NCBI GenBank assembly: GCA_902774365.1
Contig: CACYHX010000004.1
Span: 1-64,000 of the forward strand
DNA length: 64,000 bases
Source: an uncultured Bacteroidia bacterium
GTDB taxonomy: Bacteria > Bacteroidota > Bacteroidia > Bacteroidales > F082
Direction of reading: 5' to 3'
The stretch's first letter is position 1. Each line of letters begins with the position of its first letter. Of this stretch, positions 1 to 64,000 are shown piece by piece. Position numbers and translations under genes: made by a program. The notes under the pieces were generated by a model. That model saw only the letters and a list, made by a program, of their open reading frames with translations, had not been told where the DNA came from and ran no database searches.

Positions 1-1876
1 CTGCGACCCGTGTGACTTCCACCAACTACACCGTGGTCAACGTCAACCTGGGCAGCTATTCCGGCATGGGCTATGTAGCCATCCGCCACACCGCCAACGC
101 CGACCAAGCCTCGTTGCTGGTCGATGACATCACCATCGTGGAAGGCGAAGACCCCGGCACCGACAGCGGTACCTTCAACTACGGCCAGACCTGCACTGTG
201 ACCGCCACGCCTAACAGCGGCTACCAATTCGTGAACTGGACCGAGAACGGCACCGCCGTCTCGTCGAGCCCCGCCTACTCCTTCACCGTGACCAGCAACC
301 GCGACCTTGTGGCCCACTTCACGAACCAGACACAGAGCTACACCGTCGCCGTGTCGGCCAACCCGACCAACGGCGGCACCGTCACCGGAGGCGGCACTTT
401 CAGTCAAGGCCAGTCCTGCACCGTCGTGGCTGCGCCTAACGCCAACTACACCTTCAACAACTGGACTGAGAACGGCACTGTGGTCTCCACTAACACCAGC
501 TATACCTTCACCGTGAACGGCAACCGCACTTTGGTCGCCAACTTCACCTACACTCCCCCGACCTACACCGTCGCCGTGTCGGCCAACCCGACTAACGGAG
601 GCACCGTCACGGGTGGCGCACGGCGGCCACGGGCTTCGCCTTCGCCAACTGGACCGAGAACGGCACCGTGGTCTCCACTAACGCACAATACACCTTCAAC
701 GTGAACGGCAACCGTACTTTGGTCGCCAACTTCACCGCCAACACCTATACTATTAATGTGTCGGCCAACCCGACCGCTGGCGGCACCGTCAGTGGTGGCG
801 GCACCTTCACCTATGGGCAAAGCTGCACTGTAAACGCCACTGCCGCCACAGGTTATACCTTCACCAACTGGACCGAGAACGGCAACGTGGTCTCCACCAA
901 CGCCCAATACACCTTTACCGTGAACGCCAACCGCACTCTTGTGGCTCACTTCACCGCCAACACTTACACCATCACCGTGTCGGCCAACCCGGCCGCGGGC
1001 GGCACCGTCACCGGCGGCGGCACCTTCACCTATGGCCAGTCATGCACCGTGGTGGCCACTCCCAACGCCAACTACACTTTCAACAACTGGACCCAGAACG
1101 GCAACGTGGTCTCCACCAATGCCAGCTACACCTTCACCGTGAACGCCAACCGCACCCTCGTAGCCAACTTCACCTATGTAGCACCTCCTACCAACTACAC
1201 CGTCACCGTGTCGGCTAACCCGACCGAGGGCGGCACCGTCACTGGCGGCGGCACCTACCAAGAAGGCCAGACCTGCACGGTGGAAGCCACGACAAACGTC
1301 GGCTACAACTTCATCAACTGGACTGAAAACGGCGTTGAAGTCTCCGCTAGCGCCAGCTACACCTTCACCGTTACTGCCAACCGCACTTTGGTAGCCAACT
1401 ACGAGGTTCAAACTGTGAAGATCAATGTCACGGTCGACCCGATGGGAGGTGGCCTCGTCACTGGCAATGGCACTTACAACTACGGCGAACAGGTCACGCT
1501 GAGCATCACTCCTGCAGAGTTCTTCACCTTCATCAACTGGACCGAAAACGGCGTTGTCGTTTCGGAGGAGCCGACATTCACCTTCCAAGCCACTGAAAAC
1601 CACGACTTGGTGGTCCATCTCCTGAACACCCAAGGCATCGCCGAAAACGCCATCCAAGCCATGGTCTATCCTAACCCCACAAAGGGCGACATCATTGTTG
1701 AGTGCGAAGGTCTGAGCCATGTACGCATCGTGAATGCCTTTGGACAGACGGTTTACAACGCCGACCTCGAAGGCGACCAGACACGCATCGACCTCTCGCA
1801 GATGGCCAAGGGCATCTATATGATGCACCTCGAGGCCGCCGGAGGTCAGACCGTGAGGAAGATTGTGGTGGAATAA
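1..1876 (+). CDS. Surface protein with InlB-type repeats and T9SS sorting domain; 5'-truncated, frameshifted
   Basis: This is the 3' part of a large secreted repeat protein; the window starts inside it, with the first full codon at 3. The first ~50 residues look like the end of a choice-of-anchor or cleaved-adhesin domain (ending LLVDDITIVEG). Six to seven repeats of about 70 residues follow, each with GGTVTGGGTF, GQSCTV, NWTENG and NRTLVANF, as in the divergent InlB B-repeat family of Bacteroidota surface proteins. From about 1630 a C-terminal Por/T9SS type A sorting domain follows (VYPNPTKGDI...KGIYMMHL...VRKIVVE), so the product should be exported and surface-attached. The reading frame breaks at about 615-632: one repeat lacks about 37 net bases and translation continues in another frame. 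The first repeat (about 160-330) also lacks its N-terminal strand. These are either real deletions between repeats or assembly collapse. Confidence 0.8.
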
Positions 1877-1898
1877 GCCCGGTTTCCCCGCAAATACG

Positions 1899-1937
1899 CA
1901 AAGTGAGGTGACAAAATATTGCCACCTCACTTTTTTT
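1899..1937 (+). terminator. Rho-independent terminator of the repeat protein gene
   Basis: The arms AAAGTGAGGTG (1900-1910) and CACCTCACTTT (1923-1933) pair perfectly around a 12-base loop and run into a T tract. It lies 24 bases after the stop codon. Confidence 0.85.
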
Positions 1938-1940
1938 TGC

Positions 1941-1948
1941 TAATTTTG
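1941..1948 (+). promoter_or_regulatory. Promoter -7 box for the beta-CASP hydrolase
   Basis: TAATTTTG matches the Bacteroidota -7 consensus TAnnTTTG and lies 19 bases before the ATG at 1967, directly after the preceding terminator. No clear -33 element is visible because the T tract occupies that position. Confidence 0.6.
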
Positions 1949-1966
1949 GGGTCAAATTTTTGAATT

Positions 1967-3379
1967 ATGAAGATCAAATTCATCGGTGCGGCCCAGGAAG
2001 TGACGGGCAGCAAGCACCTCATCACCACTGACCATGGCAAGAAAATCCTGTTAGACTGCGGTATGTTCCAAGGCAAGGGCCTCGAAACCGACGCCGCCAA
2101 CCGCAACATCATGGTCGACCCCAAGGAAATCGACTATATCATCCTCACCCACGCCCATATCGACCACAGCGGCCTCATCCCCTACTTCTACAAGCTGGGC
2201 TTCCGTGGCGAAGTGGTCTGCACCCCGGCCACCAAGGACCTGTGCAGCATCATGCTCCCCGACACGGGCTTCATCCAGGAGAACGATATGGAGTGGTTCA
2301 ACAAGAAACGCCGTAAGCAGGGTCTGCCGGCCTTAGAGCCTATCTACACGGAGAAAGACGCACGTGCTTGCATGGACACCTTCGTCACCGTGAGCTACAA
2401 CCGTTACCTCTATCTCGACAATAATATAAAGGTGAAGTTCAACAACACGGGCCACCTGCTCGGCAGCGGCTGCGCCATCCTCGAAATCGACGAAGGCGGC
2501 AAGATGACCCGCATCGGCTACACCGGCGACATCGGCCGTGAGCACAACTACCTGCTGCGCTCGCCCGAGCCGTTCCCGCACTGCGACTACCTCATCACCG
2601 AAGCCACCTACGGCAACCGCCTCCACAGCGACCGCGCCAACGCCGAGCAGCAGCTGCTGGAAATCATCTACGGCACCTGCGTGGAGAAACGCGGCAAACT
2701 CATCATCCCGTCGTTTGCCGTCAGCCGCACGCAAGAAATCGTGTACCTGCTGAACAACTTCTACAACCTGGGCAAGCTGCCTGAGAAGATACCGGTATTC
2801 GTCGACAGTCCCTTGGCCGTCAACGCCACCGAGATCTTCCGCATGTACGTCGACCTCTTCAACGACGACGTGAAGGATGTCATCGAATACAACCCCGACC
2901 CCTTCGGCTTCAACAGCCTGACCTTCATCCGCGACGTCAACCAGTCGAAGGCGCTGAACGCCCGCAAGGAGCCTTGCATCATCATCTCGGCCTCGGGCAT
3001 GATGGAGGCTGGTCGCGTGAAGCACCACATCGCGAACAGCATCGAGAACCCCAACAACAGCATCCTCGCCATCGGCTACTGCGCCCCCACCACCTTAGGT
3101 GCCAAGCTGCTGGCCGACCCGAAGCCGCTGACCGTCTCCATCTTCGGCATGGAACATGCCGTCAACGCCGACATCTACGAAATCGACGCCTTCAGCGGAC
3201 ACGGCGACTACAAGGAGATGATTCATTATTTGAGTTGCCAAGACCCAAGCAAGGTGAAGAAGACCTTCATCGTGCACGGCGACCCCGAGGCGCAACAGTT
3301 CTACAAGCGCCAGCTGCGCAAGGAAGGATGGGACAACATCTTCATCCCTGAACAAGGCGAGGAGTTTGAACTGAAATAA
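1967..3379 (+). CDS. MBL-fold beta-CASP metallo-hydrolase
   Basis: A 470-residue metallo-beta-lactamase-fold protein. The metal-binding motif HAHIDHSG is at residues 62-69, downstream ligands are visible in NTGHLLGSG and TGDIG, and the C-terminal part has the beta-CASP/RMMBL features (SASGMMEAGRVKHH, DAFSGHGDY, and a late VHGD). This architecture is that of the CPSF73-like RNA-processing nucleases, and bacterial members are usually annotated as MBL-fold RNA-metabolising hydrolases. It is full length and starts at an ATG. It has its own promoter and is followed after 27 bases by hisS. The RNA substrate cannot be told from the sequence. Confidence 0.85.
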   Translation: MKIKFIGAAQEVTGSKHLITTDHGKKILLDCGMFQGKGLETDAANRNIMVDPKEIDYIILTHAHIDHSGLIPYFYKLGFRGEVVCTPATKDLCSIMLPDTGFIQENDMEWFNKKRRKQGLPALEPIYTEKDARACMDTFVTVSYNRYLYLDNNIKVKFNNTGHLLGSGCAILEIDEGGKMTRIGYTGDIGREHNYLLRSPEPFPHCDYLITEATYGNRLHSDRANAEQQLLEIIYGTCVEKRGKLIIPSFAVSRTQEIVYLLNNFYNLGKLPEKIPVFVDSPLAVNATEIFRMYVDLFNDDVKDVIEYNPDPFGFNSLTFIRDVNQSKALNARKEPCIIISASGMMEAGRVKHHIANSIENPNNSILAIGYCAPTTLGAKLLADPKPLTVSIFGMEHAVNADIYEIDAFSGHGDYKEMIHYLSCQDPSKVKKTFIVHGDPEAQQFYKRQLRKEGWDNIFIPEQGEEFELK

Positions 3380-3391
3380 TTCGTACTTTTG
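3364..3391 (+). promoter_or_regulatory. Promoter of hisS
   Basis: A TTTG at 3364-3367 and a -7 box TACTTTTG at 3384-3391 are 16 bases apart. They overlap the 3' end of the upstream gene. The box lies 15 bases before the ATG at 3407, which argues against the TTG at 3389 as start. Confidence 0.6.
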
Positions 3392-3406
3392 CAAAAATTT
3401 TCAAAG

Positions 3407-4768
3407 ATGGCACAAAAACCCAGCATTCCCAAAGGCACCCGCGACTTCCTGCCCGAAGTCATGGTGCGCCGCAATTATATCTTCGACACCATCAAAGGCG
3501 TGTTCAAACGCTTTGGTTTCCAACCTATTGAGACCCCTTCAATGGAAAATCTCAGCACCCTCTTGGGCAAATACGGCGACGAGGGCGACAAGCTGCTCTT
3601 CCGCGTGCTCAACAGCGGTGACTTCATGGGTGGCGTGGAGCAAAATGGCGAGCCGCTTGAATCCCTGAAACTGGCCAGCAAAATCACGGAAAAAGGTCTG
3701 CGTTACGACTTGACCGTGCCTTTTGCCCGTTTCGTCACCATGTACCGCGACCAAATCGCCTTCCCCTTCAAGCGCTACCAGATACAACCCGTTTGGCGCG
3801 CCGACCGTCCGCAGAAAGGGCGTTACCGTGAATTCTACCAATGCGATGTCGACATCATCGGCAGCGACTCCTTGCTGAATGAAGCCGAGCTGGTGCAAAT
3901 CGTGGACGAGGTCTTTGGTGCCTTGAAAATCAGAGTCACGCTGAAAATCAACAACCGCAAAGTGCTGGCGGGTATCGCTGAATACATCGGCAAATCAGAC
4001 GCTTTGGTCGATATCACCGTGGCCATCGACAAGCTCGACAAAATCGGCATTGACGCCGTCAACGCGGAACTCGCCGAAAAGGGGTTGGAACAAGCCGCCA
4101 TCGACAAGTTGCAGCCTATCCTCTTCATGAAAGGCAACACCCGCGAAAAGTTGGCGCAACTGAAGCCTTTGCTCGACAACGAAGTCGGCCAAAAAGGCAT
4201 CGAGGAGCTGGAGACCTTGTTCGACTACATCGACAATATGGAGTTGGGCATTGATACTGAACTCGACCTCACCTTGGCCCGTGGCTTGAATTACTATACC
4301 GGCGCCATCTTCGAGGTGAAAGCCAAGGACTTCCCGATGGGTAGCATCTCGGGCGGCGGTCGCTACGACAACCTCACGGGCATCTTCGGTCTGCCCAACG
4401 TCAGCGGCGTGGGCATCAGCTTCGGCGCCGACCGCATCTATGACGTGCTTGAAGGCCTCAACCTCTTCCCCGAAACCATGTCGGAGAGCACCAAGGTCAT
4501 CTTCCTCAACTTCGGCAAGAACGAAGAGAAATACTGTCTGAAGTATCTCAACCAGGTGCGCAAGCACGGCATCAACGCGGAAATATATCCCGATGCCGCC
4601 AAGATCCAGAAACAGATGAAATACGCCAACCAACGTGCCATCCCGATCGTCGTCATCGCTGGCGAGCAAGAGGTGGCCGAGCAGAAGTTCACCGTGAAGT
4701 TCATGAAGGAAGGCACACAAGAAACCGTAGACGCCAACAAATTGGTGGAAACATTATTAGCCCCGTAG
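3407..4768 (+). CDS. hisS: Histidyl-tRNA synthetase
   Basis: Charges tRNA-His with histidine in the cytoplasm. The 453-residue protein begins [13 protein letters not shown], as class II HisRS enzymes do. Motif 2 is in [14 protein letters not shown], the histidine-specific motifs appear as [15 protein letters not shown] and [14 protein letters not shown], and motif 3 as [12 protein letters not shown]. The C-terminal anticodon-binding domain is complete. The ATG at 3407 is preferred over an upstream in-frame TTG that lies inside the promoter. hutH follows after 71 bases. The stop codon lies inside a small GCCCCGTAGGGGC hairpin. Confidence 0.97.
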
Positions 4769-4810
4769 GGGCGCAGGACCTTAAGCAGGCGACGAGAGTC
4801 CCTGCGTCAA
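4760..4810 (+). repeat. Hairpin pair at the hisS stop codon
   Basis: GCCCCGTAGGGGC (4760-4772) forms a tight hairpin that contains the hisS TAG. A second imperfect hairpin follows with arms GCAGGAC (4773-4779) and GTCCCTGC (4798-4805). No T tract follows, so this looks like a palindromic repeat or weak attenuator, not a standard terminator. Confidence 0.5.
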
Positions 4811-4839
4811 AAGAAGAAACACAACAAACACACAACAAT

Positions 4840-6351
4840 ATGAAAATCCATAAAATCTCATCGAAGGAACTGACCTTCAAACAGGTAAACGAAATACTCA
4901 CCAAAGGCTACAAGCTCGAGCTCAGCGCCGACGCCATCAAGCGCATCCAAAAATGCCGCGACTACCTCGACAAGAAGATGGAGAACCCCGAGAAGCCCAT
5001 CTATGGCGTGACCACCGGATTCGGCTCACTCTGCGACCATAGCATCTCGAAGGAAGACCTGAGCACCTTGCAGAAGAACCTCGTCATGTCGCACGCCTGC
5101 GGCACGGGCGAGATGGTGCCCGAAGAGATCATCCGTCTCATGCTCCTCTTGAAGGTGCAGAGCCTCAGCTACGGCAACAGCGGCGTGCAGGTGGTGACCG
5201 TGCAGCGCCTCATCGACTTCTTCAACAACGACGTGCTGCCTGTGGTCTATAACCAAGGCTCACTCGGTGCCTCCGGCGACCTTGCGCCGTTGGCCAACCT
5301 CATGCTGCCTCTGCTCGGTCTGGGCGAGGTGCATTTTGAAGGCAAGATTGTCCCTGCCGAGAAAGTCCTGAAGAAGTTCGGTTGGAAGCCCATCACCTTG
5401 CAGTCGAAAGAAGGTCTGGCCCTGCTCAATGGCACCCAGTTCATGAGCAGCTATGGCACCTACGTGCTGCTGAAGGCCTTCCGCCTCAGCTATCTCGCCG
5501 ACCTCATCGGCACGGTCTCCTTGGAAGCCTTCGACGGCCGCATCGAGCCTTTCTTCGACCAAGTGCATCAGATCCGTCACCACAACGGACAAATCGTCAC
5601 CGCCAAGCGTGTACGTGAGTTCACCAAGGGCAGCGAACTGATTGTCAGGGAGAAGAAACATGTACAAGACCCCTACTCCTTCCGTTGCATGCCGCAGGTG
5701 CATGGCGCCTCGAAGGATGCCATCGACTATGTGGCCTCTGTGTTCAGCGAAGAGATCAACGCCGTCACCGACAACCCGACCATCTTCCCTGACGAAGACC
5801 TCGTCATCAGCGCCGGCAACTTCCACGGTCAGCCACTCGCCATCACCTTGGACTTTCTGGCCATCGCCATGGCTGAGTTGGGCAATATCAGCGAGCGCCG
5901 TATCTACCAGCTCATCGGTGGCAAGCGTGGCCTGCCGTCGTTCCTCGTCGCCGAGCCTGGCCTCAACAGCGGCTTCATGATCCCGCAATATGCCGCCGCC
6001 AGCATCGTCAGCCAAAGCAAGCAACTCTGCACGCCCGCCTCGGTCGACAGCATCGAGTCGTCGCAGGGACAGGAAGACCATGTCAGCATGGGTGCCAACG
6101 CAGCAACGAAGGCTTTGCGCGTGGCCGAAAACCTGGAACGCGTGTTGGCCATCGAGCTGTTCAACGCCACACAGGCCTTGGAGTTCAGAAGACCCTTGAA
6201 GTCGTCACCTATCATCGAGAAGTTCGTCGCCGAATACCGCAAAAACGTGGAGTTTGTGCGCATCGACAAGGTGATGTACACCGAGATCGCCAAATCGGTT
6301 GATTTCGTGAAGAATTACCCGTTGGCATTTGATGAATTGGAAAACAAATAA
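4840..6351 (+). CDS. hutH: Histidine ammonia-lyase
   Basis: Removes ammonia from L-histidine to give urocanate, the first step of histidine degradation. The 503-residue protein carries the ASG tripeptide (144-146, in SLGASGDLAPL) that cyclises to the MIO prosthetic group. Tyr55 is in PIYGVTTGFG, and the SH pair at 84-85 (VMSHACGTG) includes the histidine typical of histidine over tyrosine/phenylalanine lyases. The C-terminal QEDHVSMG motif is intact. The next enzyme of the pathway, hutU, is about 53 kb away in this window; no hutI or formiminotransferase gene is present. A related aromatic amino-acid lyase cannot be fully excluded. Confidence 0.9.
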   Translation: MKIHKISSKELTFKQVNEILTKGYKLELSADAIKRIQKCRDYLDKKMENPEKPIYGVTTGFGSLCDHSISKEDLSTLQKNLVMSHACGTGEMVPEEIIRLMLLLKVQSLSYGNSGVQVVTVQRLIDFFNNDVLPVVYNQGSLGASGDLAPLANLMLPLLGLGEVHFEGKIVPAEKVLKKFGWKPITLQSKEGLALLNGTQFMSSYGTYVLLKAFRLSYLADLIGTVSLEAFDGRIEPFFDQVHQIRHHNGQIVTAKRVREFTKGSELIVREKKHVQDPYSFRCMPQVHGASKDAIDYVASVFSEEINAVTDNPTIFPDEDLVISAGNFHGQPLAITLDFLAIAMAELGNISERRIYQLIGGKRGLPSFLVAEPGLNSGFMIPQYAAASIVSQSKQLCTPASVDSIESSQGQEDHVSMGANAATKALRVAENLERVLAIELFNATQALEFRRPLKSSPIIEKFVAEYRKNVEFVRIDKVMYTEIAKSVDFVKNYPLAFDELENK

Positions 6352-6359
6352 ATAATGAC

Positions 6360-6425
6360 TGTAGGGCTGTCACATTGTGGCAACCGCTTGACCTCAAACG
6401 GCCGCCGTGATAGGACAGCCCTACA
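6360..6425. repeat. Inverted repeat between hutH and a membrane protein gene
   Basis: TGTAGGGCTGTC (6360-6371) is repeated inverted as GACAGCCCTACA (6414-6425), with 42 bases between. The middle is GC-rich and partly self-complementary (CGGCCGCCG). No T tract follows. It resembles a short dispersed palindromic element. Confidence 0.55.
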
Positions 6426-6435
6426 ACCCTGAAAT

Positions 6436-6936
6436 ATGGAGAACACCGAACAAAAGAAGCGCCCCACCTCGATAACCATCCTCTTGGTGTTGTCGTTCCT
6501 CAATGCCTGTTGGAACATTTTCAGTTCCATAGTGTCTTATTTCTTCATCCCCAAACTGTCGACCATGCTCGAGAACGGGCAGTTCGAAGAGATGATGGCG
6601 CCTTTTTCAGGGATAAATGAAGACATGGCCAAGATGATGAATGACGGTGCTGCGATGCTTTCCCAAATCAACCCCAACTATTACCTCATCTTGACGGTGT
6701 TGTTCATCGCTTCTTTGGTTGGTGTCGTCAAGATGTTCAAAGGCGACAAGCGAGGTCTCCACATCTATGCCATTGCCCAAATCTGCATGCTGATTAACGC
6801 CTCTGTATTCGTCTATCCCTTGCAGAAGCCGTCTCCCTTTGTTTCCGACCTGCTACTGACCGCCATCTTTATCCTGATTTACCGATTGTATTTCAAGCGG
6901 ATGGAGATGCTCGAGCAAACGCAAAACCCTGAATGA
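6436..6936 (+). CDS. Hypothetical multi-pass membrane protein
   Basis: A 166-residue protein of unrecognised family. Hydrophobic segments lie at about 13-37, 83-97, 108-122 and 133-149, and both ends are charged, so it is probably an inner-membrane protein with four helices. The stop codon overlaps the start of the next gene by four bases, so the two are probably translated together. No function can be assigned. Confidence 0.7.
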   Translation: MENTEQKKRPTSITILLVLSFLNACWNIFSSIVSYFFIPKLSTMLENGQFEEMMAPFSGINEDMAKMMNDGAAMLSQINPNYYLILTVLFIASLVGVVKMFKGDKRGLHIYAIAQICMLINASVFVYPLQKPSPFVSDLLLTAIFILIYRLYFKRMEMLEQTQNPE

Positions 6937-7493
6937 CCATGGAACAACCTGAGAGCAAGATATTCAACCTAAAGCCGAAACTCACTACGGCGATGAAGCT
7001 GGCGGCGAGCTTTGCCATCACCTACTACGGCCTGTTGCTCATCTATGAGGTGTTTACTTTGGTCTATAGCCGCTATTTCATCGATTCCTATTACTTTAAC
7101 GAAGGGGATACTGGAGAAGGCACGCGAGAACTATTGATACAAATCGCCCAGCTCGCCTTATCCATTATACTGGTTTTCAGCTTAATACAAATCTTCAGAA
7201 AGAAAGTCTATGGAAAAGCCCTATTTGTGGGTTTTTCCATTATCCTTATCGTTTTCCAGTTTTTCACCACGGGTTTAGTGCCTTTTGTAAAATATGCTTT
7301 AGAGGTGCTTTTGGTCTTGATTATCGCACCCATCCGTGTAAAAAAGAAAATCAAAATGAAAGACGGAAAACTCACCGTTGAAACGGTTGAGGAAGAGCCA
7401 TCAGACGACCAAGAAGAAACTGCCGTCGAAGAGACCAAGGAAAACTCACTTGAGGTCAGCGAAGCATCATCGCAGCCCGCCGAACAGCCTTAA
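6933..7493 (+). CDS. Hypothetical membrane protein with acidic tail
   Basis: A 186-residue protein with hydrophobic segments at about 22-40, 66-84 and 91-120, followed by a basic stretch (RVKKKIKMK) and a highly acidic C-terminus rich in Glu, Ser and Gln. It overlaps the preceding gene by four bases (ATGA). Its 3' end overlaps the convergent sufS gene by 38 bases. A second in-frame ATG at 6939 could also start it. The family is not recognised. Confidence 0.65.
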   Translation: MTMEQPESKIFNLKPKLTTAMKLAASFAITYYGLLLIYEVFTLVYSRYFIDSYYFNEGDTGEGTRELLIQIAQLALSIILVFSLIQIFRKKVYGKALFVGFSIILIVFQFFTTGLVPFVKYALEVLLVLIIAPIRVKKKIKMKDGKLTVETVEEEPSDDQEETAVEETKENSLEVSEASSQPAEQP

Positions 7494-8709
7494 CGAAAAC
7501 CTCCACCTCTTCCAAAGTATTATACAGCGCAAACGAAGCCCTCACTGTGCCAGGGATGCCAAAACGCGTCATCACCGGTTCGGCGCAATGATGCCCTGTT
7601 CGAACGGCAACACCCATTTTGTCGATGATAGTACCCAAGTCGTAGGGATGTACACCCTCAATAATAAAGGAAACCAAGCCGCTACGACGTTCGGCCTCTC
7701 CGATGAAACGGATACCTTCAATTCCCGATAGCTGTTGGATAGCTGATTGTAACAATTGAGTTTCGTGTTCTTCGACTGCATCCCTGTCAAGGCCTTGCAA
7801 GAATTGTATGGCCGTCTCCAAGCCCAAAGCGGCACCTACATTGGGTGTGCCCGCCTCAAACTTATAGGGCAGCACATTAAAGGTCGTCTTCTCAAAACTC
7901 ACCGTGTCGACCATCTCGCCTCCGAACTGATAAGGCGGCAACTTCTGCAGCCATTCCGTCTTGCCGTACAAGCCACCAATACCCATCGGAGCATACATCT
8001 TATGACCCGAGAAAACGAAGAAGTCGCAATCCAAGTCTTGCACATCGATGGGATGGTGAGCGATGGACTGCGCGCCATCCACGACCACAGGGATACCATA
8101 CTCATGCGCCATTTTAACCATTTCCTTCACAGGGTTGATGGTACCCAAGACGTTAGAGATGTGCGCAATCGACACCACCATTGGTCCTTCTTTCAGCAGC
8201 TTTTCATATTGCTCCAAATCCAAGGTGCCGCTATCGTCCATCGGCACGACAAGCAACTGTCCTTGATGGCGTTGCACCATTTGCTGCCACGGAACGAGGT
8301 TGGAGTGATGCTCCATAGCCGTGACTAACACTTTCAGCCGCGTAGCGTCATCGCGAGGAACGAAGCGTTCCAGAGAGACATCCTTCAACAAAAGGTGCTC
8401 GAAAGAAGTGGCGAGCAGGTTCAACGACTCGGTGGTGCCACGCGTGAAGATAATTTCCTTAGACTCCTTGGCATGAATGAAGTCAGCAACGGTCTGGCGG
8501 GCATGCTCGTAGGCCTCAGTCGCCTTCTGGCTTAAGTAATGCACCCCACGGTGGATGTTGCAGTTCTCGTGCAGGTAATAGTCTCGTTCACGCTCAATGA
8601 CACACAAGGGTTTCTGCGTGGTGGCGGCATTGTCAAGATACACCAAAGGCTTGCCATAGACCTGCTGGTCGAGGACGGGGAATTGGCTTCTTATTTCGTT
8701 GATATTCAT
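7456..8709 (-). CDS. sufS: Cysteine desulfurase SufS
   Basis: A PLP-dependent enzyme that takes sulfur from cysteine for Fe-S cluster assembly. The 417-residue protein starts with the class II desulfurase sequence YLDNAATTQKP. It has the PLP lysine in SGHKMYAPMGIGG and the persulfide-forming cysteine in RTGHHCAEP. It is the last gene of sufB-sufC-sufD-sufS and its ATG abuts the sufD stop codon (8709). The 3' end overlaps the convergent membrane protein gene by 38 bases. Confidence 0.95.
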   Translation of the reverse strand: MNINEIRSQFPVLDQQVYGKPLVYLDNAATTQKPLCVIERERDYYLHENCNIHRGVHYLSQKATEAYEHARQTVADFIHAKESKEIIFTRGTTESLNLLATSFEHLLLKDVSLERFVPRDDATRLKVLVTAMEHHSNLVPWQQMVQRHQGQLLVVPMDDSGTLDLEQYEKLLKEGPMVVSIAHISNVLGTINPVKEMVKMAHEYGIPVVVDGAQSIAHHPIDVQDLDCDFFVFSGHKMYAPMGIGGLYGKTEWLQKLPPYQFGGEMVDTVSFEKTTFNVLPYKFEAGTPNVGAALGLETAIQFLQGLDRDAVEEHETQLLQSAIQQLSGIEGIRFIGEAERRSGLVSFIIEGVHPYDLGTIIDKMGVAVRTGHHCAEPVMTRFGIPGTVRASFALYNTLEEVEVFVKAVRRAAMMLR

Positions 8710-9536
8710 TAGATCTTCGAATAATCGATGTCAAAATTATATTCCTTCGGATGACTACAACGGAGAACGCAGGTCTCGCAACTCGACAGCTCACCACGCA
8801 GACGACGCTTAATCATGTCGTCGATGTGTTCGTGAAGCATCTCGTTGCCGATATGGTTGCTCACCTCAGCGGCGAAGGCATACATCAACAGAATTCTTGC
8901 ATTGGATTTGCTGATGCCACGCTGGCGCATGTAGAACATGGCTTCCTGGTCGAGTTGACCCGTCGATGTGCCATGCGAACATTTCACGTCGTCGGCATAG
9001 ATTTCAAGGAACGGCTGGCTGTTGACTTTAGCCGTAGAAGTCAGAAGGATGTTGCTGTTGTTTTGGTGGGCGTCGGTCTTTTGAGCGTCTTTAGCCACAT
9101 ACACATGTCCGTTGAACACCGCCGAGGCCGAGTCGTCGATGACACCCTTGAACTTCTCATTGCTGGTGCAATGCGGCACGTTGTGGTTCACTTTCAGGTA
9201 GTTCTCCACATGCTGGGTCTTGTCGATGAGATAGAGGCCATGCACCTGGGTGTCGGCACCTTCGCCATCCAAATCAACACGATAGGTATTGCGAATATCA
9301 CCACCATTGAAGGTGATGACCACGATTTTCAGACGGCTATCGGCTAGCTGCCTCACCTTGAACTCACGGCGGATGGAGGCCTCGTTGTTCACGTTTTGCA
9401 GCACATACAACTCAAGACTGGAGTTCTCGTTGAGGATGATTTCGGAGACCAAAGGTTCCTGCGACAGATGTGCATCGTCATCATACTCAATGATTTCGCG
9501 GCTTTGGTTGGCGGCTAAGATAAGTTGGTTGTCCAT
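8709..9536 (-). CDS. sufD: SufD, short form
   Basis: Subunit of the SufBCD Fe-S scaffold complex. At 275 residues it keeps the SufBD beta-helix core and C-terminal helical part (VFNGHVYVAKDAQKTDAHQ, CSHGTSTGQLD, MFYMRQRGIS). It lacks the roughly 150-170-residue N-terminal region of typical SufD proteins. Only two bases separate it from sufC, so the missing part is not encoded upstream. The C-terminus carries CETCVLRC, possibly metal-binding. It sits in a complete suf operon and is probably functional. Confidence 0.88.
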   Translation of the reverse strand: MDNQLILAANQSREIIEYDDDAHLSQEPLVSEIILNENSSLELYVLQNVNNEASIRREFKVRQLADSRLKIVVITFNGGDIRNTYRVDLDGEGADTQVHGLYLIDKTQHVENYLKVNHNVPHCTSNEKFKGVIDDSASAVFNGHVYVAKDAQKTDAHQNNSNILLTSTAKVNSQPFLEIYADDVKCSHGTSTGQLDQEAMFYMRQRGISKSNARILLMYAFAAEVSNHIGNEMLHEHIDDMIKRRLRGELSSCETCVLRCSHPKEYNFDIDYSKI

Positions 9537-9538
9537 AA

Positions 9539-10285
9539 TCAGAGTTCCTTAATCCATTCGTAGCCTTTTTCTTCGAGTTCAAGGGCGAGGTTCTTTCCGC
9601 CAGTCTTGACGATGCGACCGTCATACATCACATGGACAAAGTCGGGGACGATGTAGTCGAGCAGACGCTGGTAGTGTGTGATGACCACAAAGGCATTCTC
9701 AGCATTATGGAGCTGGTTGACGCCATGGGCAACGATGCGCAACGCGTCAATATCGAGGCCCGAGTCGGTCTCGTCGAGGATGGCAAGGCTCGGCTCCAAC
9801 ATGGCCATCTGGAAAATCTCGTTCTTCTTCTTCTCGCCACCGCTGTAGCCCACATTGACGAAACGGTTCTGCAGTTTTTCGGTGATTTCCACCATAGCCT
9901 GCTTCTCCTTCATCATCTTCATGAAGTCGACAGTGCTCATCGGCGGCAAGCCTTGGTATTCACGCTTCGAGTTGACAGCCGTACGCATAAAGTTCTGTAT
10001 GCTCACGCCTGGAATCTCAACGGGGTATTGAAAGCTGAGGAAGATACCTTCGTTAGCGCGGTCCTCAGGCGACATCCCAACGATGTTCTTACCCTTGTAC
10101 CAAATCTCGCCTTCCGTGATTTCATAGCCCTCGCGACCCGTGATAGCCGCCGCAAGCGTGCTCTTTCCTGTTCCGTTAGGGCCCATGATGGCGTGGATTT
10201 CGCCTTCGTTGACGCCTAAGTTCAATCCTTTCAGGATTTCCTTGCCTCCGATGGAGACGTGTAGGTTTTTGATATTCAGAAGCAT
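9539..10285 (-). CDS. sufC: SufC Fe-S assembly ATPase
   Basis: ABC-type ATPase of the SufBCD complex, soluble in the cytoplasm. The 248-residue protein has Walker A GPNGTGKST, the signature region GYSGGEKKK and Walker B LAILDETDSGLD, as in SufC. The ATG at 10285 (MLLNIKNLHV) fits the family start better than the TTG three codons upstream. It lies 31 bases downstream of sufB. Confidence 0.96.
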   Translation of the reverse strand: MLLNIKNLHVSIGGKEILKGLNLGVNEGEIHAIMGPNGTGKSTLAAAITGREGYEITEGEIWYKGKNIVGMSPEDRANEGIFLSFQYPVEIPGVSIQNFMRTAVNSKREYQGLPPMSTVDFMKMMKEKQAMVEITEKLQNRFVNVGYSGGEKKKNEIFQMAMLEPSLAILDETDSGLDIDALRIVAHGVNQLHNAENAFVVITHYQRLLDYIVPDFVHVMYDGRIVKTGGKNLALELEEKGYEWIKEL

Positions 10286-10316
10286 ATAATTCAAAATTTA
10301 AAATTCAAGATTTAGA

Positions 10317-11768
10317 TTATCCGACGCTGCCTTCCAATGTGATTGACAATAATTTTTGCGCCTCAACTGCAAATTCCATAGGCAGTTTGTTCAGCACGTC
10401 CTTGGCATAGCCGTTGACGATGAGGCCGATAGCCTTTTCCGTCGGGATGCCACGCTGCTGACAATAGAACAATTGATCTTCGGAGATCTTTGAGGTCGTG
10501 GCCTCGTGTTCGAGGATGCTCGATTCGTTACCACATTCCACATATGGCCATGTGTGCGCACCGCATTTGTCGCCCAAAAGCAGCGAGTCGCACTGCGAGT
10601 AGTTACGGGAGTTTTCAGCTTTGGCGGCCACCCTCACTAGGCCACGATAGCCATTCTGGCTGTGGCCGGCCGAGATACCTTTAGAGATAATGGTGCTACG
10701 GGTGTTCTTACCCAAATGGATCATCTTGGTACCCGTGTCGGCCTGCTGGTAGTTGTTGGTCACGGCAACAGAGTAGAACTCACCCACCGAGTGGTCGCCC
10801 AACAGCACGCAGCCTGGGTATTTCCAGGTGATGGCTGATCCCGTCTCGACCTGCGTCCAAGAGATCTTGGAGCGGTCGCCACGGCAAAGGCCGCGCTTGG
10901 TGACAAGGTTGTAAACGCCACCCTTGCCGTCCTTGTCGCCAGGATACCAGTTCTGTACCGTGGAGTATTTCACCTCGGCGTCAGTCTCAGCGATAATCTC
11001 CACGATGGCGGCATGGAGTTGATTCTCATCACGTTGCGGGGCGGTGCAGCCTTCCATATAGCTCACGTAGGCACCTTCGTCGGCCACAATGAGCGTACGC
11101 TCAAACTGACCTGTGTTGGCTGCATTGATGCGGAAATAGGTGGACAGTTCCAAGGGGCAACGCACACCCTTCGGGATGTAACAGAACGAGCCGTCGCTGA
11201 AGACTGCCGAGTTGAGGGCTGCAAAGAAGTTGTCGGTATAAGGCACCACCTTGCCGAGATATTTCTTTACCAAGTCAGGATGCTGCTTCACCGCCTCGCT
11301 GAACGACATGAAGATGACGCCGTGTTTGGAGAGCGTCTCTTGGAAGGTCGTCTTCACCGAGGTGGAGTCCATCACCGCGTCGACGGCCACGCCCGAGAGT
11401 TTCTTCTGCTCGTCGAGCGAGATGCCGAGTTTGTCGAAGGTGGCCAACAGTTCGGGGTCCACCTCGTCGAGGCTCTGCTTCTGCTGACGTTTGCGCGGCG
11501 CAGCATAGTAAATGATGTCCTGATAGTTGATCTCAGGGATATCGAGATGCGCCCAGTTGGGTTGTTTCAAGGTCTGCCAATGACGGAAGGCCTTCAGACG
11601 GAACTCCAACAGCCACTCCGGCTCTTCCTTTTTCTTGGAGATGAGGCGGATGATGTCCTCATTCAAGCCCTTCGGCACAAAATCGGTCTCAATATCGGTC
11701 ACAAAGCCGTATTCGTACTCCTTGTTTGTGACTTCGCTGATGATATTTTCGTTCGGATTCGAATCCAT
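10317..11768 (-). CDS. sufB: SufB Fe-S scaffold protein
   Basis: Scaffold on which SufBCD builds Fe-S clusters. The 483-residue protein matches full-length SufB, with [35 protein letters not shown], and [13 protein letters not shown] near the C-terminus. The start at 11768 (MDSNPNEN) is supported by an AAGGAG-like ribosome binding site at 11773-11778. The in-frame extension upstream would run across the promoter. It is the first gene of the operon. Confidence 0.95.
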
Positions 11769-11804
11769 TTTTCTCCTTATTAAGAATGATTTCAAATTAG
11801 GCCG

Positions 11805-11832
11805 CAAAGATACATATATTATCTGAAACAAA
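11805..11832 (-). promoter_or_regulatory. Promoter of the suf operon
   Basis: On the minus strand the -7 box is TATCTTTG (11805-11812) and a TTTG lies at 11829-11832, 16 bases upstream. The box is 36 bases before the sufB ATG. Confidence 0.7.
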
Positions 11833-11855
11833 ATCACAATTATATAGATTATTAC

Positions 11856-11863
11856 TACATTTG
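11856..11863 (+). promoter_or_regulatory. Promoter -7 box of the secreted protein at 11910
   Basis: TACATTTG matches TAnnTTTG and lies 46 bases before the ATG. It is divergent from, and close to, the suf promoter. Confidence 0.55.
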
Positions 11864-11909
11864 CAGCTGTTAATAATACCAATTTGTTTATAAAGAAAAC
11901 GTCAAAAAT

Positions 11910-13661
11910 ATGAAGAAGCTACTACATTTAATCATGATGGTGTTAGCATTCGCTGGCACAACTGTAGCCCAGGACATCTGGTCGGCGGGCTACTACACTG
12001 ATGGAAACGGCAACCAACAAGCCGCCGTTTACCATAACAGCCTAAAGATGTTCAGTACGAACTACGGCGGCAACCTCTCAGGCGACTGCACCGGTGTTGA
12101 CGTCGATGGCGATGATGTCTATTGGATCAGAAACTGCTACGATGCAGGCTCGTTCTATTATGCCGACATCATGAAGAACGACGAAATGTACCTCAACTCG
12201 CCCATTGGCCAAAGCCGCCACATCTACAGCCTTGACCGCTTTTACGGCACCTTGCTTGCTACAGGCTGTATGGACATCGACGGCGTTACGACAGCTGTGC
12301 TTTGGAGCGGTGACGATGCGGAACCGGCATTCGTCATGGGTGACGAAACCTATCCGAGCGAGGCATACGCCACCACGGTTGTTGCCAACACAGACATGGG
12401 CCTCCATTCGTATTCCTGCGGTTATCAATATATCACCGAAACCTCCATACGCGGCATAATTTGGAAGGACGGCAACCTCTTCTATCGATTCCCCAACATC
12501 AAGGCAATTATGTATGACATTGATTACCACGACGGCTACTTCTATACCGTGGGCATAGATATGACCGACAGTGATGTCAAGCTGAAGGTGTGGGAAGTTA
12601 CAGGTTGGGGCACCACTGACCATGTGGTTTACACGCTCTCCGAGTCGATGAGTTCGAGTTTTGTGGACGAGCGCTTCTCAATTTACGTTGATGATGCTGG
12701 CGACATCTACGTGAACGGCATGGACGGCTCCTCCGACAAAGTGTGGAAAAACGGTACTGAAATCTACAACACAGGCTCCTACTTCAACACGGTGCTCGCC
12801 AACACCGACGGTATCTACTACGCAGGGGCCGAGAGCGTCGGCAAGGTCTGGAAAGACGGATCCTTGCTTTACGAGATTGAGGACGCCCAGAGAATCACGA
12901 GCATCATCGTTCCCGAGCCCGCCTGCGACAACCAGGTGCGCACCCTGCCCTACTTTGAAGGCTTCGAAACAGGCGCAACCGACTGGACCTGTTGGGTAAC
13001 GGAAGACAGAGACAACGACAACGGGACCTATGGGGCATTTTGGCATAGGTCCGGAGATCATCACGCCACTGGCAACTATTGCGCCTGGCACGACATGGGG
13101 CCGTCAGGGGTTGATCAGGAAGGCTGGTTAGTCACTCCCCTCATCGCCATCCCCGAAGGCGACAACGTCAGGATGAGCTTCAAAACCCTAGAGGTAATCT
13201 CGAATAGCTTCGGGGATGGAAATGCAATCCTTTGGGCCTACGACGGAACCACCATGACTGAGCTTTGGAGTCAATCCGTAGAAAACGCTTCCGGCGAATG
13301 GAAAGAGGTGGAAGTTGACCTCAGCGCCTTCCGAGGCCAAGAGATTCAGCTCGGTTTCAGTTACACCGGCATCATGACCCTTATCTGGTACCTCGACGAC
13401 ATCAGCATAGAGCAGGGAAGCGTTCATGTTGACGAGAACCAAGATAGTTTGGTGAAGCTCTACCCCAACCCCGCCAAAGACGTAATCCACGTCAAAGGCC
13501 TTGAAACCAACACTGAGGTGAAGATATACAATGCGTTAGGTGTCTTGGTGAACGTGGTCAACGTTGGCAGCGATGAAGAAATTGATGTCAGCGAGTTGAG
13601 CGGAGGCCTCTACCTGTTGCATTGTGGCAATGCTACGCTGCGTTTTGTCAAAACGAACTAA
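11910..13661 (+). CDS. Secreted T9SS cargo protein with choice-of-anchor J-like domain
   Basis: A 583-residue exported protein of unknown binding target. Residues 1-20 are a signal peptide ending in VAQ. Residues about 21-330 carry repeats with Trp, Gly and Asp ([30 protein letters not shown]) that suggest a beta-propeller-like fold. Residues about 345-510 match the choice-of-anchor J/MAM-like domain (PYFEGFETG...WLVTPLI...LDDISIEQG). The last ~75 residues are a T9SS type A sorting domain ([14 protein letters not shown]...GGLYLLHC). It is followed after five bases by the PHP-like gene. Confidence 0.75.
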
Positions 13662-13666
13662 ACCTC

Positions 13667-14893
13667 ATGAGCAAAAAGAAAGGCTTCTGGTTCTATTTCG
13701 GCAGGGTGATGGCCGGCATCGGCATCGCCTTGCTGCTAGTGATATTGTATGTCTACCTCTCCGTGCCCACATACAGCTTCAAGGAACCAAGGCCCTTCAG
13801 TGGCGAATACCTTTACAATCCTTATCAGGACATGAATCCCGACCAATGGAAGAAATACCACTTCCATTGCCACTCGCGCAGGTATCTTGGGCTCACCAAC
13901 GGGCGCAAAAGCAAAGAAGAGACTATCGACAGCGTCTATCAAGCCTTAGGCTATGACCATTACGGCATCTCTGACTATATGGGCATCAACACGCATGGCT
14001 CTGAAAGAGAGGATTATATCCCTGCCTACGAACATGGTTATGGCCTGTTCCGCAAGACGCACCAAATTTGCATCGGTGCCGAGAAAGTGTATTGGCCTGA
14101 CTTCCCCTTCATGCAGAACCTTAACATGAAGCAGCACATGATCAACAAGTTGGGCGAACGTTGCCGTTTCGTCATGCCCGCCCATGCCTCATTCACCAAA
14201 GGCTACAAGGTAAGCGACATGATTTTTTTGAGCAACTATCGTCTGATTGAAGTGGTCAACCCATACGGCAACGCCTTCGAGCATTGGGACAAAGCCCTTT
14301 CAAACGGTCACCGTGTGTATGCCCTCGGCGACGATGACACGCATAACATCAACAAAGCCAGCGAGGTGTGCCATAACCTGACCATGGTCAACACAGAGAG
14401 CCTTGACCCAGAAAGCGTATACAATGCCCTTGACCTAGGTCTCTGCTATGCCGTTGAGTTCGACAACTTTTTCCACTACCCCATGACATTGGCCGAAAAG
14501 GTCGAGCAGGCCCATGCCCTCCCCTACTTGACCTGTGCGCAATTGGTTGGCGACACCTTATTCATCGAGACCTCTTCACCTGAGATGCAAGAAGTGCAAT
14601 TCATCGGACAAGACGGCAAGGTGCTAAAAACCGAAGAAAACGTGGCAACAGCCCTTTATGTCATCCAGCCCGAAGACCATTATGTGCGCACACATATCAA
14701 CGTCAACGGCTTACAGCATTTCTATCTCAATCCTGTCACGAGACACACGACGCCCGAGCCTGTCGACCGGCAACTTGACTTTGTCAATCAGGCGCAGACC
14801 TATCTATATTGGTTTGTTTATATCGTAGCTTTTGTGGCATTGGCTTGGTATCTTATCAAAATGGCCAAAGCCAAAAAAGAGGAAAACAAGTGA
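13667..14893 (+). CDS. Membrane-anchored PHP-like (phosphoesterase-type) protein
   Basis: A 408-residue protein with one N-terminal helix (about 12-31) and one C-terminal helix, so the middle is probably periplasmic. The central region has PHP-domain features: HFHCHS near the start, GISDYMG, VMPAHAS, and GDDDTHN as a late metal-ligand cluster. The activity is not known. The ATG at 13667 lies just after the upstream stop. Its own stop TGA overlaps the GTG start of the next gene, which suggests coupled translation with the glycosyltransferase. Confidence 0.7.
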   Translation: MSKKKGFWFYFGRVMAGIGIALLLVILYVYLSVPTYSFKEPRPFSGEYLYNPYQDMNPDQWKKYHFHCHSRRYLGLTNGRKSKEETIDSVYQALGYDHYGISDYMGINTHGSEREDYIPAYEHGYGLFRKTHQICIGAEKVYWPDFPFMQNLNMKQHMINKLGERCRFVMPAHASFTKGYKVSDMIFLSNYRLIEVVNPYGNAFEHWDKALSNGHRVYALGDDDTHNINKASEVCHNLTMVNTESLDPESVYNALDLGLCYAVEFDNFFHYPMTLAEKVEQAHALPYLTCAQLVGDTLFIETSSPEMQEVQFIGQDGKVLKTEENVATALYVIQPEDHYVRTHINVNGLQHFYLNPVTRHTTPEPVDRQLDFVNQAQTYLYWFVYIVAFVALAWYLIKMAKAKKEENK

Positions 14894-16476
14894 GGATTAA
14901 AGAACAAAATATCAACAAGATATTGACATGGCTGCTGGTCATCAGTGCAGTCGTGAGAGGCATTTTGGCCGCATGGATGGAGTTTGGCAACGACGAGGTG
15001 TATTACTGGACTTACGCCCTCTATCCCGACTGGAGCCACTTCGACCATCCTCCCATGGTAGGCTTGGTGATACAGCTTTTTAGTCTTAACTTGTTGCTTG
15101 ACAGCGAGTTTTTCATCCGTTTGGCATCGGTCGTCATGATGACCGCCAACACCTATATTATATTTTGCATTGGCAAGGAACTTAAGGACGCCCGGACGGG
15201 ACTTTATGCCGCCTTGCTTTACACCGCTTCCATCTATGCCTTTGTCATCACAGGCATCTTCATTATGCCCGACACGCCACTGATGTTGTTTTGGCTGCTG
15301 GCCATTTGGTCAGCAATTAGGTCCCTGAGCCTGTCGAAGGGCCGGTTTTTTATTCTTTTCGGACTCTTCTCGGGCTTAGCCATGCTCTCCAAATATTCAG
15401 GTGTTTTCCTATGGGTTGGCATGGGCCTTTACATCTTGATATTCAACAGAAAACAACTAAAAAACCCCTATTTATACCTCTCCTTGCTGATTTCAGCTAT
15501 CTGTTGCATTCCCATTCTTTATTGGAACATCAAATACAACTTTGCCAGTCTCAGTTTCCATGGCGAGCGCGTGGGTGGCGGAGCCTTAAATTTCAGCACC
15601 TTCGGGACCGAATTGGCCGGCGAGTTCTTCTATAACAACCCCGTCACCTTCGTCTTGGCCGTCATCACCGTCGTTGCGGTTTTCAAGAAACGGCTTAACC
15701 TTGAAAAATCAGCACAACGCCTCATCCTGTGCATCGCTCTGCCGATGATTGCACTGTTTTGGGTGTTCTCTCTGACGAGGCCCACCTTGCCACACTGGAA
15801 CTCACCCGCATACATCTTGCTCATCCTACTATCCGCTGTTTATCTACGCGACAAACAATCCAACAATCAATCATTGCCCAAATCCATCATCGCGGCATTA
15901 TCCGTGCTCATAATTACCTTGGTGATTGGCGTAGCAGAAATCAAGACAGGCTTCATCCCACTTGACAGACATACTGACCCAGAACAGATTGGTCGCGACG
16001 ATTTCACCGTCGACATGTACGGTTGGCGACAGCTTGGCGAGAAGTTTGCCGACTTCCGTGCCCAAAAAATCGCCGAAGGCGTGATGAACGAAGAGGACGG
16101 CATCGTGGCCAACCAATGGTTCCCACTTGCCAACCTAGATTATTACGTCGCCCGACCTCTCGGGCTGCGTGTCATGGGCTTGGGATGGCCAGAATTCTTA
16201 CACAAATACCTATGGATCAACGATAAACGCGGCGGATTCCATTTAGGAGAGAATTATTGGTTCCTTTCAGACAGTCGATATCCGAAGGACCCGAAGACGA
16301 CTTACCAATGGTATTTCAAGGAAATAGAGCTTGTTGGCGTGATTGAAATCGACCGCTGTGGCAGACCTGCAAAGAACTTCTTTGTCTACACTTGCAAAGA
16401 CCTTTGCGACCAACCGCCTACCTTGCAAAGCCTCATGGCTGCTTCCGACGCAGCAGATACAGCGTCCCGTCAGTAG
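14890..16476 (+). CDS. ArnT/PMT-like integral-membrane glycosyltransferase
   Basis: A 528-residue multi-pass protein of the polyprenyl-phosphate-sugar-dependent GT-C class. The first loop has NDEVYYWTY and FDHPPMVG, the acidic and DHPP motifs of ArnT/PMT-family transferases. About ten to twelve hydrophobic segments follow, then a soluble C-terminal part. It likely moves a lipid-linked sugar onto an envelope acceptor. The GTG at 14890 overlaps the preceding stop codon. Codons at 15321-15343 encode LSLSKGR through a palindromic repeat. Its 3' end overlaps the convergent DUF2079 gene by 44 bases. Confidence 0.8.
   Translation: MRIKEQNINKILTWLLVISAVVRGILAAWMEFGNDEVYYWTYALYPDWSHFDHPPMVGLVIQLFSLNLLLDSEFFIRLASVVMMTANTYIIFCIGKELKDARTGLYAALLYTASIYAFVITGIFIMPDTPLMLFWLLAIWSAIRSLSLSKGRFFILFGLFSGLAMLSKYSGVFLWVGMGLYILIFNRKQLKNPYLYLSLLISAICCIPILYWNIKYNFASLSFHGERVGGGALNFSTFGTELAGEFFYNNPVTFVLAVITVVAVFKKRLNLEKSAQRLILCIALPMIALFWVFSLTRPTLPHWNSPAYILLILLSAVYLRDKQSNNQSLPKSIIAALSVLIITLVIGVAEIKTGFIPLDRHTDPEQIGRDDFTVDMYGWRQLGEKFADFRAQKIAEGVMNEEDGIVANQWFPLANLDYYVARPLGLRVMGLGWPEFLHKYLWINDKRGGFHLGENYWFLSDSRYPKDPKTTYQWYFKEIELVGVIEIDRCGRPAKNFFVYTCKDLCDQPPTLQSLMAASDAADTASRQ
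15321..15343. repeat. Palindromic repeat inside the glycosyltransferase gene
   Basis: CCCTGAGCCTGTCGAAGGG has complementary ends (CCCT/AGGG, then a near match around TCGA). It is the inverse of the intergenic element at 27499-27522. Here it is read in frame as SLSLSKG within a loop of the membrane protein. Confidence 0.65.
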
Positions 16477-17878
16477 CCACGGTGTCGTAGTCGTCATGGT
16501 CGGGGAACACCCTTTTCCAATATTTCACCATCTCGAAATAAGGCTCCATTATCATCACATAATCCGCGCCTGGATTGGGGCGATTGTCGAGGTCATAAAT
16601 CTCGTCACGCAAAGCCAAATGCGGGACAAACACCGTGGCGGCACTTACCGAAGCATCGTCTGGAATCTGCCGAATCAGCTGGCGGGCATATTTGACATCG
16701 AACTTCCTCTGTTGATAATGCCGCCCTTGGAAAACGCTAATCTGGTCCAAGAGCACCATGGAATTCGGTTCACCTATGGTGTAGAAGGTGGTCAGAATGG
16801 TGGAAAGGAGCAAGGCCAAAGCCAAAACCAGCCTTGGAAGTTGCTTTTTCAGCCTGAGAATCACCAAGAAAGAGGAAACGATCAACACTGGCACAAATTC
16901 CACATTGTAGTGCACCGAAATGCCCCAAAGCATCGGGTCGATGGAGAACATTTTTTGCACGATGAGTGGAATGAGCATAAACAAATAGTTGGGTTTCAGC
17001 AAGGTAAGCAACATCCCCGAAGCCAAGGCACAAAAATAGAACTCGGCCTTGCGCGGGTTGATATTGGGATGGGCGTTGGTGTTGGTGAACAGAATACGCA
17101 ACGTCTCGCCGGGATGGGTGACGAGTTGCAGGGCAATCTCTGCATAGTTGCTTCCCAAATGGCTGTAGCGACTGATGCCTTGACCTCCTATTTTCGGCAT
17201 CACCACCATATTGATAATCAAGAAATAAGCCAATCCAAAAACAGCGTATGCGAGGAGATGCCAAAGCACTTTCTTGTCTTTGCGGTAGTCCCACATCAGG
17301 CCGATAGCGATGAAAAACAGCCACAAAGAAAGGTTCTCCTTTCCGATGACAAACAACACGACCATCAGCGTTGCCAACCTCATCTGCCGCTTTTTGATGA
17401 AATAGAGCAGCCATGGCAACATCATGGCTGTCAAAACATTGGAATGGTAGTCGTAGGACATCGCATGGATGATGCCGAAGGAGAAGAAGAAAATGGCCGA
17501 GGCCAAAATCGGCATGAGGTCGTCGTCGGTATACAGCCCAATGAGTTTGTAAATGCCCCAACCGCCCAGTAGGACAGCGGCAATCTGAACGATAAGCAAC
17601 GTATATGATCCAAAAAGGCAGACCAAAGGCGAAAGTATCAGCAGATACAGGTCAAAATGGGCAGCGAGAATGCTTTGCGGTGCTTCCTTGAACATGCTGC
17701 AATCGTCGATGCTGAAGTGCAAGAAGTCGTGCATCGCATGGGTATAAAGCCCCAAATCCAATCCGTAAGTCTTGAAAAGAAAATGGTTGACCAGAGAAAT
17801 AAGGACATAGACAATGCCCGCCAAAACAAAGACCGAAACAAGAAGTCTCTTCTTGTTTTTCACGGACATTGGGCTCAT
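16433..17878 (-). CDS. DUF2079-family multi-pass membrane protein
   Basis: A 481-residue membrane protein from the ATG at 17878. The early region GLDLGLYTHAMHDF followed by QSILAAHFDLYLLILSPL is typical of DUF2079 proteins, which resemble GT-C glycosyltransferases. About ten hydrophobic segments and a soluble C-terminal region follow. The start at 17878 lies 7 bases after the stop of the upstream sulfatase gene; in-frame ATGs further upstream would overlap that gene. The acceptor is unknown, and the neighbouring envelope genes suggest an envelope role. Confidence 0.75.
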   Translation of the reverse strand: MSPMSVKNKKRLLVSVFVLAGIVYVLISLVNHFLFKTYGLDLGLYTHAMHDFLHFSIDDCSMFKEAPQSILAAHFDLYLLILSPLVCLFGSYTLLIVQIAAVLLGGWGIYKLIGLYTDDDLMPILASAIFFFSFGIIHAMSYDYHSNVLTAMMLPWLLYFIKKRQMRLATLMVVLFVIGKENLSLWLFFIAIGLMWDYRKDKKVLWHLLAYAVFGLAYFLIINMVVMPKIGGQGISRYSHLGSNYAEIALQLVTHPGETLRILFTNTNAHPNINPRKAEFYFCALASGMLLTLLKPNYLFMLIPLIVQKMFSIDPMLWGISVHYNVEFVPVLIVSSFLVILRLKKQLPRLVLALALLLSTILTTFYTIGEPNSMVLLDQISVFQGRHYQQRKFDVKYARQLIRQIPDDASVSAATVFVPHLALRDEIYDLDNRPNPGADYVMIMEPYFEMVKYWKRVFPDHDDYDTVATDGTLYLLRRKQP

Positions 17879-17885
17879 GACCTTA

Positions 17886-19799
17886 TCAATTCTTGCCTGC
17901 ATCATTATACAACCCTTTTTGGTACACAAAACTCAAAAAAGCCAGATACGACTTCATGTTCTGAAGCTCTGTATCAAAAGGCAAATCCGAAGGCTCCAGC
18001 AGATAGTCCGAATTCATGCGATAACACCTTGCCTCGTCGCTCATCATATCCCACGTGACCACCTTGCCGTTCTCCATCCAAAAATGGAGGTTGTCGTAAT
18101 TGTTCATCGTGGCAAACGGCTGGTAATCCTTAGCAAAGAGGTTTCTCCCAATGCACGGGAAAGCCCCTTTGTAGCCGATTTCCGAAAGGAGGGTCGGCAC
18201 AAAATCCATCTGGGAACAAACCGCATCGAAAACCGTGTCACAACGACTCCCGTTCAGCAGCAATGCAGGGATGTGGAACATCCTGAACGGACGATCTTCC
18301 TGGGAATACACCTCCCCGTGGTCCGCTGTACGCAACACCAACGTGTTTTCATAATCCGGCAAGGTCTTTAATCGGTCCATGAAGGTGCCAAAAGCATAGT
18401 CAGCATAATAGTAAGATGCTTTCATGTCTTGAAATCCAGCCACTTCCGGGTGCGATTTTGCAAACTCTTCCGGTATGTCGTATGGAAGATGGTTGCTCAT
18501 GGTCAGGATGACGGTGAGATGGGGCTGCTTCGCTTCCTTGATTTTTTGGTAGGCAAAGTCAAAGAGGTCTTCGTCACACACCCCCCAGTCGTTTTTAAAT
18601 CTCCATGTGTCGAAATCCTCCACGCCGTAAATGTGCTGGAAGTTGCCTTGACGCAGATAGTCGCGCATATCATCATAGTCAAGGTTACCGCCATGGATGA
18701 AATAAGTCTCGTACCCCTCTTGCCTCACGGCATCGGCAATGGTGAAGAATGCATTGGATTCCCTGCGTCGGATAAGCGAGCTGCCAATGACCGAGGGGAA
18801 ACCCGACATCACCGATACAATGCCATGCTGGGTACGCGGACCGTTTGAAAAACAATGGGTAAACAACATGCCTTCCTTGCAGATGGAATCAAAATACGGG
18901 GAATAGGACCGCTCGTCTTGGCCGACGACACCCGTCAACGTGGCGCTGAAACTCTCGCCGATGATGATGACAATGTTTTTTGGAGTCTCCAATATGTTGG
19001 GCTCATTGAACTTGCGCAATGTGGGCGCCATTGGACTGACCAGGGTTTCCTCCTTTGAACAAATGAAGGCCAGGTTTTTCGCCATGTCTTCCTTAACTTC
19101 TTGGTCTTCAAAAGGAAACATATCGCCATGCGTTCTGTGAATGACGCTGTACGACTTGACCAATGTATAGGCGCCATTGCTTGCGGCCTGGTTTAGCATG
19201 ACTTCTGAGGAGAAAGTGGTGAGTCTCCAAAAAGGAGGGCCATAATACAAAAAGGATAAAACGCCAAAAGTAAACAACACGGCAGGAATGGTATGCCCAA
19301 CCTGTTGTCTCATCTGAACCTCCCTGAAAAGCCTCTCCACAAGCAGCCATATCAAAACCACGGCCACGATACAGCCTATGATAATCCACAACAAAGGGAA
19401 GCTTTTCCATATCATCACGAAGTTTTCCCAGGGGTTCTCCCCGAAAAGTCGTACCAAATTGTAACTCAATCGGGTATTGTAGTAACCATAGTAGAACACA
19501 TCCAATACGTTGAGGGCTGCCACAGACAGGAAAGCTGTTGTCAAGCCAATGGTGAGGACTCTCTTCCCTGCCTTTTCGTTGAGGAAAGCAACCAGAATCC
19601 CCAACAAAAAACAAACGATGACACAACACGACATCACGCTTGAATCAATGATGACGCCAATCCCCAACGCTTTCAGAATGTCCATGAAGCGCATTCCTGC
19701 TTCATGATGGACACAAATGAAAATGACGCGCAACAGGGAAAGTGTGCACATGCTGATGCCAAAATAGCACAGCAAGCGTTTGTAAAGCGCAGTCCTCAT
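17886..19799 (-). CDS. LTA synthase family sulfatase-fold membrane enzyme
   Basis: A 637-residue protein with about five N-terminal membrane helices (to about residue 180) and a C-terminal periplasmic alkaline-phosphatase/sulfatase-fold domain. The domain begins NIVIIIGESFSATLTG, contains SNGPRTQHGIVSVMSG around the expected nucleophile, YFIHGG, and the late metal motif TADHGE. LtaS and phosphoethanolamine transferases share this layout, so it likely transfers a phospho-alcohol to an envelope glycolipid or glycan. The ATG at 19799 is chosen because the longer frame would run into the pepT gene. It lies 11 bases downstream of pepT. Confidence 0.85.
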   Translation of the reverse strand: MRTALYKRLLCYFGISMCTLSLLRVIFICVHHEAGMRFMDILKALGIGVIIDSSVMSCCVIVCFLLGILVAFLNEKAGKRVLTIGLTTAFLSVAALNVLDVFYYGYYNTRLSYNLVRLFGENPWENFVMIWKSFPLLWIIIGCIVAVVLIWLLVERLFREVQMRQQVGHTIPAVLFTFGVLSFLYYGPPFWRLTTFSSEVMLNQAASNGAYTLVKSYSVIHRTHGDMFPFEDQEVKEDMAKNLAFICSKEETLVSPMAPTLRKFNEPNILETPKNIVIIIGESFSATLTGVVGQDERSYSPYFDSICKEGMLFTHCFSNGPRTQHGIVSVMSGFPSVIGSSLIRRRESNAFFTIADAVRQEGYETYFIHGGNLDYDDMRDYLRQGNFQHIYGVEDFDTWRFKNDWGVCDEDLFDFAYQKIKEAKQPHLTVILTMSNHLPYDIPEEFAKSHPEVAGFQDMKASYYYADYAFGTFMDRLKTLPDYENTLVLRTADHGEVYSQEDRPFRMFHIPALLLNGSRCDTVFDAVCSQMDFVPTLLSEIGYKGAFPCIGRNLFAKDYQPFATMNNYDNLHFWMENGKVVTWDMMSDEARCYRMNSDYLLEPSDLPFDTELQNMKSYLAFLSFVYQKGLYNDAGKN

Positions 19800-19810
19800 T
19801 CTTATCTCAG

Positions 19811-21034
19811 TTATGCTTCCGCTTGGAACAACGTGATAATGTTCAGAATCACCTCCGAGGCCTTCATCATGCTTTCGAGCGGCACGTATTCTAATTTGCC
19901 GTGGAAGTTGTGGCCGCCTGCGAAGATATTGGGGCAAGGCAGACCCATGAACGAGAGGTTGGCGCCGTCGGTGCCGCCACGGATAGGCTGCACTTTCGGC
20001 TTGATGTTGGCCATCTCCATGGCCTTAATCGCTCTTTCCACAATGAAGAAATGAGGCTCTACCTCCTGACGCATGTTGTAATATTGGTGCTTCAACTCCA
20101 GCTTCACCACATCGCCGTATTTCTTGTTGAGGAACTCCACAACTGCAGTGATTAAAGCCTTCTTTTCCTCGAACTTGGCTCTATCGTGGTCACGGATGAT
20201 GTACGACATTGTGGTTTCTTCAACGGTTCCGTTGATTTCAGTGAGGTGGAAGAAGCCTTCGTAGCCTTGCGTGAAACGCGGACGTTGCTCCACGGGCAGC
20301 ATCTCGTTGAGTTCCATGGCGATAAGCATGGAGTTCACCATCTTGTCCTTACCATAGCCAGGATGGATGTTGCTGCCTTGGACGTGGATTTTCGCCCCAG
20401 CAGCGTTGAAGTTCTCATACTCCAACTCGCCGATTTCGCCGCCGTCCATGGTGTAAGCGTATTTGGCGCCGAATTTCTTCACATCGAATTTCACCACACC
20501 ACGGCCGATTTCCTCGTCAGGCGTGAATCCGATCTTGATTTCACCATGCTTGAAGTCGGGATGCTCCATCATATATTGGGCAGCATACATGATTTCGGCC
20601 ACGCCAGCCTTGTCGTCGGCGCCGAGCAGCGTCGTGCCGTCGGTGGTGATCATCGTTTGGCCTTTGTATTGCTGCATCTCGGGAAACTCCGACACGCGCA
20701 GGACGATGTTCTTTTCCTTGTTCAAGACGATGTCGTTGCCGTCGTAGTTCGGGATGATTTGCGGCTTGATGTTGGCACCCGAAGCATCCGGCGAGGTGTC
20801 GACGTGGGCGATAAAGCCGATGGCGGGAATGTCCCTTTCTACATTTGAGGGTATGGTAGCCATCACATAGCCATACTCATCAAGTGTGGCCTCGATGCCC
20901 ATGGCTTGCAGTTCGTCACGAAGCATACCCAAAAGATTGAGCTGCTTGGCGGTGCTGGGTTGCGATTCAGAATTTTCGTCGGAGGTGGTCTCCACCGCGA
21001 CGTATCTCAGGAATTTGTCTAATAGCTTTTCCAT
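19811..21034 (-). CDS. pepT: Peptidase T (tripeptide aminopeptidase)
   Basis: A cytoplasmic M20-family zinc peptidase that releases N-terminal residues from tripeptides. The 407-residue protein is full length: it starts LLDKFLRYVAVETTSDENS, has the metal motif GFIAHVDTSPDASG, then TTLLGADDKAGVAEI and the catalytic TPDEEIGRG, and ends with GGTDGANLSFMGLPCPNIFAGGHNFHGKLE. It has its own promoter and is followed closely by the LTA synthase-like gene. Confidence 0.96.
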   Translation of the reverse strand: MEKLLDKFLRYVAVETTSDENSESQPSTAKQLNLLGMLRDELQAMGIEATLDEYGYVMATIPSNVERDIPAIGFIAHVDTSPDASGANIKPQIIPNYDGNDIVLNKEKNIVLRVSEFPEMQQYKGQTMITTDGTTLLGADDKAGVAEIMYAAQYMMEHPDFKHGEIKIGFTPDEEIGRGVVKFDVKKFGAKYAYTMDGGEIGELEYENFNAAGAKIHVQGSNIHPGYGKDKMVNSMLIAMELNEMLPVEQRPRFTQGYEGFFHLTEINGTVEETTMSYIIRDHDRAKFEEKKALITAVVEFLNKKYGDVVKLELKHQYYNMRQEVEPHFFIVERAIKAMEMANIKPKVQPIRGGTDGANLSFMGLPCPNIFAGGHNFHGKLEYVPLESMMKASEVILNIITLFQAEA

Positions 21035-21057
21035 GTTTGTGCTGTTTTAATGTGGCA

Positions 21058-21065
21058 CAAAAATA
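21058..21065 (-). promoter_or_regulatory. Promoter -7 box of pepT
   Basis: On the minus strand TATTTTTG matches TAnnTTTG and lies 23 bases before the pepT start codon. The two hairpins at 21080-21128 are immediately upstream, where the -33 region would be. Confidence 0.5.
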
Positions 21066-21079
21066 GAAATTTTTTCCAT

Positions 21080-21128
21080 GCGGATTGCAAATCCGCTTTT
21101 CAAAAGTCGGGGATTGCAAATCCCCGAC
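21080..21128. repeat. Two tandem hairpins with the same core
   Basis: Hairpin one (21080-21096) has arms GCGGATT and AATCCGC around GCA. Hairpin two (21106-21128) has arms GTCGGGGATT and AATCCCCGAC around the same GCA. Both contain GGATTGCAAATCC. They lie between the yitT-like stop and the pepT promoter and could also end the yitT transcript, but no T tract follows. Confidence 0.75.
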
Positions 21129-21139
21129 AACTTCCATGG

Positions 21140-22132
21140 TCAACGCTTTTCAGCGTGTTTTCTTGCTCTATGACGGTCTTTTGCCCACAAGCCGTACACC
21201 TCGCTCACGTTGCCAGCCGTAGTGAAGGCGTTGATTTCGTTCTTGCCTAGGAATTCCATCAACTTCGAGAACTCGTCGTTGGTAAGCAGCGACTCCAATT
21301 CAATCGACTTTTCATTGGTGTAGCCACCGATGACCTCATAAAGGGTGCAACCACGATGGAGTTCGTCAATGATGTAATGACGGATGCGATCGTAGTCCTT
21401 CGAGACGATGCAAACACGTTTGCGTTGGTTCAAGTTGGCAGTGAACATATTGACCACCATGCCATTGATCCATGTGGCGATGAGGCCGATGACGACCATC
21501 TGGAAGGGGTTGATGGCGAAAGCCGTAAGGCAGATGATGGCACCCGCCACGCTCACCGACTTACCCATGTCGAAGTGCAAATATTTATTAACGATCTTGG
21601 CCAAGATGTCGAGACCGCCCGTGGAAGCGTTGATAGAGAACATCAGCGTTTGGGCCGCGCTGAGGATAATCACACAGCAGAGCAGGTCAAACCAAGGGTT
21701 ACCCATCACCGAGAAGGCTTGGTCGGGAGCGACACCCATATTTACAAGGTAATCATTGGGGGTAGCGAAGTTTTGCCAAGGATAGAGCCATTCGCAGAAC
21801 TTGGTCATGGGACCGAGAATCAAGGCGCAATAAACCGTTTTAAGTCCAAATTCTTTACCAACGAGTATATAGGCAAGAACCAACAAGATAGCGTTGATGA
21901 CAGTAATCATCGTAGGAAGGCCAATGTTGATGCCCATGCCGTTGAAAATGTTGGTCAGCACGATGGAGAGACCCGAGATGGAGCCCACAATCAGCTTGCT
22001 GGGGACGAGGAAATAATACACGCAGACGCCCGTCATAAACATGCCGAAAGTCATAATCAGCAGTTCGACCCAAAACTTTTTGGAAGCCAAAGCACCACCA
22101 ATTTCCTTCATTATGTCGTTAAAACTTTTCAT
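21140..22132 (-). CDS. YitT family membrane protein (DUF161/DUF2179)
   Basis: A 330-residue protein with five to six membrane helices, including GSISGLSIVLTNIF and STGGLDILAKIVNKY, which are typical of the YitT family. A C-terminal cytosolic DUF2179 domain follows (RKRVCIVSKDYDRIRHYIIDELHRGCTLYEVIGGYT). The transported substrate of this family is not established. The gene stands alone, 105 bases upstream of pepT and divergent from the alcohol dehydrogenase. Confidence 0.88.
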   Translation of the reverse strand: MKSFNDIMKEIGGALASKKFWVELLIMTFGMFMTGVCVYYFLVPSKLIVGSISGLSIVLTNIFNGMGINIGLPTMITVINAILLVLAYILVGKEFGLKTVYCALILGPMTKFCEWLYPWQNFATPNDYLVNMGVAPDQAFSVMGNPWFDLLCCVIILSAAQTLMFSINASTGGLDILAKIVNKYLHFDMGKSVSVAGAIICLTAFAINPFQMVVIGLIATWINGMVVNMFTANLNQRKRVCIVSKDYDRIRHYIIDELHRGCTLYEVIGGYTNEKSIELESLLTNDEFSKLMEFLGKNEINAFTTAGNVSEVYGLWAKDRHRARKHAEKR

Positions 22133-22239
22133 AAATTATTGATTTTAAAATTCTTAATACAATTATTGCCTTTGATTTTTGCGGCTGCAAAGGTCGGAAA
22201 AGTTTTTCAAATAATCGCTATGGTCTCAAAGAATAATTG

Positions 22240-22247
22240 TAATTTTG
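22240..22247 (+). promoter_or_regulatory. Promoter -7 box of the alcohol dehydrogenase operon
   Basis: TAATTTTG matches TAnnTTTG. It overlaps an in-frame TTG at 22245, so translation must start downstream, at 22257 or 22272. Confidence 0.6.
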
Positions 22248-22256
22248 CTTCATTCT

Positions 22257-23480
22257 ATGAAAACCCAATTTATGGACACCTATATCATCAGAAAACAAAT
22301 ACACCGCTTGCCAGGGAAAGTCATCCATAACATCCCCATTCCCCAGCCCGAAGTGGTGGAAGGCCATGCATCGCGAAAACAGGTCGGCGAGATTTGCCGT
22401 CAATGCGGATATCAGCAAGTGCTGGTGGTTACCGACAAGACATTGAGCCAACTCGGCTACGAGCAAGCCATCACACAATCATTGAATGAGGCAGGTGTCA
22501 ACTACAGCATATTCAACAAAATCAATTCAGAGCCAACCATAGCCATCATAGAAGCAGCACGCAAAGCGGCCCTTGAAAGCCAGGCCGAGTGTATCGTCGC
22601 CCTTGGTGGCGGGTCGGTGATGGACACCTGCAAGATGGTTGCTGCTGGAGTGAAGATACCGCACCTCAAGATCAAGACACTGTTATTGAAATTTCTACCC
22701 GTTCCCGACCAGACTTTGCCTATCATCGCCGTGCCCTCCACGGCTGGCACAGGCGCAGAAGTCACTGTTGGCGCAGTGGTGACCAACTCTCGCGGGACAA
22801 AAAGTTCCACGGTGCTGATAGGCCTCAATGTCACGCATGTGATTCTCGACAGCGAACTTACCATCCACGCGCCCCAACAGGTGACGGCAGCCTGCGGCAT
22901 GGATGCTCTCAGCCACTGCATCGAAGGTGCAGTGAGCGATGTAGAGGTAGACGAATCTGACGCGAGACTTTCCGAAGAAGGCGTAAAGCTGATTCTGCAA
23001 CACCTTCCCATCGTCATGAAGGACCCAGAAAACATCGAGGCACGCTTGGGAATGTGCAGGGCGGCCATGTACGGCGGCCATGCCATCAACACCCAACTGG
23101 CCGGCTATATTCACGCCTTTGCCCATAGCATCGGCGCCAAATACCATATCCCTCATGGTCAGGCCATCTCCTTGATGCTCTTGCCCGTGTTGGAATACCA
23201 GAAAAACACATGCCTTGCAAAGTACGCTACGCTGGCACGTTATTGCAAAATTGTGAATGAACAAACCAGCGATGCCGAGGCCGCCGACCTTTTCCTTCAG
23301 GCCATCAGGCAACTTATGGCACAATGCGGTATGGACAAACTTGTTTCTCCCGTCAAAGCCTGCGACCATGAAGTCCTGACCCGTATGATTGTCAAGGATT
23401 CTATCAATTATTCCGCGCCTTTCACCTTCAGCAACAACGATATAGAGCAGGTTCTTAATACCATCACGCCAAAAGAATAA
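22257..23480 (+). CDS. Iron-containing alcohol dehydrogenase
   Basis: A group III alcohol dehydrogenase that interconverts an alcohol and an aldehyde with NAD(P)H. The 407-residue protein has the nucleotide-binding GGGSVMDTCK, the substrate-region PSTAGTGAEVT, and metal ligands in DALSHCIEG and HAFAHSIGAKYHIPHG. The ATG at 22257 is used; the ATG at 22272 (MDTYIIRK) is also possible because it leaves a longer leader after the promoter. An aldehyde dehydrogenase gene follows after nine bases, so the pair probably works on the same aldehyde. The substrate is unknown. Confidence 0.92.
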   Translation: MKTQFMDTYIIRKQIHRLPGKVIHNIPIPQPEVVEGHASRKQVGEICRQCGYQQVLVVTDKTLSQLGYEQAITQSLNEAGVNYSIFNKINSEPTIAIIEAARKAALESQAECIVALGGGSVMDTCKMVAAGVKIPHLKIKTLLLKFLPVPDQTLPIIAVPSTAGTGAEVTVGAVVTNSRGTKSSTVLIGLNVTHVILDSELTIHAPQQVTAACGMDALSHCIEGAVSDVEVDESDARLSEEGVKLILQHLPIVMKDPENIEARLGMCRAAMYGGHAINTQLAGYIHAFAHSIGAKYHIPHGQAISLMLLPVLEYQKNTCLAKYATLARYCKIVNEQTSDAEAADLFLQAIRQLMAQCGMDKLVSPVKACDHEVLTRMIVKDSINYSAPFTFSNNDIEQVLNTITPKE

Positions 23481-23489
23481 CACACGATT

Positions 23490-24908
23490 ATGAACTATAC
23501 AGAAAACGACATTCGCAATATCGTAGCGGAACAACGGAAGTTTTTCCGTACAGGTACCACACTCCCCGTAAAATGGCGGCTACAGCAACTCAAGAAACTG
23601 AAAGCTGCCGTCATCGCCCACGAGACAGAGTTTGAAGATGCCTTGGCCAAAGACTTGGGAAGGAGCAAAGTCGAAGCTTATCTCTGCGATGTCGGCCCTA
23701 TTATCGTGGAAATCAACGAGATGCTTCGCGGTTTGAGACGATGGTCGCGTCCCGAGCGGCATTTCAGCGGCTTCATGTGCTTTCCCAGCATGGTCACCAA
23801 GGTGTACAAGATGCCATACGGTGTGTCGTTAGTCATCAGTCCGTTCAACTTCCCTATCTTACTCACTATCGGTGTGGTGGCTGCCGCCATGGCAGGAGGC
23901 AACACTGTGGTCGTCAAGTCAAGTTCCAAGTCGGCGGCAAGCACAGCGGTGCTCAAGAAGTTCTTTGCCGAGGTGTTCCCTCCTGAATACGTCACCTTGA
24001 TTGATGGCGGACATGATGTGGCGGACATGTGTTTGGCGCAGCGTTTCGATAAGATTTTCTATACCGGCTCGCCCACCGTGGGCAAACATGTGTTGTCCGA
24101 AGCCGCCAAAAACCTCACTCCCGTGGCCTTGGAACTCGGTGGCGAGACGGGCAACTGGTGTGTGGTGCGCAAAGATGCCGACCTAAAAGACGCCGCTCGC
24201 AAAATCGCATTCTTCAAATTGTGCAACGCTGGACAAATTTGCATCAATATCAACCAGATAGCGGTGGCGGAAGAGGTTGCAGAACCTTTCTTGCAGGAAC
24301 TCAAGCAAGCCTTCATCAATCAGATTGGCGAACAACCCGTGAACAATCCCGAATATCCCAAACTCATCACGGAGGGAGCTTATGATAAATGCGCCAAACT
24401 TGCTGAAGAGTATCGCAATCGCATCGTGTTTGGTGGTATAGGGGATAAGGTTTTACGCCGCTATGCACCTACCTTGATTTATCCCGTGGACATCAACGAA
24501 CATATCGTGCAACACGAGCTTTTCTGCCCTTTGCTACCCGTTGTTCCATTCAAAGACGCAGAAGTCGACTCCCTGATGGAAACCATCGCCGACCGTGAGC
24601 ATCCTTTGGCTATGTATCTGTTTAGCAAAGACATGAAATGGGCCAACCGTGTCATGCAAACCCAGCAATACGGCGGTGGTTGCATCAACGAGGTGTGCAT
24701 CCACATGATGGTGAAGGGTGTTCCTTTCAATGGAACAGGCCATTCAGGCATGGGTGCCTACCACGGTGAGTGGGGCTTCCGAGAGTTCACACATCCGCAA
24801 TCGGTGCTCAAAGGGAAAACGAGGTTCAATCTGCCCTTGCGTGAACATCCATACGGAGGTGAAGTAGGAGAAAAGAAGTTGAAGATTTTGAGACTATTTG
24901 AGCGATGA
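23490..24908 (+). CDS. Aldehyde dehydrogenase family protein
   Basis: An NAD(P)-dependent aldehyde dehydrogenase of 472 residues, closest in layout to the class 3/coniferyl-type enzymes without an N-terminal extension. The catalytic cysteine is Cys251 (NAGQICIN), the general base is Glu215 (ALELGG), and the oxyanion asparagine is Asn120 (SPFNFP). The sequence after the base is GGETGN where most family members have GGK(S/N), a small departure that could affect the cofactor or substrate pocket. It is co-transcribed with the alcohol dehydrogenase and overlaps the next gene by four bases. Confidence 0.9.
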   Translation: MNYTENDIRNIVAEQRKFFRTGTTLPVKWRLQQLKKLKAAVIAHETEFEDALAKDLGRSKVEAYLCDVGPIIVEINEMLRGLRRWSRPERHFSGFMCFPSMVTKVYKMPYGVSLVISPFNFPILLTIGVVAAAMAGGNTVVVKSSSKSAASTAVLKKFFAEVFPPEYVTLIDGGHDVADMCLAQRFDKIFYTGSPTVGKHVLSEAAKNLTPVALELGGETGNWCVVRKDADLKDAARKIAFFKLCNAGQICININQIAVAEEVAEPFLQELKQAFINQIGEQPVNNPEYPKLITEGAYDKCAKLAEEYRNRIVFGGIGDKVLRRYAPTLIYPVDINEHIVQHELFCPLLPVVPFKDAEVDSLMETIADREHPLAMYLFSKDMKWANRVMQTQQYGGGCINEVCIHMMVKGVPFNGTGHSGMGAYHGEWGFREFTHPQSVLKGKTRFNLPLREHPYGGEVGEKKLKILRLFER

Positions 24909-26725
24909 CCCTCCTCGATTGGCTACCGATAACGAAAAAAGAAACCGACCTGCGCGGTTGGGACGAGGTGGACATCGTCTTCGTCACCGGTGATGCGTAT
25001 GTCGACCATCCTGCCTTTGGTGCGGCGGTCATCGGAAGGGTGTTGGAACACAACGGCTTCCGCGTGGCGCTCATCCCACAGCCCAACTGGCGCGACGACC
25101 TGCGCGACTTCAAGAAATTCGGCAAGCCAAGGCTTTATTTCGGCGTGTCGGCGGGCTGCATGGACTCGATGGTGAACCACTACACCGCCAACAAGCGCCT
25201 GCGCAGCAACGATGCCTACACCCCTGGCGGCGAGGCGGGCTTCCGCCCCGACCGCGCCACTGTGGTCTACTGCAACATCCTCAAGCAACTCTACCCCGAC
25301 GTGCCCATCGTCGTAGGCGGCATCGAGGCATCGCTGCGAAGGGTGACACACTACGACTATTGGGACGACTGCCTGAAGCCCAGCATTTTGGTCGACTGCA
25401 AGGCCGACATCGGTGTCTACGGCATGGGGGAACTCACCATGGTGGAAATTGCTAAAGCCATACAAAACGGCAAGAAAGTCAGCGAACTGACCGACATCCA
25501 GCAGACCTTCTTCTTACAGGACAAAAAACAACCCCTCCCCGACTTTGACGGCGAGACCATCGAACTCGTATCACACGAAGTCTGCCTAAAAGACAAGAAA
25601 AAATATGCTTCTAATTTCCGTCATATCGAGGAAGAATCGAACAAGAAGCATGCGGCAAGACTAGTTCAAGAAGTTGGCAACCAAAGGCTTATCATCAACC
25701 CACCATTACCGACTTTCACCACCGAACAAATCGACGCTTCCTTTGACTTGCCTTACACCCGCCTGCCACATCCGAAATATGCCAAACGCGGCGTCATCCC
25801 TGCCTACGAGATGATTCGTCACTCGGTGAACCTGCATCGCGGCTGCTTTGGCGGCTGCGCCTTCTGCACCATCTCGGCCCACCAGGGAAAATTTGTGGCT
25901 TCGCGCAGCAAGGAGTCCATATTAAAAGAGGTGGAGAAAGTGACCGAGATGGAGGACTTCAAAGGCTACATCAGTGACCTTGGCGGTCCGTCGGCCAACA
26001 TGTACCGCATGAAGGGCAAGGACGAACGGCTCTGCGAGAAATGCGCCCGCCCCACTTGTCTGCAACCCACCGTCTGCAAGAACCTCAACACCGACCACCA
26101 TCCACTCATCGAAATCTATCAAGAGGTCGACAAGAACCCGAAAGTCAAAAAAGCCACCATCGGGTCCGGCATCCGCTACGACCTGTTTTTGCACGACAGC
26201 ACCCCCGAGGAAAACAAGGCCATGGGCTACGACGAATACTTCCGACAATTGGTCACTCGCCACGTCAGCGGACGACTGAAAGTGGCGCCCGAACACACCA
26301 GCGATGCCGTGCTCAAGCTCATGCGCAAGCCCAAGTTCGACATGTTCGTCAAGCTGAAGAAGAAATTCGACCAAATCAACGAGAAGGAACATCTCAACCA
26401 GCAACTCATCCCCTATTTCATCTCCTCGCATCCGGACTGCTACCTTGAGGACATGGCAGATTTGGCAGTGAGAACCAAGGAGTTAGGCTATCATCTGGAG
26501 CAGGTGCAAGACTTCACCCCCACCCCCATGACTTTGGCCACGGAAATCTACTACTCCGGCTACGACCCTTACACTTTGGAACCCGTTTTTTGCGCCAAAA
26601 CCAAAGAGGAGAAACTCGCCCAACAGCGCTTCTTCTTCTGGTACAAGCCCGAAAACCGCGAATGGGTGAAGAACGCTTTGCGGCGCATCGGCCGTGCGGA
26701 TTGGATTAAACGGCTATATAAATGA
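24905..26725 (+). CDS. YgiQ family radical SAM protein
   Basis: A 606-residue radical SAM enzyme. The N-terminal region (DIVFVTGDAYVDHPAFG, GVSAGCMDSMVNHYTANK, RRVTHYDYWDD) and the cluster motif CFGGCAFCTISAHQG near residue 315-330 match the YgiQ family. A second Cys-rich stretch (CEKCARPTCLQPTVC) follows. The reaction catalysed by this family is not established. The ATG overlaps the aldehyde dehydrogenase stop (ATGA). Confidence 0.93.
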   Translation: MTLLDWLPITKKETDLRGWDEVDIVFVTGDAYVDHPAFGAAVIGRVLEHNGFRVALIPQPNWRDDLRDFKKFGKPRLYFGVSAGCMDSMVNHYTANKRLRSNDAYTPGGEAGFRPDRATVVYCNILKQLYPDVPIVVGGIEASLRRVTHYDYWDDCLKPSILVDCKADIGVYGMGELTMVEIAKAIQNGKKVSELTDIQQTFFLQDKKQPLPDFDGETIELVSHEVCLKDKKKYASNFRHIEEESNKKHAARLVQEVGNQRLIINPPLPTFTTEQIDASFDLPYTRLPHPKYAKRGVIPAYEMIRHSVNLHRGCFGGCAFCTISAHQGKFVASRSKESILKEVEKVTEMEDFKGYISDLGGPSANMYRMKGKDERLCEKCARPTCLQPTVCKNLNTDHHPLIEIYQEVDKNPKVKKATIGSGIRYDLFLHDSTPEENKAMGYDEYFRQLVTRHVSGRLKVAPEHTSDAVLKLMRKPKFDMFVKLKKKFDQINEKEHLNQQLIPYFISSHPDCYLEDMADLAVRTKELGYHLEQVQDFTPTPMTLATEIYYSGYDPYTLEPVFCAKTKEEKLAQQRFFFWYKPENREWVKNALRRIGRADWIKRLYK

Positions 26726-26734
26726 AAAATTCAC

Positions 26735-26742
26735 TACCTTTG
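26735..26742 (+). promoter_or_regulatory. Promoter -7 box of the nicotinamidase-like gene
   Basis: TACCTTTG matches TAnnTTTG and lies 31 bases before the ATG at 26774, just after the upstream stop codon. Confidence 0.65.
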
Positions 26743-26773
26743 CAGCAAATTTCTAAACAAATAACCATCCATC

Positions 26774-27490
26774 ATGAAGAGACATCTCATCGGAGCCATC
26801 GTGCTCTTTGCCGCCTTCGCTTTAGCCAGCTGCGGCAACAACAACCAAAAGAATGAAGAGGCTGAAAGCCAAGCCACTGAAACCGTCACCGAGAAAATCC
26901 AACTCCCCAATCGCATGCTCATCATTGTCGACCCGCAGATCGACTTCACCACGGGCAGCTTGGCCACCAAAAACGGTCCCGCAGCCATGGATAACCTCGC
27001 CAAGAAATTGAGCGAAGGTGCTTGGAAGAACTACGGTTGGATCATCGTCACACAAGACGCCCACCCGGCCAACCACTGCTCGTTCGTGGAGAACGGCGGT
27101 GTGTTCCCGCCCCATTGCGTGCAAGGCACCGAAGGCATGAACATATATCCCGCCCTCCAAGCCGCGCTGACGGACATCACGCCCAATATTCCCGACATCC
27201 ATTACATGCAAAAAGGCGACCTCTTCGACAAGGAGGAGTTCAGCATCTTCCAAAACGCAAGAAGCGGCATGAAACTGTCTGCAACCATCAAAGACATGGC
27301 CTTTGAAGGCATCGACATCTGCGGCATCGCCACGGACTACTGCGTCTACGAGACCACCAAGGACCTGATGGCCTTCTATCCCGCCAACCAGATCCGCATC
27401 GTCACCAACTGCCTCGCCGCCGTTGACGACAACGACACCAAGCTCGCCGACCTGATGAAGGAAAATGGTATCCAAGGCATTGAGTTTTAA
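26774..27490 (+). CDS. Nicotinamidase-like isochorismatase-fold lipoprotein
   Basis: A 238-residue cysteine hydrolase whose residues match nicotinamidase: catalytic Asp53, Lys147 and Cys190 (ATDYCV), with metal ligands Asp95, His97 (TQDAHP) and His114 (FPPHCVQGT). Nicotinamidase turns nicotinamide into nicotinate for NAD salvage. Unusually, residues 1-20 form a lipoprotein signal (FALASC, lipobox Cys20) followed by a polar linker, so the enzyme should be attached to the membrane outside the cytoplasm. A PTS IIC-like gene follows 42 bases later, after a palindromic repeat. The exact amide substrate is inferred. Confidence 0.85.
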   Translation: MKRHLIGAIVLFAAFALASCGNNNQKNEEAESQATETVTEKIQLPNRMLIIVDPQIDFTTGSLATKNGPAAMDNLAKKLSEGAWKNYGWIIVTQDAHPANHCSFVENGGVFPPHCVQGTEGMNIYPALQAALTDITPNIPDIHYMQKGDLFDKEEFSIFQNARSGMKLSATIKDMAFEGIDICGIATDYCVYETTKDLMAFYPANQIRIVTNCLAAVDDNDTKLADLMKENGIQGIEF

Positions 27491-27498
27491 TTAAGGAC

Positions 27499-27522
27499 GG
27501 CCCTTCGACAAGCTCAGGGGCC
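27499..27522. repeat. Intergenic palindromic repeat, CCCTTCGACAAGCTCAGGG type
   Basis: GGCCCTTCGA and the inverted TCAGGGGCC flank a short loop. The core is the reverse complement of the element at 15321-15343 with few differences. It lies between two co-directional genes. Confidence 0.65.
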
Positions 27523-27532
27523 TGAACCTATC

Positions 27533-28552
27533 ATGAGCAAATTCAAATCATTCCTACAACGCAAGGGCGTCGACATGACCTGGAAGGCCTACTTTGTCGA
27601 CGCTCTTGGCGCTATGGCACTGGGCTTGTTCGCCTCGCTGCTCATCGGCACCATCTTCCAGACTCTTGGCGACAAGACGGGCATTGAGGCCTTCGTCACC
27701 ATAGCGAAATATGCCAAAGCCGCCACGGGTGCCGCCATCGCAGTGGCCATCGCCTACACCTTGGGCTGCAAGGGCTTAGTGCTGTTCAGCGCCATCGCCG
27801 TGGGTATCGCAGGCAACGAATTGGGCGGGCCTATGGGCGCCTACGTCGCCGTCATCGTCGCCGTCGAACTGGGCAAGATGGTCTACAAGGAGACCCAAGT
27901 CGACATCCTGGTCACCCCCGCCGTGGTCATCATCAGCGGCGTGCTGATGGCCTACGCCGTCGGAGCACCCATCCAGAAGGTGATGACCGCCCTCGGCACC
28001 TTCATCGAAAACGCCACCATGATGCAGCCCTTCCTCATGGGCATCGTCGTCTCGGTGGTCATCGGCATGGTTTTGACGCTGCCCATCAGCTCGGCGGCTA
28101 TCTGTCTCGCCATAGGACTCGGCGGCATCGCAGGAGGCGCGGCCACGGCCGGCTGCTGCGCCCAGATGATTGGCTTCGCCATTTTGAGCTTCAAGGAAAA
28201 CCGCTGGGGCGGACTCATCGCACAAGGTCTCGGCACCTCCATGTTGCAGATGGGCAACATCGTGAAGAACCCAAGGATTTGGATTCCGGTGCTGCTTACC
28301 GCTGCCATCACGGGTCCCATCTCCACCTGCGTCTTCCATCTGGAGAACATCCCCATCGGCTCCGGCATGGGTACCTGCGGCCTCGTCGGACCCATCGGCA
28401 TCTATACGGCCATGCCCGAAGGCGGCGCCAACATGTGGATCGGCATGTTGCTGGTCTGCTTCGTGTTGCCCGCAGTGCTCACTTGGCTCTTCGGCCTCGT
28501 CTTCCGCAAGATAGGTTGGATTAAGGAAGGCGACCTCAAAATCGACTGCTGA
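27533..28552 (+). CDS. PTS IIC-like sugar permease (EIIC_2 type)
   Basis: A 339-residue protein with about nine hydrophobic segments. The start, FLQRKGVDMTWKAYFVDALGAMALGLFASLLIG, together with PMGAYVAVIVAVELGKMVYKETQVDILVTP and GIAGGAATAGCCAQMIGFA, matches the PTS_EIIC_2 family of membrane proteins. No EIIA, EIIB, HPr or EI gene is nearby, so phosphotransferase activity is doubtful and it may work as a simple permease. It overlaps recX at TGATG. Confidence 0.75.
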   Translation: MSKFKSFLQRKGVDMTWKAYFVDALGAMALGLFASLLIGTIFQTLGDKTGIEAFVTIAKYAKAATGAAIAVAIAYTLGCKGLVLFSAIAVGIAGNELGGPMGAYVAVIVAVELGKMVYKETQVDILVTPAVVIISGVLMAYAVGAPIQKVMTALGTFIENATMMQPFLMGIVVSVVIGMVLTLPISSAAICLAIGLGGIAGGAATAGCCAQMIGFAILSFKENRWGGLIAQGLGTSMLQMGNIVKNPRIWIPVLLTAAITGPISTCVFHLENIPIGSGMGTCGLVGPIGIYTAMPEGGANMWIGMLLVCFVLPAVLTWLFGLVFRKIGWIKEGDLKIDC

Positions 28553-29031
28553 TGGCAAAGCAACCTGCCAAGCCACTTACGCCCGACCAAGTGTTGGACA
28601 AAATGGCCAAATACTGTGCCTATCAGGAACGATGTGTGAAAGATGTCCGCGATAAGTTGAAGACTTTCGACATTCCAGAAGAGGACAAGACAAAAATCCT
28701 TGATTATCTGCTGGATAACCGTTTCGTCAACGACGAGAGGTATGCCAAGGCTTTCGTACGTGGCAAGGTCAACCAGAGCGGTTGGGGTGTAAACAAAATC
28801 CGTTTCCATCTCATCCAAAAAGGCATCGACAAAGACATCATCGACGAAGCCTTGGTACAAACCGACGAGGAAGTCTACCGCCAACGACTCATTGAAATCC
28901 TGAAAACGAAAGCCAAGACTATAAAAGCGGCGTCCGACTTTGAGAAAAAACGCAAATTAGCCGCTTACGCCATGCAGAAAGGTTTTGAAGGCTCGTTGGT
29001 TTGGGAGACCCTAAAGGATTTGACAATTTGA
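28552..29031 (+). CDS. recX: RecA regulator RecX
   Basis: A small cytoplasmic protein that modulates RecA filaments. At 159 residues it has the RecX triple-helical repeats, with the family phrase LDYLLDNRFVNDERYAKAFVRGKVNQSGWGVNKIRFHLIQKGI. The ATG overlaps the upstream stop codon. The family assignment is firm; regulation by an SOS-type site is not visible. Confidence 0.9.
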   Translation: MAKQPAKPLTPDQVLDKMAKYCAYQERCVKDVRDKLKTFDIPEEDKTKILDYLLDNRFVNDERYAKAFVRGKVNQSGWGVNKIRFHLIQKGIDKDIIDEALVQTDEEVYRQRLIEILKTKAKTIKAASDFEKKRKLAAYAMQKGFEGSLVWETLKDLTI

Positions 29032-29049
29032 CATGTTTTCGTATCTTTG
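29019..29049 (+). promoter_or_regulatory. Promoter of the LytTR gene
   Basis: TTTG at 29019-29022 and TATCTTTG at 29042-29049 are 19 bases apart, the classical Bacteroidota spacing. The -7 box is 22 bases before the ATG at 29072. Confidence 0.75.
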
Positions 29050-29071
29050 CCGCAAATTTTGAATATACCCA

Positions 29072-29950
29072 ATGAAATTACCAAAACGCCTGATAACGCA
29101 AACGCCTGAGTGCCTGACCGAACCCATCGGACAGGTGCTCAATGTCATTATCTCGACGTTGTTCGCGTTGGTGTTTCTGACAGCTTACGTCCCGTTCTCT
29201 GAAACGGCATGGTTCCAAGTGGGAAGAGGACACTATTTCTTCATCACCGCCGCTTTTGTAGGCGCTGGCACCATGTTCTTGGTACTCAGCAGATTGTTGA
29301 TGAACTGGGTCATCCGAAAGAGCCGGCATTTCCCCTTTTGGCTCTATCTCCTGTGGCTTTTCCTCGAAATCATGATCATCGCGGTGTGCCATACCCTCAT
29401 CTCCTATTTTGAGATTAAGACCACAGACCATAGTTTCGGCTATCTCTATGCCAAAAGCGTTCTCATCACCTTCATCGCATTGGGAGTCCCCTATACCGTC
29501 ACCATTTTATCCATCTTGCTGAAAGACACACGGCAACGCCTTATGCTCACCAAGAGCGACACGGTGGAATCGGACAATGAAGTGATGCCCGAGCACACCG
29601 AGATCATCAACCTGATGGACAACAACGGCAACTTGAAGCTGTCCGTCAAGCTCGACAACCTCTACTACATCAAGGCGGAGGACAATTATATCAATGTCTT
29701 CTATCAACGCAGCGGTGCTATTGCGAGCTACATGTTGCGTTGCAAGATGCAGACCATCGCCGACAACTGCGTGGATTCCAGCAGTTTGATGCGCTGCCAC
29801 CGCTCCTATATCGTCAATATAAAAAAGGTGAGCGTGCTCCACAATGAGGCCGACGGCTTCGTCATCGACTTTGAGCGCGAAGGATTGGATTCCATCCCTG
29901 TTTCGAAGACCTACTCGGCGAAGGTTTTGGAGGCATTTAATAAAAAATAA
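29072..29950 (+). CDS. Membrane protein with C-terminal LytTR DNA-binding domain
   Basis: A 292-residue protein with four hydrophobic segments (about 26-44, 52-72, 84-105 and 123-148) and a C-terminal LytTR domain from about 175 (LDNLYYIKAEDNYINVFY, MRCHRSYIVNIKKV, IPVSKTYSAKVLEAF). LytTR domains bind DNA direct repeats. Here the domain is fused to membrane helices instead of a receiver, so it is a one-component membrane regulator. The AT-rich kinase-like gene starts nine bases after its stop, but base composition changes sharply at that point. Confidence 0.85.
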   Translation: MKLPKRLITQTPECLTEPIGQVLNVIISTLFALVFLTAYVPFSETAWFQVGRGHYFFITAAFVGAGTMFLVLSRLLMNWVIRKSRHFPFWLYLLWLFLEIMIIAVCHTLISYFEIKTTDHSFGYLYAKSVLITFIALGVPYTVTILSILLKDTRQRLMLTKSDTVESDNEVMPEHTEIINLMDNNGNLKLSVKLDNLYYIKAEDNYINVFYQRSGAIASYMLRCKMQTIADNCVDSSSLMRCHRSYIVNIKKVSVLHNEADGFVIDFEREGLDSIPVSKTYSAKVLEAFNKK

Positions 29951-29959
29951 ATTCGAATT

Positions 29960-31372
29960 ATGGAAATAGATAAAAGTCTATTGCTAGAAGACATTCTCAT
30001 AAAAATGAAGGATGAATGTACATCTTTCAATACAGCAATTAAGCGCATTGAAGAAGTTGTTGAAGATAAATACAAGAAACAATATGTTGATTTGATTAAG
30101 AATATCGATTTGTATATTCTATTAATCGATTTACATATTCAAGGAAACAAGGGCACTGTAAGGAATGTGTGTTTTTTTGACATACTCAACTCTTTCTTTA
30201 CTAATGAAGTAAAACTGCACAAGGAAAAGCAGATAGAGTTTTTCTATCAGGATGGAATAGACGGAATCGAACGTCCATTAGATGATGAAGAAGAAATACG
30301 AAAGGCATTAACCATACACGATTGTCTCCCAATAATGAGTGTTGTACCAACACAATTAGCAGATAATGCAATTAAATATATGCCTAGAACAAGCAGCTTG
30401 ATTGTGAAAGTTATCCAAACAAATCGAAGGAAAACTATTGAGTTTGCTAATTATGGTCCCGCTTTGTATCAAGATGAGATTTTCGAAAAAATACAAAATC
30501 CTGGTTGTAGAGGAGAATATGCTCAACATAACCACATTGGTATGGGTATGGGATTATATGAAGTTAAAGAAATCATTAATAAGCATTCTTGGCTTAATCC
30601 AAATTTTTCTATTATTTCAAACTATGACCAAAATGATAATAACACATATACCATAATTGAAGGGGTACCATATGCATTATTTACTGTAAGAATTCAATTT
30701 GCGAATTCTACAAACAATGCTTTAATAACAGCAGATGATAATATCCACGAATCTAATCTTACGATAGTTTTACATGATATTACTCAAATCAAAAACAAGT
30801 TATACAGTCAAATTTTAGAAATAAGGAACAACATTCACTATTATTCTTGGCGAAACGACTGCAATAAACTACAGTGCTTTTTAGATCAAGTGACCGAATT
30901 GTTATCTATAGTGGATTTGGCTATATCTGAAGACGATTCTGATATAAAACAAATCATAGGTGATCCTTGCGAGATTAATTTACAACAAATAATCACAATA
31001 AAAATGAATAATTTTGCTCGGTTTTTCTATTCGAATAAAAATTTGCGATTATCATATTCTGGCAATCATAATAGACCCGTAAGTTTATCAGCGGGCGCAT
31101 ATATTCTTTTATCTGGCATGATTAACACACTAATGATGTCATGTCCAGATAATACGACAATAGAAGTTGATTATTATCAATCTAGATGGGGTAAGAGTTT
31201 CGTTTCATTTAAATCAGAGGACATTGATTTTGAAAATTTGTTTGATAAAAAAATCGCAGAGAAAAACAATAACTCTTTATTATGGAATAAATTAAACCTA
31301 TATGATGTCATTGCTGACAATTGTAATATAATAATTAAACCTGATAAACAACAACTTGACATTATCGCCTAA
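29960..31372 (+). CDS. Histidine-kinase-like ATPase protein, atypical layout
   Basis: A 470-residue soluble protein in AT-rich DNA. Residues 125-245 carry a GHKL ATPase: N box LADNAIKY (133-140), F-box-like EIFEKIQNPG (173-182) and G box HIGMGMGLYEVKEI (192-205). Downstream lies a helical region that starts with LHDITQIKNKL (271-281), resembling the H box of a kinase dimerisation domain. Residues about 365-470 look like a second, degenerate GHKL-type domain. The order ATPase, H-box-like helices, ATPase-like is the reverse of a normal histidine kinase. There is no signal peptide or membrane helix. The stop is two bases before the next gene. Confidence 0.65.
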   Translation: MEIDKSLLLEDILIKMKDECTSFNTAIKRIEEVVEDKYKKQYVDLIKNIDLYILLIDLHIQGNKGTVRNVCFFDILNSFFTNEVKLHKEKQIEFFYQDGIDGIERPLDDEEEIRKALTIHDCLPIMSVVPTQLADNAIKYMPRTSSLIVKVIQTNRRKTIEFANYGPALYQDEIFEKIQNPGCRGEYAQHNHIGMGMGLYEVKEIINKHSWLNPNFSIISNYDQNDNNTYTIIEGVPYALFTVRIQFANSTNNALITADDNIHESNLTIVLHDITQIKNKLYSQILEIRNNIHYYSWRNDCNKLQCFLDQVTELLSIVDLAISEDDSDIKQIIGDPCEINLQQIITIKMNNFARFFYSNKNLRLSYSGNHNRPVSLSAGAYILLSGMINTLMMSCPDNTTIEVDYYQSRWGKSFVSFKSEDIDFENLFDKKIAEKNNNSLLWNKLNLYDVIADNCNIIIKPDKQQLDIIA

Positions 31373-31374
31373 CT

Positions 31375-32010
31375 ATGAAAAAAACAATTTTTCTGTCAAA
31401 CACTGGGAGTATTTCCTCAATAATTCAACTATTATTTATAATTTCACCATCCACACTTTTGTGTTTTACAAAATCAAGAGACTGGTTGGTTTTTTTTATC
31501 CAAAAAAACCCTAGAATTACTATTTGGATAATCGTATTATTATTATGTCTCAGTATTTATCTCTTAATCAGATTAATACTTTTTAAACACAATACAAAAA
31601 AAAGCACAATCCCCTATGGAATCAACGACACCCCAAACTCACCATACATACTTATTGTTGATAACGATCAAAATATACTTGATGCTTTCGAAGAGAAAAA
31701 CTTTAAAGCACTTTATCCTAATACCTCATTATCATTATCCCTGCCAAATGTCAACATGACTCGTGGTTTTGATATAGTTATTTCTGATATTGTAGGTGCA
31801 GGTTATAATCAAACAAATGCTCTCAATCTACTTATTTCAGTAAAAGAGAACTATCCCTCCAAGATGGTATGTGCCATGTCTTCTCATACTGGTTACCAAA
31901 CAAAAACAAAAGGTTTAGATAAGTTTTTTTTCAAGGATAAGAAAAGCGACTATGTTGACCTAATAGCGCAAGAAATTAAACAATATTGGAATGGCAAGAA
32001 TCTTCATTAG
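31375..32010 (+). CDS. Membrane-anchored response-regulator receiver protein
   Basis: A 211-residue protein with two hydrophobic segments (about 13-30 and 47-70) followed by a cytosolic receiver domain. The receiver residues are mostly intact: Asp96 and Asp98 (ILIVDNDQN), phospho-acceptor Asp138 (DIVISDIVG), Ser169/Ser170 (CAMSSHTG) and Lys187 (FFFKDKK). No output domain follows. It begins two bases after the kinase-like gene, so the two are surely one operon. The target of phosphorylation signalling is unknown; the LytTR protein upstream is a candidate partner. Confidence 0.65.
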   Translation: MKKTIFLSNTGSISSIIQLLFIISPSTLLCFTKSRDWLVFFIQKNPRITIWIIVLLLCLSIYLLIRLILFKHNTKKSTIPYGINDTPNSPYILIVDNDQNILDAFEEKNFKALYPNTSLSLSLPNVNMTRGFDIVISDIVGAGYNQTNALNLLISVKENYPSKMVCAMSSHTGYQTKTKGLDKFFFKDKKSDYVDLIAQEIKQYWNGKNLH

Positions 32011-32076
32011 TTTAAATGAGTGAATGAAAAGTATAATGTATTTGTTACACTTCTAAAACTGAAAAAACAAAGAACA

Positions 32077-32108
32077 AGAAAAGCCCCGCCCATCGGCGAG
32101 GCTTTTCT
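32077..32108. terminator. Bidirectional terminator between the receiver gene and fabG
   Basis: The arms AGAAAAGCCCCGCC and GGCGAGGCTTTTCT pair around CATC, with A-rich and T-rich flanks on either side, so it can end transcripts from both strands. Confidence 0.8.
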
Positions 32109-32150
32109 TCTGCTATCGTTTTCAATAAAATTCAAAATTGCCTTCTTGAC

Positions 32151-32203
32151 GCAGCCATAGATCCCTTGCTCCGCACAAACCAGCGCAGGGATGACATGGC
32201 TGC
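32151..32203. repeat. Long imperfect hairpin downstream of fabG
   Basis: GCAGCCAT (32151-32158) pairs with ATGGCTGC (32196-32203), and ATCCCT (32161-32166) pairs with AGGGAT (32187-32192). No open reading frame uses it. It has the look of a dispersed repeat, not a terminator. Confidence 0.5.
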
Positions 32204-32242
32204 TGCGATCTCGCGTCCCAAAGTCCTCAGTCCCACATCCGT

Positions 32243-32989
32243 TTAGCAATTCATGCCGCCACAGCAGTGGATGACCTGACCCGTGACATACGAGCTTAGG
32301 TCGGAAGCGAGGAAGAGCGCCACGTTGGCCACATCCTCGGGGGTGCCACCGCGACGCAACGGAATCAAGCTTTCCCATTGTTTGCGGACGTCCTCAGGCA
32401 GAGCGTTGGTCATGGCGGTGATGATGAAGCCAGGAGCAATGGCGTTGTGGCGGATGTTGCGCACACCCATCTCCTTGGCAGCGCTCTTCGTGAAGCCGAT
32501 GATACCGGCCTTCGAGGCGCTGTAGTTGCATTGGTTGGCATTGCCAGACACGCCTACCACCGAGCTCATGTTGATGACGCTACCGCCATTCTGCTTCCAC
32601 ATGACGGGTTGCACCGCCTTGGTGAAGTTGAACACCGACTTGAGGTTGACGTTGATGACGGCATCCCACTGCTCCTCGGTCATGCGTTTCAGCGCAGTGT
32701 CCTTGGTGATACCCGCATTGTTGACGAGGATGTCGATGCGGCCGAAGTCCTTGACGATTTCTTCGACGACCTGGTGCGTCTCCTCGAAGTTGGCGGCGTT
32801 GGAGGCGTAAGCCTTGACTTTCACGCCAAGGGCTGCCAGTTCCTTTTCCGTTTCCATGACGACATCGTTAAGTGCGATATCGGTGAAGGCGATGTTGCAG
32901 CCTTCCTGGGCAAAACGCAGGGCGATGGCCTTGCCGATGCCACGACCGGCTCCCGTAATCAGAGCCACTTTATTTTCCAAGAGGTTCAT
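32243..32989 (-). CDS. fabG: 3-oxoacyl-ACP reductase FabG
   Basis: An NADPH-dependent reductase of the fatty-acid elongation cycle. The 248-residue short-chain dehydrogenase has the cofactor motif TGAGRGIGKA, NNAG, the catalytic Ser in NMSSVVG and the pair Tyr-Lys in NYSASKAG. It is the last gene of fabH-fabF-fabZ-acpP-fabG, 74 bases after acpP. Confidence 0.94.
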   Translation of the reverse strand: MNLLENKVALITGAGRGIGKAIALRFAQEGCNIAFTDIALNDVVMETEKELAALGVKVKAYASNAANFEETHQVVEEIVKDFGRIDILVNNAGITKDTALKRMTEEQWDAVINVNLKSVFNFTKAVQPVMWKQNGGSVINMSSVVGVSGNANQCNYSASKAGIIGFTKSAAKEMGVRNIRHNAIAPGFIITAMTNALPEDVRKQWESLIPLRRGGTPEDVANVALFLASDLSSYVTGQVIHCCGGMNC

Positions 32990-33010
32990 ATTCAGTTTGT
33001 TTTAGTGTTT

Positions 33011-33059
33011 TAATTGGCTGCAGGACTTCGAGTCGCGCAGACTCGCAGTCTCGTAGCCC
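33011..33059. repeat. Imperfect palindrome between acpP and fabG
   Basis: The central hairpin CGAGTC-GCGCA-GACTCG (about 33029-33045) is flanked by the weaker pair GGCT...AGCC. It lies within the fab transcript and could affect mRNA stability. No T tract follows. Confidence 0.45.
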
Positions 33060-33063
33060 CTTT

Positions 33064-33303
33064 TTATTTCTTTGTGTGTTTTTCTATCAGTGCATACAAA
33101 TCACTGACGGTCTGAATTTTCTTTGTTTCGCTCTCTTCGAATTTCACGTTGAACTCTCGTTCAAGCATCAACGCCACTTCGACGACATCCAAAGAGTCGG
33201 CACCCAAATCGTTGTTAAGGCTTTTCTCGGGCGTGATGTCATTCTCGTCGAGATTGAGCTTCTGCGCTATCAGCGCCCGCGTTTTTTCTTGTTTGGTAGC
33301 CAT
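33064..33303 (-). CDS. acpP: Acyl carrier protein
   Basis: Carries growing acyl chains on a phosphopantetheine arm. The 79-residue acidic protein has the attachment serine in GADSLDVVEV. A sequence matching the -7 box (TATCTTTG, 33308-33315 on the minus strand) ends five bases before the ATG, so acpP may have an extra promoter giving a nearly leaderless transcript. Confidence 0.96.
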   Translation of the reverse strand: MATKQEKTRALIAQKLNLDENDITPEKSLNNDLGADSLDVVEVALMLEREFNVKFEESETKKIQTVSDLYALIEKHTKK

Positions 33304-33315
33304 GGTGCAAAGATA

Positions 33316-33744
33316 TTACTTTTTTCTTGTGTCAGGAAGGAGGGCAAAAGAAAGTTCTCCCTTCACGCACATTTTGCCGTCAACGCTGAGTACGGCGGAG
33401 CAGATGTAGATGTTGGCACGATGATAGGTCAACGTGGCTTCCACTTCGACGGTGTCGCCTGGCTTGACGCTGTTCTTGAAACGCACCTTGTCGATGCCTG
33501 TGTAGAAAGTCAGCTTGCCGATGAGGTCGTCCTTCATCAGCAAGGCGCACGACTGGGCCATGATTTCGCAAAGGATAACACCAGGCACAACAGGTTCGCC
33601 CGGGAAATGGCCTTGCAGGAAGAACTCCTCGCCCGTCACATGGTACTTGGAATGACACACATGGTTTTCGTCGAGGTTCATCTCATCAACCAAGAGCATA
33701 GGCTCGCGGTGTGGGAGATACTGTTTGATTTCGTCTCTGTTCAT
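33316..33744 (-). CDS. fabZ: 3-hydroxyacyl-ACP dehydratase (FabZ-like)
   Basis: Dehydrates 3-hydroxyacyl-ACP in fatty-acid synthesis. The 142-residue hot-dog-fold protein has PHREPMLLVDEM near the N-terminus and the active-site histidine in QGHFPGEPVVPGVI, with the catalytic glutamate in CEIMAQ. It lies 12 bases before acpP and is separated from fabF by a 138-bp inverted-repeat element. Confidence 0.9.
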   Translation of the reverse strand: MNRDEIKQYLPHREPMLLVDEMNLDENHVCHSKYHVTGEEFFLQGHFPGEPVVPGVILCEIMAQSCALLMKDDLIGKLTFYTGIDKVRFKNSVKPGDTVEVEATLTYHRANIYICSAVLSVDGKMCVKGELSFALLPDTRKK

Positions 33745-33789
33745 TGTATGTTGTTTAATTGTTGATTGTTTAATCGTTGAATTGTTTTG

Positions 33790-33927
33790 TCACAAAACCT
33801 ACAAAACCCTCAAAACCATTTCTCATGTTGGGAAAGCAAGCCAACCGGCTGCTTTCCGGCGACGCACGGTTGTGCAGTCGCCACACGCTTTTCTTTGATG
33901 TTTTGCATTGTTTTGTATGTTTTGTGA
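33790..33927. repeat. 138-bp inverted-repeat element between fabF and fabZ
   Basis: The 18-base end TCACAAAACCTACAAAAC (33790-33807) returns inverted at 33910-33927 with one mismatch. Between the ends are two more hairpins: GGAAAGCAAGCC/GGCTGCTTTCC at 33832-33858, and GGCGACGCAC/GTGCAGTCGCC at 33857-33881. It touches the fabF stop codon. It is either a miniature non-autonomous element or a structured RNA in the fab mRNA. Confidence 0.7.
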
Positions 33928-35160
33928 TTAGATTTTACGGATAGCTAGACAAGCATTGTGTCCGCCGAAACCCAACGAGTTGGAGATGGCGAGGTCCAAA
34001 TTCACCTTGACGGGCGTGTTGGGTGTGTAGTTGAGGTCACATTCCGGGTCAGGCTCGTCCAAGTTGATGGTCGGAGGGACGATGCCGTTGTTCAATGCCA
34101 TCACGCTGATGACGAGCTCGATGGCACCAGCGGCGCCGAGGGCGTGACCCATCTCCGACTTGGTGGAGCTGATGTGGGCCTTGTAAGCCTCGTCACCCAT
34201 GGCAATCTTGATGGCGCGGGTCTCGCCGCTGTCGTTCATCGGGGTACCCGTGCCGTGGGCGTTGATATAGATGCTCTCCCCTGCCTTGAACTGGGCCTCT
34301 TCGAGAGCCTGCTTGATGGCCAGACTCTGCGTGGTGCCATCGGGACGCGGGGCGGTGCTGTGGTAAGCGTCGCACGAGTTGCCGTAACCGCAAAGCTCGG
34401 CATATATCGTTGCGCCACGCTTTTTGGCGTGTTCATACTCTTCGAGGAGGACGATGCCCGAGCCTTCGGCGATGACGAAGCCTGCGCGGTTCTTGTTGAA
34501 CGGCAAAGAGGCATGTTTCGGGTCTTCAGCCTTGGTAAGGGCCTTGCAGTTGGCGAAGCCACCGATGGACACGGGGTTGATACCTGCCTCTGAGCCACCC
34601 GTGATAATGGCGTCGGCATAGCCGTGCTTGATGGCACGATAGGCCTCGCCGATGCTGTGGGTACCCGTGGCGCAGGCCGTCACGATGGGCACGCAGGGAC
34701 CTTGGGCGTTGTAGCGGATGGCCACGCTACCCGAAGCCTGGTTGCCAATCATGGTGGGGATCATCATGGGCGAGATCCAACGCGCACCTTCTTCATAATA
34801 GGTCTTGACACCTTTCATGATGGTGTCGAAGCCGCCGATGCCGGAGCCTACATACACGCCCAGGCGTTCAGGACTCATCTGCAGGTCTTCGTTATCCTTC
34901 ATGGCTTGATAGGCGGCAGCCAAAGTATATACGGCAAAACGGTCGTTGCGTTTGACAAAAGCTTTCTCGACGCCACAAGCCTCGGGGTCAAAATCCTTCA
35001 GCTCGGCAGCGATTTTCACGGGGAGGTCGCTGGCATCAAACGACTTGATGAAGTCGATGCCGCAATAGCCCTTCATCAGGTTATCCCAAATGGTCGGCAG
35101 GTCGTTGCCAATCGGTGAGACGGCACCCATGCCAGTGATTACTACTCTTCTATTATTCAT
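33928..35160 (-). CDS. fabF: 3-oxoacyl-ACP synthase II (FabF)
   Basis: A condensing enzyme that elongates acyl-ACP with malonyl-ACP. The 410-residue protein has the Cys-His-His triad: the cysteine in VTACATGTHS, histidines in NAHGTGTPMND and KSEMGHALGAAG. It lies 22 bases downstream of fabH. Confidence 0.96.
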   Translation of the reverse strand: MNNRRVVITGMGAVSPIGNDLPTIWDNLMKGYCGIDFIKSFDASDLPVKIAAELKDFDPEACGVEKAFVKRNDRFAVYTLAAAYQAMKDNEDLQMSPERLGVYVGSGIGGFDTIMKGVKTYYEEGARWISPMMIPTMIGNQASGSVAIRYNAQGPCVPIVTACATGTHSIGEAYRAIKHGYADAIITGGSEAGINPVSIGGFANCKALTKAEDPKHASLPFNKNRAGFVIAEGSGIVLLEEYEHAKKRGATIYAELCGYGNSCDAYHSTAPRPDGTTQSLAIKQALEEAQFKAGESIYINAHGTGTPMNDSGETRAIKIAMGDEAYKAHISSTKSEMGHALGAAGAIELVISVMALNNGIVPPTINLDEPDPECDLNYTPNTPVKVNLDLAISNSLGFGGHNACLAIRKI

Positions 35161-35182
35161 ATTGTATTTGTTCTTTTATTCA

Positions 35183-36136
35183 TTAAAATTCCCAGTCCCA
35201 AAGGCAAGCGGCAGACACAAATCCGGCGCCAAAGGCACTCATGATGATCTTGTCGCCCTGCTTTATCTTGTTGTCTCTCAACATCTCATCAAGCATAATC
35301 GGGATGCTGGCCGATGAGGTGTTGCCGTATTTCTCGATGACAGTCGGGTACTTCTCCTCGGGTCCACCGACGATATGGCGGATGCCTTCGATGATGCGCT
35401 TGTTGGCCTGATGGAGCATAAACCATGTGATATCTTCGTGGGTCAGGTGGTTGTTCTCCAAAACACTCTGGATGTCTTTGGCCGATTCGGTGACAGCGGT
35501 CTTAAACAACTCCTTGCCTTTCATCACCAAGGGCTGGCCTTTGACATAGTGTTGCTCAAAAGGCGTAGTCTCCATGCCACGCTCATAATACAACACGTCG
35601 CGGTCGCTGATCATGGTGAGCTTCACGTCTTTGAAGGCATTGCCTTCGGTAAGCACCACGGCACCGGCGCCGTCGCCAAACAGCACGCTGCAGTCGCGTT
35701 CATGCCAGTTGCAGTATTTGGTAGGCTCTTCGGCGCACAAAATCAAAATGTTCTTCGCATGGCCGGCTTTCATCATGCCGTCGGCGAGCATCAGCGCATT
35801 GACGAAACCCGCACAAGCCACGTTGATGTCGAGACCGGCGCAGCTGAGGCCGATACGTTTCTGCACGATGCAACTCAGTCCCGGGGTGATGTGACGGTTG
35901 GCAACATTCGAGACCAAGAGGAAATCAATCTGGTCGGGACGCAGCCCTGCAGCCTTGATGGCTTTGGTGGCGGCGGCGACGGCCAAGTCATACAAATCTT
36001 CAGAAGATAATAGGTGTCGTTCCTGGATGCCCGTTCTGGTCGTAATCCAATTGTCGTTGGTGTCCAAAAAGGTCGCCAAGTCATCGTTGGTGACGGTGAG
36101 GGACGGCAACGCACTTCCAGTTCCAATAATTTTCAT
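35183..36136 (-). CDS. fabH: 3-oxoacyl-ACP synthase III (FabH)
   Basis: Starts fatty-acid synthesis by condensing an acyl-CoA with malonyl-ACP. The 317-residue protein begins MKIIGTGSALP and has the Cys-His-Asn triad: NVACAGFVNAL, LHQANKRI and GNTSSAS. The ATG at 36136 is chosen; the frame remains open far upstream, but that part crosses the promoter and the divergent gene. It is the first gene of the fab operon. Confidence 0.95.
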   Translation of the reverse strand: MKIIGTGSALPSLTVTNDDLATFLDTNDNWITTRTGIQERHLLSSEDLYDLAVAAATKAIKAAGLRPDQIDFLLVSNVANRHITPGLSCIVQKRIGLSCAGLDINVACAGFVNALMLADGMMKAGHAKNILILCAEEPTKYCNWHERDCSVLFGDGAGAVVLTEGNAFKDVKLTMISDRDVLYYERGMETTPFEQHYVKGQPLVMKGKELFKTAVTESAKDIQSVLENNHLTHEDITWFMLHQANKRIIEGIRHIVGGPEEKYPTVIEKYGNTSSASIPIMLDEMLRDNKIKQGDKIIMSAFGAGFVSAACLWDWEF

Positions 36137-36187
36137 TTTGTTTTCGATTAAAATAAGAACTCGTTTTCGGTTTCGATTAAAACGGTG

Positions 36188-36195
36188 CAAAATTA
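36188..36195 (-). promoter_or_regulatory. Promoter -7 box of the fab operon
   Basis: On the minus strand TAATTTTG matches TAnnTTTG and lies 51 bases before the fabH ATG. Confidence 0.65.
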
Positions 36196-36240
36196 CCGCT
36201 TCGACCCATGCCACGGGGAAAATGTGTCCAAAACGGGACT

Positions 36241-36299
36241 TTTGTGGCGAAAATCGGCTATTTGTGGCGAAAATCGGGCTTTTTTGTGGCGAAAAATCG
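36241..36299. promoter_or_regulatory. Three direct repeats between divergent promoters
   Basis: TTTGTGGCGAAAATCGG occurs at 36241-36257 and 36261-36277, and as TTTGTGGCGAAAAATCG at 36283-36299. The spacing is 20 and 22 bases, about two helical turns. The repeats lie between the fabH -7 box and the -7 box of the T9SS gene, where a regulator could act on both. Confidence 0.6.
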
Positions 36300-36311
36300 A
36301 GAACGGGGCAA

Positions 36312-36339
36312 TTTGTTTTGGCATTTTTGTCTAATTTTG
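36312..36339 (+). promoter_or_regulatory. Promoter of the T9SS protein gene at 36384
   Basis: TTTG at 36312-36315 and TAATTTTG at 36332-36339 are 16 bases apart. The -7 box ends 44 bases before the ATG. Confidence 0.6.
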
Positions 36340-36383
36340 GGGGCGATAATAATCCGTTTTTGGAACACAATACCTCATGTCGT

Positions 36384-37913
36384 ATGAAAAAGATTAGACT
36401 CTTCTCTCCTTCCCGAATAGCTATATTATGCATTGTTCTTCTTTCTATCATGGTTCCCTCCCAAGCACAAACCTTCATCGGGACGGCTGGAGATGGGCTC
36501 TGGTCGAATACGAACAATTGGCTCGATGGCGTGAAACCCGATGGGATGTTTTCCGAGGCGACCATTTCAGCCGACGTCATCATTGACGAAGACATAAGCA
36601 TCGGAACGCTCACCAATGCTGGTAATTACTCTCTCACCATCCTATCAGGGAAGACACTGATTGTGAATGTTGCCATTTACTGGGACGGCAACGACTTTAT
36701 TCTTGAAGACAACGCCGAACTGGTTTACGGTGAGCCAATACACGTCCTATTAAAAAAGAAAATCAACGCCTACCATGCAGACAACCATATATGGAATCTG
36801 ATCGCCTCACCGGTGAGCGAAGACATACAACCTTCAACCGAAAACGGTTTTCTCACCGAACCCGAAACGGGCTATGCGCTGTATTCCTTTAATGAAAACG
36901 CGGCAATTTGGACCAACTACAAAGAGTCTCCATTCGCGATCGAGCACGGAAAAGGTTACTTGTATGCCAACGCTTTGGACACCACCTTGCTATTTGAGGG
37001 AACCACGGTTGGATATAGTGCAGAAACCACCCTACCCTATCATGAGGAGAACGGGGCGCTTGCAGGCTGCAATTTCATAGGCAACCCCTTGCCTTGTTAT
37101 GCTTTCCTCAACCGAAGCTATTATGTTCTGAGCGAAGAAAGCAACTCGCTGATTGCGGTGGCCAATTCTGCGACCAAAAGCATAGCACCATGCACTGGAA
37201 TTTTAGTTGATTCAAACGGTCCTGAAGACAACAAGGTCAATTTCAGCTACATGCCGTTTTTCCAATATCTAGGTTCTCAAGGGTATATAGAAATCACGGC
37301 AGCCAAATCCAATGCGCCTACCCTGGTACTCGACCAGGCACTACTTAATTTCAACCCAGAAGATGACTTGGCCAAATACGCCCTGTTTGAAAACTCGCCC
37401 AAAGTTTATTTCACCAAAGACGGCAAAGACCTGGCAATTCTCAGCATCGACAGTGTAGATGTTCAGCCCCTCAAATTCAAAGCCTTTGAAAACGGCACCT
37501 ATACCCTGCATTTTGAGCTCAAACAATTGAGCCCAATTTACCTACATCTCATCGACAACATAACCGGGGCCAACATCGACTTGCTGACCACACCTAATTA
37601 CACCTTCAACGCCACTACCACCGACTATGCCTCGCGTTTCAAATTGATTTTTGACCCACATTATGGCATTGAAGAGGACGGCCCTTCGTCAGACTCTGGG
37701 ACCTTTGCGTATTATACGAATGGTGAAATCGTCATCAATGATGTAGAGGCGTGCCATGGCGCTTCGCTACAGATTGTGGATATGACGGGACGTGTAATCA
37801 TGAAGAGAGACGCGATTAATCGCGTCTCTACAAGTGATTGGGCCAAAGGCGTTTATGTGTTGCGTCTCACCACCGCCCATGGCGTCAGGACACAGAAGAT
37901 GGTGATTGAATAA
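36384..37913 (+). CDS. Secreted T9SS cargo protein
   Basis: A 509-residue exported protein of unknown function. Residues 1-29 form a signal peptide (LCIVLLSIMVPSQAQ). GDGLWSNTNNWLDG then begins a beta-rich region that resembles surface-layer or autotransporter-like repeats. The last ~75 residues are a T9SS type A-like sorting domain (GEIVINDVEACHGASLQIVDMTGRVI...GVYVLRL...TQKMVIE). A palindromic repeat at 37807-37828 encodes part of this domain (RDAINRVST). The ATG at 36384 follows its own promoter; the open frame upstream is not used. It converges on the outer-membrane receptor gene, one base away. Confidence 0.75.
   Translation: MKKIRLFSPSRIAILCIVLLSIMVPSQAQTFIGTAGDGLWSNTNNWLDGVKPDGMFSEATISADVIIDEDISIGTLTNAGNYSLTILSGKTLIVNVAIYWDGNDFILEDNAELVYGEPIHVLLKKKINAYHADNHIWNLIASPVSEDIQPSTENGFLTEPETGYALYSFNENAAIWTNYKESPFAIEHGKGYLYANALDTTLLFEGTTVGYSAETTLPYHEENGALAGCNFIGNPLPCYAFLNRSYYVLSEESNSLIAVANSATKSIAPCTGILVDSNGPEDNKVNFSYMPFFQYLGSQGYIEITAAKSNAPTLVLDQALLNFNPEDDLAKYALFENSPKVYFTKDGKDLAILSIDSVDVQPLKFKAFENGTYTLHFELKQLSPIYLHLIDNITGANIDLLTTPNYTFNATTTDYASRFKLIFDPHYGIEEDGPSSDSGTFAYYTNGEIVINDVEACHGASLQIVDMTGRVIMKRDAINRVSTSDWAKGVYVLRLTTAHGVRTQKMVIE
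37807..37828. repeat. Palindromic repeat inside the T9SS sorting domain
   Basis: A perfect 22-base palindrome with half-site GAGACGCGATT, followed by TAC. A second copy with one changed base pair is at 51159-51180. Here it is read in frame and adds RDAINRVST to the variable loop of the sorting domain. Confidence 0.8.
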
Positions 37914-37914
37914 A

Positions 37915-40380
37915 TTACATTCCACCCATGCCCTGAGGTGCACTGCCTGATTCACCCTCGCCTTGGCGAGCCCTCTGCTCCAGTTCCATCTTACCGAAAC
38001 GGAAGGTCAAGCCGACGGAGACGCTGCGGCTGTTGTACTTCGAATTAGAGGTGGACTGCACATACGGGCTGTTGTTTGTATTGCCCCAACTGTTCCAGTT
38101 GAAGATATCGTTGGCGTTGACATACACTGACAACTTGCGGTCGAAGAAGTCGGCGCGAAGGCCGGCATTGATGCCATAGCGGGCATGACGCTCGCTGAAC
38201 AAGGACTGCGTCGGGGAACTGTAATAGCCCGAAGCCGTCACCTCAAGTTTGTTCCACAGTTTGGCCCAGAGATTCAGACGGAAACTGTACGACCACTTGT
38301 TGGACTCGTAAGGGTTGCCGTTATATTCGGTGTAAATGTAGGAATCGTAAAGGTTGGCATAGAAGCGCAGGTTGAAGAAACCACTCGGGCGATACATCAC
38401 GTTGGCCTCCAAGCCCGTGCTGTGGCTCTTGCCCACGTTGACCGGATATGAATACTGAACCACTCGGTTGTATAGCCAATGGTATTCCGACAAGGATATT
38501 GTGTTGACATCGTTGGTCTTGCCTCGATAGTAAGCCGACAAGCCCACCGAACCGAACTTGTCCCAGTATTTGGTCCAGCCCGCCTCAACGGAATGGGTGT
38601 AGATGCGCTCCAAGTCGGGGTTACCCGTGCTGTAATCATCTTCGTGATACATGGGGAACTTGCTCAATTGCGCTGCTTCGGGAGCGGCAATGCGCATCGT
38701 GTAACTCAACCTGAAGTTGTGCATCGACTTGGTGCGATACGACAGGTGCAGCGACGGCCTGACGCTGAAGAAAGGCGTATGGAAATCGTAATTGGTGGTG
38801 TCATTAGGGAAAGAGGAGAGATATTTGCCGCTCACCAACTCACTGACGAAACGCACACCAGGCTTGATTGTAAAGCCACCGAACTTGTGCTGCACGGTGA
38901 TGAAAGCCTCGTTGTTCAGTTTGCTGAACCTGGCCTCGTAGGAACGGTAAACGTCGTTTTCCCAATTGTAAGGGCCGATGAAATTCGGGTTGGTTACGGT
39001 GTCGGTAACGAGGATTTCCGTTTCAGGGTCGTAGCCAATCGTGTAGCCGACCGAAATCTCTCCGTTCTCGGAATAAGGGCGGTTATAGATGATTTCGCCC
39101 TCCCCACCTATAGAACGATCTCCGCCGTCCTGCCGCATCACCTTTTGATAGGCCGTCGGTGAGGTGAATTCCCTTGTAATCGCACCTGTATTGCGATAGC
39201 CCCAGCCCATGCCGTTGACGCTAACGGAAAGATTGTGGCCATTGTTGTCGAACTTATGCTGGTAGTACAAGCCACCGTTGGCAAAGAAACTGCGGCTTCG
39301 CGCACTGCTGTTTTCGTGTATGTTGGTCAACAAAGTGTCGGGGAAAAACTCTTCCCTCATCATCCACGCGTCGTTGGTCTGGGTGCTCCAATTGGGCCAT
39401 CCGCCAAGCCAGAGGTTCAGGCTGTTGGCCGTGTCAATCTCATAATCGATGCTGAAAAATCCGCCCGCGTTGTAGCCTGGGTTATTGTATTTCGACGAGT
39501 CGATCTCGTGGCTGGCCAACACACCTTCATCTGTGAACAAGGATTGATCCACAGAATAACGGCCTTTCCAAACGGAATAGCCACCGTTGACGTAAGCGTT
39601 CACCGTCAGTTTTTCGTTCGACCACACATAGGAAGCCCACGGGCCGACGTAAGGATTTGTCGAGGCGTTCACGCCAAAGCTGAAGAACTCGTTCTTTTGG
39701 ATTTTGGCATTGGTCACGATGTTGATGATGCCGTCGGCCTTGGAGCCGTAGCGGGCCGAGGGGTTGGTGATGACCTCCACGCGGTCGAGGCTGTTGGCGG
39801 GCAAGGTTTGGATGTAAGTCTTAAGGTTCTCTGCGGTCATGTGCGAAGGCTTGTCGTTGATCCACACCTCGACACTTGAGGTGCCGCGCAAAGTGATGTT
39901 GCCTTCCACGTCGACCTCCACGCCGGGCGCGTTCTGCAAGGCATCGGACAGCGTACCCGTCTGGATGCTCGGGTCTTCGGCGACGTTATACATGGTCTTC
40001 TCCCCTTCCACAGCAAACATGGGCCGTTTCTCGGTGATGGTCACCTCGCTGAGTTTGGTGGAGCCTTCCTTGAGTTTCAGTTGGCCGAGGTCTTGCTTCC
40101 CATTCACGGTCAGTTCTTGCTCAAAGGTCTGGAAGCCGATAGCAGAGACGGTTAAACGATAGTCGCCGTTGGGAGCCAACAATTCGAACTTACCCTTGTC
40201 GTCGGAAGCGGCACCGCTGACGAAGACACTGTCGGCCTGACGGAACAAGCCTACATTGACGAAGGGAATGCCCTTGCCGTTGGCATCCTCGACGATGGTA
40301 CCTGTGATTTTGTTTTGGGCAAAAGCCGTAGATGAAAGAGTCAATAATGCGATAATGAAAGGTAGAACTAGTTTTTTCAT
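37915..40380 (-). CDS. Outer-membrane beta-barrel protein with plug (TonB-receptor-like)
   Basis: An 821-residue protein of the outer membrane beta-barrel family 3 type. It has a signal peptide (ALLTLSSTAFAQ), an N-terminal carboxypeptidase-regulatory-like domain (KITGTIVEDANGKGIPFVNVGL), a plug-like domain (SDALQNAPGVEVDVEGNITLRG...LDRVEVITNPSARYGSKADGIINIVT) and a long C-terminal barrel. The C-terminus is Gly- and Gln-rich. Such proteins import or bind large substrates. The substrate is unknown. An ECF sigma factor and a membrane protein lie just upstream on the same strand. Confidence 0.88.
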   Translation of the reverse strand: MKKLVLPFIIALLTLSSTAFAQNKITGTIVEDANGKGIPFVNVGLFRQADSVFVSGAASDDKGKFELLAPNGDYRLTVSAIGFQTFEQELTVNGKQDLGQLKLKEGSTKLSEVTITEKRPMFAVEGEKTMYNVAEDPSIQTGTLSDALQNAPGVEVDVEGNITLRGTSSVEVWINDKPSHMTAENLKTYIQTLPANSLDRVEVITNPSARYGSKADGIINIVTNAKIQKNEFFSFGVNASTNPYVGPWASYVWSNEKLTVNAYVNGGYSVWKGRYSVDQSLFTDEGVLASHEIDSSKYNNPGYNAGGFFSIDYEIDTANSLNLWLGGWPNWSTQTNDAWMMREEFFPDTLLTNIHENSSARSRSFFANGGLYYQHKFDNNGHNLSVSVNGMGWGYRNTGAITREFTSPTAYQKVMRQDGGDRSIGGEGEIIYNRPYSENGEISVGYTIGYDPETEILVTDTVTNPNFIGPYNWENDVYRSYEARFSKLNNEAFITVQHKFGGFTIKPGVRFVSELVSGKYLSSFPNDTTNYDFHTPFFSVRPSLHLSYRTKSMHNFRLSYTMRIAAPEAAQLSKFPMYHEDDYSTGNPDLERIYTHSVEAGWTKYWDKFGSVGLSAYYRGKTNDVNTISLSEYHWLYNRVVQYSYPVNVGKSHSTGLEANVMYRPSGFFNLRFYANLYDSYIYTEYNGNPYESNKWSYSFRLNLWAKLWNKLEVTASGYYSSPTQSLFSERHARYGINAGLRADFFDRKLSVYVNANDIFNWNSWGNTNNSPYVQSTSNSKYNSRSVSVGLTFRFGKMELEQRARQGEGESGSAPQGMGGM

Positions 40381-40478
40381 AACAAAAGAGTTTTGTAAAG
40401 TATTAACTTTGATTGGTTTGCTTTTCGTATTTGATAGCGTAATTATTATTTGTAGTGTATTAGTAAACTATCACACTG

Positions 40479-40509
40479 CAAAAGTACGGCTTTTTTCTTA
40501 GCTCTCAAG
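40479..40509 (-). promoter_or_regulatory. Promoter of the outer-membrane receptor gene
   Basis: On the minus strand TACTTTTG (40479-40486) has a TTG at 40506-40508 about 19 bases upstream. The leader to the ATG at 40380 is about 95 bases. It is a housekeeping-type promoter, not obviously an ECF one. Confidence 0.6.
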
Positions 40510-40543
40510 AAAAAAGTTTATTGTTTTACGAAAAAGTTAGTAA

Positions 40544-41626
40544 TCATTGTTTAATCAATCGATTGCAAAAGTCTTCCAATTCGTCTTTCGACCAACTTGG
40601 ATCGGCATTGATGAAGAAACAGCCGTTTTCGATAGCACTTTGGATGTACCATTCCTGAACCACCTCCTCATCCATGAAAAGCGCCGCACGATGACCTTTC
40701 ATATCAGAAGTAAAAATGTGCCATAGAACACTCGCTTGGGGAGTGAGATAGACGATAATTGCGGTCGGCTTGTCTTCTTTTCTGAATAGGCGGGAACTAC
40801 AGGTCACGGTTTGCACCATAGGTTGACCGACCCCTGAGCTGATGTGAAAATAGCTAACGCTGTCGTCAATCACACGAATCTCCATCTTCCCTTCGGAGGT
40901 TGTGTCGTTTTCAGGACGGGTATAGACAGTGGGCTTCCCAAGTTGATAAATCAAAAACATGCTTCCGACAATCACTAGAATCAATCCTCCCAAAAAGTAC
41001 CAAAAGATGTAGCTTTTCTTAGAAGTGGGTCTCCCCTCGATGGTGTCGATTTGTCGGATAACATTGTTGCAATGACCTACAAAGTTGCGATATGCCAAGA
41101 TGGCAAAGACCAGCATCAATACCATGGCGAAGCCAAGCGACCATATCTTATCCATGAATTGCGGGCCATGGAGCTGTAGGCTGTCAATCTTTTCTATTGT
41201 TACAGCAGTTACAAACAAGAAGCCCACAAGGATGATCAGGGTAGTGTAAATGGCGTATCCTGTTTTCAGTTTCTGCATGTTCTGCGAAAGCGTCAGTAAG
41301 TCGGCATTCTCCATCACCTGCCGTCGTGTTTTGCGGGTGAGCCTCATCTCAACCACAATCATTACAGCCGACAGCAGGAAAAAGCCGATAGCAAAAGCCC
41401 ACTGGCCCCAAAAGGCATAATAGGCAAATCCGAGAACCGCAAGAATGGAATAGGTAATTAATGCTGTTTTCCTGTATTTCACAAAAAAGTCGACATCTGT
41501 CTGTGTAGCCGATTTCATCAGCCTGTCGTTGACGATTTCCTGCTTTTCGAACTGCTGTTTCAGCGTTTCGTAATCCGCTTTCAGCCGTTCAAGTTCGGAG
41601 AGATTATTGTTATCTTGGTTTTCCAT
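40544..41626 (-). CDS. Membrane protein downstream of an ECF sigma factor
   Basis: A 360-residue protein of unrecognised family. An N-terminal coiled-coil-like region (LERLKADYETLKQQFEKQ) precedes four to five hydrophobic segments (about 54-88, 121-143, 160-178 and 211-231). A soluble C-terminal domain of about 125 residues follows (TVTCSSRLFRKEDKPTAIIVYL). It starts 12 bases after the sigma factor gene and may act as its membrane partner, possibly an anti-sigma factor. No anti-sigma domain is recognisable by eye. Confidence 0.55.
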   Translation of the reverse strand: MENQDNNNLSELERLKADYETLKQQFEKQEIVNDRLMKSATQTDVDFFVKYRKTALITYSILAVLGFAYYAFWGQWAFAIGFFLLSAVMIVVEMRLTRKTRRQVMENADLLTLSQNMQKLKTGYAIYTTLIILVGFLFVTAVTIEKIDSLQLHGPQFMDKIWSLGFAMVLMLVFAILAYRNFVGHCNNVIRQIDTIEGRPTSKKSYIFWYFLGGLILVIVGSMFLIYQLGKPTVYTRPENDTTSEGKMEIRVIDDSVSYFHISSGVGQPMVQTVTCSSRLFRKEDKPTAIIVYLTPQASVLWHIFTSDMKGHRAALFMDEEVVQEWYIQSAIENGCFFINADPSWSKDELEDFCNRLIKQ

Positions 41627-41638
41627 GATGATTCCCTT

Positions 41639-42127
41639 TCATTCGTTTTTCGACATTTTCACCAGTTTGTCCTTGATGCGCGCCAGCCTCACCCCAACAT
41701 TGTTCGGCGTGATACCGATGATGGCACCAATTTCATCGTAAGTGATGCCTTCGAGCCAAAGCAGGATGAGGCTTCGGTCGATGAGGTCGAGGCGCGAGAT
41801 GCGGTCGTAGAGTTCGCGGATTTGCTGCGTCTTGGGGTCGTCGGCCTCGTAAGGGTCGATGTCCACCGTCAGCGGCACGGTCTCGATACGCCGGCGTTCC
41901 TTCTTGTCCTGGTTGATGGCCGTGTTGAGCGCGACGCGATAGATCCAAGTCTGTGCGGTGCTTCGGCCCTCGTAGTTGTCGAAGCCGTTCCAAAGCCTGA
42001 TGAGGATTTCCTGAAACAGGTCATCGATTTCGGCCTTGTTGCGCGAGAACATGTAGCACACCGTGTAGATGGTCCGCTTGTGCTGCCGCACCAAAAGTTC
42101 ATACTGATGTTCCTTGTCGTTGTTCAT
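41639..42127 (-). CDS. ECF RNA polymerase sigma factor
   Basis: A 162-residue sigma-70 family protein with region 2 (NKAEIDDLFQEILIRLWNGFDNYEGRSTAQTWIYRVALNTAI) and region 4 (LDLIDRSLILLWLEGITYDEIGAIIGITPNNVGVRLARIKDKL). It lacks regions 1 and 3, as ECF factors do. The genes it controls are not known; the membrane protein downstream is probably co-transcribed. Its promoter is divergent from prfB. Confidence 0.93.
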   Translation of the reverse strand: MNNDKEHQYELLVRQHKRTIYTVCYMFSRNKAEIDDLFQEILIRLWNGFDNYEGRSTAQTWIYRVALNTAINQDKKERRRIETVPLTVDIDPYEADDPKTQQIRELYDRISRLDLIDRSLILLWLEGITYDEIGAIIGITPNNVGVRLARIKDKLVKMSKNE

Positions 42128-42165
42128 AATGCGTTTTTCGTTGCAACGTTCATCATGTTAGACAA

Positions 42166-42173
42166 CAAAGGTA
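42166..42173 (-). promoter_or_regulatory. Promoter -7 box of the sigma factor gene
   Basis: On the minus strand TACCTTTG matches TAnnTTTG and is 38 bases before the ATG at 42127. Confidence 0.55.
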
Positions 42174-42203
42174 GGGATTTATTACAAACTGAGAGATTTT
42201 TCT

Positions 42204-42211
42204 TAATTTTG
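42204..42211 (+). promoter_or_regulatory. Promoter -7 box of prfB
   Basis: TAATTTTG matches TAnnTTTG and lies 30 bases before the ATG at 42242. Confidence 0.6.
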
Positions 42212-42241
42212 CAGCCTCAAAAGACAAACACCTATATTAAA

Positions 42242-43358
42242 ATGATCACTGCTGACCAACTTAAAGACTTATGTAAGAGGATTGATGCCTTGAGGAGGTA
42301 TCTTTGACGTCGACAGACGTACCATCGAAGCTCAGGAATTAGACGAAAAGACCCAAGACCCGCAGTTTTGGGCTGATGCCAAGGCCGCCGAAGCCACCAT
42401 GAAGAAGGTGCGCGAGGTGAAGGGCTGGCTTAACGGTTACAAGGAAGCCGAAGACGCAGGCAACGACCTCGCCGTGCTCTTCGATTTCGCCAAGGAAGGC
42501 GAGGCCACCGAAGAAGAAGTGGACGAGCAATACAACGCCACCATCCAAATCGTGGAGAACCTGGAGTTCAAGAACATGCTGCGTGAGGAAGCCGACCCCA
42601 TGAGCGCCGTATTGAAAATCAACGCGGGCGCAGGCGGCACCGAGGCCCAAGACTGGGCACAGATGCTCATGCGCATGTATATGCGTTATGCCGAAAACCA
42701 CAAATACAAACTCACCATCTCCAACCTTCTGGAAGCCGACGAGGCCGGCATCAAGTCGGTGACGATGAAACTCGAAGGCGACTATGCCTACGGCTACCTG
42801 AAAGGCGAAAACGGCGTCCACCGCTTGGTGCGCGTCAGCCCGTACAACGCCCAAGGCAAACGCATGACCTCGTTCGCCTCGGTGTTCGTCACCCCGCTCG
42901 TCGACGACACGATTGAGATCGTCGTCGAACAGTCACGTCTGTCGTGGGACACCTTCCGTAGCGGCGGTGCCGGCGGTCAGAACGTGAACAAGGTGGAGTC
43001 GGGCGTGCGCTTGCGTTACCAATACAAAGACCCCTACACAGGCGAGGAAGAAGAAATCCTCATTGAGAACACCGAGACCCGCGACCAACCCAAGAACCGC
43101 GAGAACGCCTTGCGCCTCTTGAAGTCGCAACTCTACGACCGCGAGATGCGGCACCGTATGGAGGAGCAGAACAAGATTGAGGCGGGCAAGATGAAGATTG
43201 AATGGGGCAGCCAAATCCGCTCCTATGTCTTCGACGACCGCCGTGTGAAAGACCACCGCACCAATTATCAAACCTCCGACGTGCAAGGCGTCATGGACGG
43301 CAACATCGATGCATTCTTGAAGGCGTACCTCATGGAGTTTGGAGGCAAAAAAGAATAA
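42242..43358 (+). CDS. prfB: Peptide chain release factor 2 with programmed +1 frameshift
   Basis: RF2 ends translation at UGA and UAA. The first 21 codons (MITADQLKDLC...) end at a TGA at 42305-42307 in AGGAGGTATCTTTGAC, the classical RF2 shift site: an internal Shine-Dalgarno sequence, CTT slippery codon and TGA followed by C. After a +1 shift at CTT, reading continues from GAC at 42306 to a stop at 43356-43358, giving 371 residues. The GGQ motif is at about 244-246. The recognition tripeptide reads SPY (199-201), where E. coli has SPF. The last codons form the attachment site of the downstream integrative element. Confidence 0.97.
42293..42308 (+). promoter_or_regulatory. RF2 autoregulatory frameshift site
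   Basis: AGGAGGTATCTTTGAC joins an internal Shine-Dalgarno sequence, the CTT slippery codon and an in-frame TGA with C after it. When RF2 is scarce, ribosomes shift +1 here and make more RF2. Confidence 0.95.
43338..43358 (+). repeat. attL core: end of prfB
   Basis: The core begins TTTGGAGGC and ends with the prfB stop codon TAA. It is identical to 48493-48513. The codons before it differ only by synonymous changes between the two ends (TAC CTC ATG GAG here, TAT CTG ATG GAA there). Confidence 0.85.
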
Positions 43359-43396
43359 TCTGTTTTTCAAACATTTACAAGTCGTTTTCTTTTAAT

Positions 43397-43462
43397 AAAA
43401 CTTAAACATATCGGCATAATTCTTGTATTAAACTTAAACGATACCTTAATCAAAACTTAATC
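43397..43462 (+). repeat. Left-arm repeats, likely recombinase binding sites
   Basis: AAAACTTAAAC at 43397-43407, AAACTTAAAC at 43430-43439 and AAAACTTAATC at 43452-43462 are direct repeats between attL and the integrase gene. A further copy is at 48409-48419 near the other end. This placement is that of arm-type sites. Confidence 0.65.
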
Positions 43463-43465
43463 GAA

Positions 43466-44806
43466 ATGCCGAAAAAACAAAGTGCAAGTATCTCATTGAA
43501 GATGCTGAAAAAAGAAAAGGACGGAAAACACCCTATCGTTTTACGTGTGTGTTGGAAGGGTCAAATCGCCTCCCGATACACTAATGTATGGGTCGAGCCT
43601 AAGTATTGGAACGGAACAGAAATCAGCAAGAAATGCCCCAATTATGCCGCCTTGAACATTCTATTGAAGAAAGTATATAATGAAGCGGATGGGAGGCGTT
43701 TAGACTATGAAGCAAAAGAAATTGAGTACACAGCATACGACATCGTTTCTGAAAAAGATATTCCAAAATGCAAGTTAGAGTTTTCCGCTCTTTACCAAGC
43801 ATTAGTTGAAGAAAAGAAACTTAGAGCTCCAAACAATTATCATAGAACATATAAGAAACTGAAGGAATACAGCCGTCTTAGCGAAATCCAACTCACAATG
43901 CTCACCGCTGAGTACTTACAAGGATTTGCCAATTGGATAGTACAACAAGGATTGAAAAACGGCTATGCTGCCTTCTGCCTTCGATATATCCGCTCCGTAT
44001 GGAACTATGCCATTAAAGAGCGACTTGTTTCCGCTGATGACTACCCCTTTGGCGATAACAACGGCTTTTGGAGGAGGTACAAGCAAGATGAACGCAAAAC
44101 GGCTATTACAAAGCACCAATTAGCAGGCATTATTGGCTATTTCTGTGAAGTGTATTATGACAAGAGCTCTATGCTTATGGGAATAATACAGCCCAAAAGT
44201 ACGGTCAAATACGATTCACTATATAGTTATTGGTTTGCCTTGAATTTTTGGCTTACTATCTACTATATGCAAGGCCTATCCCCCATAGATGTGCTTAATC
44301 TAAAACGAAATCAAATTCAGTACATCAAGGATGATAATGATGAAGGATATTATCGTATTACATGCGTTAGGAGAGCAAAAACAGGTGTTGAAGTGCCAAT
44401 AGCAATCAAAGCAGATGGAATTGTGGACTTGCTCATCACGCCATACTATCAGCGCAAGGATGGCGAATATCTATACCCCCTTTTCAACCATTTACCCAAA
44501 GGAACGAGCAAGGAAACCGCAAAAAACAATCTTATTGCATACAATAGCAAGACTTTGAAAGTAATATGGCAAAGAATAAACAAATATGCCTTTGACCACG
44601 GTTGGCAAGATTGGGAAGATATACCAAGCGACACTACCCTTTATTCCGCACGGCACTCTTTCGCTACGCATTACTTGGAAAGTGGCGGTAATGTGGTCGG
44701 TTTGGCAACAATGCTCGGCAGAAAAGTAGCAAACATTGATGTTTATGTGAAGCAATTAACAAGCGATGATTATATCTTGAATCTTAAAAAGGATATGGCA
44801 TTATGA
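43466..44806 (+). CDS. Tyrosine recombinase (integrase), atypical catalytic residues
   Basis: A 446-residue integrase of the Bacteroidota phage/transposon type. An N-terminal arm-binding region (SISLKMLKKEKDGKHPIVLRV) and a SAM-like core-binding domain (about 100-210) precede the catalytic domain. Lys305 (RAKTG), Arg396 (SARHSFATH) and the nucleophile Tyr427 (NIDVYVKQL) are present. The first catalytic arginine seems replaced by Gln269 (YYMQGLSPID, where relatives have RG), and the late His/Trp position reads Arg419 (LGRK). It lies next to attL and overlaps the next gene by four bases. Confidence 0.9.
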   Translation: MPKKQSASISLKMLKKEKDGKHPIVLRVCWKGQIASRYTNVWVEPKYWNGTEISKKCPNYAALNILLKKVYNEADGRRLDYEAKEIEYTAYDIVSEKDIPKCKLEFSALYQALVEEKKLRAPNNYHRTYKKLKEYSRLSEIQLTMLTAEYLQGFANWIVQQGLKNGYAAFCLRYIRSVWNYAIKERLVSADDYPFGDNNGFWRRYKQDERKTAITKHQLAGIIGYFCEVYYDKSSMLMGIIQPKSTVKYDSLYSYWFALNFWLTIYYMQGLSPIDVLNLKRNQIQYIKDDNDEGYYRITCVRRAKTGVEVPIAIKADGIVDLLITPYYQRKDGEYLYPLFNHLPKGTSKETAKNNLIAYNSKTLKVIWQRINKYAFDHGWQDWEDIPSDTTLYSARHSFATHYLESGGNVVGLATMLGRKVANIDVYVKQLTSDDYILNLKKDMAL

Positions 44807-46308
44807 CACAAACGGCAAACCTCCACCCCATCCAAATATACCAATTCAAAGGCTTTGATATGGATGCCTTTGTTGATATGTACTTATATGCTATTACTCC
44901 ACACGAAACCATAAATGAAGATACTATATCCGTATTCAGAGCAGCGAAAACCAAGATGAGTGGGGCGAAGCGTGGCGCAAAGTCAAGGTCAGTTATTGAA
45001 AACAAATGCCGATACTTGCAAGATGCCATTATCCGTATGGCGAACAGAAAGCAAGATGATAAAACCTTTTCGCTCAACGCTGACATTCTCAAATCAGTCA
45101 TAGGGAAAGAGTATAAGACAATGATAGATGTCATCGTTGAAATGAAATATATCTCGATTGGCGATGGCAAATGGGGTAAAGGTAAACGCTATTACTATCG
45201 GCAAGGTAAATACTCTATGTTATACACATTGAACGATGTTGAAGTGTATCTAACAGAGCCGTTCACCAACTTGAAGATTCAGGAATATAAGGAAAAGACC
45301 ATTGAAAAGGTCAAAGAGCAATTTGAACTTTACACCAAGCCCGAAATCGTCAGGCAATTTGGTGAATCATTCCTTAAATCCTATCTCACATCGCTCAACA
45401 AAATCAAAATTGAAGATGAGCAGGGGCTGAAAGAATACATAAAGACAAAGACAGCCGATAATCCAAATTCAAATCCATATTATAGATATGTTTCTATTGA
45501 ATTAAAGAACAAGAATAAGTCAATTTATAGAATTGATGATAGTCATAGGATTTACCACATTCTCACTAACCTTGACAGAAACATTAAACAATATCTCAAT
45601 ATAGACTTATCGATAGATTGTAAAAATAGCCATCCATTATTATTTAATTATTTCATTTTTAATAAATTAAATATTTCTTGTTCTCAATCTTTTACTATTT
45701 CATCCTTTATTCATTCTATCGATAATCCATCCTTCCATAATGATGGGAAAAATCTTCGTAATTTACTAATATCCAATAATATAGAAATTGAACAAGTTGC
45801 AAAAATGAAGGATGATGAACTTGAATACATCTACAAGACCTCCAAAGGGCTGTTATGGGATGAGATTTGCGAAGCCCATCCCGAATTGGATAGGAAGGAG
45901 GTCAAGGTGGCAATGTTTCAGGCGGTTTTCTACTCTCATTCACCAATAGCAGACAGATGGAACGCCTATGCAAGAGAGTTCAAAAGCCAATATCCTTCGG
46001 TATATAAGTTGATAGGCGATTGGAAAAGGAAGAAAACGAGCGAAGCGGTCAAGAATTATATGGCTGAGCATCATTTACCCATTGACAAAGGCTCTGCATC
46101 GCTCAGCGTGGCAATGATGGCGTTGGAAGCCGACATTTTCACCAACATTCTAAAACGGCTTTACTCAAAAAGGTGGAACGCCCTCCACATTCACGATTGC
46201 ATCATCATTCCCAAGACCACCAACAAGAATCAGCCTACAAGGGATGAGGTCGTTGAGATTATGCGGGATATTTATCGCTCGTTTGGACTTGCGCCAACAT
46301 TCGATTAG
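44803..46308 (+). CDS. TV-Pol-like family A DNA polymerase of the mobile element
   Basis: A 501-residue protein whose C-terminal half carries the three family A polymerase motifs in order. Motif A is SIDCKNSHP with Asp272, motif B is RKEVKVAMFQAVFYS with Arg364, Lys368 and Tyr377, and motif C is IHDCIIIP with His464-Asp465. This pattern fits the transposon- and virus-encoded polymerases (TV-Pols) related to family A and T7-like polymerases. The N-terminal half has no recognisable exonuclease motifs. It begins four bases before the integrase stop, so both are translated from one mRNA. It may replicate or repair the excised element. Confidence 0.65.
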   Translation: MTQTANLHPIQIYQFKGFDMDAFVDMYLYAITPHETINEDTISVFRAAKTKMSGAKRGAKSRSVIENKCRYLQDAIIRMANRKQDDKTFSLNADILKSVIGKEYKTMIDVIVEMKYISIGDGKWGKGKRYYYRQGKYSMLYTLNDVEVYLTEPFTNLKIQEYKEKTIEKVKEQFELYTKPEIVRQFGESFLKSYLTSLNKIKIEDEQGLKEYIKTKTADNPNSNPYYRYVSIELKNKNKSIYRIDDSHRIYHILTNLDRNIKQYLNIDLSIDCKNSHPLLFNYFIFNKLNISCSQSFTISSFIHSIDNPSFHNDGKNLRNLLISNNIEIEQVAKMKDDELEYIYKTSKGLLWDEICEAHPELDRKEVKVAMFQAVFYSHSPIADRWNAYAREFKSQYPSVYKLIGDWKRKKTSEAVKNYMAEHHLPIDKGSASLSVAMMALEADIFTNILKRLYSKRWNALHIHDCIIIPKTTNKNQPTRDEVVEIMRDIYRSFGLAPTFD

Positions 46309-46336
46309 TATTCCATGGCACTTATTCAAATAATAG

Positions 46337-46418
46337 TTGTATTCAAATAAATCTGCAAAGCCCCTGAATACGATTTTTGTTTTGTATTCAATTTTTTCTT
46401 TGATTTATTTGCATACAA
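46337..46418. promoter_or_regulatory. Inverted-repeat region upstream of the resolvase (possible res site)
   Basis: TTGTATTCAAATAAAT (46337-46352) is repeated inverted at 46403-46418 with one mismatch, and TTGTATTCAA occurs again at 46382-46391. The group lies just upstream of the resolvase promoter, as res sites and operators of serine resolvases often do. Confidence 0.55.
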
Positions 46419-46433
46419 TTCAAAAAAAAGTAT

Positions 46434-46441
46434 TATCTTTG
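46434..46441 (+). promoter_or_regulatory. Promoter -7 box of the serine resolvase
   Basis: TATCTTTG matches TAnnTTTG and lies 23 bases before the ATG at 46465. The in-frame GTG at 46444 is too close to the box to be a likely start. Confidence 0.65.
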
Positions 46442-46464
46442 CAGTGTCAAATCATCAAACAACA

Positions 46465-47094
46465 ATGAAAGCAGTAATCTACGCCCGTGTTAGTAGCACA
46501 ACAGATAGACAGAACACCGAAAGACAAGTTGCAGACCTGAAAGAATATGCAACATACGCCAAAATGGAAGTGGTCAAGGTCTTTGAAGAAAAGATTAGTG
46601 GAGCAAAGAAAAACGCTGAGCGACCCGTCCTTCAGCAAGCTTTGGACTACTGCAAGGTTGAGAAAATAGATATGTTATTGGTGTCAGAATTGAGCCGATT
46701 GGGAAGAAATTCCTTTGAGGTGTTGGAAACTATTAAGGGCTTGGTCGATGCCAAAATCAACCTGTATATGCAGAAGGAAAAACTGACTTTGCTCGATGAT
46801 AATGGCGAGCCTTCCATCTTCGCCCCTATTATGTTGGCAACGCTCAGCACCTGTGCGCAACTTGAACGAGAGAATATCAAATTCCGTCTGAATAGTGGAA
46901 GGCAACAATACATTGCCAAAGGCGGCAAACTTGGTCGAAAAGAAGGTTCTATCAAGACCAAAGAACAAAAGAAAGAAGAATATGGCGAGGTTATCAGTCT
47001 ATTGAAAAAGGGCTATTCTATCCGCAACGTGGCCAAACTTTGCAATGTATCAAATTCGACCGTTCAACGGTTGAAGAAAGACTTTCAACTATGA
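46465..47094 (+). CDS. Serine recombinase (resolvase/invertase family)
   Basis: A 209-residue site-specific recombinase. It starts KAVIYARVSS with the catalytic serine, has the family phrases LLVSELSRLGRNSFEVLETI and LERENIKFRLNSGRQ, and ends with a helix-turn-helix (KKGYSIRNVAKLCNVSNSTVQRLKK). Length and domains are those of small resolvases. The inverted repeats upstream are its likely site. It may resolve multimers of the circular element. Confidence 0.92.
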   Translation: MKAVIYARVSSTTDRQNTERQVADLKEYATYAKMEVVKVFEEKISGAKKNAERPVLQQALDYCKVEKIDMLLVSELSRLGRNSFEVLETIKGLVDAKINLYMQKEKLTLLDDNGEPSIFAPIMLATLSTCAQLERENIKFRLNSGRQQYIAKGGKLGRKEGSIKTKEQKKEEYGEVISLLKKGYSIRNVAKLCNVSNSTVQRLKKDFQL

Positions 47095-47099
47095 TAACA

Positions 47100-47135
47100 A
47101 AGGGAGGTGCAAGCCTCCTTTTTTATTTTTTTTAT
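47100..47135 (+). terminator. Terminator of the resolvase gene
   Basis: The arms GGAGG (47103-47107) and CCTCC (47114-47118) are extended by AA/TT pairs and followed by a long T-rich stretch, six bases after the resolvase stop. Confidence 0.8.
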
Positions 47136-47141
47136 TTTTTC

Positions 47142-47170
47142 TTGCACAATCCAAATTCTTCCTATATTTG
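47142..47170 (+). promoter_or_regulatory. Promoter in the 399-base gap before the lipoprotein gene
   Basis: TTG at 47142-47144 and TATATTTG at 47163-47170 are 18 bases apart. The next gene starts 323 bases later. The gap 47095-47493 otherwise shows no convincing gene, so this promoter makes either a long leader or a small RNA. Confidence 0.5.
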
Positions 47171-47493
47171 CATTGCCAAACCGAGAGAAAACGGATTGGT
47201 GAAGAAAGCGCATTTTCGCTTTATTCCATTCGGTGAAACTTGGACAATTTTACTATAAGGATTGGAATAAAGGAAGATGATGGCTTCCATCGGTTTGTAA
47301 TCGTTTTAATACACGATACATCCCTGTGGAGCAATCATTTAACTTTATTTTGTTCTTATAGGGGTGTCCAAGCCCATCACCGACAAGATAGGGCAAAGAT
47401 GAATGGCTCCACTTTCTTCATTTGTCAAGCGTATTCCCATTTGAGCCATTAAGGACAAAATGAAGAACTAAGTTCAACTAAACCTAACACCCC

Positions 47494-47946
47494 ATGAAAA
47501 GATTAAAGTATGCAGTGATACTCCTGCTTGGTTTGAGTATGGCAACAATGATGACTTCCTGCAACAAAGAAAGCAGTTATAAAGACAAGATTGTTGGTGT
47601 ATGGCAGACGACAAAAGAAACAATTTACACATACGACTTATCGGGAAGTCTTATTAATGAGAGTTCGTATGACGATTATTCAGAAGACGAGAATTATAGA
47701 TGGGAGTTCTTTTCTGAAGGCCTTGTCAAAACGTCAGGTGAGATTTGGCACAAAACTAATTCTAAAGACTATTTTATTTCTTATGTAATTGACGGAAACC
47801 GACTTATCTTTTCTCTTATTGGAGACACGGAAGAATATACAATTCTAGAATTAACAAATTCAACAATGGAATGGGAACAGGAATATGTGAGCTCTTATTC
47901 CAATTGCAAATATGTTTACAGATATGAATTCAAGAAAGTGAAATAG
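47494..47946 (+). CDS. Small lipoprotein, lipocalin-like (element cargo)
   Basis: A 150-residue protein with a lipoprotein signal (GLSMATMMTSCNKES, lipidation at Cys24 or so). The mature part starts KIVGVWQTTKE and continues with short beta strands (YRWEFFSEGLVKTSGEIW, YVIDGNRLIFSLIGD), the pattern of lipocalin-like Bacteroidota lipoproteins. The ligand is unknown. It is in AT-rich DNA inside the integrative element and appears to be a passenger gene. Confidence 0.7.
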   Translation: MKRLKYAVILLLGLSMATMMTSCNKESSYKDKIVGVWQTTKETIYTYDLSGSLINESSYDDYSEDENYRWEFFSEGLVKTSGEIWHKTNSKDYFISYVIDGNRLIFSLIGDTEEYTILELTNSTMEWEQEYVSSYSNCKYVYRYEFKKVK

Positions 47947-47976
47947 ACAAACGCTATCGAAAGACTGATAATAAGG

Positions 47977-48011
47977 AAACGCCCATTTGCATTTTGCATT
48001 TGGGCGTTTTT
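47977..48011 (+). terminator. Terminator of the lipoprotein gene
   Basis: AAACGCCCA and TGGGCGTTT pair around an A/T-rich loop, followed by T residues, about 30 bases after the stop. The stretch 48012-48432 beyond it shows no convincing gene; it holds the promoter and repeats listed next. Confidence 0.75.
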
Positions 48012-48344
48012 GCTATGCTGCATTGGATTGAATGATGAAAAATTTTCGTCAAACAATGGGGGTTGAAGGGGGAAATTTAGCAGTCCCTACAACTCCCAAG
48101 TCGGATAACGCAGAAATGAAAGTTGAAAAACACCCTGCCTCTCACACGGCCAACGGTTATATACGGCACTTTGGCCGCTTAGCGATGGCATGGAAATCCA
48201 AATCAAAATCAGTTATCCATGCTTCTATATTAAATTGAATTTCAATTATTTAAGCACTCCTTCAGTATAACAATACGGTCAAATAACACAAACTAATTTA
48301 CTATCACATTTTTGGTAGAGAAAATGAATACAAATAAGATGGTG

Positions 48345-48372
48345 TTGTTTGAAAAAGAATTTCGTATTTTTG
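48345..48372 (+). promoter_or_regulatory. Outward-facing promoter at the right end of the element
   Basis: TTG at 48345-48347 and TATTTTTG at 48365-48372 are 17 bases apart. It points toward attR. In the excised circle it would read through the joined attachment site into the integrase gene. Confidence 0.55.
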
Positions 48373-48399
48373 CAGTCGCTAACAAGAACGAGCCTTTAT

Positions 48400-48419
48400 G
48401 CTTAAACAAAAACTTAAAC
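48400..48419 (+). repeat. Right-arm repeats, likely recombinase binding sites
   Basis: GCTTAAAC at 48400-48407 and AAAACTTAAAC at 48409-48419 match the left-arm repeats at 43397-43462. They lie between the outward promoter and the mini-gene. Confidence 0.6.
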
Positions 48420-48432
48420 AAAGGAATTGACT

Positions 48433-48513
48433 ATGAATAAAATAATTGAAAATAAGATATTTACATCGATATCCTTAAACTATCTGATGGAATTTGGAGG
48501 CAAAAAAGAATAA
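48433..48513 (+). CDS. 26-codon mini-gene ending in the RF2 C-terminal sequence
   Basis: An ATG at 48433 opens a 26-codon frame that ends at the attR core. Its last ten residues are YLMEFGGKKE, identical to the end of RF2, and it uses the same TAA. The first 16 residues (MNKIIENKIFTSISLN) do not match RF2 clearly, although ACATCGAT is shared with the corresponding prfB region. It has a promoter upstream. It may be translated, or may simply be the element's copy of the attachment gene end. Confidence 0.45.
   Translation: MNKIIENKIFTSISLNYLMEFGGKKE
48493..48513 (+). repeat. attR core: copy of the prfB 3' end
   Basis: Identical over 21 bases to 43338-43358. With one mismatch, the similarity extends left to 48487. 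The original host sequence after prfB resumes here, leading to the PepSY-like genes. Confidence 0.85.
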
Positions 48514-48577
48514 AACTGGCATAATTATTGCAAATAAAAATTTATCACCAGATCACTAACATTAAACTTTTCAAATA

Positions 48578-49000
48578 ATGAAAAAGCTTATTCTCGCTTT
48601 CATTGCCATCGTTAGCTTTGGCTTTTCCACGGCAATGGCACAAAACACCAACACCAATCCAGCCATCACACAGTTTGTGACGCAGCATTTCCCCAACGCC
48701 ACCGTTCAGATGGTGATGCCTGACGAAGACGACATCGACGTCGTGTTGAACGACTACACCAAAATCGAGTTCCGTCTCAACAACGAATGGAAGAAAGTCG
48801 ACTGTGAGCACTCCACGACCTTTACTGCCGTGCCTGCCACAATCGTCCCCGAGCAAATCACAGCCTACGTGAACGCCAATTTCCCTGGCGCCATCATCAA
48901 AAAACTGGAAAAGAAATTCAGAGGTTGGGAGATTGAGCTGAACAACGGCCTTGAACTGAAGTTCAACAGCAATTTCAAAGTAATGGAAATCGACGACTAA
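48578..49000 (+). CDS. Exported PepSY-like (DUF2874) protein
   Basis: A 140-residue protein with a signal peptide (AFIAIVSFGFSTAMAQ) and two PepSY-like units: AITQFVTQHFPNATV with DIDVVLNDYTKIEF, then QITAYVNANFPGAII with GWEIELNNGLELKFN. Proteins like this are common in Bacteroidota periplasm and of unknown function. The following gene, 12 bases away, is a paralogue. Confidence 0.8.
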   Translation: MKKLILAFIAIVSFGFSTAMAQNTNTNPAITQFVTQHFPNATVQMVMPDEDDIDVVLNDYTKIEFRLNNEWKKVDCEHSTTFTAVPATIVPEQITAYVNANFPGAIIKKLEKKFRGWEIELNNGLELKFNSNFKVMEIDD

Positions 49001-49012
49001 TCAGAAGCGACC

Positions 49013-49444
49013 ATGAAAAAAGTTATCATCGTAGCCCTTTTTATCGGCTTCGCCCTGACCAACACGTCATGCAATAGTGACAAGAAAGCACAAGCCATCA
49101 ACGAATTTGTAAGAGCTTACTTCCCTGACACCGAAGTCATTGCCAACATCAAAGACGGCCTCGATTGCGACGTCACCCTCAGCGACTACACCCAAATCGG
49201 GTTCGATGGCAACCTGTTCGGCAAAATCGAATGGGACGAGGTGGACTGCCGTCACGCTTCGCTTTCCACGGCTGTGCCCGCCGCATTGGTTCCTGTCGAA
49301 ATCAGCAACTATGTGAGCCGCATCCACGGAAGCCAAACCATCACGAAAATCTCTAAGGACAACCGTGGTTGGGACATCGAGCTGAGCAACGGCATCGAAA
49401 TCGAGTTCGACAAAAGATACAACGTCGTTGATTTCGACGATTGA
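49013..49444 (+). CDS. PepSY-like (DUF2874) lipoprotein, paralogue
   Basis: A 143-residue protein with the same two-unit layout as its neighbour (INEFVRAYFPDTEV, CDVTLSDYTQIGF, GWDIELSNGIEIEFD). Its signal ends in TNTSC, a lipobox, so it is lipid-anchored, whereas the upstream copy should be soluble. Tandem duplication is likely. A terminator follows 20 bases after the stop. Confidence 0.8.
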   Translation: MKKVIIVALFIGFALTNTSCNSDKKAQAINEFVRAYFPDTEVIANIKDGLDCDVTLSDYTQIGFDGNLFGKIEWDEVDCRHASLSTAVPAALVPVEISNYVSRIHGSQTITKISKDNRGWDIELSNGIEIEFDKRYNVVDFDD

Positions 49445-49464
49445 TTCTTTTCACGCACCAAGTC

Positions 49465-49496
49465 AAACGGTCTGGAGTTTTTCAGGCCGTTTTTTT
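49465..49496 (+). terminator. Terminator of the PepSY-like pair
   Basis: AAACGGTCTG and CAGGCCGTTT form the stem with one G-T pair, followed by a T tract. Confidence 0.8.
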
Positions 49497-49540
49497 GTTT
49501 TATTTTGGGCCCGACAATGTATTTTGTCTTTCAAAAACTG

Positions 49541-49548
49541 TAATTTTG
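49541..49548 (+). promoter_or_regulatory. Promoter -7 box of cstA
   Basis: TAATTTTG matches TAnnTTTG and lies 21 bases before the ATG at 49570. Confidence 0.65.
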
Positions 49549-49569
49549 CGCCATTAAACAAACCAATCT

Positions 49570-51024
49570 ATGATTACTTTTTTCATCGCCTTGGCCGTAC
49601 TCGTCATCGGCTATTTCATTTACGGAAAATTCGTTGAGAAGGTATTCGGCATCGACCCGCAGCGCGCCACGCCTGCCACCACCATGGCCGATGGCGTCGA
49701 CTATGTGCCGATGAAGCCATGGCGCATCTATCTGATTCAGTTCCTCAACATCGCTGGTGTGGGTCCCATCATCGGAGCCATTATGGGTGCGCAGTTCGGC
49801 ACGGCTTCCTTCCTGTGGATTGTGTTGGGCAGCATCTTCGCTGGTGCCGTCCACGACTACCTCGCGGGCATGATTTCTTTGCGCGACAAAGGCTGCAGTT
49901 TGCCCGAAATCCACGGCACCTACTTGGGTAACGGCGCCAAACAAATCATGCGTGCCTTCACCATCATCCTCATGATTTTGGTTGGCGTGGTATTTGTCAA
50001 CACGCCTGCCACCCTTTTGAATGCCAACTTCACACAAGGCTGGAATCCCTACATCTGGATTATCATTATCTTAGCTTATTACCTGATTGCCACACTCTTA
50101 CCTATTGACAAACTCATCGGCAAGATCTATCCTATTTTCGGCATCTTGCTCTTGGGTATGGCCGTAGCCATTTTTGTGGCTTTCCTCATCTATAAGCCCG
50201 AGATTCCAGAATTATGGAGCGGCATGCAGAACCGTCATCCCGACGCAGCCAACAACCCCATCTTCCCGATGATGTTCATCAGCATCGCCTGCGGTGCCAT
50301 CTCGGGTTTCCATGCCACGCAGTCGCCACTGATGGCCCGTTGCATGGTCAATGAGAAACAAGGCCGTCCCATCTTCTACGGTGCCATGATTACCGAAGGC
50401 GTCGTGGCTTTGATTTGGGCTGCCGCCGCCGCCTATTTCTTTGGTCCCGACAGCGTGGTGGATGTCACCGGAAAGAGCGGTGCCGCCATTGTGGGTGTTA
50501 TCGCCAACACCTGGTTCACGCCCATTATCGCGACCATCACCATCTTGGGTGTCATCTCGGCTGCCGTCACTTCGGGTGACACAGCGCTGCGCTCAGCCCG
50601 ACTCATCATCGCCGACTTCATGCACTTCGACCAAAAGCCCATCAAGAACCGCCTGATCGTCGCTATTCCCATGTTTGCGGTCACGGCAGCCATCTTGGTC
50701 TACAGCATCTCTGACGCCAAAGGCTTCCAAGTCATCTGGCGTTACTTCGCCTGGGCCAACCAAGTGCTGGCGACAGTGACACTTTGGGCTATCTCAGTCT
50801 ATCTGGTAAAGAACAAAGGTAAAATGTGGTATCTCATCACCCTCATCCCTGCCCTCTTCATGACCATGGTGACGGGATGTTTCCTCTTCGTAGCCAAGGC
50901 TGCCGACGGCGGTCTGGGGTCAATGTTGCCAACGGCAGTGGGTTATGGCATCGGTGCCGCCATCACGGTATTGGGGTTGGTGTTGTTCCTGATGTTTCTA
51001 AAGAAAAACAAGGCGAAAGCATAG
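49570..51024 (+). CDS. cstA: Carbon starvation protein A (peptide/pyruvate transporter family)
   Basis: An inner-membrane transporter of 484 residues with about twelve or more hydrophobic segments. The family motifs DGVDYVPMKPWRIYLIQFLNIAGVGPIIGAI, GAVHDYLAGMISLRDKG and SGFHATQSPLMARCM are clear. It is shorter than E. coli CstA (about 700 residues), as CstA proteins of Bacteroidota often are. It stands alone between terminators. Family members carry peptides or pyruvate; the substrate here is inferred. Confidence 0.92.
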   Translation: MITFFIALAVLVIGYFIYGKFVEKVFGIDPQRATPATTMADGVDYVPMKPWRIYLIQFLNIAGVGPIIGAIMGAQFGTASFLWIVLGSIFAGAVHDYLAGMISLRDKGCSLPEIHGTYLGNGAKQIMRAFTIILMILVGVVFVNTPATLLNANFTQGWNPYIWIIIILAYYLIATLLPIDKLIGKIYPIFGILLLGMAVAIFVAFLIYKPEIPELWSGMQNRHPDAANNPIFPMMFISIACGAISGFHATQSPLMARCMVNEKQGRPIFYGAMITEGVVALIWAAAAAYFFGPDSVVDVTGKSGAAIVGVIANTWFTPIIATITILGVISAAVTSGDTALRSARLIIADFMHFDQKPIKNRLIVAIPMFAVTAAILVYSISDAKGFQVIWRYFAWANQVLATVTLWAISVYLVKNKGKMWYLITLIPALFMTMVTGCFLFVAKAADGGLGSMLPTAVGYGIGAAITVLGLVLFLMFLKKNKAKA

Positions 51025-51116
51025 ATACGCTCACCTTTCTGCCCATAGATACACTCGGCTAACGCCTCGGTATGACATGGGCAAAAAGGTTCGACATGAC
51101 ATACCTTCGCAAAAAC

Positions 51117-51150
51117 AAATGCCCGACTGGAACTTCCAATCGGGCATTTT
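51117..51150. terminator. Terminator between cstA and iorB
   Basis: AAATGCCCGA (51117-51126) and TCGGGCATTTT (51140-51150) pair with an inner TGGAA/TTCCA extension, and A- and T-rich flanks let it serve both convergent genes. Confidence 0.8.
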
Positions 51151-51158
51151 CGTTTTTG

Positions 51159-51180
51159 GAGACGCGATGAATCGCGTCTC
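51159..51180. repeat. Palindromic repeat, second copy of the GAGACGCGAT family
   Basis: GAGACGCGAT and ATCGCGTCTC flank GA. It matches the in-gene copy at 37807-37828 except for the central base, and both are followed by TACAA. Confidence 0.8.
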
Positions 51181-51191
51181 TACAAAAAATA

Positions 51192-51761
51192 TCACTTCGT
51201 CGCCTGGGCGTAACCAGCGCGAACGGCCTGGATGTTGAGGTCGACGACCTCTTGGCCTTTCTTGCCGAAGATGTGGGCGATAGCCTCTTCCACCTTCTCC
51301 ATAGAGATACCGAGATAAGGCACCGTGGCGCCCAGCAGCACCATGTTGGAACGTGCCTTCAGCTGCTTGGCAATCTCGTTGGCATTGAAGGAAACCACAT
51401 GTTCCAGCTTGCCCAACTCAGCGTTGATCTTCTCCATGTCAGGATAGTTGCTGATGTTGATGAAAGGGTCGTTGTTGGTGATGACCCAGCCTTCCTTGCT
51501 CAGCCAAGGCAGGTAGCGCAGGGCTTCCATAGGCTCGGATGAGAGGATGATGTCAGCATTGCCTTCAGGGATGACATCGGCGAAAATCTCATTGTCGGAG
51601 ATGCGGAGGTGCGAGAACACCGAGCCGCCGCGCTGCGACATGCCGTGAATTTCGGACTGTTTCAGGTTCATGCCCATATTGAGAGCGGCATCAGAGATAA
51701 TCTTGGCCACCGACACGATGCCGTCGCCACCCACGCCGCATAATACTATATCTTTTTTCAT
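51192..51761 (-). CDS. iorB: Indolepyruvate oxidoreductase subunit beta
   Basis: The small subunit of the enzyme that oxidatively decarboxylates aryl pyruvates to aryl-acetyl-CoA during aromatic amino-acid breakdown. The 189-residue protein has GVGGDGIVSVAKIISDAALNMG and EIHGMSQRGGSVFSHLRI, typical of the gamma-type domain of 2-oxoacid oxidoreductases. It follows iorA by 19 bases. Confidence 0.93.
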   Translation of the reverse strand: MKKDIVLCGVGGDGIVSVAKIISDAALNMGMNLKQSEIHGMSQRGGSVFSHLRISDNEIFADVIPEGNADIILSSEPMEALRYLPWLSKEGWVITNNDPFINISNYPDMEKINAELGKLEHVVSFNANEIAKQLKARSNMVLLGATVPYLGISMEKVEEAIAHIFGKKGQEVVDLNIQAVRAGYAQATK

Positions 51762-51780
51762 GCTAATCTGGATTTAAGGG

Positions 51781-53361
51781 TTATTTCTTCATGTGTTTCT
51801 TCAATTCCACGATGCAGGTGCGGTGCGGGATGATGACCGACACGCCATTGTAGTTGACCTCTTCCTCGATGATCTTCACGTTTTCCTCGTGGTTCTTGGG
51901 CAACGGGATGATGTCGCGGATGTGCTCAGGTTCGACGCCGAGGCCTTCACAGATGCGGCGGATCTTGTTGTGTGCCGACGAAGGTTGGCCACCCGTCATG
52001 GCGGTGATGTCGTTGTCGAGGATCATGACCACGACATTGGCCTTCTCGTTAACGCAGTCCATGAGACCCGTCAGGCCGCTGTGGCCGAAAGTGCCGTCGC
52101 CGATGACAGCCACGCTCGGGAAGATACCCACTTCGCTGGCGCCTTTGGCCATGTTGATGGAGGCACCCATGCACACGGTCGTGTTGATGGCACCCATGTT
52201 GAAGCCCAAGGTGTAGCAGCCGATGTCGCCGAACACCTTGCCAGCTTTATGCTTGGCCATGACTTCGTTCAAAGCGGTATAGCTGTCGACGTGCGGGCAG
52301 CCTTGGCAGAGCGCGGGAGGACGGTTGGTGACCACTTCCGGCACCTTAAACATCGTAGGCACGTCCATGCCGAGAGCCTTGGCGACCTTTTCGGCGTTCA
52401 GCTCACCATCGCGGCGGATGGTCTCGTCAAGGCGACCCATGACATTCTTGCCCTTGCCGAGGAAGCCCTTAATCAGCTCTTCCACGAAAGGCTGGCCGTC
52501 TTCGAGGACGAGGATCTCGTCGCACTCGTCGTACAGTTTGTTAATCATATCATAAGGCAGCGGATACTGCGTGATTTTCACGACAGGATACGGACATTTG
52601 CCATCGGGGAAGTTCTCCATGAGGTAGTTGTAGGCGATACCCGTGGTGATGATGCCGATGTTCTTCTTCGGGCCGTCGATGTATTTGTTGAAGCCCGAGT
52701 TGGACGAGGCCTCTTCAAAAGCGGGTTGCTTGTCGATGAGGTCGCGATAGAGACGCTTGGCGTTGGCAGGCAGCAGCACGAACGACTTGGCGTCGGCAGG
52801 CTCAGTGAGCTCATTCTGCGGACGGACGGGCTTGCGCACCACGCCGGCGCGACTGTGGGCCAGACGGGTCGGGATTCGGTAGAGCACCGGCGTGCCGAGC
52901 TTCTCGCTCAGGTCGTAGCCGTAGTGCACCATGTCATAGGCTTCCTGTTGGTTGGAAGGCTCCAGCATGGGAATCATGGCCCAGTGACCATAGAAGCGGC
53001 TGTCTTGTTCGTCTTGCGACGAGAACATGCTCGGGTCATCGGCCACCACGACGAGGACGCCCTTGGTGCCGATGATAGCGGCATTCATGAAGGGGTCGCC
53101 ACAGACGTTAAGACCCACGTGTTTCATGCAGGTCATGGCACGCTTGCCAGCGTAGGCCACACCAATGGAGGCCTCAAGGGCCGTCTTCTCGTTGGCGCAC
53201 CAGTTGGCGATCACGCCGAGTTCCTTGGCTTGTTTCGAGTTGATGACATACTCTGTGATTTGGGTTGAAGGCGTGCCCGGATAGCTGTTGATGGCCGAGC
53301 CGCCAGCGTCGATGAAGCCTTGTGCAATGGCCTCATCGCCTAAAAGCAATACTTTCTCCAT
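51781..53361 (-). CDS. iorA: Indolepyruvate oxidoreductase subunit alpha
   Basis: The large thiamine-diphosphate subunit (526 residues). The N-terminal part has LLLGDEAIAQGFIDAGGSAINSYPGTPSTQI, the middle MKHVGLNVCGDPFM, and the TPP-binding end VIGDGTFGHSGLTGLMDCVNEKANVVVMILDND. A CxxC-rich region (ALCQGCPHVDSY) occurs before the TPP domain. The C-terminus ends shortly after the TPP domain and has no CxxCxxCxxxC ferredoxin module, which many IorA proteins carry; electrons must leave another way. Confidence 0.93.
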   Translation of the reverse strand: MEKVLLLGDEAIAQGFIDAGGSAINSYPGTPSTQITEYVINSKQAKELGVIANWCANEKTALEASIGVAYAGKRAMTCMKHVGLNVCGDPFMNAAIIGTKGVLVVVADDPSMFSSQDEQDSRFYGHWAMIPMLEPSNQQEAYDMVHYGYDLSEKLGTPVLYRIPTRLAHSRAGVVRKPVRPQNELTEPADAKSFVLLPANAKRLYRDLIDKQPAFEEASSNSGFNKYIDGPKKNIGIITTGIAYNYLMENFPDGKCPYPVVKITQYPLPYDMINKLYDECDEILVLEDGQPFVEELIKGFLGKGKNVMGRLDETIRRDGELNAEKVAKALGMDVPTMFKVPEVVTNRPPALCQGCPHVDSYTALNEVMAKHKAGKVFGDIGCYTLGFNMGAINTTVCMGASINMAKGASEVGIFPSVAVIGDGTFGHSGLTGLMDCVNEKANVVVMILDNDITAMTGGQPSSAHNKIRRICEGLGVEPEHIRDIIPLPKNHEENVKIIEEEVNYNGVSVIIPHRTCIVELKKHMKK

Positions 53362-53401
53362 ATCGTATAATTCAATATTTAAAATTCAAAATTTAAGACT
53401 G

Positions 53402-53423
53402 GACTATGGCTTAAGCCATAGTC
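53402..53423. repeat. Perfect palindrome in the iorA leader
   Basis: A 22-base perfect palindrome with half-site GACTATGGCTT lies between the promoter (53433-53440) and the iorA ATG (53361). It could be an operator or an RNA hairpin. Confidence 0.7.
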
Positions 53424-53432
53424 AGATTGGCA

Positions 53433-53440
53433 CAAAGATA
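53433..53440 (-). promoter_or_regulatory. Promoter -7 box of iorAB
   Basis: On the minus strand TATCTTTG matches TAnnTTTG. It is about 72 bases before the iorA start. Confidence 0.6.
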
Positions 53441-53477
53441 CGGAATAAAACGATACAAACAAGAAAAAACTTTATCA

Positions 53478-54077
53478 TCATTGCGGATTTAGTCCGCAAA
53501 GCCTGTGCATTTCCATGATTTGCTCCAAAAGTGCGTCGTCTTCATCGTCGTTCTCATGCCAGATGACATAATCGGCGAGAAGGCGCTTCCCTTCTTCGGG
53601 CCATTGCTTGGCCATTCTTGCCCTGACAGCATCCTCGTCGCAATGCTCACGTTCCATGACACGGCGCAAGCGCGTGGCTTCCGATGCCGACACCATCACG
53701 ACGGCGTCAAATCGTTTTTCCAACCGCTTCTCAAACACCAGTGCCGACTCAAACAAGACGTAAGGTGCATCCTGTTTTGTTATCCATTGCTCAAAATCGA
53801 TGAACAAGGCGGGATAAAGGATGCCTTCTAGGTCATGCTGGGCAGTACCATCATGAAAAATCAAGTTGGCAATGTATTTCCTGTCAATTTCATTATCAGA
53901 AATGTAGAAGCCATCACCAAAACGTTGCATCAATTGCTGTCGTACTTCGGGGAGAAAATACATCCGTTTGGCGGCCTCGTCGCTGTTGTATACAGGGATG
54001 TTCAGGTGTTGCTTGAACAACTCGCAGACCCATGACTTACCGCTGCCGATATTGCCGGTAATGGCGACTTTTTTCAT
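53478..54077 (-). CDS. coaE: Dephospho-CoA kinase
   Basis: Catalyses the last step of coenzyme A synthesis. The 199-residue protein has the P-loop ITGNIGSGKS, YNSDEAAKRMYF in the substrate region, and LFESALVFEKRLEKRFDAVVMV. The gene end, including the stop, lies in a hairpin (TTGCGGA/TCCGCAA, 53481-53499) that encodes the last residues GLNPQ. It overlaps the YbbR-like gene by four bases. Confidence 0.93.
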   Translation of the reverse strand: MKKVAITGNIGSGKSWVCELFKQHLNIPVYNSDEAAKRMYFLPEVRQQLMQRFGDGFYISDNEIDRKYIANLIFHDGTAQHDLEGILYPALFIDFEQWITKQDAPYVLFESALVFEKRLEKRFDAVVMVSASEATRLRRVMEREHCDEDAVRARMAKQWPEEGKRLLADYVIWHENDDEDDALLEQIMEMHRLCGLNPQ

Positions 54078-55039
54078 TGCACAATGAGATATTCCACCTT
54101 ATCGGGTTGGCTGCTCAATACCTGCACCGTCTTAGGCCACGACACCAGTTGCACATCCAACAGTGGCTGCAAGGCTTCCAATTGCCGCTTGTCAACGGTG
54201 GCTGAGAAATCATCAGCGACGACAGAAGCATAGTCTTTCATTGCAACGAGGCATTTAACCGAAAGCGTCTCGGGGAAGAACCTCAACTTGGGGTTGTCGG
54301 CCACACGGATAGGCACTTCAATATCCTTCTCAGTGTATTTCTCCACCTCCACCGTTACCTTCACTTCCTTGGTATTGCACCGTATTTTGCCATCCAACAT
54401 ATCGAGGGCAACCGACTCGCTGAAGCTTTCGCTTACATTGGTCTTTGAAATGCTCTCCGTCCGCACCGCCCTCACCGTGTCGATGACCTCTTCAGGGCCG
54501 TATATGGTCACCGTAGCCGGGTCAATGGTAGGGATGCCGTAGAGGTCAAACTGGCGTTGCATCTTGAGGTCGGAACGGAAAGCGACAGGCACCACCTTTG
54601 ACTTCAGCGGATCCATGGTAAAATAAATTACGCCATCGTTCATGGTGATGTCGGCGGCATTGACATCCAACCTTTCTGCTACTTTTTCAGCCACATACTG
54701 GCTGCTGATCGAATAGTTGTTGCCGCTTTCCCGGTGGTAAGGCACCTCGTTCAAAGAGACGGAGACAAAGCGATTAGGCTCGCGTATCATCTTATAACGC
54801 AAGGTATGGAAGCCGTCGGTATTGAGCGACAGGTTCACAGACTGCTCGTCCGACGACACCCACTGGTCGGTGGGCACATCGACAAACCGCAGGCAAAACG
54901 ATGTCTGCGTGCTATAGTCTTCCGACAACTTGACCAAGAACCACGCCGCCGTGGAGATGATCAAGAAAATGAAAAAAGTAAAGAAGGAGCGCTGGTTCTT
55001 GCGCTCCGACTTCTGCTTGATGTTATCCAGGTTATCCAT
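54074..55039 (-). CDS. YbbR-like (CdaR-type) membrane protein
   Basis: A 321-residue protein with a basic N-terminus, one membrane helix (about 20-38) and an extracytoplasmic region with YbbR-type repeats (VPVAFRSDLKMQRQFDLYGIPTIDPATVTIYGPEEVIDTVRAVRTESI). In many Bacteroidota this gene lies between yajC and coaE, as here. Its role in this phylum is not settled. Confidence 0.85.
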   Translation of the reverse strand: MDNLDNIKQKSERKNQRSFFTFFIFLIISTAAWFLVKLSEDYSTQTSFCLRFVDVPTDQWVSSDEQSVNLSLNTDGFHTLRYKMIREPNRFVSVSLNEVPYHRESGNNYSISSQYVAEKVAERLDVNAADITMNDGVIYFTMDPLKSKVVPVAFRSDLKMQRQFDLYGIPTIDPATVTIYGPEEVIDTVRAVRTESISKTNVSESFSESVALDMLDGKIRCNTKEVKVTVEVEKYTEKDIEVPIRVADNPKLRFFPETLSVKCLVAMKDYASVVADDFSATVDKRQLEALQPLLDVQLVSWPKTVQVLSSQPDKVEYLIVQ

Positions 55040-55041
55040 TA

Positions 55042-55389
55042 TTAAGCCTGTCCAACGCGGGTACCGTCCTTGACAAGGGCGGTCTTCTCCACCTCGACTT
55101 CCATGCCAGGAGCCAACGAAATCATGACGGTGGTTTCTTTCACCTCGGTAATTTTACCGTGGAAGCCACCGATAGTGACCACCTTGTCGCCCTTTTGCAG
55201 GCTATCGCGGAACTTCTGTTCTTCCTTGGCTCTCTTCGACTGCGGACGGATGAAGAACAGCCAGAACACGACGATGATGAGAAGAAGCGGGAGCATGGAG
55301 AGCCAACCGCCACCGCCGCCACCTTCTGCGCCAGCAGTGCCTTGGGCAGCATTTCCGCCATACAACAAGACTAATAATAAGTTGTTCAT
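55042..55389 (-). CDS. yajC: Preprotein translocase subunit YajC
   Basis: A small accessory of the SecDF-YidC system. The 115-residue protein has one membrane helix (LLLIIVVFWLFFIRPQSKR) and the typical C-terminal part GDKVVTIGGFHGKITEVKETTVMISLAPGMEVEVEKTAL. It ends two bases before the ybbR-like start. The glycine-rich N-terminus before the helix is longer than in E. coli. Confidence 0.93.
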   Translation of the reverse strand: MNNLLLVLLYGGNAAQGTAGAEGGGGGGWLSMLPLLLIIVVFWLFFIRPQSKRAKEEQKFRDSLQKGDKVVTIGGFHGKITEVKETTVMISLAPGMEVEVEKTALVKDGTRVGQA

Positions 55390-55436
55390 TGTGAGTAATT
55401 TAAGGATTTAACAATTTAAGATTTAAAGATTTAAAA

Positions 55437-55907
55437 TCAATACTGGTCGGGAGTTTGCACTGTGCCTTTGATGCGCAAGATGGTTTTGGCAGGGTTAGTG
55501 TTCGACATCACCGTCAAGCTGCGGCTTTGGAAGCCATGGTGGCCTTTGCTGTCGTAAGTCACCTTGATGTCTCCTTTTTTGCCGGGAGCGATAGGCTCGT
55601 GGGGATAGTCGCCCACCGTACAGCCACAACTTGAACCCACCTCAGTGATAATCAGCGGCATGTTACCCGTGTTGGTGAAATGGAAGGAATAGGACACCAC
55701 CTCGCCTTGCAACAAAGAGCCGAAGTCATGTTCTTCCTTGTCGAACTTGATAGCGGCTTGCTTATTCGAGGTCTCGGAGGCCGACTTGGGACTCGTCACC
55801 AAATCAGTGGAGAGCTTACCGTCGTCCTTATTGTCGCACCCCGACATAGCCATCGTAACCACGACAGCCAATGCCATTAAATATCTGATATTCATAATAT
55901 TTTTCAT
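55437..55907 (-). CDS. DUF1573 lipoprotein
   Basis: A 156-residue protein with a lipoprotein signal (LAVVVTMAMSGCDNK) and a DUF1573 domain: IKFDKEEHDFGSLLQGEVVSYSFHFTNTGNMPLIITEVGSSCGCTVGDYP, which includes the characteristic CGC motif. It lies just upstream of yajC. DUF1573 proteins are common in Bacteroidota and of unknown function. The start overlaps the stop of the upstream gene by four bases. Confidence 0.88.
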   Translation of the reverse strand: MKNIMNIRYLMALAVVVTMAMSGCDNKDDGKLSTDLVTSPKSASETSNKQAAIKFDKEEHDFGSLLQGEVVSYSFHFTNTGNMPLIITEVGSSCGCTVGDYPHEPIAPGKKGDIKVTYDSKGHHGFQSRSLTVMSNTNPAKTILRIKGTVQTPDQY

Positions 55908-57166
55908 TCTCCTCTTCTTGCTGTAACAATCATCACCGAGCCTTGGTAGGTGGCATCATTCTTCAAGCCATGGCATTTCAGCACATAGAAATAGGTGCCG
56001 TCCGACAATCCGCCGCCGTCCCAGTTGTTTCGGTAGTCCTTGGAATGATAGACCACACGTCCCCAGCGGTTGAAAATCGTCAGTTCGGAAGACTCATAAT
56101 AACGGCTTAGTGGCTCATAGTCTTCATATTCAAGATGCGTGTCGCGATAGCCTTTCAAGCCATTGTTGTTGCCGCCATCCGGCGTGTCGCTGCTGCTGTC
56201 AAGAGTGATGATGAAATAGTCGTTGGTGCCGTCGCCGTTGGGCGTAAACACATTCGGGATCTTCAGCTTCACAGGCTCCACCCTGATAGCCTTCATGTAA
56301 GAGGTGTCGCAGCCTTGCGGGTTGTAGACCTTCAGCTCGGTGTTGTAGTCGCCGACATCCACATAGGTAAAGCGTGGTTCATCCTCCGTTGACGTGATGT
56401 TATACTGTTGGTTTAAAATCCAATAGAAATTACTGATTGGCAGTGTATCAGCCGAATTGTTTACGAATGAATAGGTCTCATGTGGGTTTTGCAGGTAGAC
56501 TGTGTCGCCCGGGTCGGTAAAAATCTCCACAACGGGATTAGGATAGGCTTTCAGGGTCACGCTGTCAAGTTGGGTGCAGCCCCTTCCGTCGGTGACCTTG
56601 ATATAATAATACTTATAAGCTTCCAAGCCTATGGCCCATGTCGGGTCGCCTGGGGCGATGTGCAAGGGGCTGACCTGCCATTGGTAATCGAAAGGCGGGT
56701 TGTAAACGACTCCAAGGCTGTCGACAACGGCCACCACTTGGGCGGTTCTGCCATTCTCCTCTTCCCTATTGCTGCATGTCTTCTTCAATTGGCGGTATTT
56801 CACCTTAAACACCGGCTTCACCCCAATGGTGATGGTAGGGGTACAAACGAGAGACGAATCCTGGTCAAGAATCTGCACAGAGTATTCAATATTATATACG
56901 CTCGGTGAGCTCGCTGTCTCAGCAGGTCGAGAGGCATTCGTCCGCAACGTGTTTCGGGTTTGACCCGCCAAAATGCCATTGTTCCTATACCATTGATAAA
57001 TGTATTGGTAGTTGTTGGGGACGGAAAGCACAATTTCCGTTCCGTTGCAAACGGGCAATTCGGTATTACAAGTAATCTCGCATGGGTCTTGCGCTAAGGC
57101 GAAAAACGAACTGGTCAAAGCCCAAAGAAGCAGCAAAGCCTTGAATATGTTGGTATTGTTTCTCAT
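55904..57166 (-). CDS. Secreted protein with T9SS type B (gliding-motility-type) sorting domain
   Basis: A 420-residue exported protein. Residues 1-25 form a signal peptide (LLLWALTSSFFALAQ). An Ig-like region follows (VCNGTEIVLSVPNNYQYIYQWY). The C-terminal ~90 residues are a type B sorting domain (IPNVFTPNGDGTNDYFII...LTIFNRWGRVVYHSKDYRNNWDGGGLSDGTYFYVL). The start at 57166 gives a clean signal peptide. The function is unknown. Confidence 0.85.
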   Translation of the reverse strand: MRNNTNIFKALLLLWALTSSFFALAQDPCEITCNTELPVCNGTEIVLSVPNNYQYIYQWYRNNGILAGQTRNTLRTNASRPAETASSPSVYNIEYSVQILDQDSSLVCTPTITIGVKPVFKVKYRQLKKTCSNREEENGRTAQVVAVVDSLGVVYNPPFDYQWQVSPLHIAPGDPTWAIGLEAYKYYYIKVTDGRGCTQLDSVTLKAYPNPVVEIFTDPGDTVYLQNPHETYSFVNNSADTLPISNFYWILNQQYNITSTEDEPRFTYVDVGDYNTELKVYNPQGCDTSYMKAIRVEPVKLKIPNVFTPNGDGTNDYFIITLDSSSDTPDGGNNNGLKGYRDTHLEYEDYEPLSRYYESSELTIFNRWGRVVYHSKDYRNNWDGGGLSDGTYFYVLKCHGLKNDATYQGSVMIVTARRGE

Positions 57167-57238
57167 TCCACTTGAAATAGGTTGCAAAAATAAGAAAAAT
57201 CTCAAGATGAACGCAACAAGTCGTCGATTATTGTTTCA

Positions 57239-59014
57239 TCACCGACTCGACACCTTCACCAATTTGACCACATGGCCCATGGTTACAGGACGGCCAAAAT
57301 GGACAACATAGACACCGTCAGGCCAGTCGCTTGCATCAAACTCCTTAGACTCAACAAAGCGAGTGACAGGGAGCATCAAGTTACCAAGCATATCGTACAC
57401 GACCACATCGGTGAAGCCGTCACTATCAGATTGTATCGTAAACTTTCCCGTGGTAGGATTCGGCGTTACGCTTGCCTCAAGCACCGGCTCTTCTGGAGCG
57501 ACGGAGTCGTTGGGATTGGTTGACACGGCAGTCCAAGCAGCCTCCCATCCTCCGGCAGTGACGCCACAGTCGGAGCGGAACTCAATGCACATCACGTTGC
57601 TTGACGACTCCACCAGGCCAGGGCTTTGCGTGTTCCAGCGGCCGATTTTCTCGGCATAGACATTGTCGCCGTCGTAAATCCACAGGAAGTCGTAGTCGGT
57701 TTCCAAACTGAAACTATTGAAATTCAATTGGATGGTCGACTCTTCGGGACCACGGATGACCCATATCTTACGTTCGTCGTTGCCATAGTTCACATGGTCG
57801 AGGCGACCTTCCGAGCCTTCCAAGATGGTGACAGGAGTGCCTTCGTTAATAAGTTTGTAGTAATAGTTCCAGTCCCAATATGGTCCAGGGTCGGTATGCG
57901 TCTGGTCAGGATAATGCTGATGCCCGCGTATCTTGGTGCAGGCATCCTCGCCGCCGAGGTCGTGGACGCCATAGTTGAGGCAGGTACCGTCGTCCAGAAC
58001 GTCGCGATAGAAGGTGCGATGACCGCTGATGACATCATAACGGCTACAGATGCTGCGCACCAAGTCGGCGGAGGATTGATACATTGCCTCGGTGAAGAAA
58101 CTCGCGATGTCGCCGTAGGCCTCGTGCTCGATGCCGATGGTGTAGCCATTGGCCGTACGGGCGTGCCAAGCCTTGTCGGCCTCGCGCACCATCTGCGTCA
58201 CCTGCCCGTCGGCGGAGCGGATGATATAATGCGCTGAAACGCTGGCCTCGCAGTTTTTGAACCAGCTGATGCATCCCGCATAAGAGCCTTCGGTGTAATG
58301 GATGACAACGGCTTTCACGTCGTTGGTGCGCGGTTCCCAGTTGCATTCCGGAGCCGGGTCCCAGATGGCTGGGGGATAGTCGGGGCTGCGTGTGATGCCA
58401 AGTTCAGGAGCTGTCAGCAGGTCGTAATGTTCGGCAAACACGGCCTTCAAGTCGATGTCGTGTTTCGGAAAGCCAAAAGCCTCAGCCTGTTTCGCATCAT
58501 TCAAGAAGAGGCACACCGAATAAAGCATGCTTTGCATAGGATAGATGTCCTTCTCCTCCCCTATTGGCAGCTCCGAAAGCTGTTGGATGACAGATAGATA
58601 GCCTTTGATATCGATGGCTTTGTTCTCTTTGGCCAAACACGAAAAAGCCTTCGCATAAGCCATGACATTTGCCGTTGGGTTTTGCAGGATCTCCGTTTCC
58701 GAGATGCCCGATAATTTAGAAACCAAATGCAAATTCTCACGGAAATAGCCCTTGCCGTCTTTCACCAAGCCCATCAAGCCATAGGCCCGAGGCATGGCAT
58801 CGGGGCTGTCGTGATGATAGTTGTCATCGGTGAGGTGATGGCATTGCGTGTTGGTGAACGATATGGCTTCAAGCATGCCTTGCGGAATGTCGGGGCAAGC
58901 CTGATAGGCTGATTGGAAAGCAAATTTACAATCTTGTTTATCAGCATTTTGTCCCATACCAAAAACCGAAAATAGCAAAGATACAGTTAAGAATAATGAT
59001 AGACGTTTCATCAT
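57239..59014 (-). CDS. Secreted N-acetylmuramoyl-L-alanine amidase with CUB and T9SS domains
   Basis: A 591-residue exported cell-wall hydrolase. After a signal peptide (FLTVSLLFSVFGMGQ) comes an N-terminal region of about 215 residues of unassigned fold. The amidase_2/PGRP domain follows (AVVIHYTEGSY...SAHYIIRSADGQVTQMV...GIEHEAYG...DAMPR upstream). A CUB domain (about 430-520: NYGNDERKIWVIRG, DFLWIYDGDN, SSSNVMCIEFRSDCG) precedes a T9SS type A sorting domain (TPNPTTGKFTIQSD...GVYVVHFG). It likely cuts peptidoglycan from outside the cell. The ATG at 59014 or 59011 starts it. Confidence 0.87.
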   Translation of the reverse strand: MMKRLSLFLTVSLLFSVFGMGQNADKQDCKFAFQSAYQACPDIPQGMLEAISFTNTQCHHLTDDNYHHDSPDAMPRAYGLMGLVKDGKGYFRENLHLVSKLSGISETEILQNPTANVMAYAKAFSCLAKENKAIDIKGYLSVIQQLSELPIGEEKDIYPMQSMLYSVCLFLNDAKQAEAFGFPKHDIDLKAVFAEHYDLLTAPELGITRSPDYPPAIWDPAPECNWEPRTNDVKAVVIHYTEGSYAGCISWFKNCEASVSAHYIIRSADGQVTQMVREADKAWHARTANGYTIGIEHEAYGDIASFFTEAMYQSSADLVRSICSRYDVISGHRTFYRDVLDDGTCLNYGVHDLGGEDACTKIRGHQHYPDQTHTDPGPYWDWNYYYKLINEGTPVTILEGSEGRLDHVNYGNDERKIWVIRGPEESTIQLNFNSFSLETDYDFLWIYDGDNVYAEKIGRWNTQSPGLVESSSNVMCIEFRSDCGVTAGGWEAAWTAVSTNPNDSVAPEEPVLEASVTPNPTTGKFTIQSDSDGFTDVVVYDMLGNLMLPVTRFVESKEFDASDWPDGVYVVHFGRPVTMGHVVKLVKVSSR

Positions 59015-59028
59015 AAAGTATTTGAGGC

Positions 59029-59036
59029 CAAAAATA
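59029..59036 (-). promoter_or_regulatory. Promoter -7 box of the amidase gene
   Basis: On the minus strand TATTTTTG matches TAnnTTTG, 14 bases before the ATG at 59014. Confidence 0.5.
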
Positions 59037-59074
59037 CACAATTTTTCTTTTCGCAGGGAATGAGTTTTTTTTTG

Positions 59075-59082
59075 TACCTTTG
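59075..59082 (+). promoter_or_regulatory. Promoter -7 box of hutU
   Basis: TACCTTTG matches TAnnTTTG and lies 35 bases before the ATG at 59118. A T-rich tract is directly upstream. Confidence 0.65.
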
Positions 59083-59117
59083 CAACTTCAAGAAATTTCA
59101 TAAAAAAACACCATAAA

Positions 59118-61118
59118 ATGAACGCATTGAACGATTTCCAGAAAGAGATTCTCGCTGGCATCCCCGATGAACTGCCGGAAGTGAAACCTTATGACCCGAA
59201 TATCAACCACGCGCCCAAGCGTAAGGACATCCTGACGAAGGCTGAGAAGAAGTTGGCCATCCGCAACGCCTTGCGTTACTTCCCCGCCAAGTTCCACGCC
59301 ACCTTGGCCCCCGAATTTGCCGAGGAGCTGGAGAAATACGGCCGCATCTACATGTACCGTTTCCGTCCGTCCTACAAGATGTACGCCCGCCCGATTGAGG
59401 AATATCCTGCCAAATGCAAGCAGGCCGCGGCCATCATGCTGATGATCCAAAACAACCTCGACCCTGCCGTGGCACAGCATCCCCACGAGCTCATCATCTA
59501 CGGCGGCAACGGTGCCATCTTCCAAAACTGGGCACAATACCGCCTCGTAATGCAATACCTTGCCAACATGGACGAAGACCAGACCCTGGCTATGTACAGC
59601 GGTCACCCGATGGGTCTCTTCCCCTCGCATAAGGACGCCCCGCGTGTGGTGGTCACCAACGGCATGATGATCCCGAACTACAGCAAACCCGACGACTGGG
59701 AGCGTTACAACGCCCTCGGCGTGACGCAATACGGCCAGATGACCGCCGGTTCCTATATGTATATCGGCCCTCAAGGCATCGTCCACGGCACCACCATCAC
59801 CGTTTTGAACGCTGCCCGCAAGCACGGCGGCAGCACCGCTGGTAAGTTGTTCGTCACCGCTGGCCTCGGTGGCATGAGCGGTGCCCAGCCTAAGGCTGGT
59901 AACATCGCCGGTGTGGTGAGCATCACCGCCGAAATCAACCCTGCCGCTACGCAGAAGCGTTATCAGCAAGGTTGGGTCGATGAGGTATATGACAACATCG
60001 AGGAGCTGTTCAAGCACGTCAATGCGAGCCTCGCCAAGAAGGAAGCCCGCAGCTATGCCTACCAAGGCAATGTAGTGGACCTCTGGGAATATGCCGCCGA
60101 GCACGACATCCACGTCGACCTCGGCTCCGACCAGACCTCACTCCACAACCCTTGGGCAGGTGGTTACTATCCTGTCGGACAGTCGTTTGAGGAGTCGAAA
60201 GCCATGATGGCCGAGAACCCCGAACTCTTCAAAGAGAAGGTGCAGGCTTCGTTGCGCCGCCATGTGGCAGCCATCAACAAGCTGACTGCCAAGGGCATGT
60301 ACTTCTTCGACTACGGCAACGCCTTCCTGCTGCAGAGCAGCCGCGCTGGCGCCGACATCATGAAAGAAGACGGCACCTTCCGTTATCCCAGCTATGTGCA
60401 GGACATCATGGGTCCCATGTGCTTTGACTACGGCTTCGGCCCCTTCCGTTGGGTCTGTGCCTCTGGCAAGCCTGAAGACTTGGCCGTCACCGACGACATC
60501 GCCTGCGAAGTGCTGGAGAACATCGCCCGCACCGCTCCTGCTGAGATCCAGCAGCAGATGCGCGACAACATCCAGTGGATCCGTGGCGCTCAGGAGAACC
60601 ACCTCGTGGTAGGCTCACAAGCCCGTATCCTCTATGCCGACTGCGAAGGCCGCACCAAAATCGCTGCCGAGTTCAACAAGGCCATCGCTGACGGCCGTCT
60701 GAGCGGTCCCGTCGTCCTTGGCCGCGACCACCACGACGTGAGCGGCACCGACAGCCCGTTCCGTGAGACTTCCAACATCTACGACGGTTCAAGCTTCACT
60801 GCCGACATGGCTGTGCAGAACGTCATCGGAGATGGTTTCCGTGGTGCCACCTGGGTGAGCATCCACAACGGCGGCGGCGTAGGCTGGGGCGAAGTCATCA
60901 ACGGTGGCTTCGGCATGGTCTTAGACGGCTCCGCCGATGCTGACCGTCGCCTCCACTGCATGTTGCATTGGGACGTCAACAACGGCATCGCCCGCCGCAA
61001 CTGGGCCCGTAACGAAGGCGCCACCTTCGCCATCAAACGCGCCATGGAGGCTGAGCCGAAACTGAAGGTCACCTTGCCGAATTTGGTGGAAGACAAGATT
61101 TTGGAGAATCTTTTCTAA
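59118..61118 (+). CDS. hutU: Urocanate hydratase
   Basis: Converts urocanate to imidazolonepropionate, the second step of histidine breakdown, with tightly bound NAD. The 666-residue protein matches the long form of the family. Recognisable parts are YGGNGAIFQNWAQYRLVMQYLA, YSGHPMGLFPSH, GVTQYGQMTAGSYMYIGPQGIVHGTT, GLGGMSGAQPKAG, GSDQTSLHNPW and RDHHDVSGTDSPFRETS. hutH is elsewhere in the window (4840-6351). The channel gene follows after 22 bases. Confidence 0.96.
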   Translation: MNALNDFQKEILAGIPDELPEVKPYDPNINHAPKRKDILTKAEKKLAIRNALRYFPAKFHATLAPEFAEELEKYGRIYMYRFRPSYKMYARPIEEYPAKCKQAAAIMLMIQNNLDPAVAQHPHELIIYGGNGAIFQNWAQYRLVMQYLANMDEDQTLAMYSGHPMGLFPSHKDAPRVVVTNGMMIPNYSKPDDWERYNALGVTQYGQMTAGSYMYIGPQGIVHGTTITVLNAARKHGGSTAGKLFVTAGLGGMSGAQPKAGNIAGVVSITAEINPAATQKRYQQGWVDEVYDNIEELFKHVNASLAKKEARSYAYQGNVVDLWEYAAEHDIHVDLGSDQTSLHNPWAGGYYPVGQSFEESKAMMAENPELFKEKVQASLRRHVAAINKLTAKGMYFFDYGNAFLLQSSRAGADIMKEDGTFRYPSYVQDIMGPMCFDYGFGPFRWVCASGKPEDLAVTDDIACEVLENIARTAPAEIQQQMRDNIQWIRGAQENHLVVGSQARILYADCEGRTKIAAEFNKAIADGRLSGPVVLGRDHHDVSGTDSPFRETSNIYDGSSFTADMAVQNVIGDGFRGATWVSIHNGGGVGWGEVINGGFGMVLDGSADADRRLHCMLHWDVNNGIARRNWARNEGATFAIKRAMEAEPKLKVTLPNLVEDKILENLF

Positions 61119-61140
61119 TTGAATTGGACTGCATACAGGC

Positions 61141-62229
61141 ATGAATACCATAGAAAAAAGAAGCATCTCCGACAGGCTGTTCGCTTTCTTCACGGACAGC
61201 GCTGTGATGAGCATCGCCATCGCGCTCAGTACGGTATTCGTGTTTTTGAGCGGCTACAAGCTGAAAAGCAACATCTTTTTGTATCTCGACGGCTTCTTCA
61301 CCATATTCTTCTTTATTGAGGCCTTGGTGAAGATCACCTGCTCAAACCCTGGCCCAGGGAAAACCTCGCTGCGAGAGAAGTTCCGCTACTATTGGTTCGG
61401 AAAATTCGACGTAGAAAAGCAAAAGGAGAAAAGGGCAGCCAAGGTAGAAGACACCGATGCAGAAGAAGAAAAAATCAAAGCCTACCGAAACAAGCAATAC
61501 GAGAAGAGAAAGGCCAAAGAGAAAAAGCGGAAGAAGAGTCTCCTCAGAAAACATATCGGGTCTTTGTTGTTCTGCGACGACGGCGAGACCAGCCACTGGA
61601 ACCAATTCGATTTTATCATCACCCTCATCGCACTCCCGTCGCTGCTCAACATCTTCCTTGAAATCTCCATCCAGACGGAGCTACTCCTCTCCCTCAGGGC
61701 TTTGCGTGTGTTCAGGGCTTTGCGTATCGCCAAAGCCGCAAGGATCATGCGTTACATTCCCGACATCGAGAAGCTCATCCAAGGCCTCAAGGCAGCACTC
61801 AAGTCATGCCTCGTGGTGGTGATGGGATTTATAGTCTTATTGCTCATCACGTCCATTCTCTCCTCCACTTTGTTTGGAGAGTTTGCCCCTCAGTATTTCA
61901 GCAATCCAGGGCAATCGTTGTATTCCACTTTCCGACTATTCACGGTCGAGGGATGGTTTGAAATCCCCGATGCCATCGCAGCAAATAGCTCACCTGGAAT
62001 GGGGGTTTTCGCGAAAATCTATTTCTCCTTGTTCCTCTTCGGTGGCGGAATCATCGGCGTCTCACTTATCAACTCGTTCTTTGTCGACGCCATGGCCGAG
62101 GATAACAACGAAGACGTGCTCATCAAGTTGGAAGAAATGGAGGCCATGATGAAGGAGATGCAAGAAAAGATCGACAAAAAAGAAGAGAAAGAAGAGAAAA
62201 ACGAACAAACAGATAAAACATCACAATAA
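61141..62229 (+). CDS. Voltage-gated cation channel (NaChBac-like) with charged linker
   Basis: A 362-residue six-helix channel. The S4 voltage sensor (183-206) has arginines every third residue (LRALRVFRALRIAKAARIMR). The pore loop reads FTVEGWFEIPDAI (267-279), which fits the TxE(S/G)W filter of bacterial sodium and calcium channels. Two unusual parts stand out: a highly charged insert of about 60 residues (75-137, rich in Lys and Glu) between S2 and S3, and an acidic/basic coiled-coil tail (325-362) that should drive tetramer formation. It lies between hutU and the carboxyltransferase, whose ATG follows its stop codon at once. Confidence 0.85.
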   Translation: MNTIEKRSISDRLFAFFTDSAVMSIAIALSTVFVFLSGYKLKSNIFLYLDGFFTIFFFIEALVKITCSNPGPGKTSLREKFRYYWFGKFDVEKQKEKRAAKVEDTDAEEEKIKAYRNKQYEKRKAKEKKRKKSLLRKHIGSLLFCDDGETSHWNQFDFIITLIALPSLLNIFLEISIQTELLLSLRALRVFRALRIAKAARIMRYIPDIEKLIQGLKAALKSCLVVVMGFIVLLLITSILSSTLFGEFAPQYFSNPGQSLYSTFRLFTVEGWFEIPDAIAANSSPGMGVFAKIYFSLFLFGGGIIGVSLINSFFVDAMAEDNNEDVLIKLEEMEAMMKEMQEKIDKKEEKEEKNEQTDKTSQ

Positions 62230-63996
62230 ATGAAAAAAGAAGTCAAATTCAGCCTGGTTTACCGCGACATGTGGCAGTCGTCAGGCAAATACGTGCCACG
62301 TAAGGACCAGCTAGAGCAAATCGCTCCCTTGATCATCGACATGGGCTGTTTCGACCGTGTGGAGACCAACGGCGGCGCTGCTGAGCAAGTCAACCTGCTC
62401 TACGGCGAGAACCCGAACCCGTCAGTCCGCGCCTTCACTGCTGCCTTGCACAAAGGCGGTATCGAATGCCACATGCTCGATCGCGCACTCAACGCCTTGC
62501 GCATGAACCCTGTTCCCGCCGACGTGCGCCAACTGATGTATAAGGTGAAGAAGGCACAAGGTGTCGACATCACCCGTATCTTCTGCGGCCTCAACGACGT
62601 GCGCAACATCATCCCGTCCATCCAATGGGCCAACGAGGCTGGCATGATCTCGCAAGCCGCCATGAGCATCACCTACTCGCAAGTGCACACTGCCGAGTAT
62701 TATATGCACATCGCCGACCAACTCATCGAAGCCGGCGCCAAGGAAATCGCACTTAAGGACATGGCCGGTGTGGGTCGTCCCGTGAGCTTGGGCCGCATCG
62801 TCGAACATATCAAGAAAAACCACCCTGAAATCAAGGTGCAGTACCACGGCCACACCACCCCGGGCCTCTCGATGGCTTCGATGCTTGAGGTGTGCAAGGC
62901 TGGCTGCGACTACGTCGACGTGGCTATGGAGCCGCTGTCATGGGGCACCGTCCACCCCGACGTCATCAGCGTGCAGGCCATGCTGAAAGATGCCGGTTTC
63001 CTCGTGAAAGACATCGACATGAAGACCTATATGGCTGCCCGCAGCATGACGCAGAGCTTTATCGACGACTTCCTCGGCTACTGGATCGACCCGCGTAACC
63101 GTTACATCAACTCGTTGCTGTTGGGCTGCGGTCTGCCCGGTGGCATGATGGGCTCACTCATGGCCGACCTCAAACCGGTACACGCCGCCATCAACATGAA
63201 CCGCAAGAAAGAAGGCCTGCCGGAACTCAGCGAAGACGAGATGCTCGTCGAGCTGTTCCAAGAAGTGCAGAGCATCTGGCCGAAACTCGGCAACCCGCCT
63301 TTGGTGACGCCGTTCAGCCAATACACCAAGAACATCGCCTTGATGAACCTCTTTGCCTTGAGCAAGGGCGAGCCGCGTTACGAAACCAGTATCGACCCCG
63401 CCGCTTGGGACATGATCCTCGGCAAGGCAGGCAAGCTGCCAGGCACCCTCGCCCCCGAAATCGTGGAGCTGGCCAAGAAGAAAGGCTTCGAGTTCTTCAC
63501 TGGCAACCCGCAGGACAACTACCCGAACGCCCTCCCGCATTTCATTGAAGAGATGAAGAAAGAAGGCTGGGACCGCGGTCAGGACGACGAAGAGCTGTTC
63601 GAGTTCGCCATGCACGAGAAACAATACCGTGAGTACAAGTCGGGCGAGGCCAAGCGCCGCTTCAACCAAGAGCTGGAAGCCAAGATGAAGGCCAAGTTCG
63701 AGAAGGCTGGCGGCGAGGCCAAGATCCCGGACCTCCGTGCCTTGCGTCATCCCAACGCCGAACCTGTCATCGCTCCCGTCAGCGGCATCGTGATGTGGGA
63801 AGTCGACTTCGACGACAAGAGCATCGCTCCCGCTCCCGGCAAGGTCTACAAGGAAGGAGACCTGCTGTGCGCCATCAACAGCGAGCACGGCATGGAACCC
63901 GTCTATGCCTTGTGGCCTGGCAAGATTGTGGAAGCCACGGCTGACCAAGGCAAGCGCGTCGCCAAAGGCGAGACGATTGCATTTATTGAGAAATAA
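62230..63996 (+). CDS. Carboxyltransferase (oxaloacetate decarboxylase/pyruvate carboxylase alpha type)
   Basis: A 588-residue enzyme with an HMGL-like TIM-barrel carboxyltransferase domain (RDMWQSSGKYVPRKDQ, CGLNDVRNI, EIALKDMAGVGRP, YHGHTTPG, YVDVAMEPLSWGT), then the conserved carboxylase domain and a C-terminal biotinyl-like domain. It normally transfers a carboxyl group between oxaloacetate or pyruvate and biotin. The C-terminal domain reads INSEHGMEPVYALWPGKIVE where biotinyl domains have (A/V)MKM, and no lysine is at the biotin position. Biotin must come from a separate carrier protein or the domain has another job. The gene is complete. Confidence 0.85.
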   Translation: MKKEVKFSLVYRDMWQSSGKYVPRKDQLEQIAPLIIDMGCFDRVETNGGAAEQVNLLYGENPNPSVRAFTAALHKGGIECHMLDRALNALRMNPVPADVRQLMYKVKKAQGVDITRIFCGLNDVRNIIPSIQWANEAGMISQAAMSITYSQVHTAEYYMHIADQLIEAGAKEIALKDMAGVGRPVSLGRIVEHIKKNHPEIKVQYHGHTTPGLSMASMLEVCKAGCDYVDVAMEPLSWGTVHPDVISVQAMLKDAGFLVKDIDMKTYMAARSMTQSFIDDFLGYWIDPRNRYINSLLLGCGLPGGMMGSLMADLKPVHAAINMNRKKEGLPELSEDEMLVELFQEVQSIWPKLGNPPLVTPFSQYTKNIALMNLFALSKGEPRYETSIDPAAWDMILGKAGKLPGTLAPEIVELAKKKGFEFFTGNPQDNYPNALPHFIEEMKKEGWDRGQDDEELFEFAMHEKQYREYKSGEAKRRFNQELEAKMKAKFEKAGGEAKIPDLRALRHPNAEPVIAPVSGIVMWEVDFDDKSIAPAPGKVYKEGDLLCAINSEHGMEPVYALWPGKIVEATADQGKRVAKGETIAFIEK

Positions 63997-64000
63997 ACAC

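Follow-up and report, generated by a model that had tools for sequence, protein, structure and literature searches.

A probable site-specific integrative element at the 3' end of the release factor 2 gene prfB in an uncultured Bacteroidales bacterium

Integrases that use a conserved gene as their insertion site are a known kind. Their attachment sites (attB) typically lie in tRNA or tmRNA genes or between genes, and many lie in protein genes, as stated in the pertinent passages of PMC12884075. Where the ends of an element are identical to the 3' end of the gene, the function of the gene is preserved, according to the corresponding part of PMC3715440. The same part names the 5' end of prfC as the site of SXT, and the relevant part of PMC2654960 gives its size as about 100 kb. 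As far as these passages go, the SXT/R391 ICEs resemble the element described here in that a conserved translation gene, in their case prfC (RF3), is the integrase target. They differ in the end that is used, the 5' end of prfC against the 3' end of prfB (RF2), and in size, ~100 kb against ~5 kb, and no conjugation genes were recognised in our element. We found no earlier naming of prfB as a target: the available main text of PMC12884075 does not mention it, and in the available text of PMC8935386 it comes up only among the genes of a Helicobacter pylori island. The literature searched contained no paper that links prfB with attachment or integration, and an earlier report on prfB may exist elsewhere. 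With this locus, prfB would join the list of sites that integrases use for insertion.

The tRNA-targeting genomic islands of Bacteroidales share with the new element an integrase of the Arm-DNA-bind_5/Phage_int_SAM_5 type and direct-repeat att sites. A sister element in a related genome, inserted at tRNA-Ser(CGA), is of this island kind. The prfB version differs from such islands in targeting a protein gene, and no relaxase or transfer gene was recognised in it. Pipolins are integrative elements with a primer-independent family B polymerase. Like them, the new element is integrative and has a tyrosine recombinase and possibly a polymerase of its own; unlike in pipolins, the protein in question is family-A-like in its motifs and is without a match to any polymerase family, and the element does not count as a pipolin.

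The repeated prfB tail and the genes between its copies

The window, that is the whole 64-kb stretch of DNA analysed here, contains two copies of the end of prfB (Table 1). The last 21 bases of the gene (TTTGGAGGCAAAAAAGAATAA, 43338-43358) recur exactly at 48493-48513, as the earlier note on this DNA had reported. These are the sole two sites in the 64 kb, even with up to three mismatches allowed, and the repeat had no occurrence in 100 shuffles. As the full shared att sequence, however, the 21 bp were too short. The repeat continues 12 bases leftward, giving 33 bp of which 30 are identical (91%). The three differences between attL and attR (TAC/TAT, CTC/CTG and GAG/GAA) are synonymous in the prfB frame, in line with the earlier description of the codons left of the core, and both copies encode YLMEFGGKKE-stop. 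The DNA between the copies is indeed AT-rich, with a GC content of 37.7% compared with 50.0% for the whole window and 50.6% and 51.7% for the 10-kb flanks. Further upstream in prfB, the classic in-frame RF2 frameshift site CTT TGA C (42302-42308) is intact, with both flanking frames checked.

Table 1. Features of the prfB locus and of the element behind it (positions in the window)
Feature	Position	Strand	Basis
prfB (RF2), insertion target at its 3' end	42242..43358	+	read directly; family-wide matches
attL, 33-bp prfB tail	43326..43358	+	contains the exact 21-bp repeat, 43338-43358
Left arm, two CTTAAAC repeats (43401, 43433)	43359..43465	+	91.6% identical to G128; same CTTAAAC positions in G128 and G057
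Tyrosine integrase, 446 aa, with arm-binding domain	43466..44806	+	Pfam and PHROG integrase match
Polymerase-like protein, 501 aa	44803..46308	+	homologue alignments, motifs only
Small serine recombinase, resolvase/invertase type, 209 aa	46465..47094	+	Pfam PF00239 (Resolvase), E 1.8e-34; HTH_7
Cargo, probable lipoprotein (by-eye reading of signal and lipobox)	47494..47946	+	lipocalin-like PF13648, weak
Conserved right arm, CTTAAAC at 48401, 48413 and 48474	48355..48480	+	97.6% identical to G128 and G057
26-codon frame MNKIIENKIFTSISLNYLMEFGGKKE, final 10 codons = prfB tail	48433..48513	+	also an open frame in G057 and G128
attR, second copy of the prfB tail	48481..48513	+	contains the exact 21-bp repeat, 48493-48513

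Both recombinases that had been read from the open reading frames were confirmed by Pfam. The integrase, whose gene adjoins one att site and starts 107 bp past attL, has PF17293 (Arm-DNA-bind_5) and PF13102 (Phage_int_SAM_5) above cut-off and PF00589 (Phage_integrase) below it (18 versus 27.1 bits). The second enzyme has Resolvase and HTH_7 domains and scored 96 bits against the NCBIfam Mpi invertase, under the cut-off of 272. The cargo protein reached 21.5 bits with PF13648, slightly under the cut-off of 22.4, and its slot is filled by other genes in G128, G057 and G134. Among the four larger element proteins, neither relaxase or conjugation genes (Pfam, PHROG, NCBIfam) nor phage structural or packaging genes (Pfam, PHROG) were recognised, nor was an excisionase in the prfB-type element. 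PADLOC gave weak matches only (best E 0.0034) and Rfam nothing at the gathering threshold.

The arms are well conserved. The last 126 bp before attR, 97.6% identical between the window's genome (G000) and each of G128 and G057, exceed in identity the three element genes of G000 and G128 (84.6-91.9%). Five CTTAAAC copies stand at fixed positions in the elements of G000, G128 and G057, a motif chosen after the fact, and an equally repeated 7-mer was obtained in 212 of 5,000 resamplings of the two ends alone; the G128 element has a sixth copy internally. The right arm also carries TATTTTTG at 48365-48372, which by its resemblance we take to be an outward promoter-like motif.

The 501-aa protein had been called polymerase-like, and of this the likeness in motifs stood. 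Homologue alignments reveal motif-A/B/C-like residues, D272, R364...K368 and H464-D465. D272, K368 and H464-D465 are invariant in all 11 aligned homologues and R364 in 10 of them, in an alignment that left out L138-L140 (phylum matches not recovered by hmmsearch) and the fragments L039, L123 and L125. The pattern resembles the A, B and C motifs of the family A polymerases. Support from other sides did not follow: the protein had no Pfam, NCBIfam or PDB sequence match, and a profile comparison with PolA (hhalign) gave 0.2% probability. AlphaFold models were poor (pLDDT 37 from a single sequence, 40 from four), and Foldseek, with the pLDDT 40 model as input, found no fold match at E 0.001 or better. 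We claim a likeness of motifs for this protein, and not a polymerase identity. Within the genus it occurs in four of the 99 genomes (G000, G128, G134 and, as a 41% partial match, G066). Distant homologues were detected in three other genomes of the 393 from the order, in seven other genomes of the 395 from the phylum, and in two IMG/VR contigs, in one of them beside an apparent terminase gene, as judged by eye. Phages and plasmids had none, and neither had the other viral-contig searches. What this family, present also in two viral contigs, does is a question that the element opens.

Empty and occupied prfB sites in related genomes

In the nearest relative (G114), prfB is 96.2% identical to that of the window and is followed directly and without interruption by the PepSY-like region, the arrangement that the earlier note had proposed to look for. 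Window positions 41800-43362 and 48481-51010 align to adjoining stretches of the G114 locus (L044), which overlap by 37 bp at the prfB tail. Four relatives, G114, G104, G108 and G132, have the identical 21-base tail with no element behind it.

Another species (G128), whose prfB is 85% identical to that of the window, carries a related element at the same prfB site. Between the two, the integrase gene is 88.5% and the polymerase-like gene 91.9% identical at the nucleotide level. The cargo of G128 is a WG-repeat protein, and the region downstream differs from that of the window. The proposal that the RF2 gene is the target was supported, and the suggested search for other elements bounded by the same prfB end yielded that of G128.

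In G057, both ends and all five CTTAAAC sites are present, while the integrase and the polymerase-like gene are gone. Between the ends lie a remnant of the serine recombinase gene, its last 23 codons, and two further genes, of which one has a secretion-tail domain. Because of the recombinase stub between its ends, G057 is best read as an internally deleted copy of the same element. Two observations had been named as speaking against an element, namely a repeated tail in relatives without the recombinases and no empty site in any relative. The latter is not the case, as G114 has an empty site; the former is seen in G057, but there the ends enclose the serine recombinase stub. Since the cargo differs among G000, G128 and G057, the genes behind the serine recombinase change and the ends stay; judged from these three copies, such genes are exchangeable cargo between fixed ends.

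We therefore consider it very likely that the locus holds a site-specific integrative element of about 5.15 kb, which its own tyrosine integrase placed in the 3' end of prfB. The position of the integrase gene next to att, the identity of the att copies with prfB tails, the empty sites and the occupied site in a second species all argue for this reading.

The survey covered 78 prfB ends from 76 same-genus genomes, the window's own included, and 69 of the ends had at least 5.2 kb downstream. A prfB match was present in 98 genus genomes, the 22 beyond those 76 consisting of ten full-length, five partial-gene and seven weak matches. The genomes compared are mostly drafts, and G000 is a draft of 82.6% completeness in 79 contigs. 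Across the family, prfB was matched in 172 of 173 genomes, with part of the matches weak or partial. A second tail copy downstream of prfB occurred at three of the 78 ends, with one (G057), three (G000) and four (G128) mismatches per 33, and the next best tail-like site had 11 mismatches across 527,128 positions. Element DNA (blastn, E up to 1e-10) lay at two of the 77 other genus prfB loci, again those of G128 and G057. YLMEFGGKKE-stop was encoded by 28 of the 78 same-genus ends. Among 40 prfB ends from the other genera of the family, read by frame and 33 of them with at least 5.2 kb downstream, neither an FGGKKE-stop ending nor a repeated tail was found. The statement that the element exploits a site no bacterium can lose was therefore too strong: prfB itself persists, but with a variable tail, and few genomes carry the element. 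Separately, in G046, 24 bases behind prfB resemble the left end of the G128 element (23/24), without an element after them.

Predicted strand exchange and the last codons of RF2

The attR of G000 is identical to the empty tail of G114 (33/33), whereas the present prfB tail of G000 matches it at 30 of 33 positions. For G057, the values are 32/33 for attR and 31/33 for the prfB tail, and its attR has AAAAAAG like G114, while its prfB tail has AAAAAGG. In G128, attR encodes GGKKAE and prfB GGKKE, and GGKKAE occurs in none of the prfB tails of the three carriers. GGKKAE would come from the original RF2 ending of the G128 host, though none of the genus prfB tails read ends in this way. The patterns in all three carriers fit a strand exchange on the left side of the 33-bp repeat, by which the element replaces the prfB tail, and we regard such an exchange as probable. 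It follows that the element would supply the last codons of RF2. As to the proposal that insertion restores the gene, the prfB frame is open to its stop after insertion in G000, G057 and G128; the final codons were probably brought by the element.

An exchange on the right side of the repeat, at GAATAA, with prfB keeping its own tail and the element carrying the tail now in attR, is possible though we hold it to be the less probable course. Between G057 and G128, four of the 33 prfB-tail bases differ but only two of 89 in the adjoining element arm (97.8% identical), and this would fit a host-derived tail. Against a right-part exchange, attR is closer to the empty G114 site than the present prfB tail is, both in G000 (33 versus 30) and in G057 (32 versus 31), and the GGKKAE of the G128 attR is missing from every carrier prfB tail.

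With a left-part exchange, the predicted circle joins the right arm, an attP tail and the left arm, and the integrase would bind the putative CTTAAAC arm repeats on either side. The enzyme would then swap strands with the prfB end on the chromosome, probably near CTNATGGA on the left side of the 33-bp homology. The last 7-8 codons of RF2 and its stop would then come from the element, and the old chromosomal tail would be moved 5 kb downstream, into attR. In the inserted state the integrase gene lies closely behind prfB and could be read from it, and in the circular state the putative outward promoter of the right arm would face the integrase gene. The polymerase-like protein and the serine recombinase may serve replication of the circle and resolution of its dimers.

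The element could also have been mobile once and be an immobile relic in this genome, which we think unlikely. Its rarity fits such a relic, as do the deleted copy in G057 and the fact that no transfer gene was recognised. A near-identical full-length integrase is found in two of the 99 genus genomes, the window's own included, and all genus matches together come to three of 99, among them a 25% partial one in G077. In the order, the integrase was found in one of 393 genomes, the window's own alone (E up to 1e-20). The genome contigs yielded a single record, the G128 contig, the viral contigs none, and the phages three distant matches at 24%. Because of the other large genes in them, two small phage records that have a distant integrase were set aside. 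Exact searches of the viral contigs with the DNA patterns of the right end and of the tail gave no hit, and the element DNA matched three plasmid records, all across the recombinase genes (66-72%). Against a relic, the window and G128 alike have open frames for the integrase, the polymerase-like protein and the serine recombinase, and att sites and arms are present at either end.

A sister element at tRNA-Ser and a probable targeting module

G134 has the same backbone, a polymerase-like gene (91.8% nucleotide identity to that of the window) and a serine recombinase gene (84.6%), with a different tyrosine integrase and different ends, inserted at tRNA-Ser(CGA). The ends share TTTGCGGAGAGAAAGGGATT, at 4339 and 9789, a direct repeat that reaches into the 3' end of the tRNA gene, and a 12-mer of their own, GGTAAACTATTG. 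CTTAAAC is absent from the 18-kb G134 locus, and the prfB of this genome has no second tail within 3.3 kb downstream. At the other end of the element, a 215-aa protein has helix-turn-helix and excisionase matches below cut-off. The hydrolase gene that flanks the element adjoins tRNA-Ser(CGA), part of a tRNA-Ser pair, in G081, G080 and G050, three of the 24 loci scanned; in G099, tRNA-Ser(CGA) is ~1 kb from the hydrolase gene, and the remaining 20 loci are without tRNA-Ser.

Between G128 and G134, identity is 97.9% for the polymerase-like gene and 82.7% for prfB, which points to a recent horizontal transfer between species. As the tyrosine integrase and the ends differ with the target and the backbone is kept, integrase and ends behave, in the loci compared, as one exchangeable targeting module. 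On the circle, the right arm, att, the left arm and the integrase gene would be adjacent, so that a single exchange could replace all of them and swap the whole module.

The sister element also bears on which enzyme inserts the prfB element. The element has an open serine recombinase gene, present in G128 and G134 as well, which would suit a role as the integrase. However, it is kept in G134 (84.6% nucleotide identity) although the target there is tRNA-Ser, which makes it unlikely to be the integrase, and it is the tyrosine integrase and the ends that change together with the target. Serine integrases have a large C-terminal part, whereas resolvases and invertases are small; at 209 aa the enzyme has resolvase/invertase size and is without such a part. 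Insertion by the serine recombinase instead of the tyrosine integrase therefore appears very improbable. That the repeat stems from a partial prfB duplication or from a chance AT-rich insertion, without site-specific recombination, is more improbable still: the right copy is merely a tail fragment and the G057 copy is without recombinase genes, but sites are empty in relatives, another species has a related element at this site between other flanks, and conserved, fixed ends enclose exchanged cargo.

With insertion by the tyrosine integrase as the preferred reading, the related genomes offer a nearly complete natural experiment: an empty site, an insertion, a deleted copy, and a sister element with changed target, integrase and ends. 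This opens a direct test not only of the swapping of targeting modules, but also of an element rewriting the C-terminus of a release factor. Tentatively, and as a broader suggestion that we think is rather doubtful at present, these elements might be small integrative plasmids of Bacteroidota that replicate on their own and form a class not yet described. Such plasmids would have their own divergent family-A-like polymerase and a resolvase, exchangeable slots for cargo and for the targeting module, retargeting between prfB and tRNA genes, and an overwriting of the last RF2 codons with each insertion into prfB.

Promoter-like motif and possible scar behind prfB

The motif TGGCAT-N5-TTG, which fits the consensus of a sigma-54-type promoter, begins 3 bp past attR, the second copy of the prfB tail at the right end of the element, and lies upstream of the PepSY-like genes. 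Among the 78 prfB ends of the genus, 10 have this pattern at most 60 bp after the stop codon; a background set of 49,124 bp of same-strand upstream sequence contained none. The genome of the window encodes a sigma-54 factor. Insertion of the element would part this putative promoter from any enhancer inside prfB. The RF2 frameshift site of that gene is intact.

In G046, a genome of the same genus, the 24 bases immediately 3' of prfB (L095, 421-444) match the left end of the G128 element at 23 positions, with no element behind them. They are possibly a scar.

Right end and non-coding stretch of the elements

The short frame at the right end shares the reading frame of the prfB tail into which it runs, and it stays open in each of the three prfB elements (window, G057 and G128). 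It may encode a short peptide, or possibly reflect att geometry only.

In G128, non-coding DNA that separates the cargo from the right arm recurs in G057 and in the tRNA-Ser(CGA) element of G134, and is a candidate replication origin. Compared with G128, it is 95% identical over 394 bp in G057 and 94% over 223 bp in G134; the G128 copy contains the palindrome AAAAAGCATGCTTTTT.

Features in and around the elements
Feature	Position	Basis
RF2 programmed frameshift site, CTTTGAC (classic form)	window 42302-42308	within prfB
26-codon frame, right end	window 48433-48513	reading-frame check
Putative sigma-54-type promoter motif, TGGCAT-N5-TTG	window 48517-48530	pattern match
Non-coding stretch, cargo to right arm	L041 8036-8429, L042 8760-8981, L043 3068-3460	sequence comparison

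Polymerase-like homologue

One homologue of the polymerase-like protein (L141) carries a GIY-YIG homing endonuclease region toward its C-terminal side.
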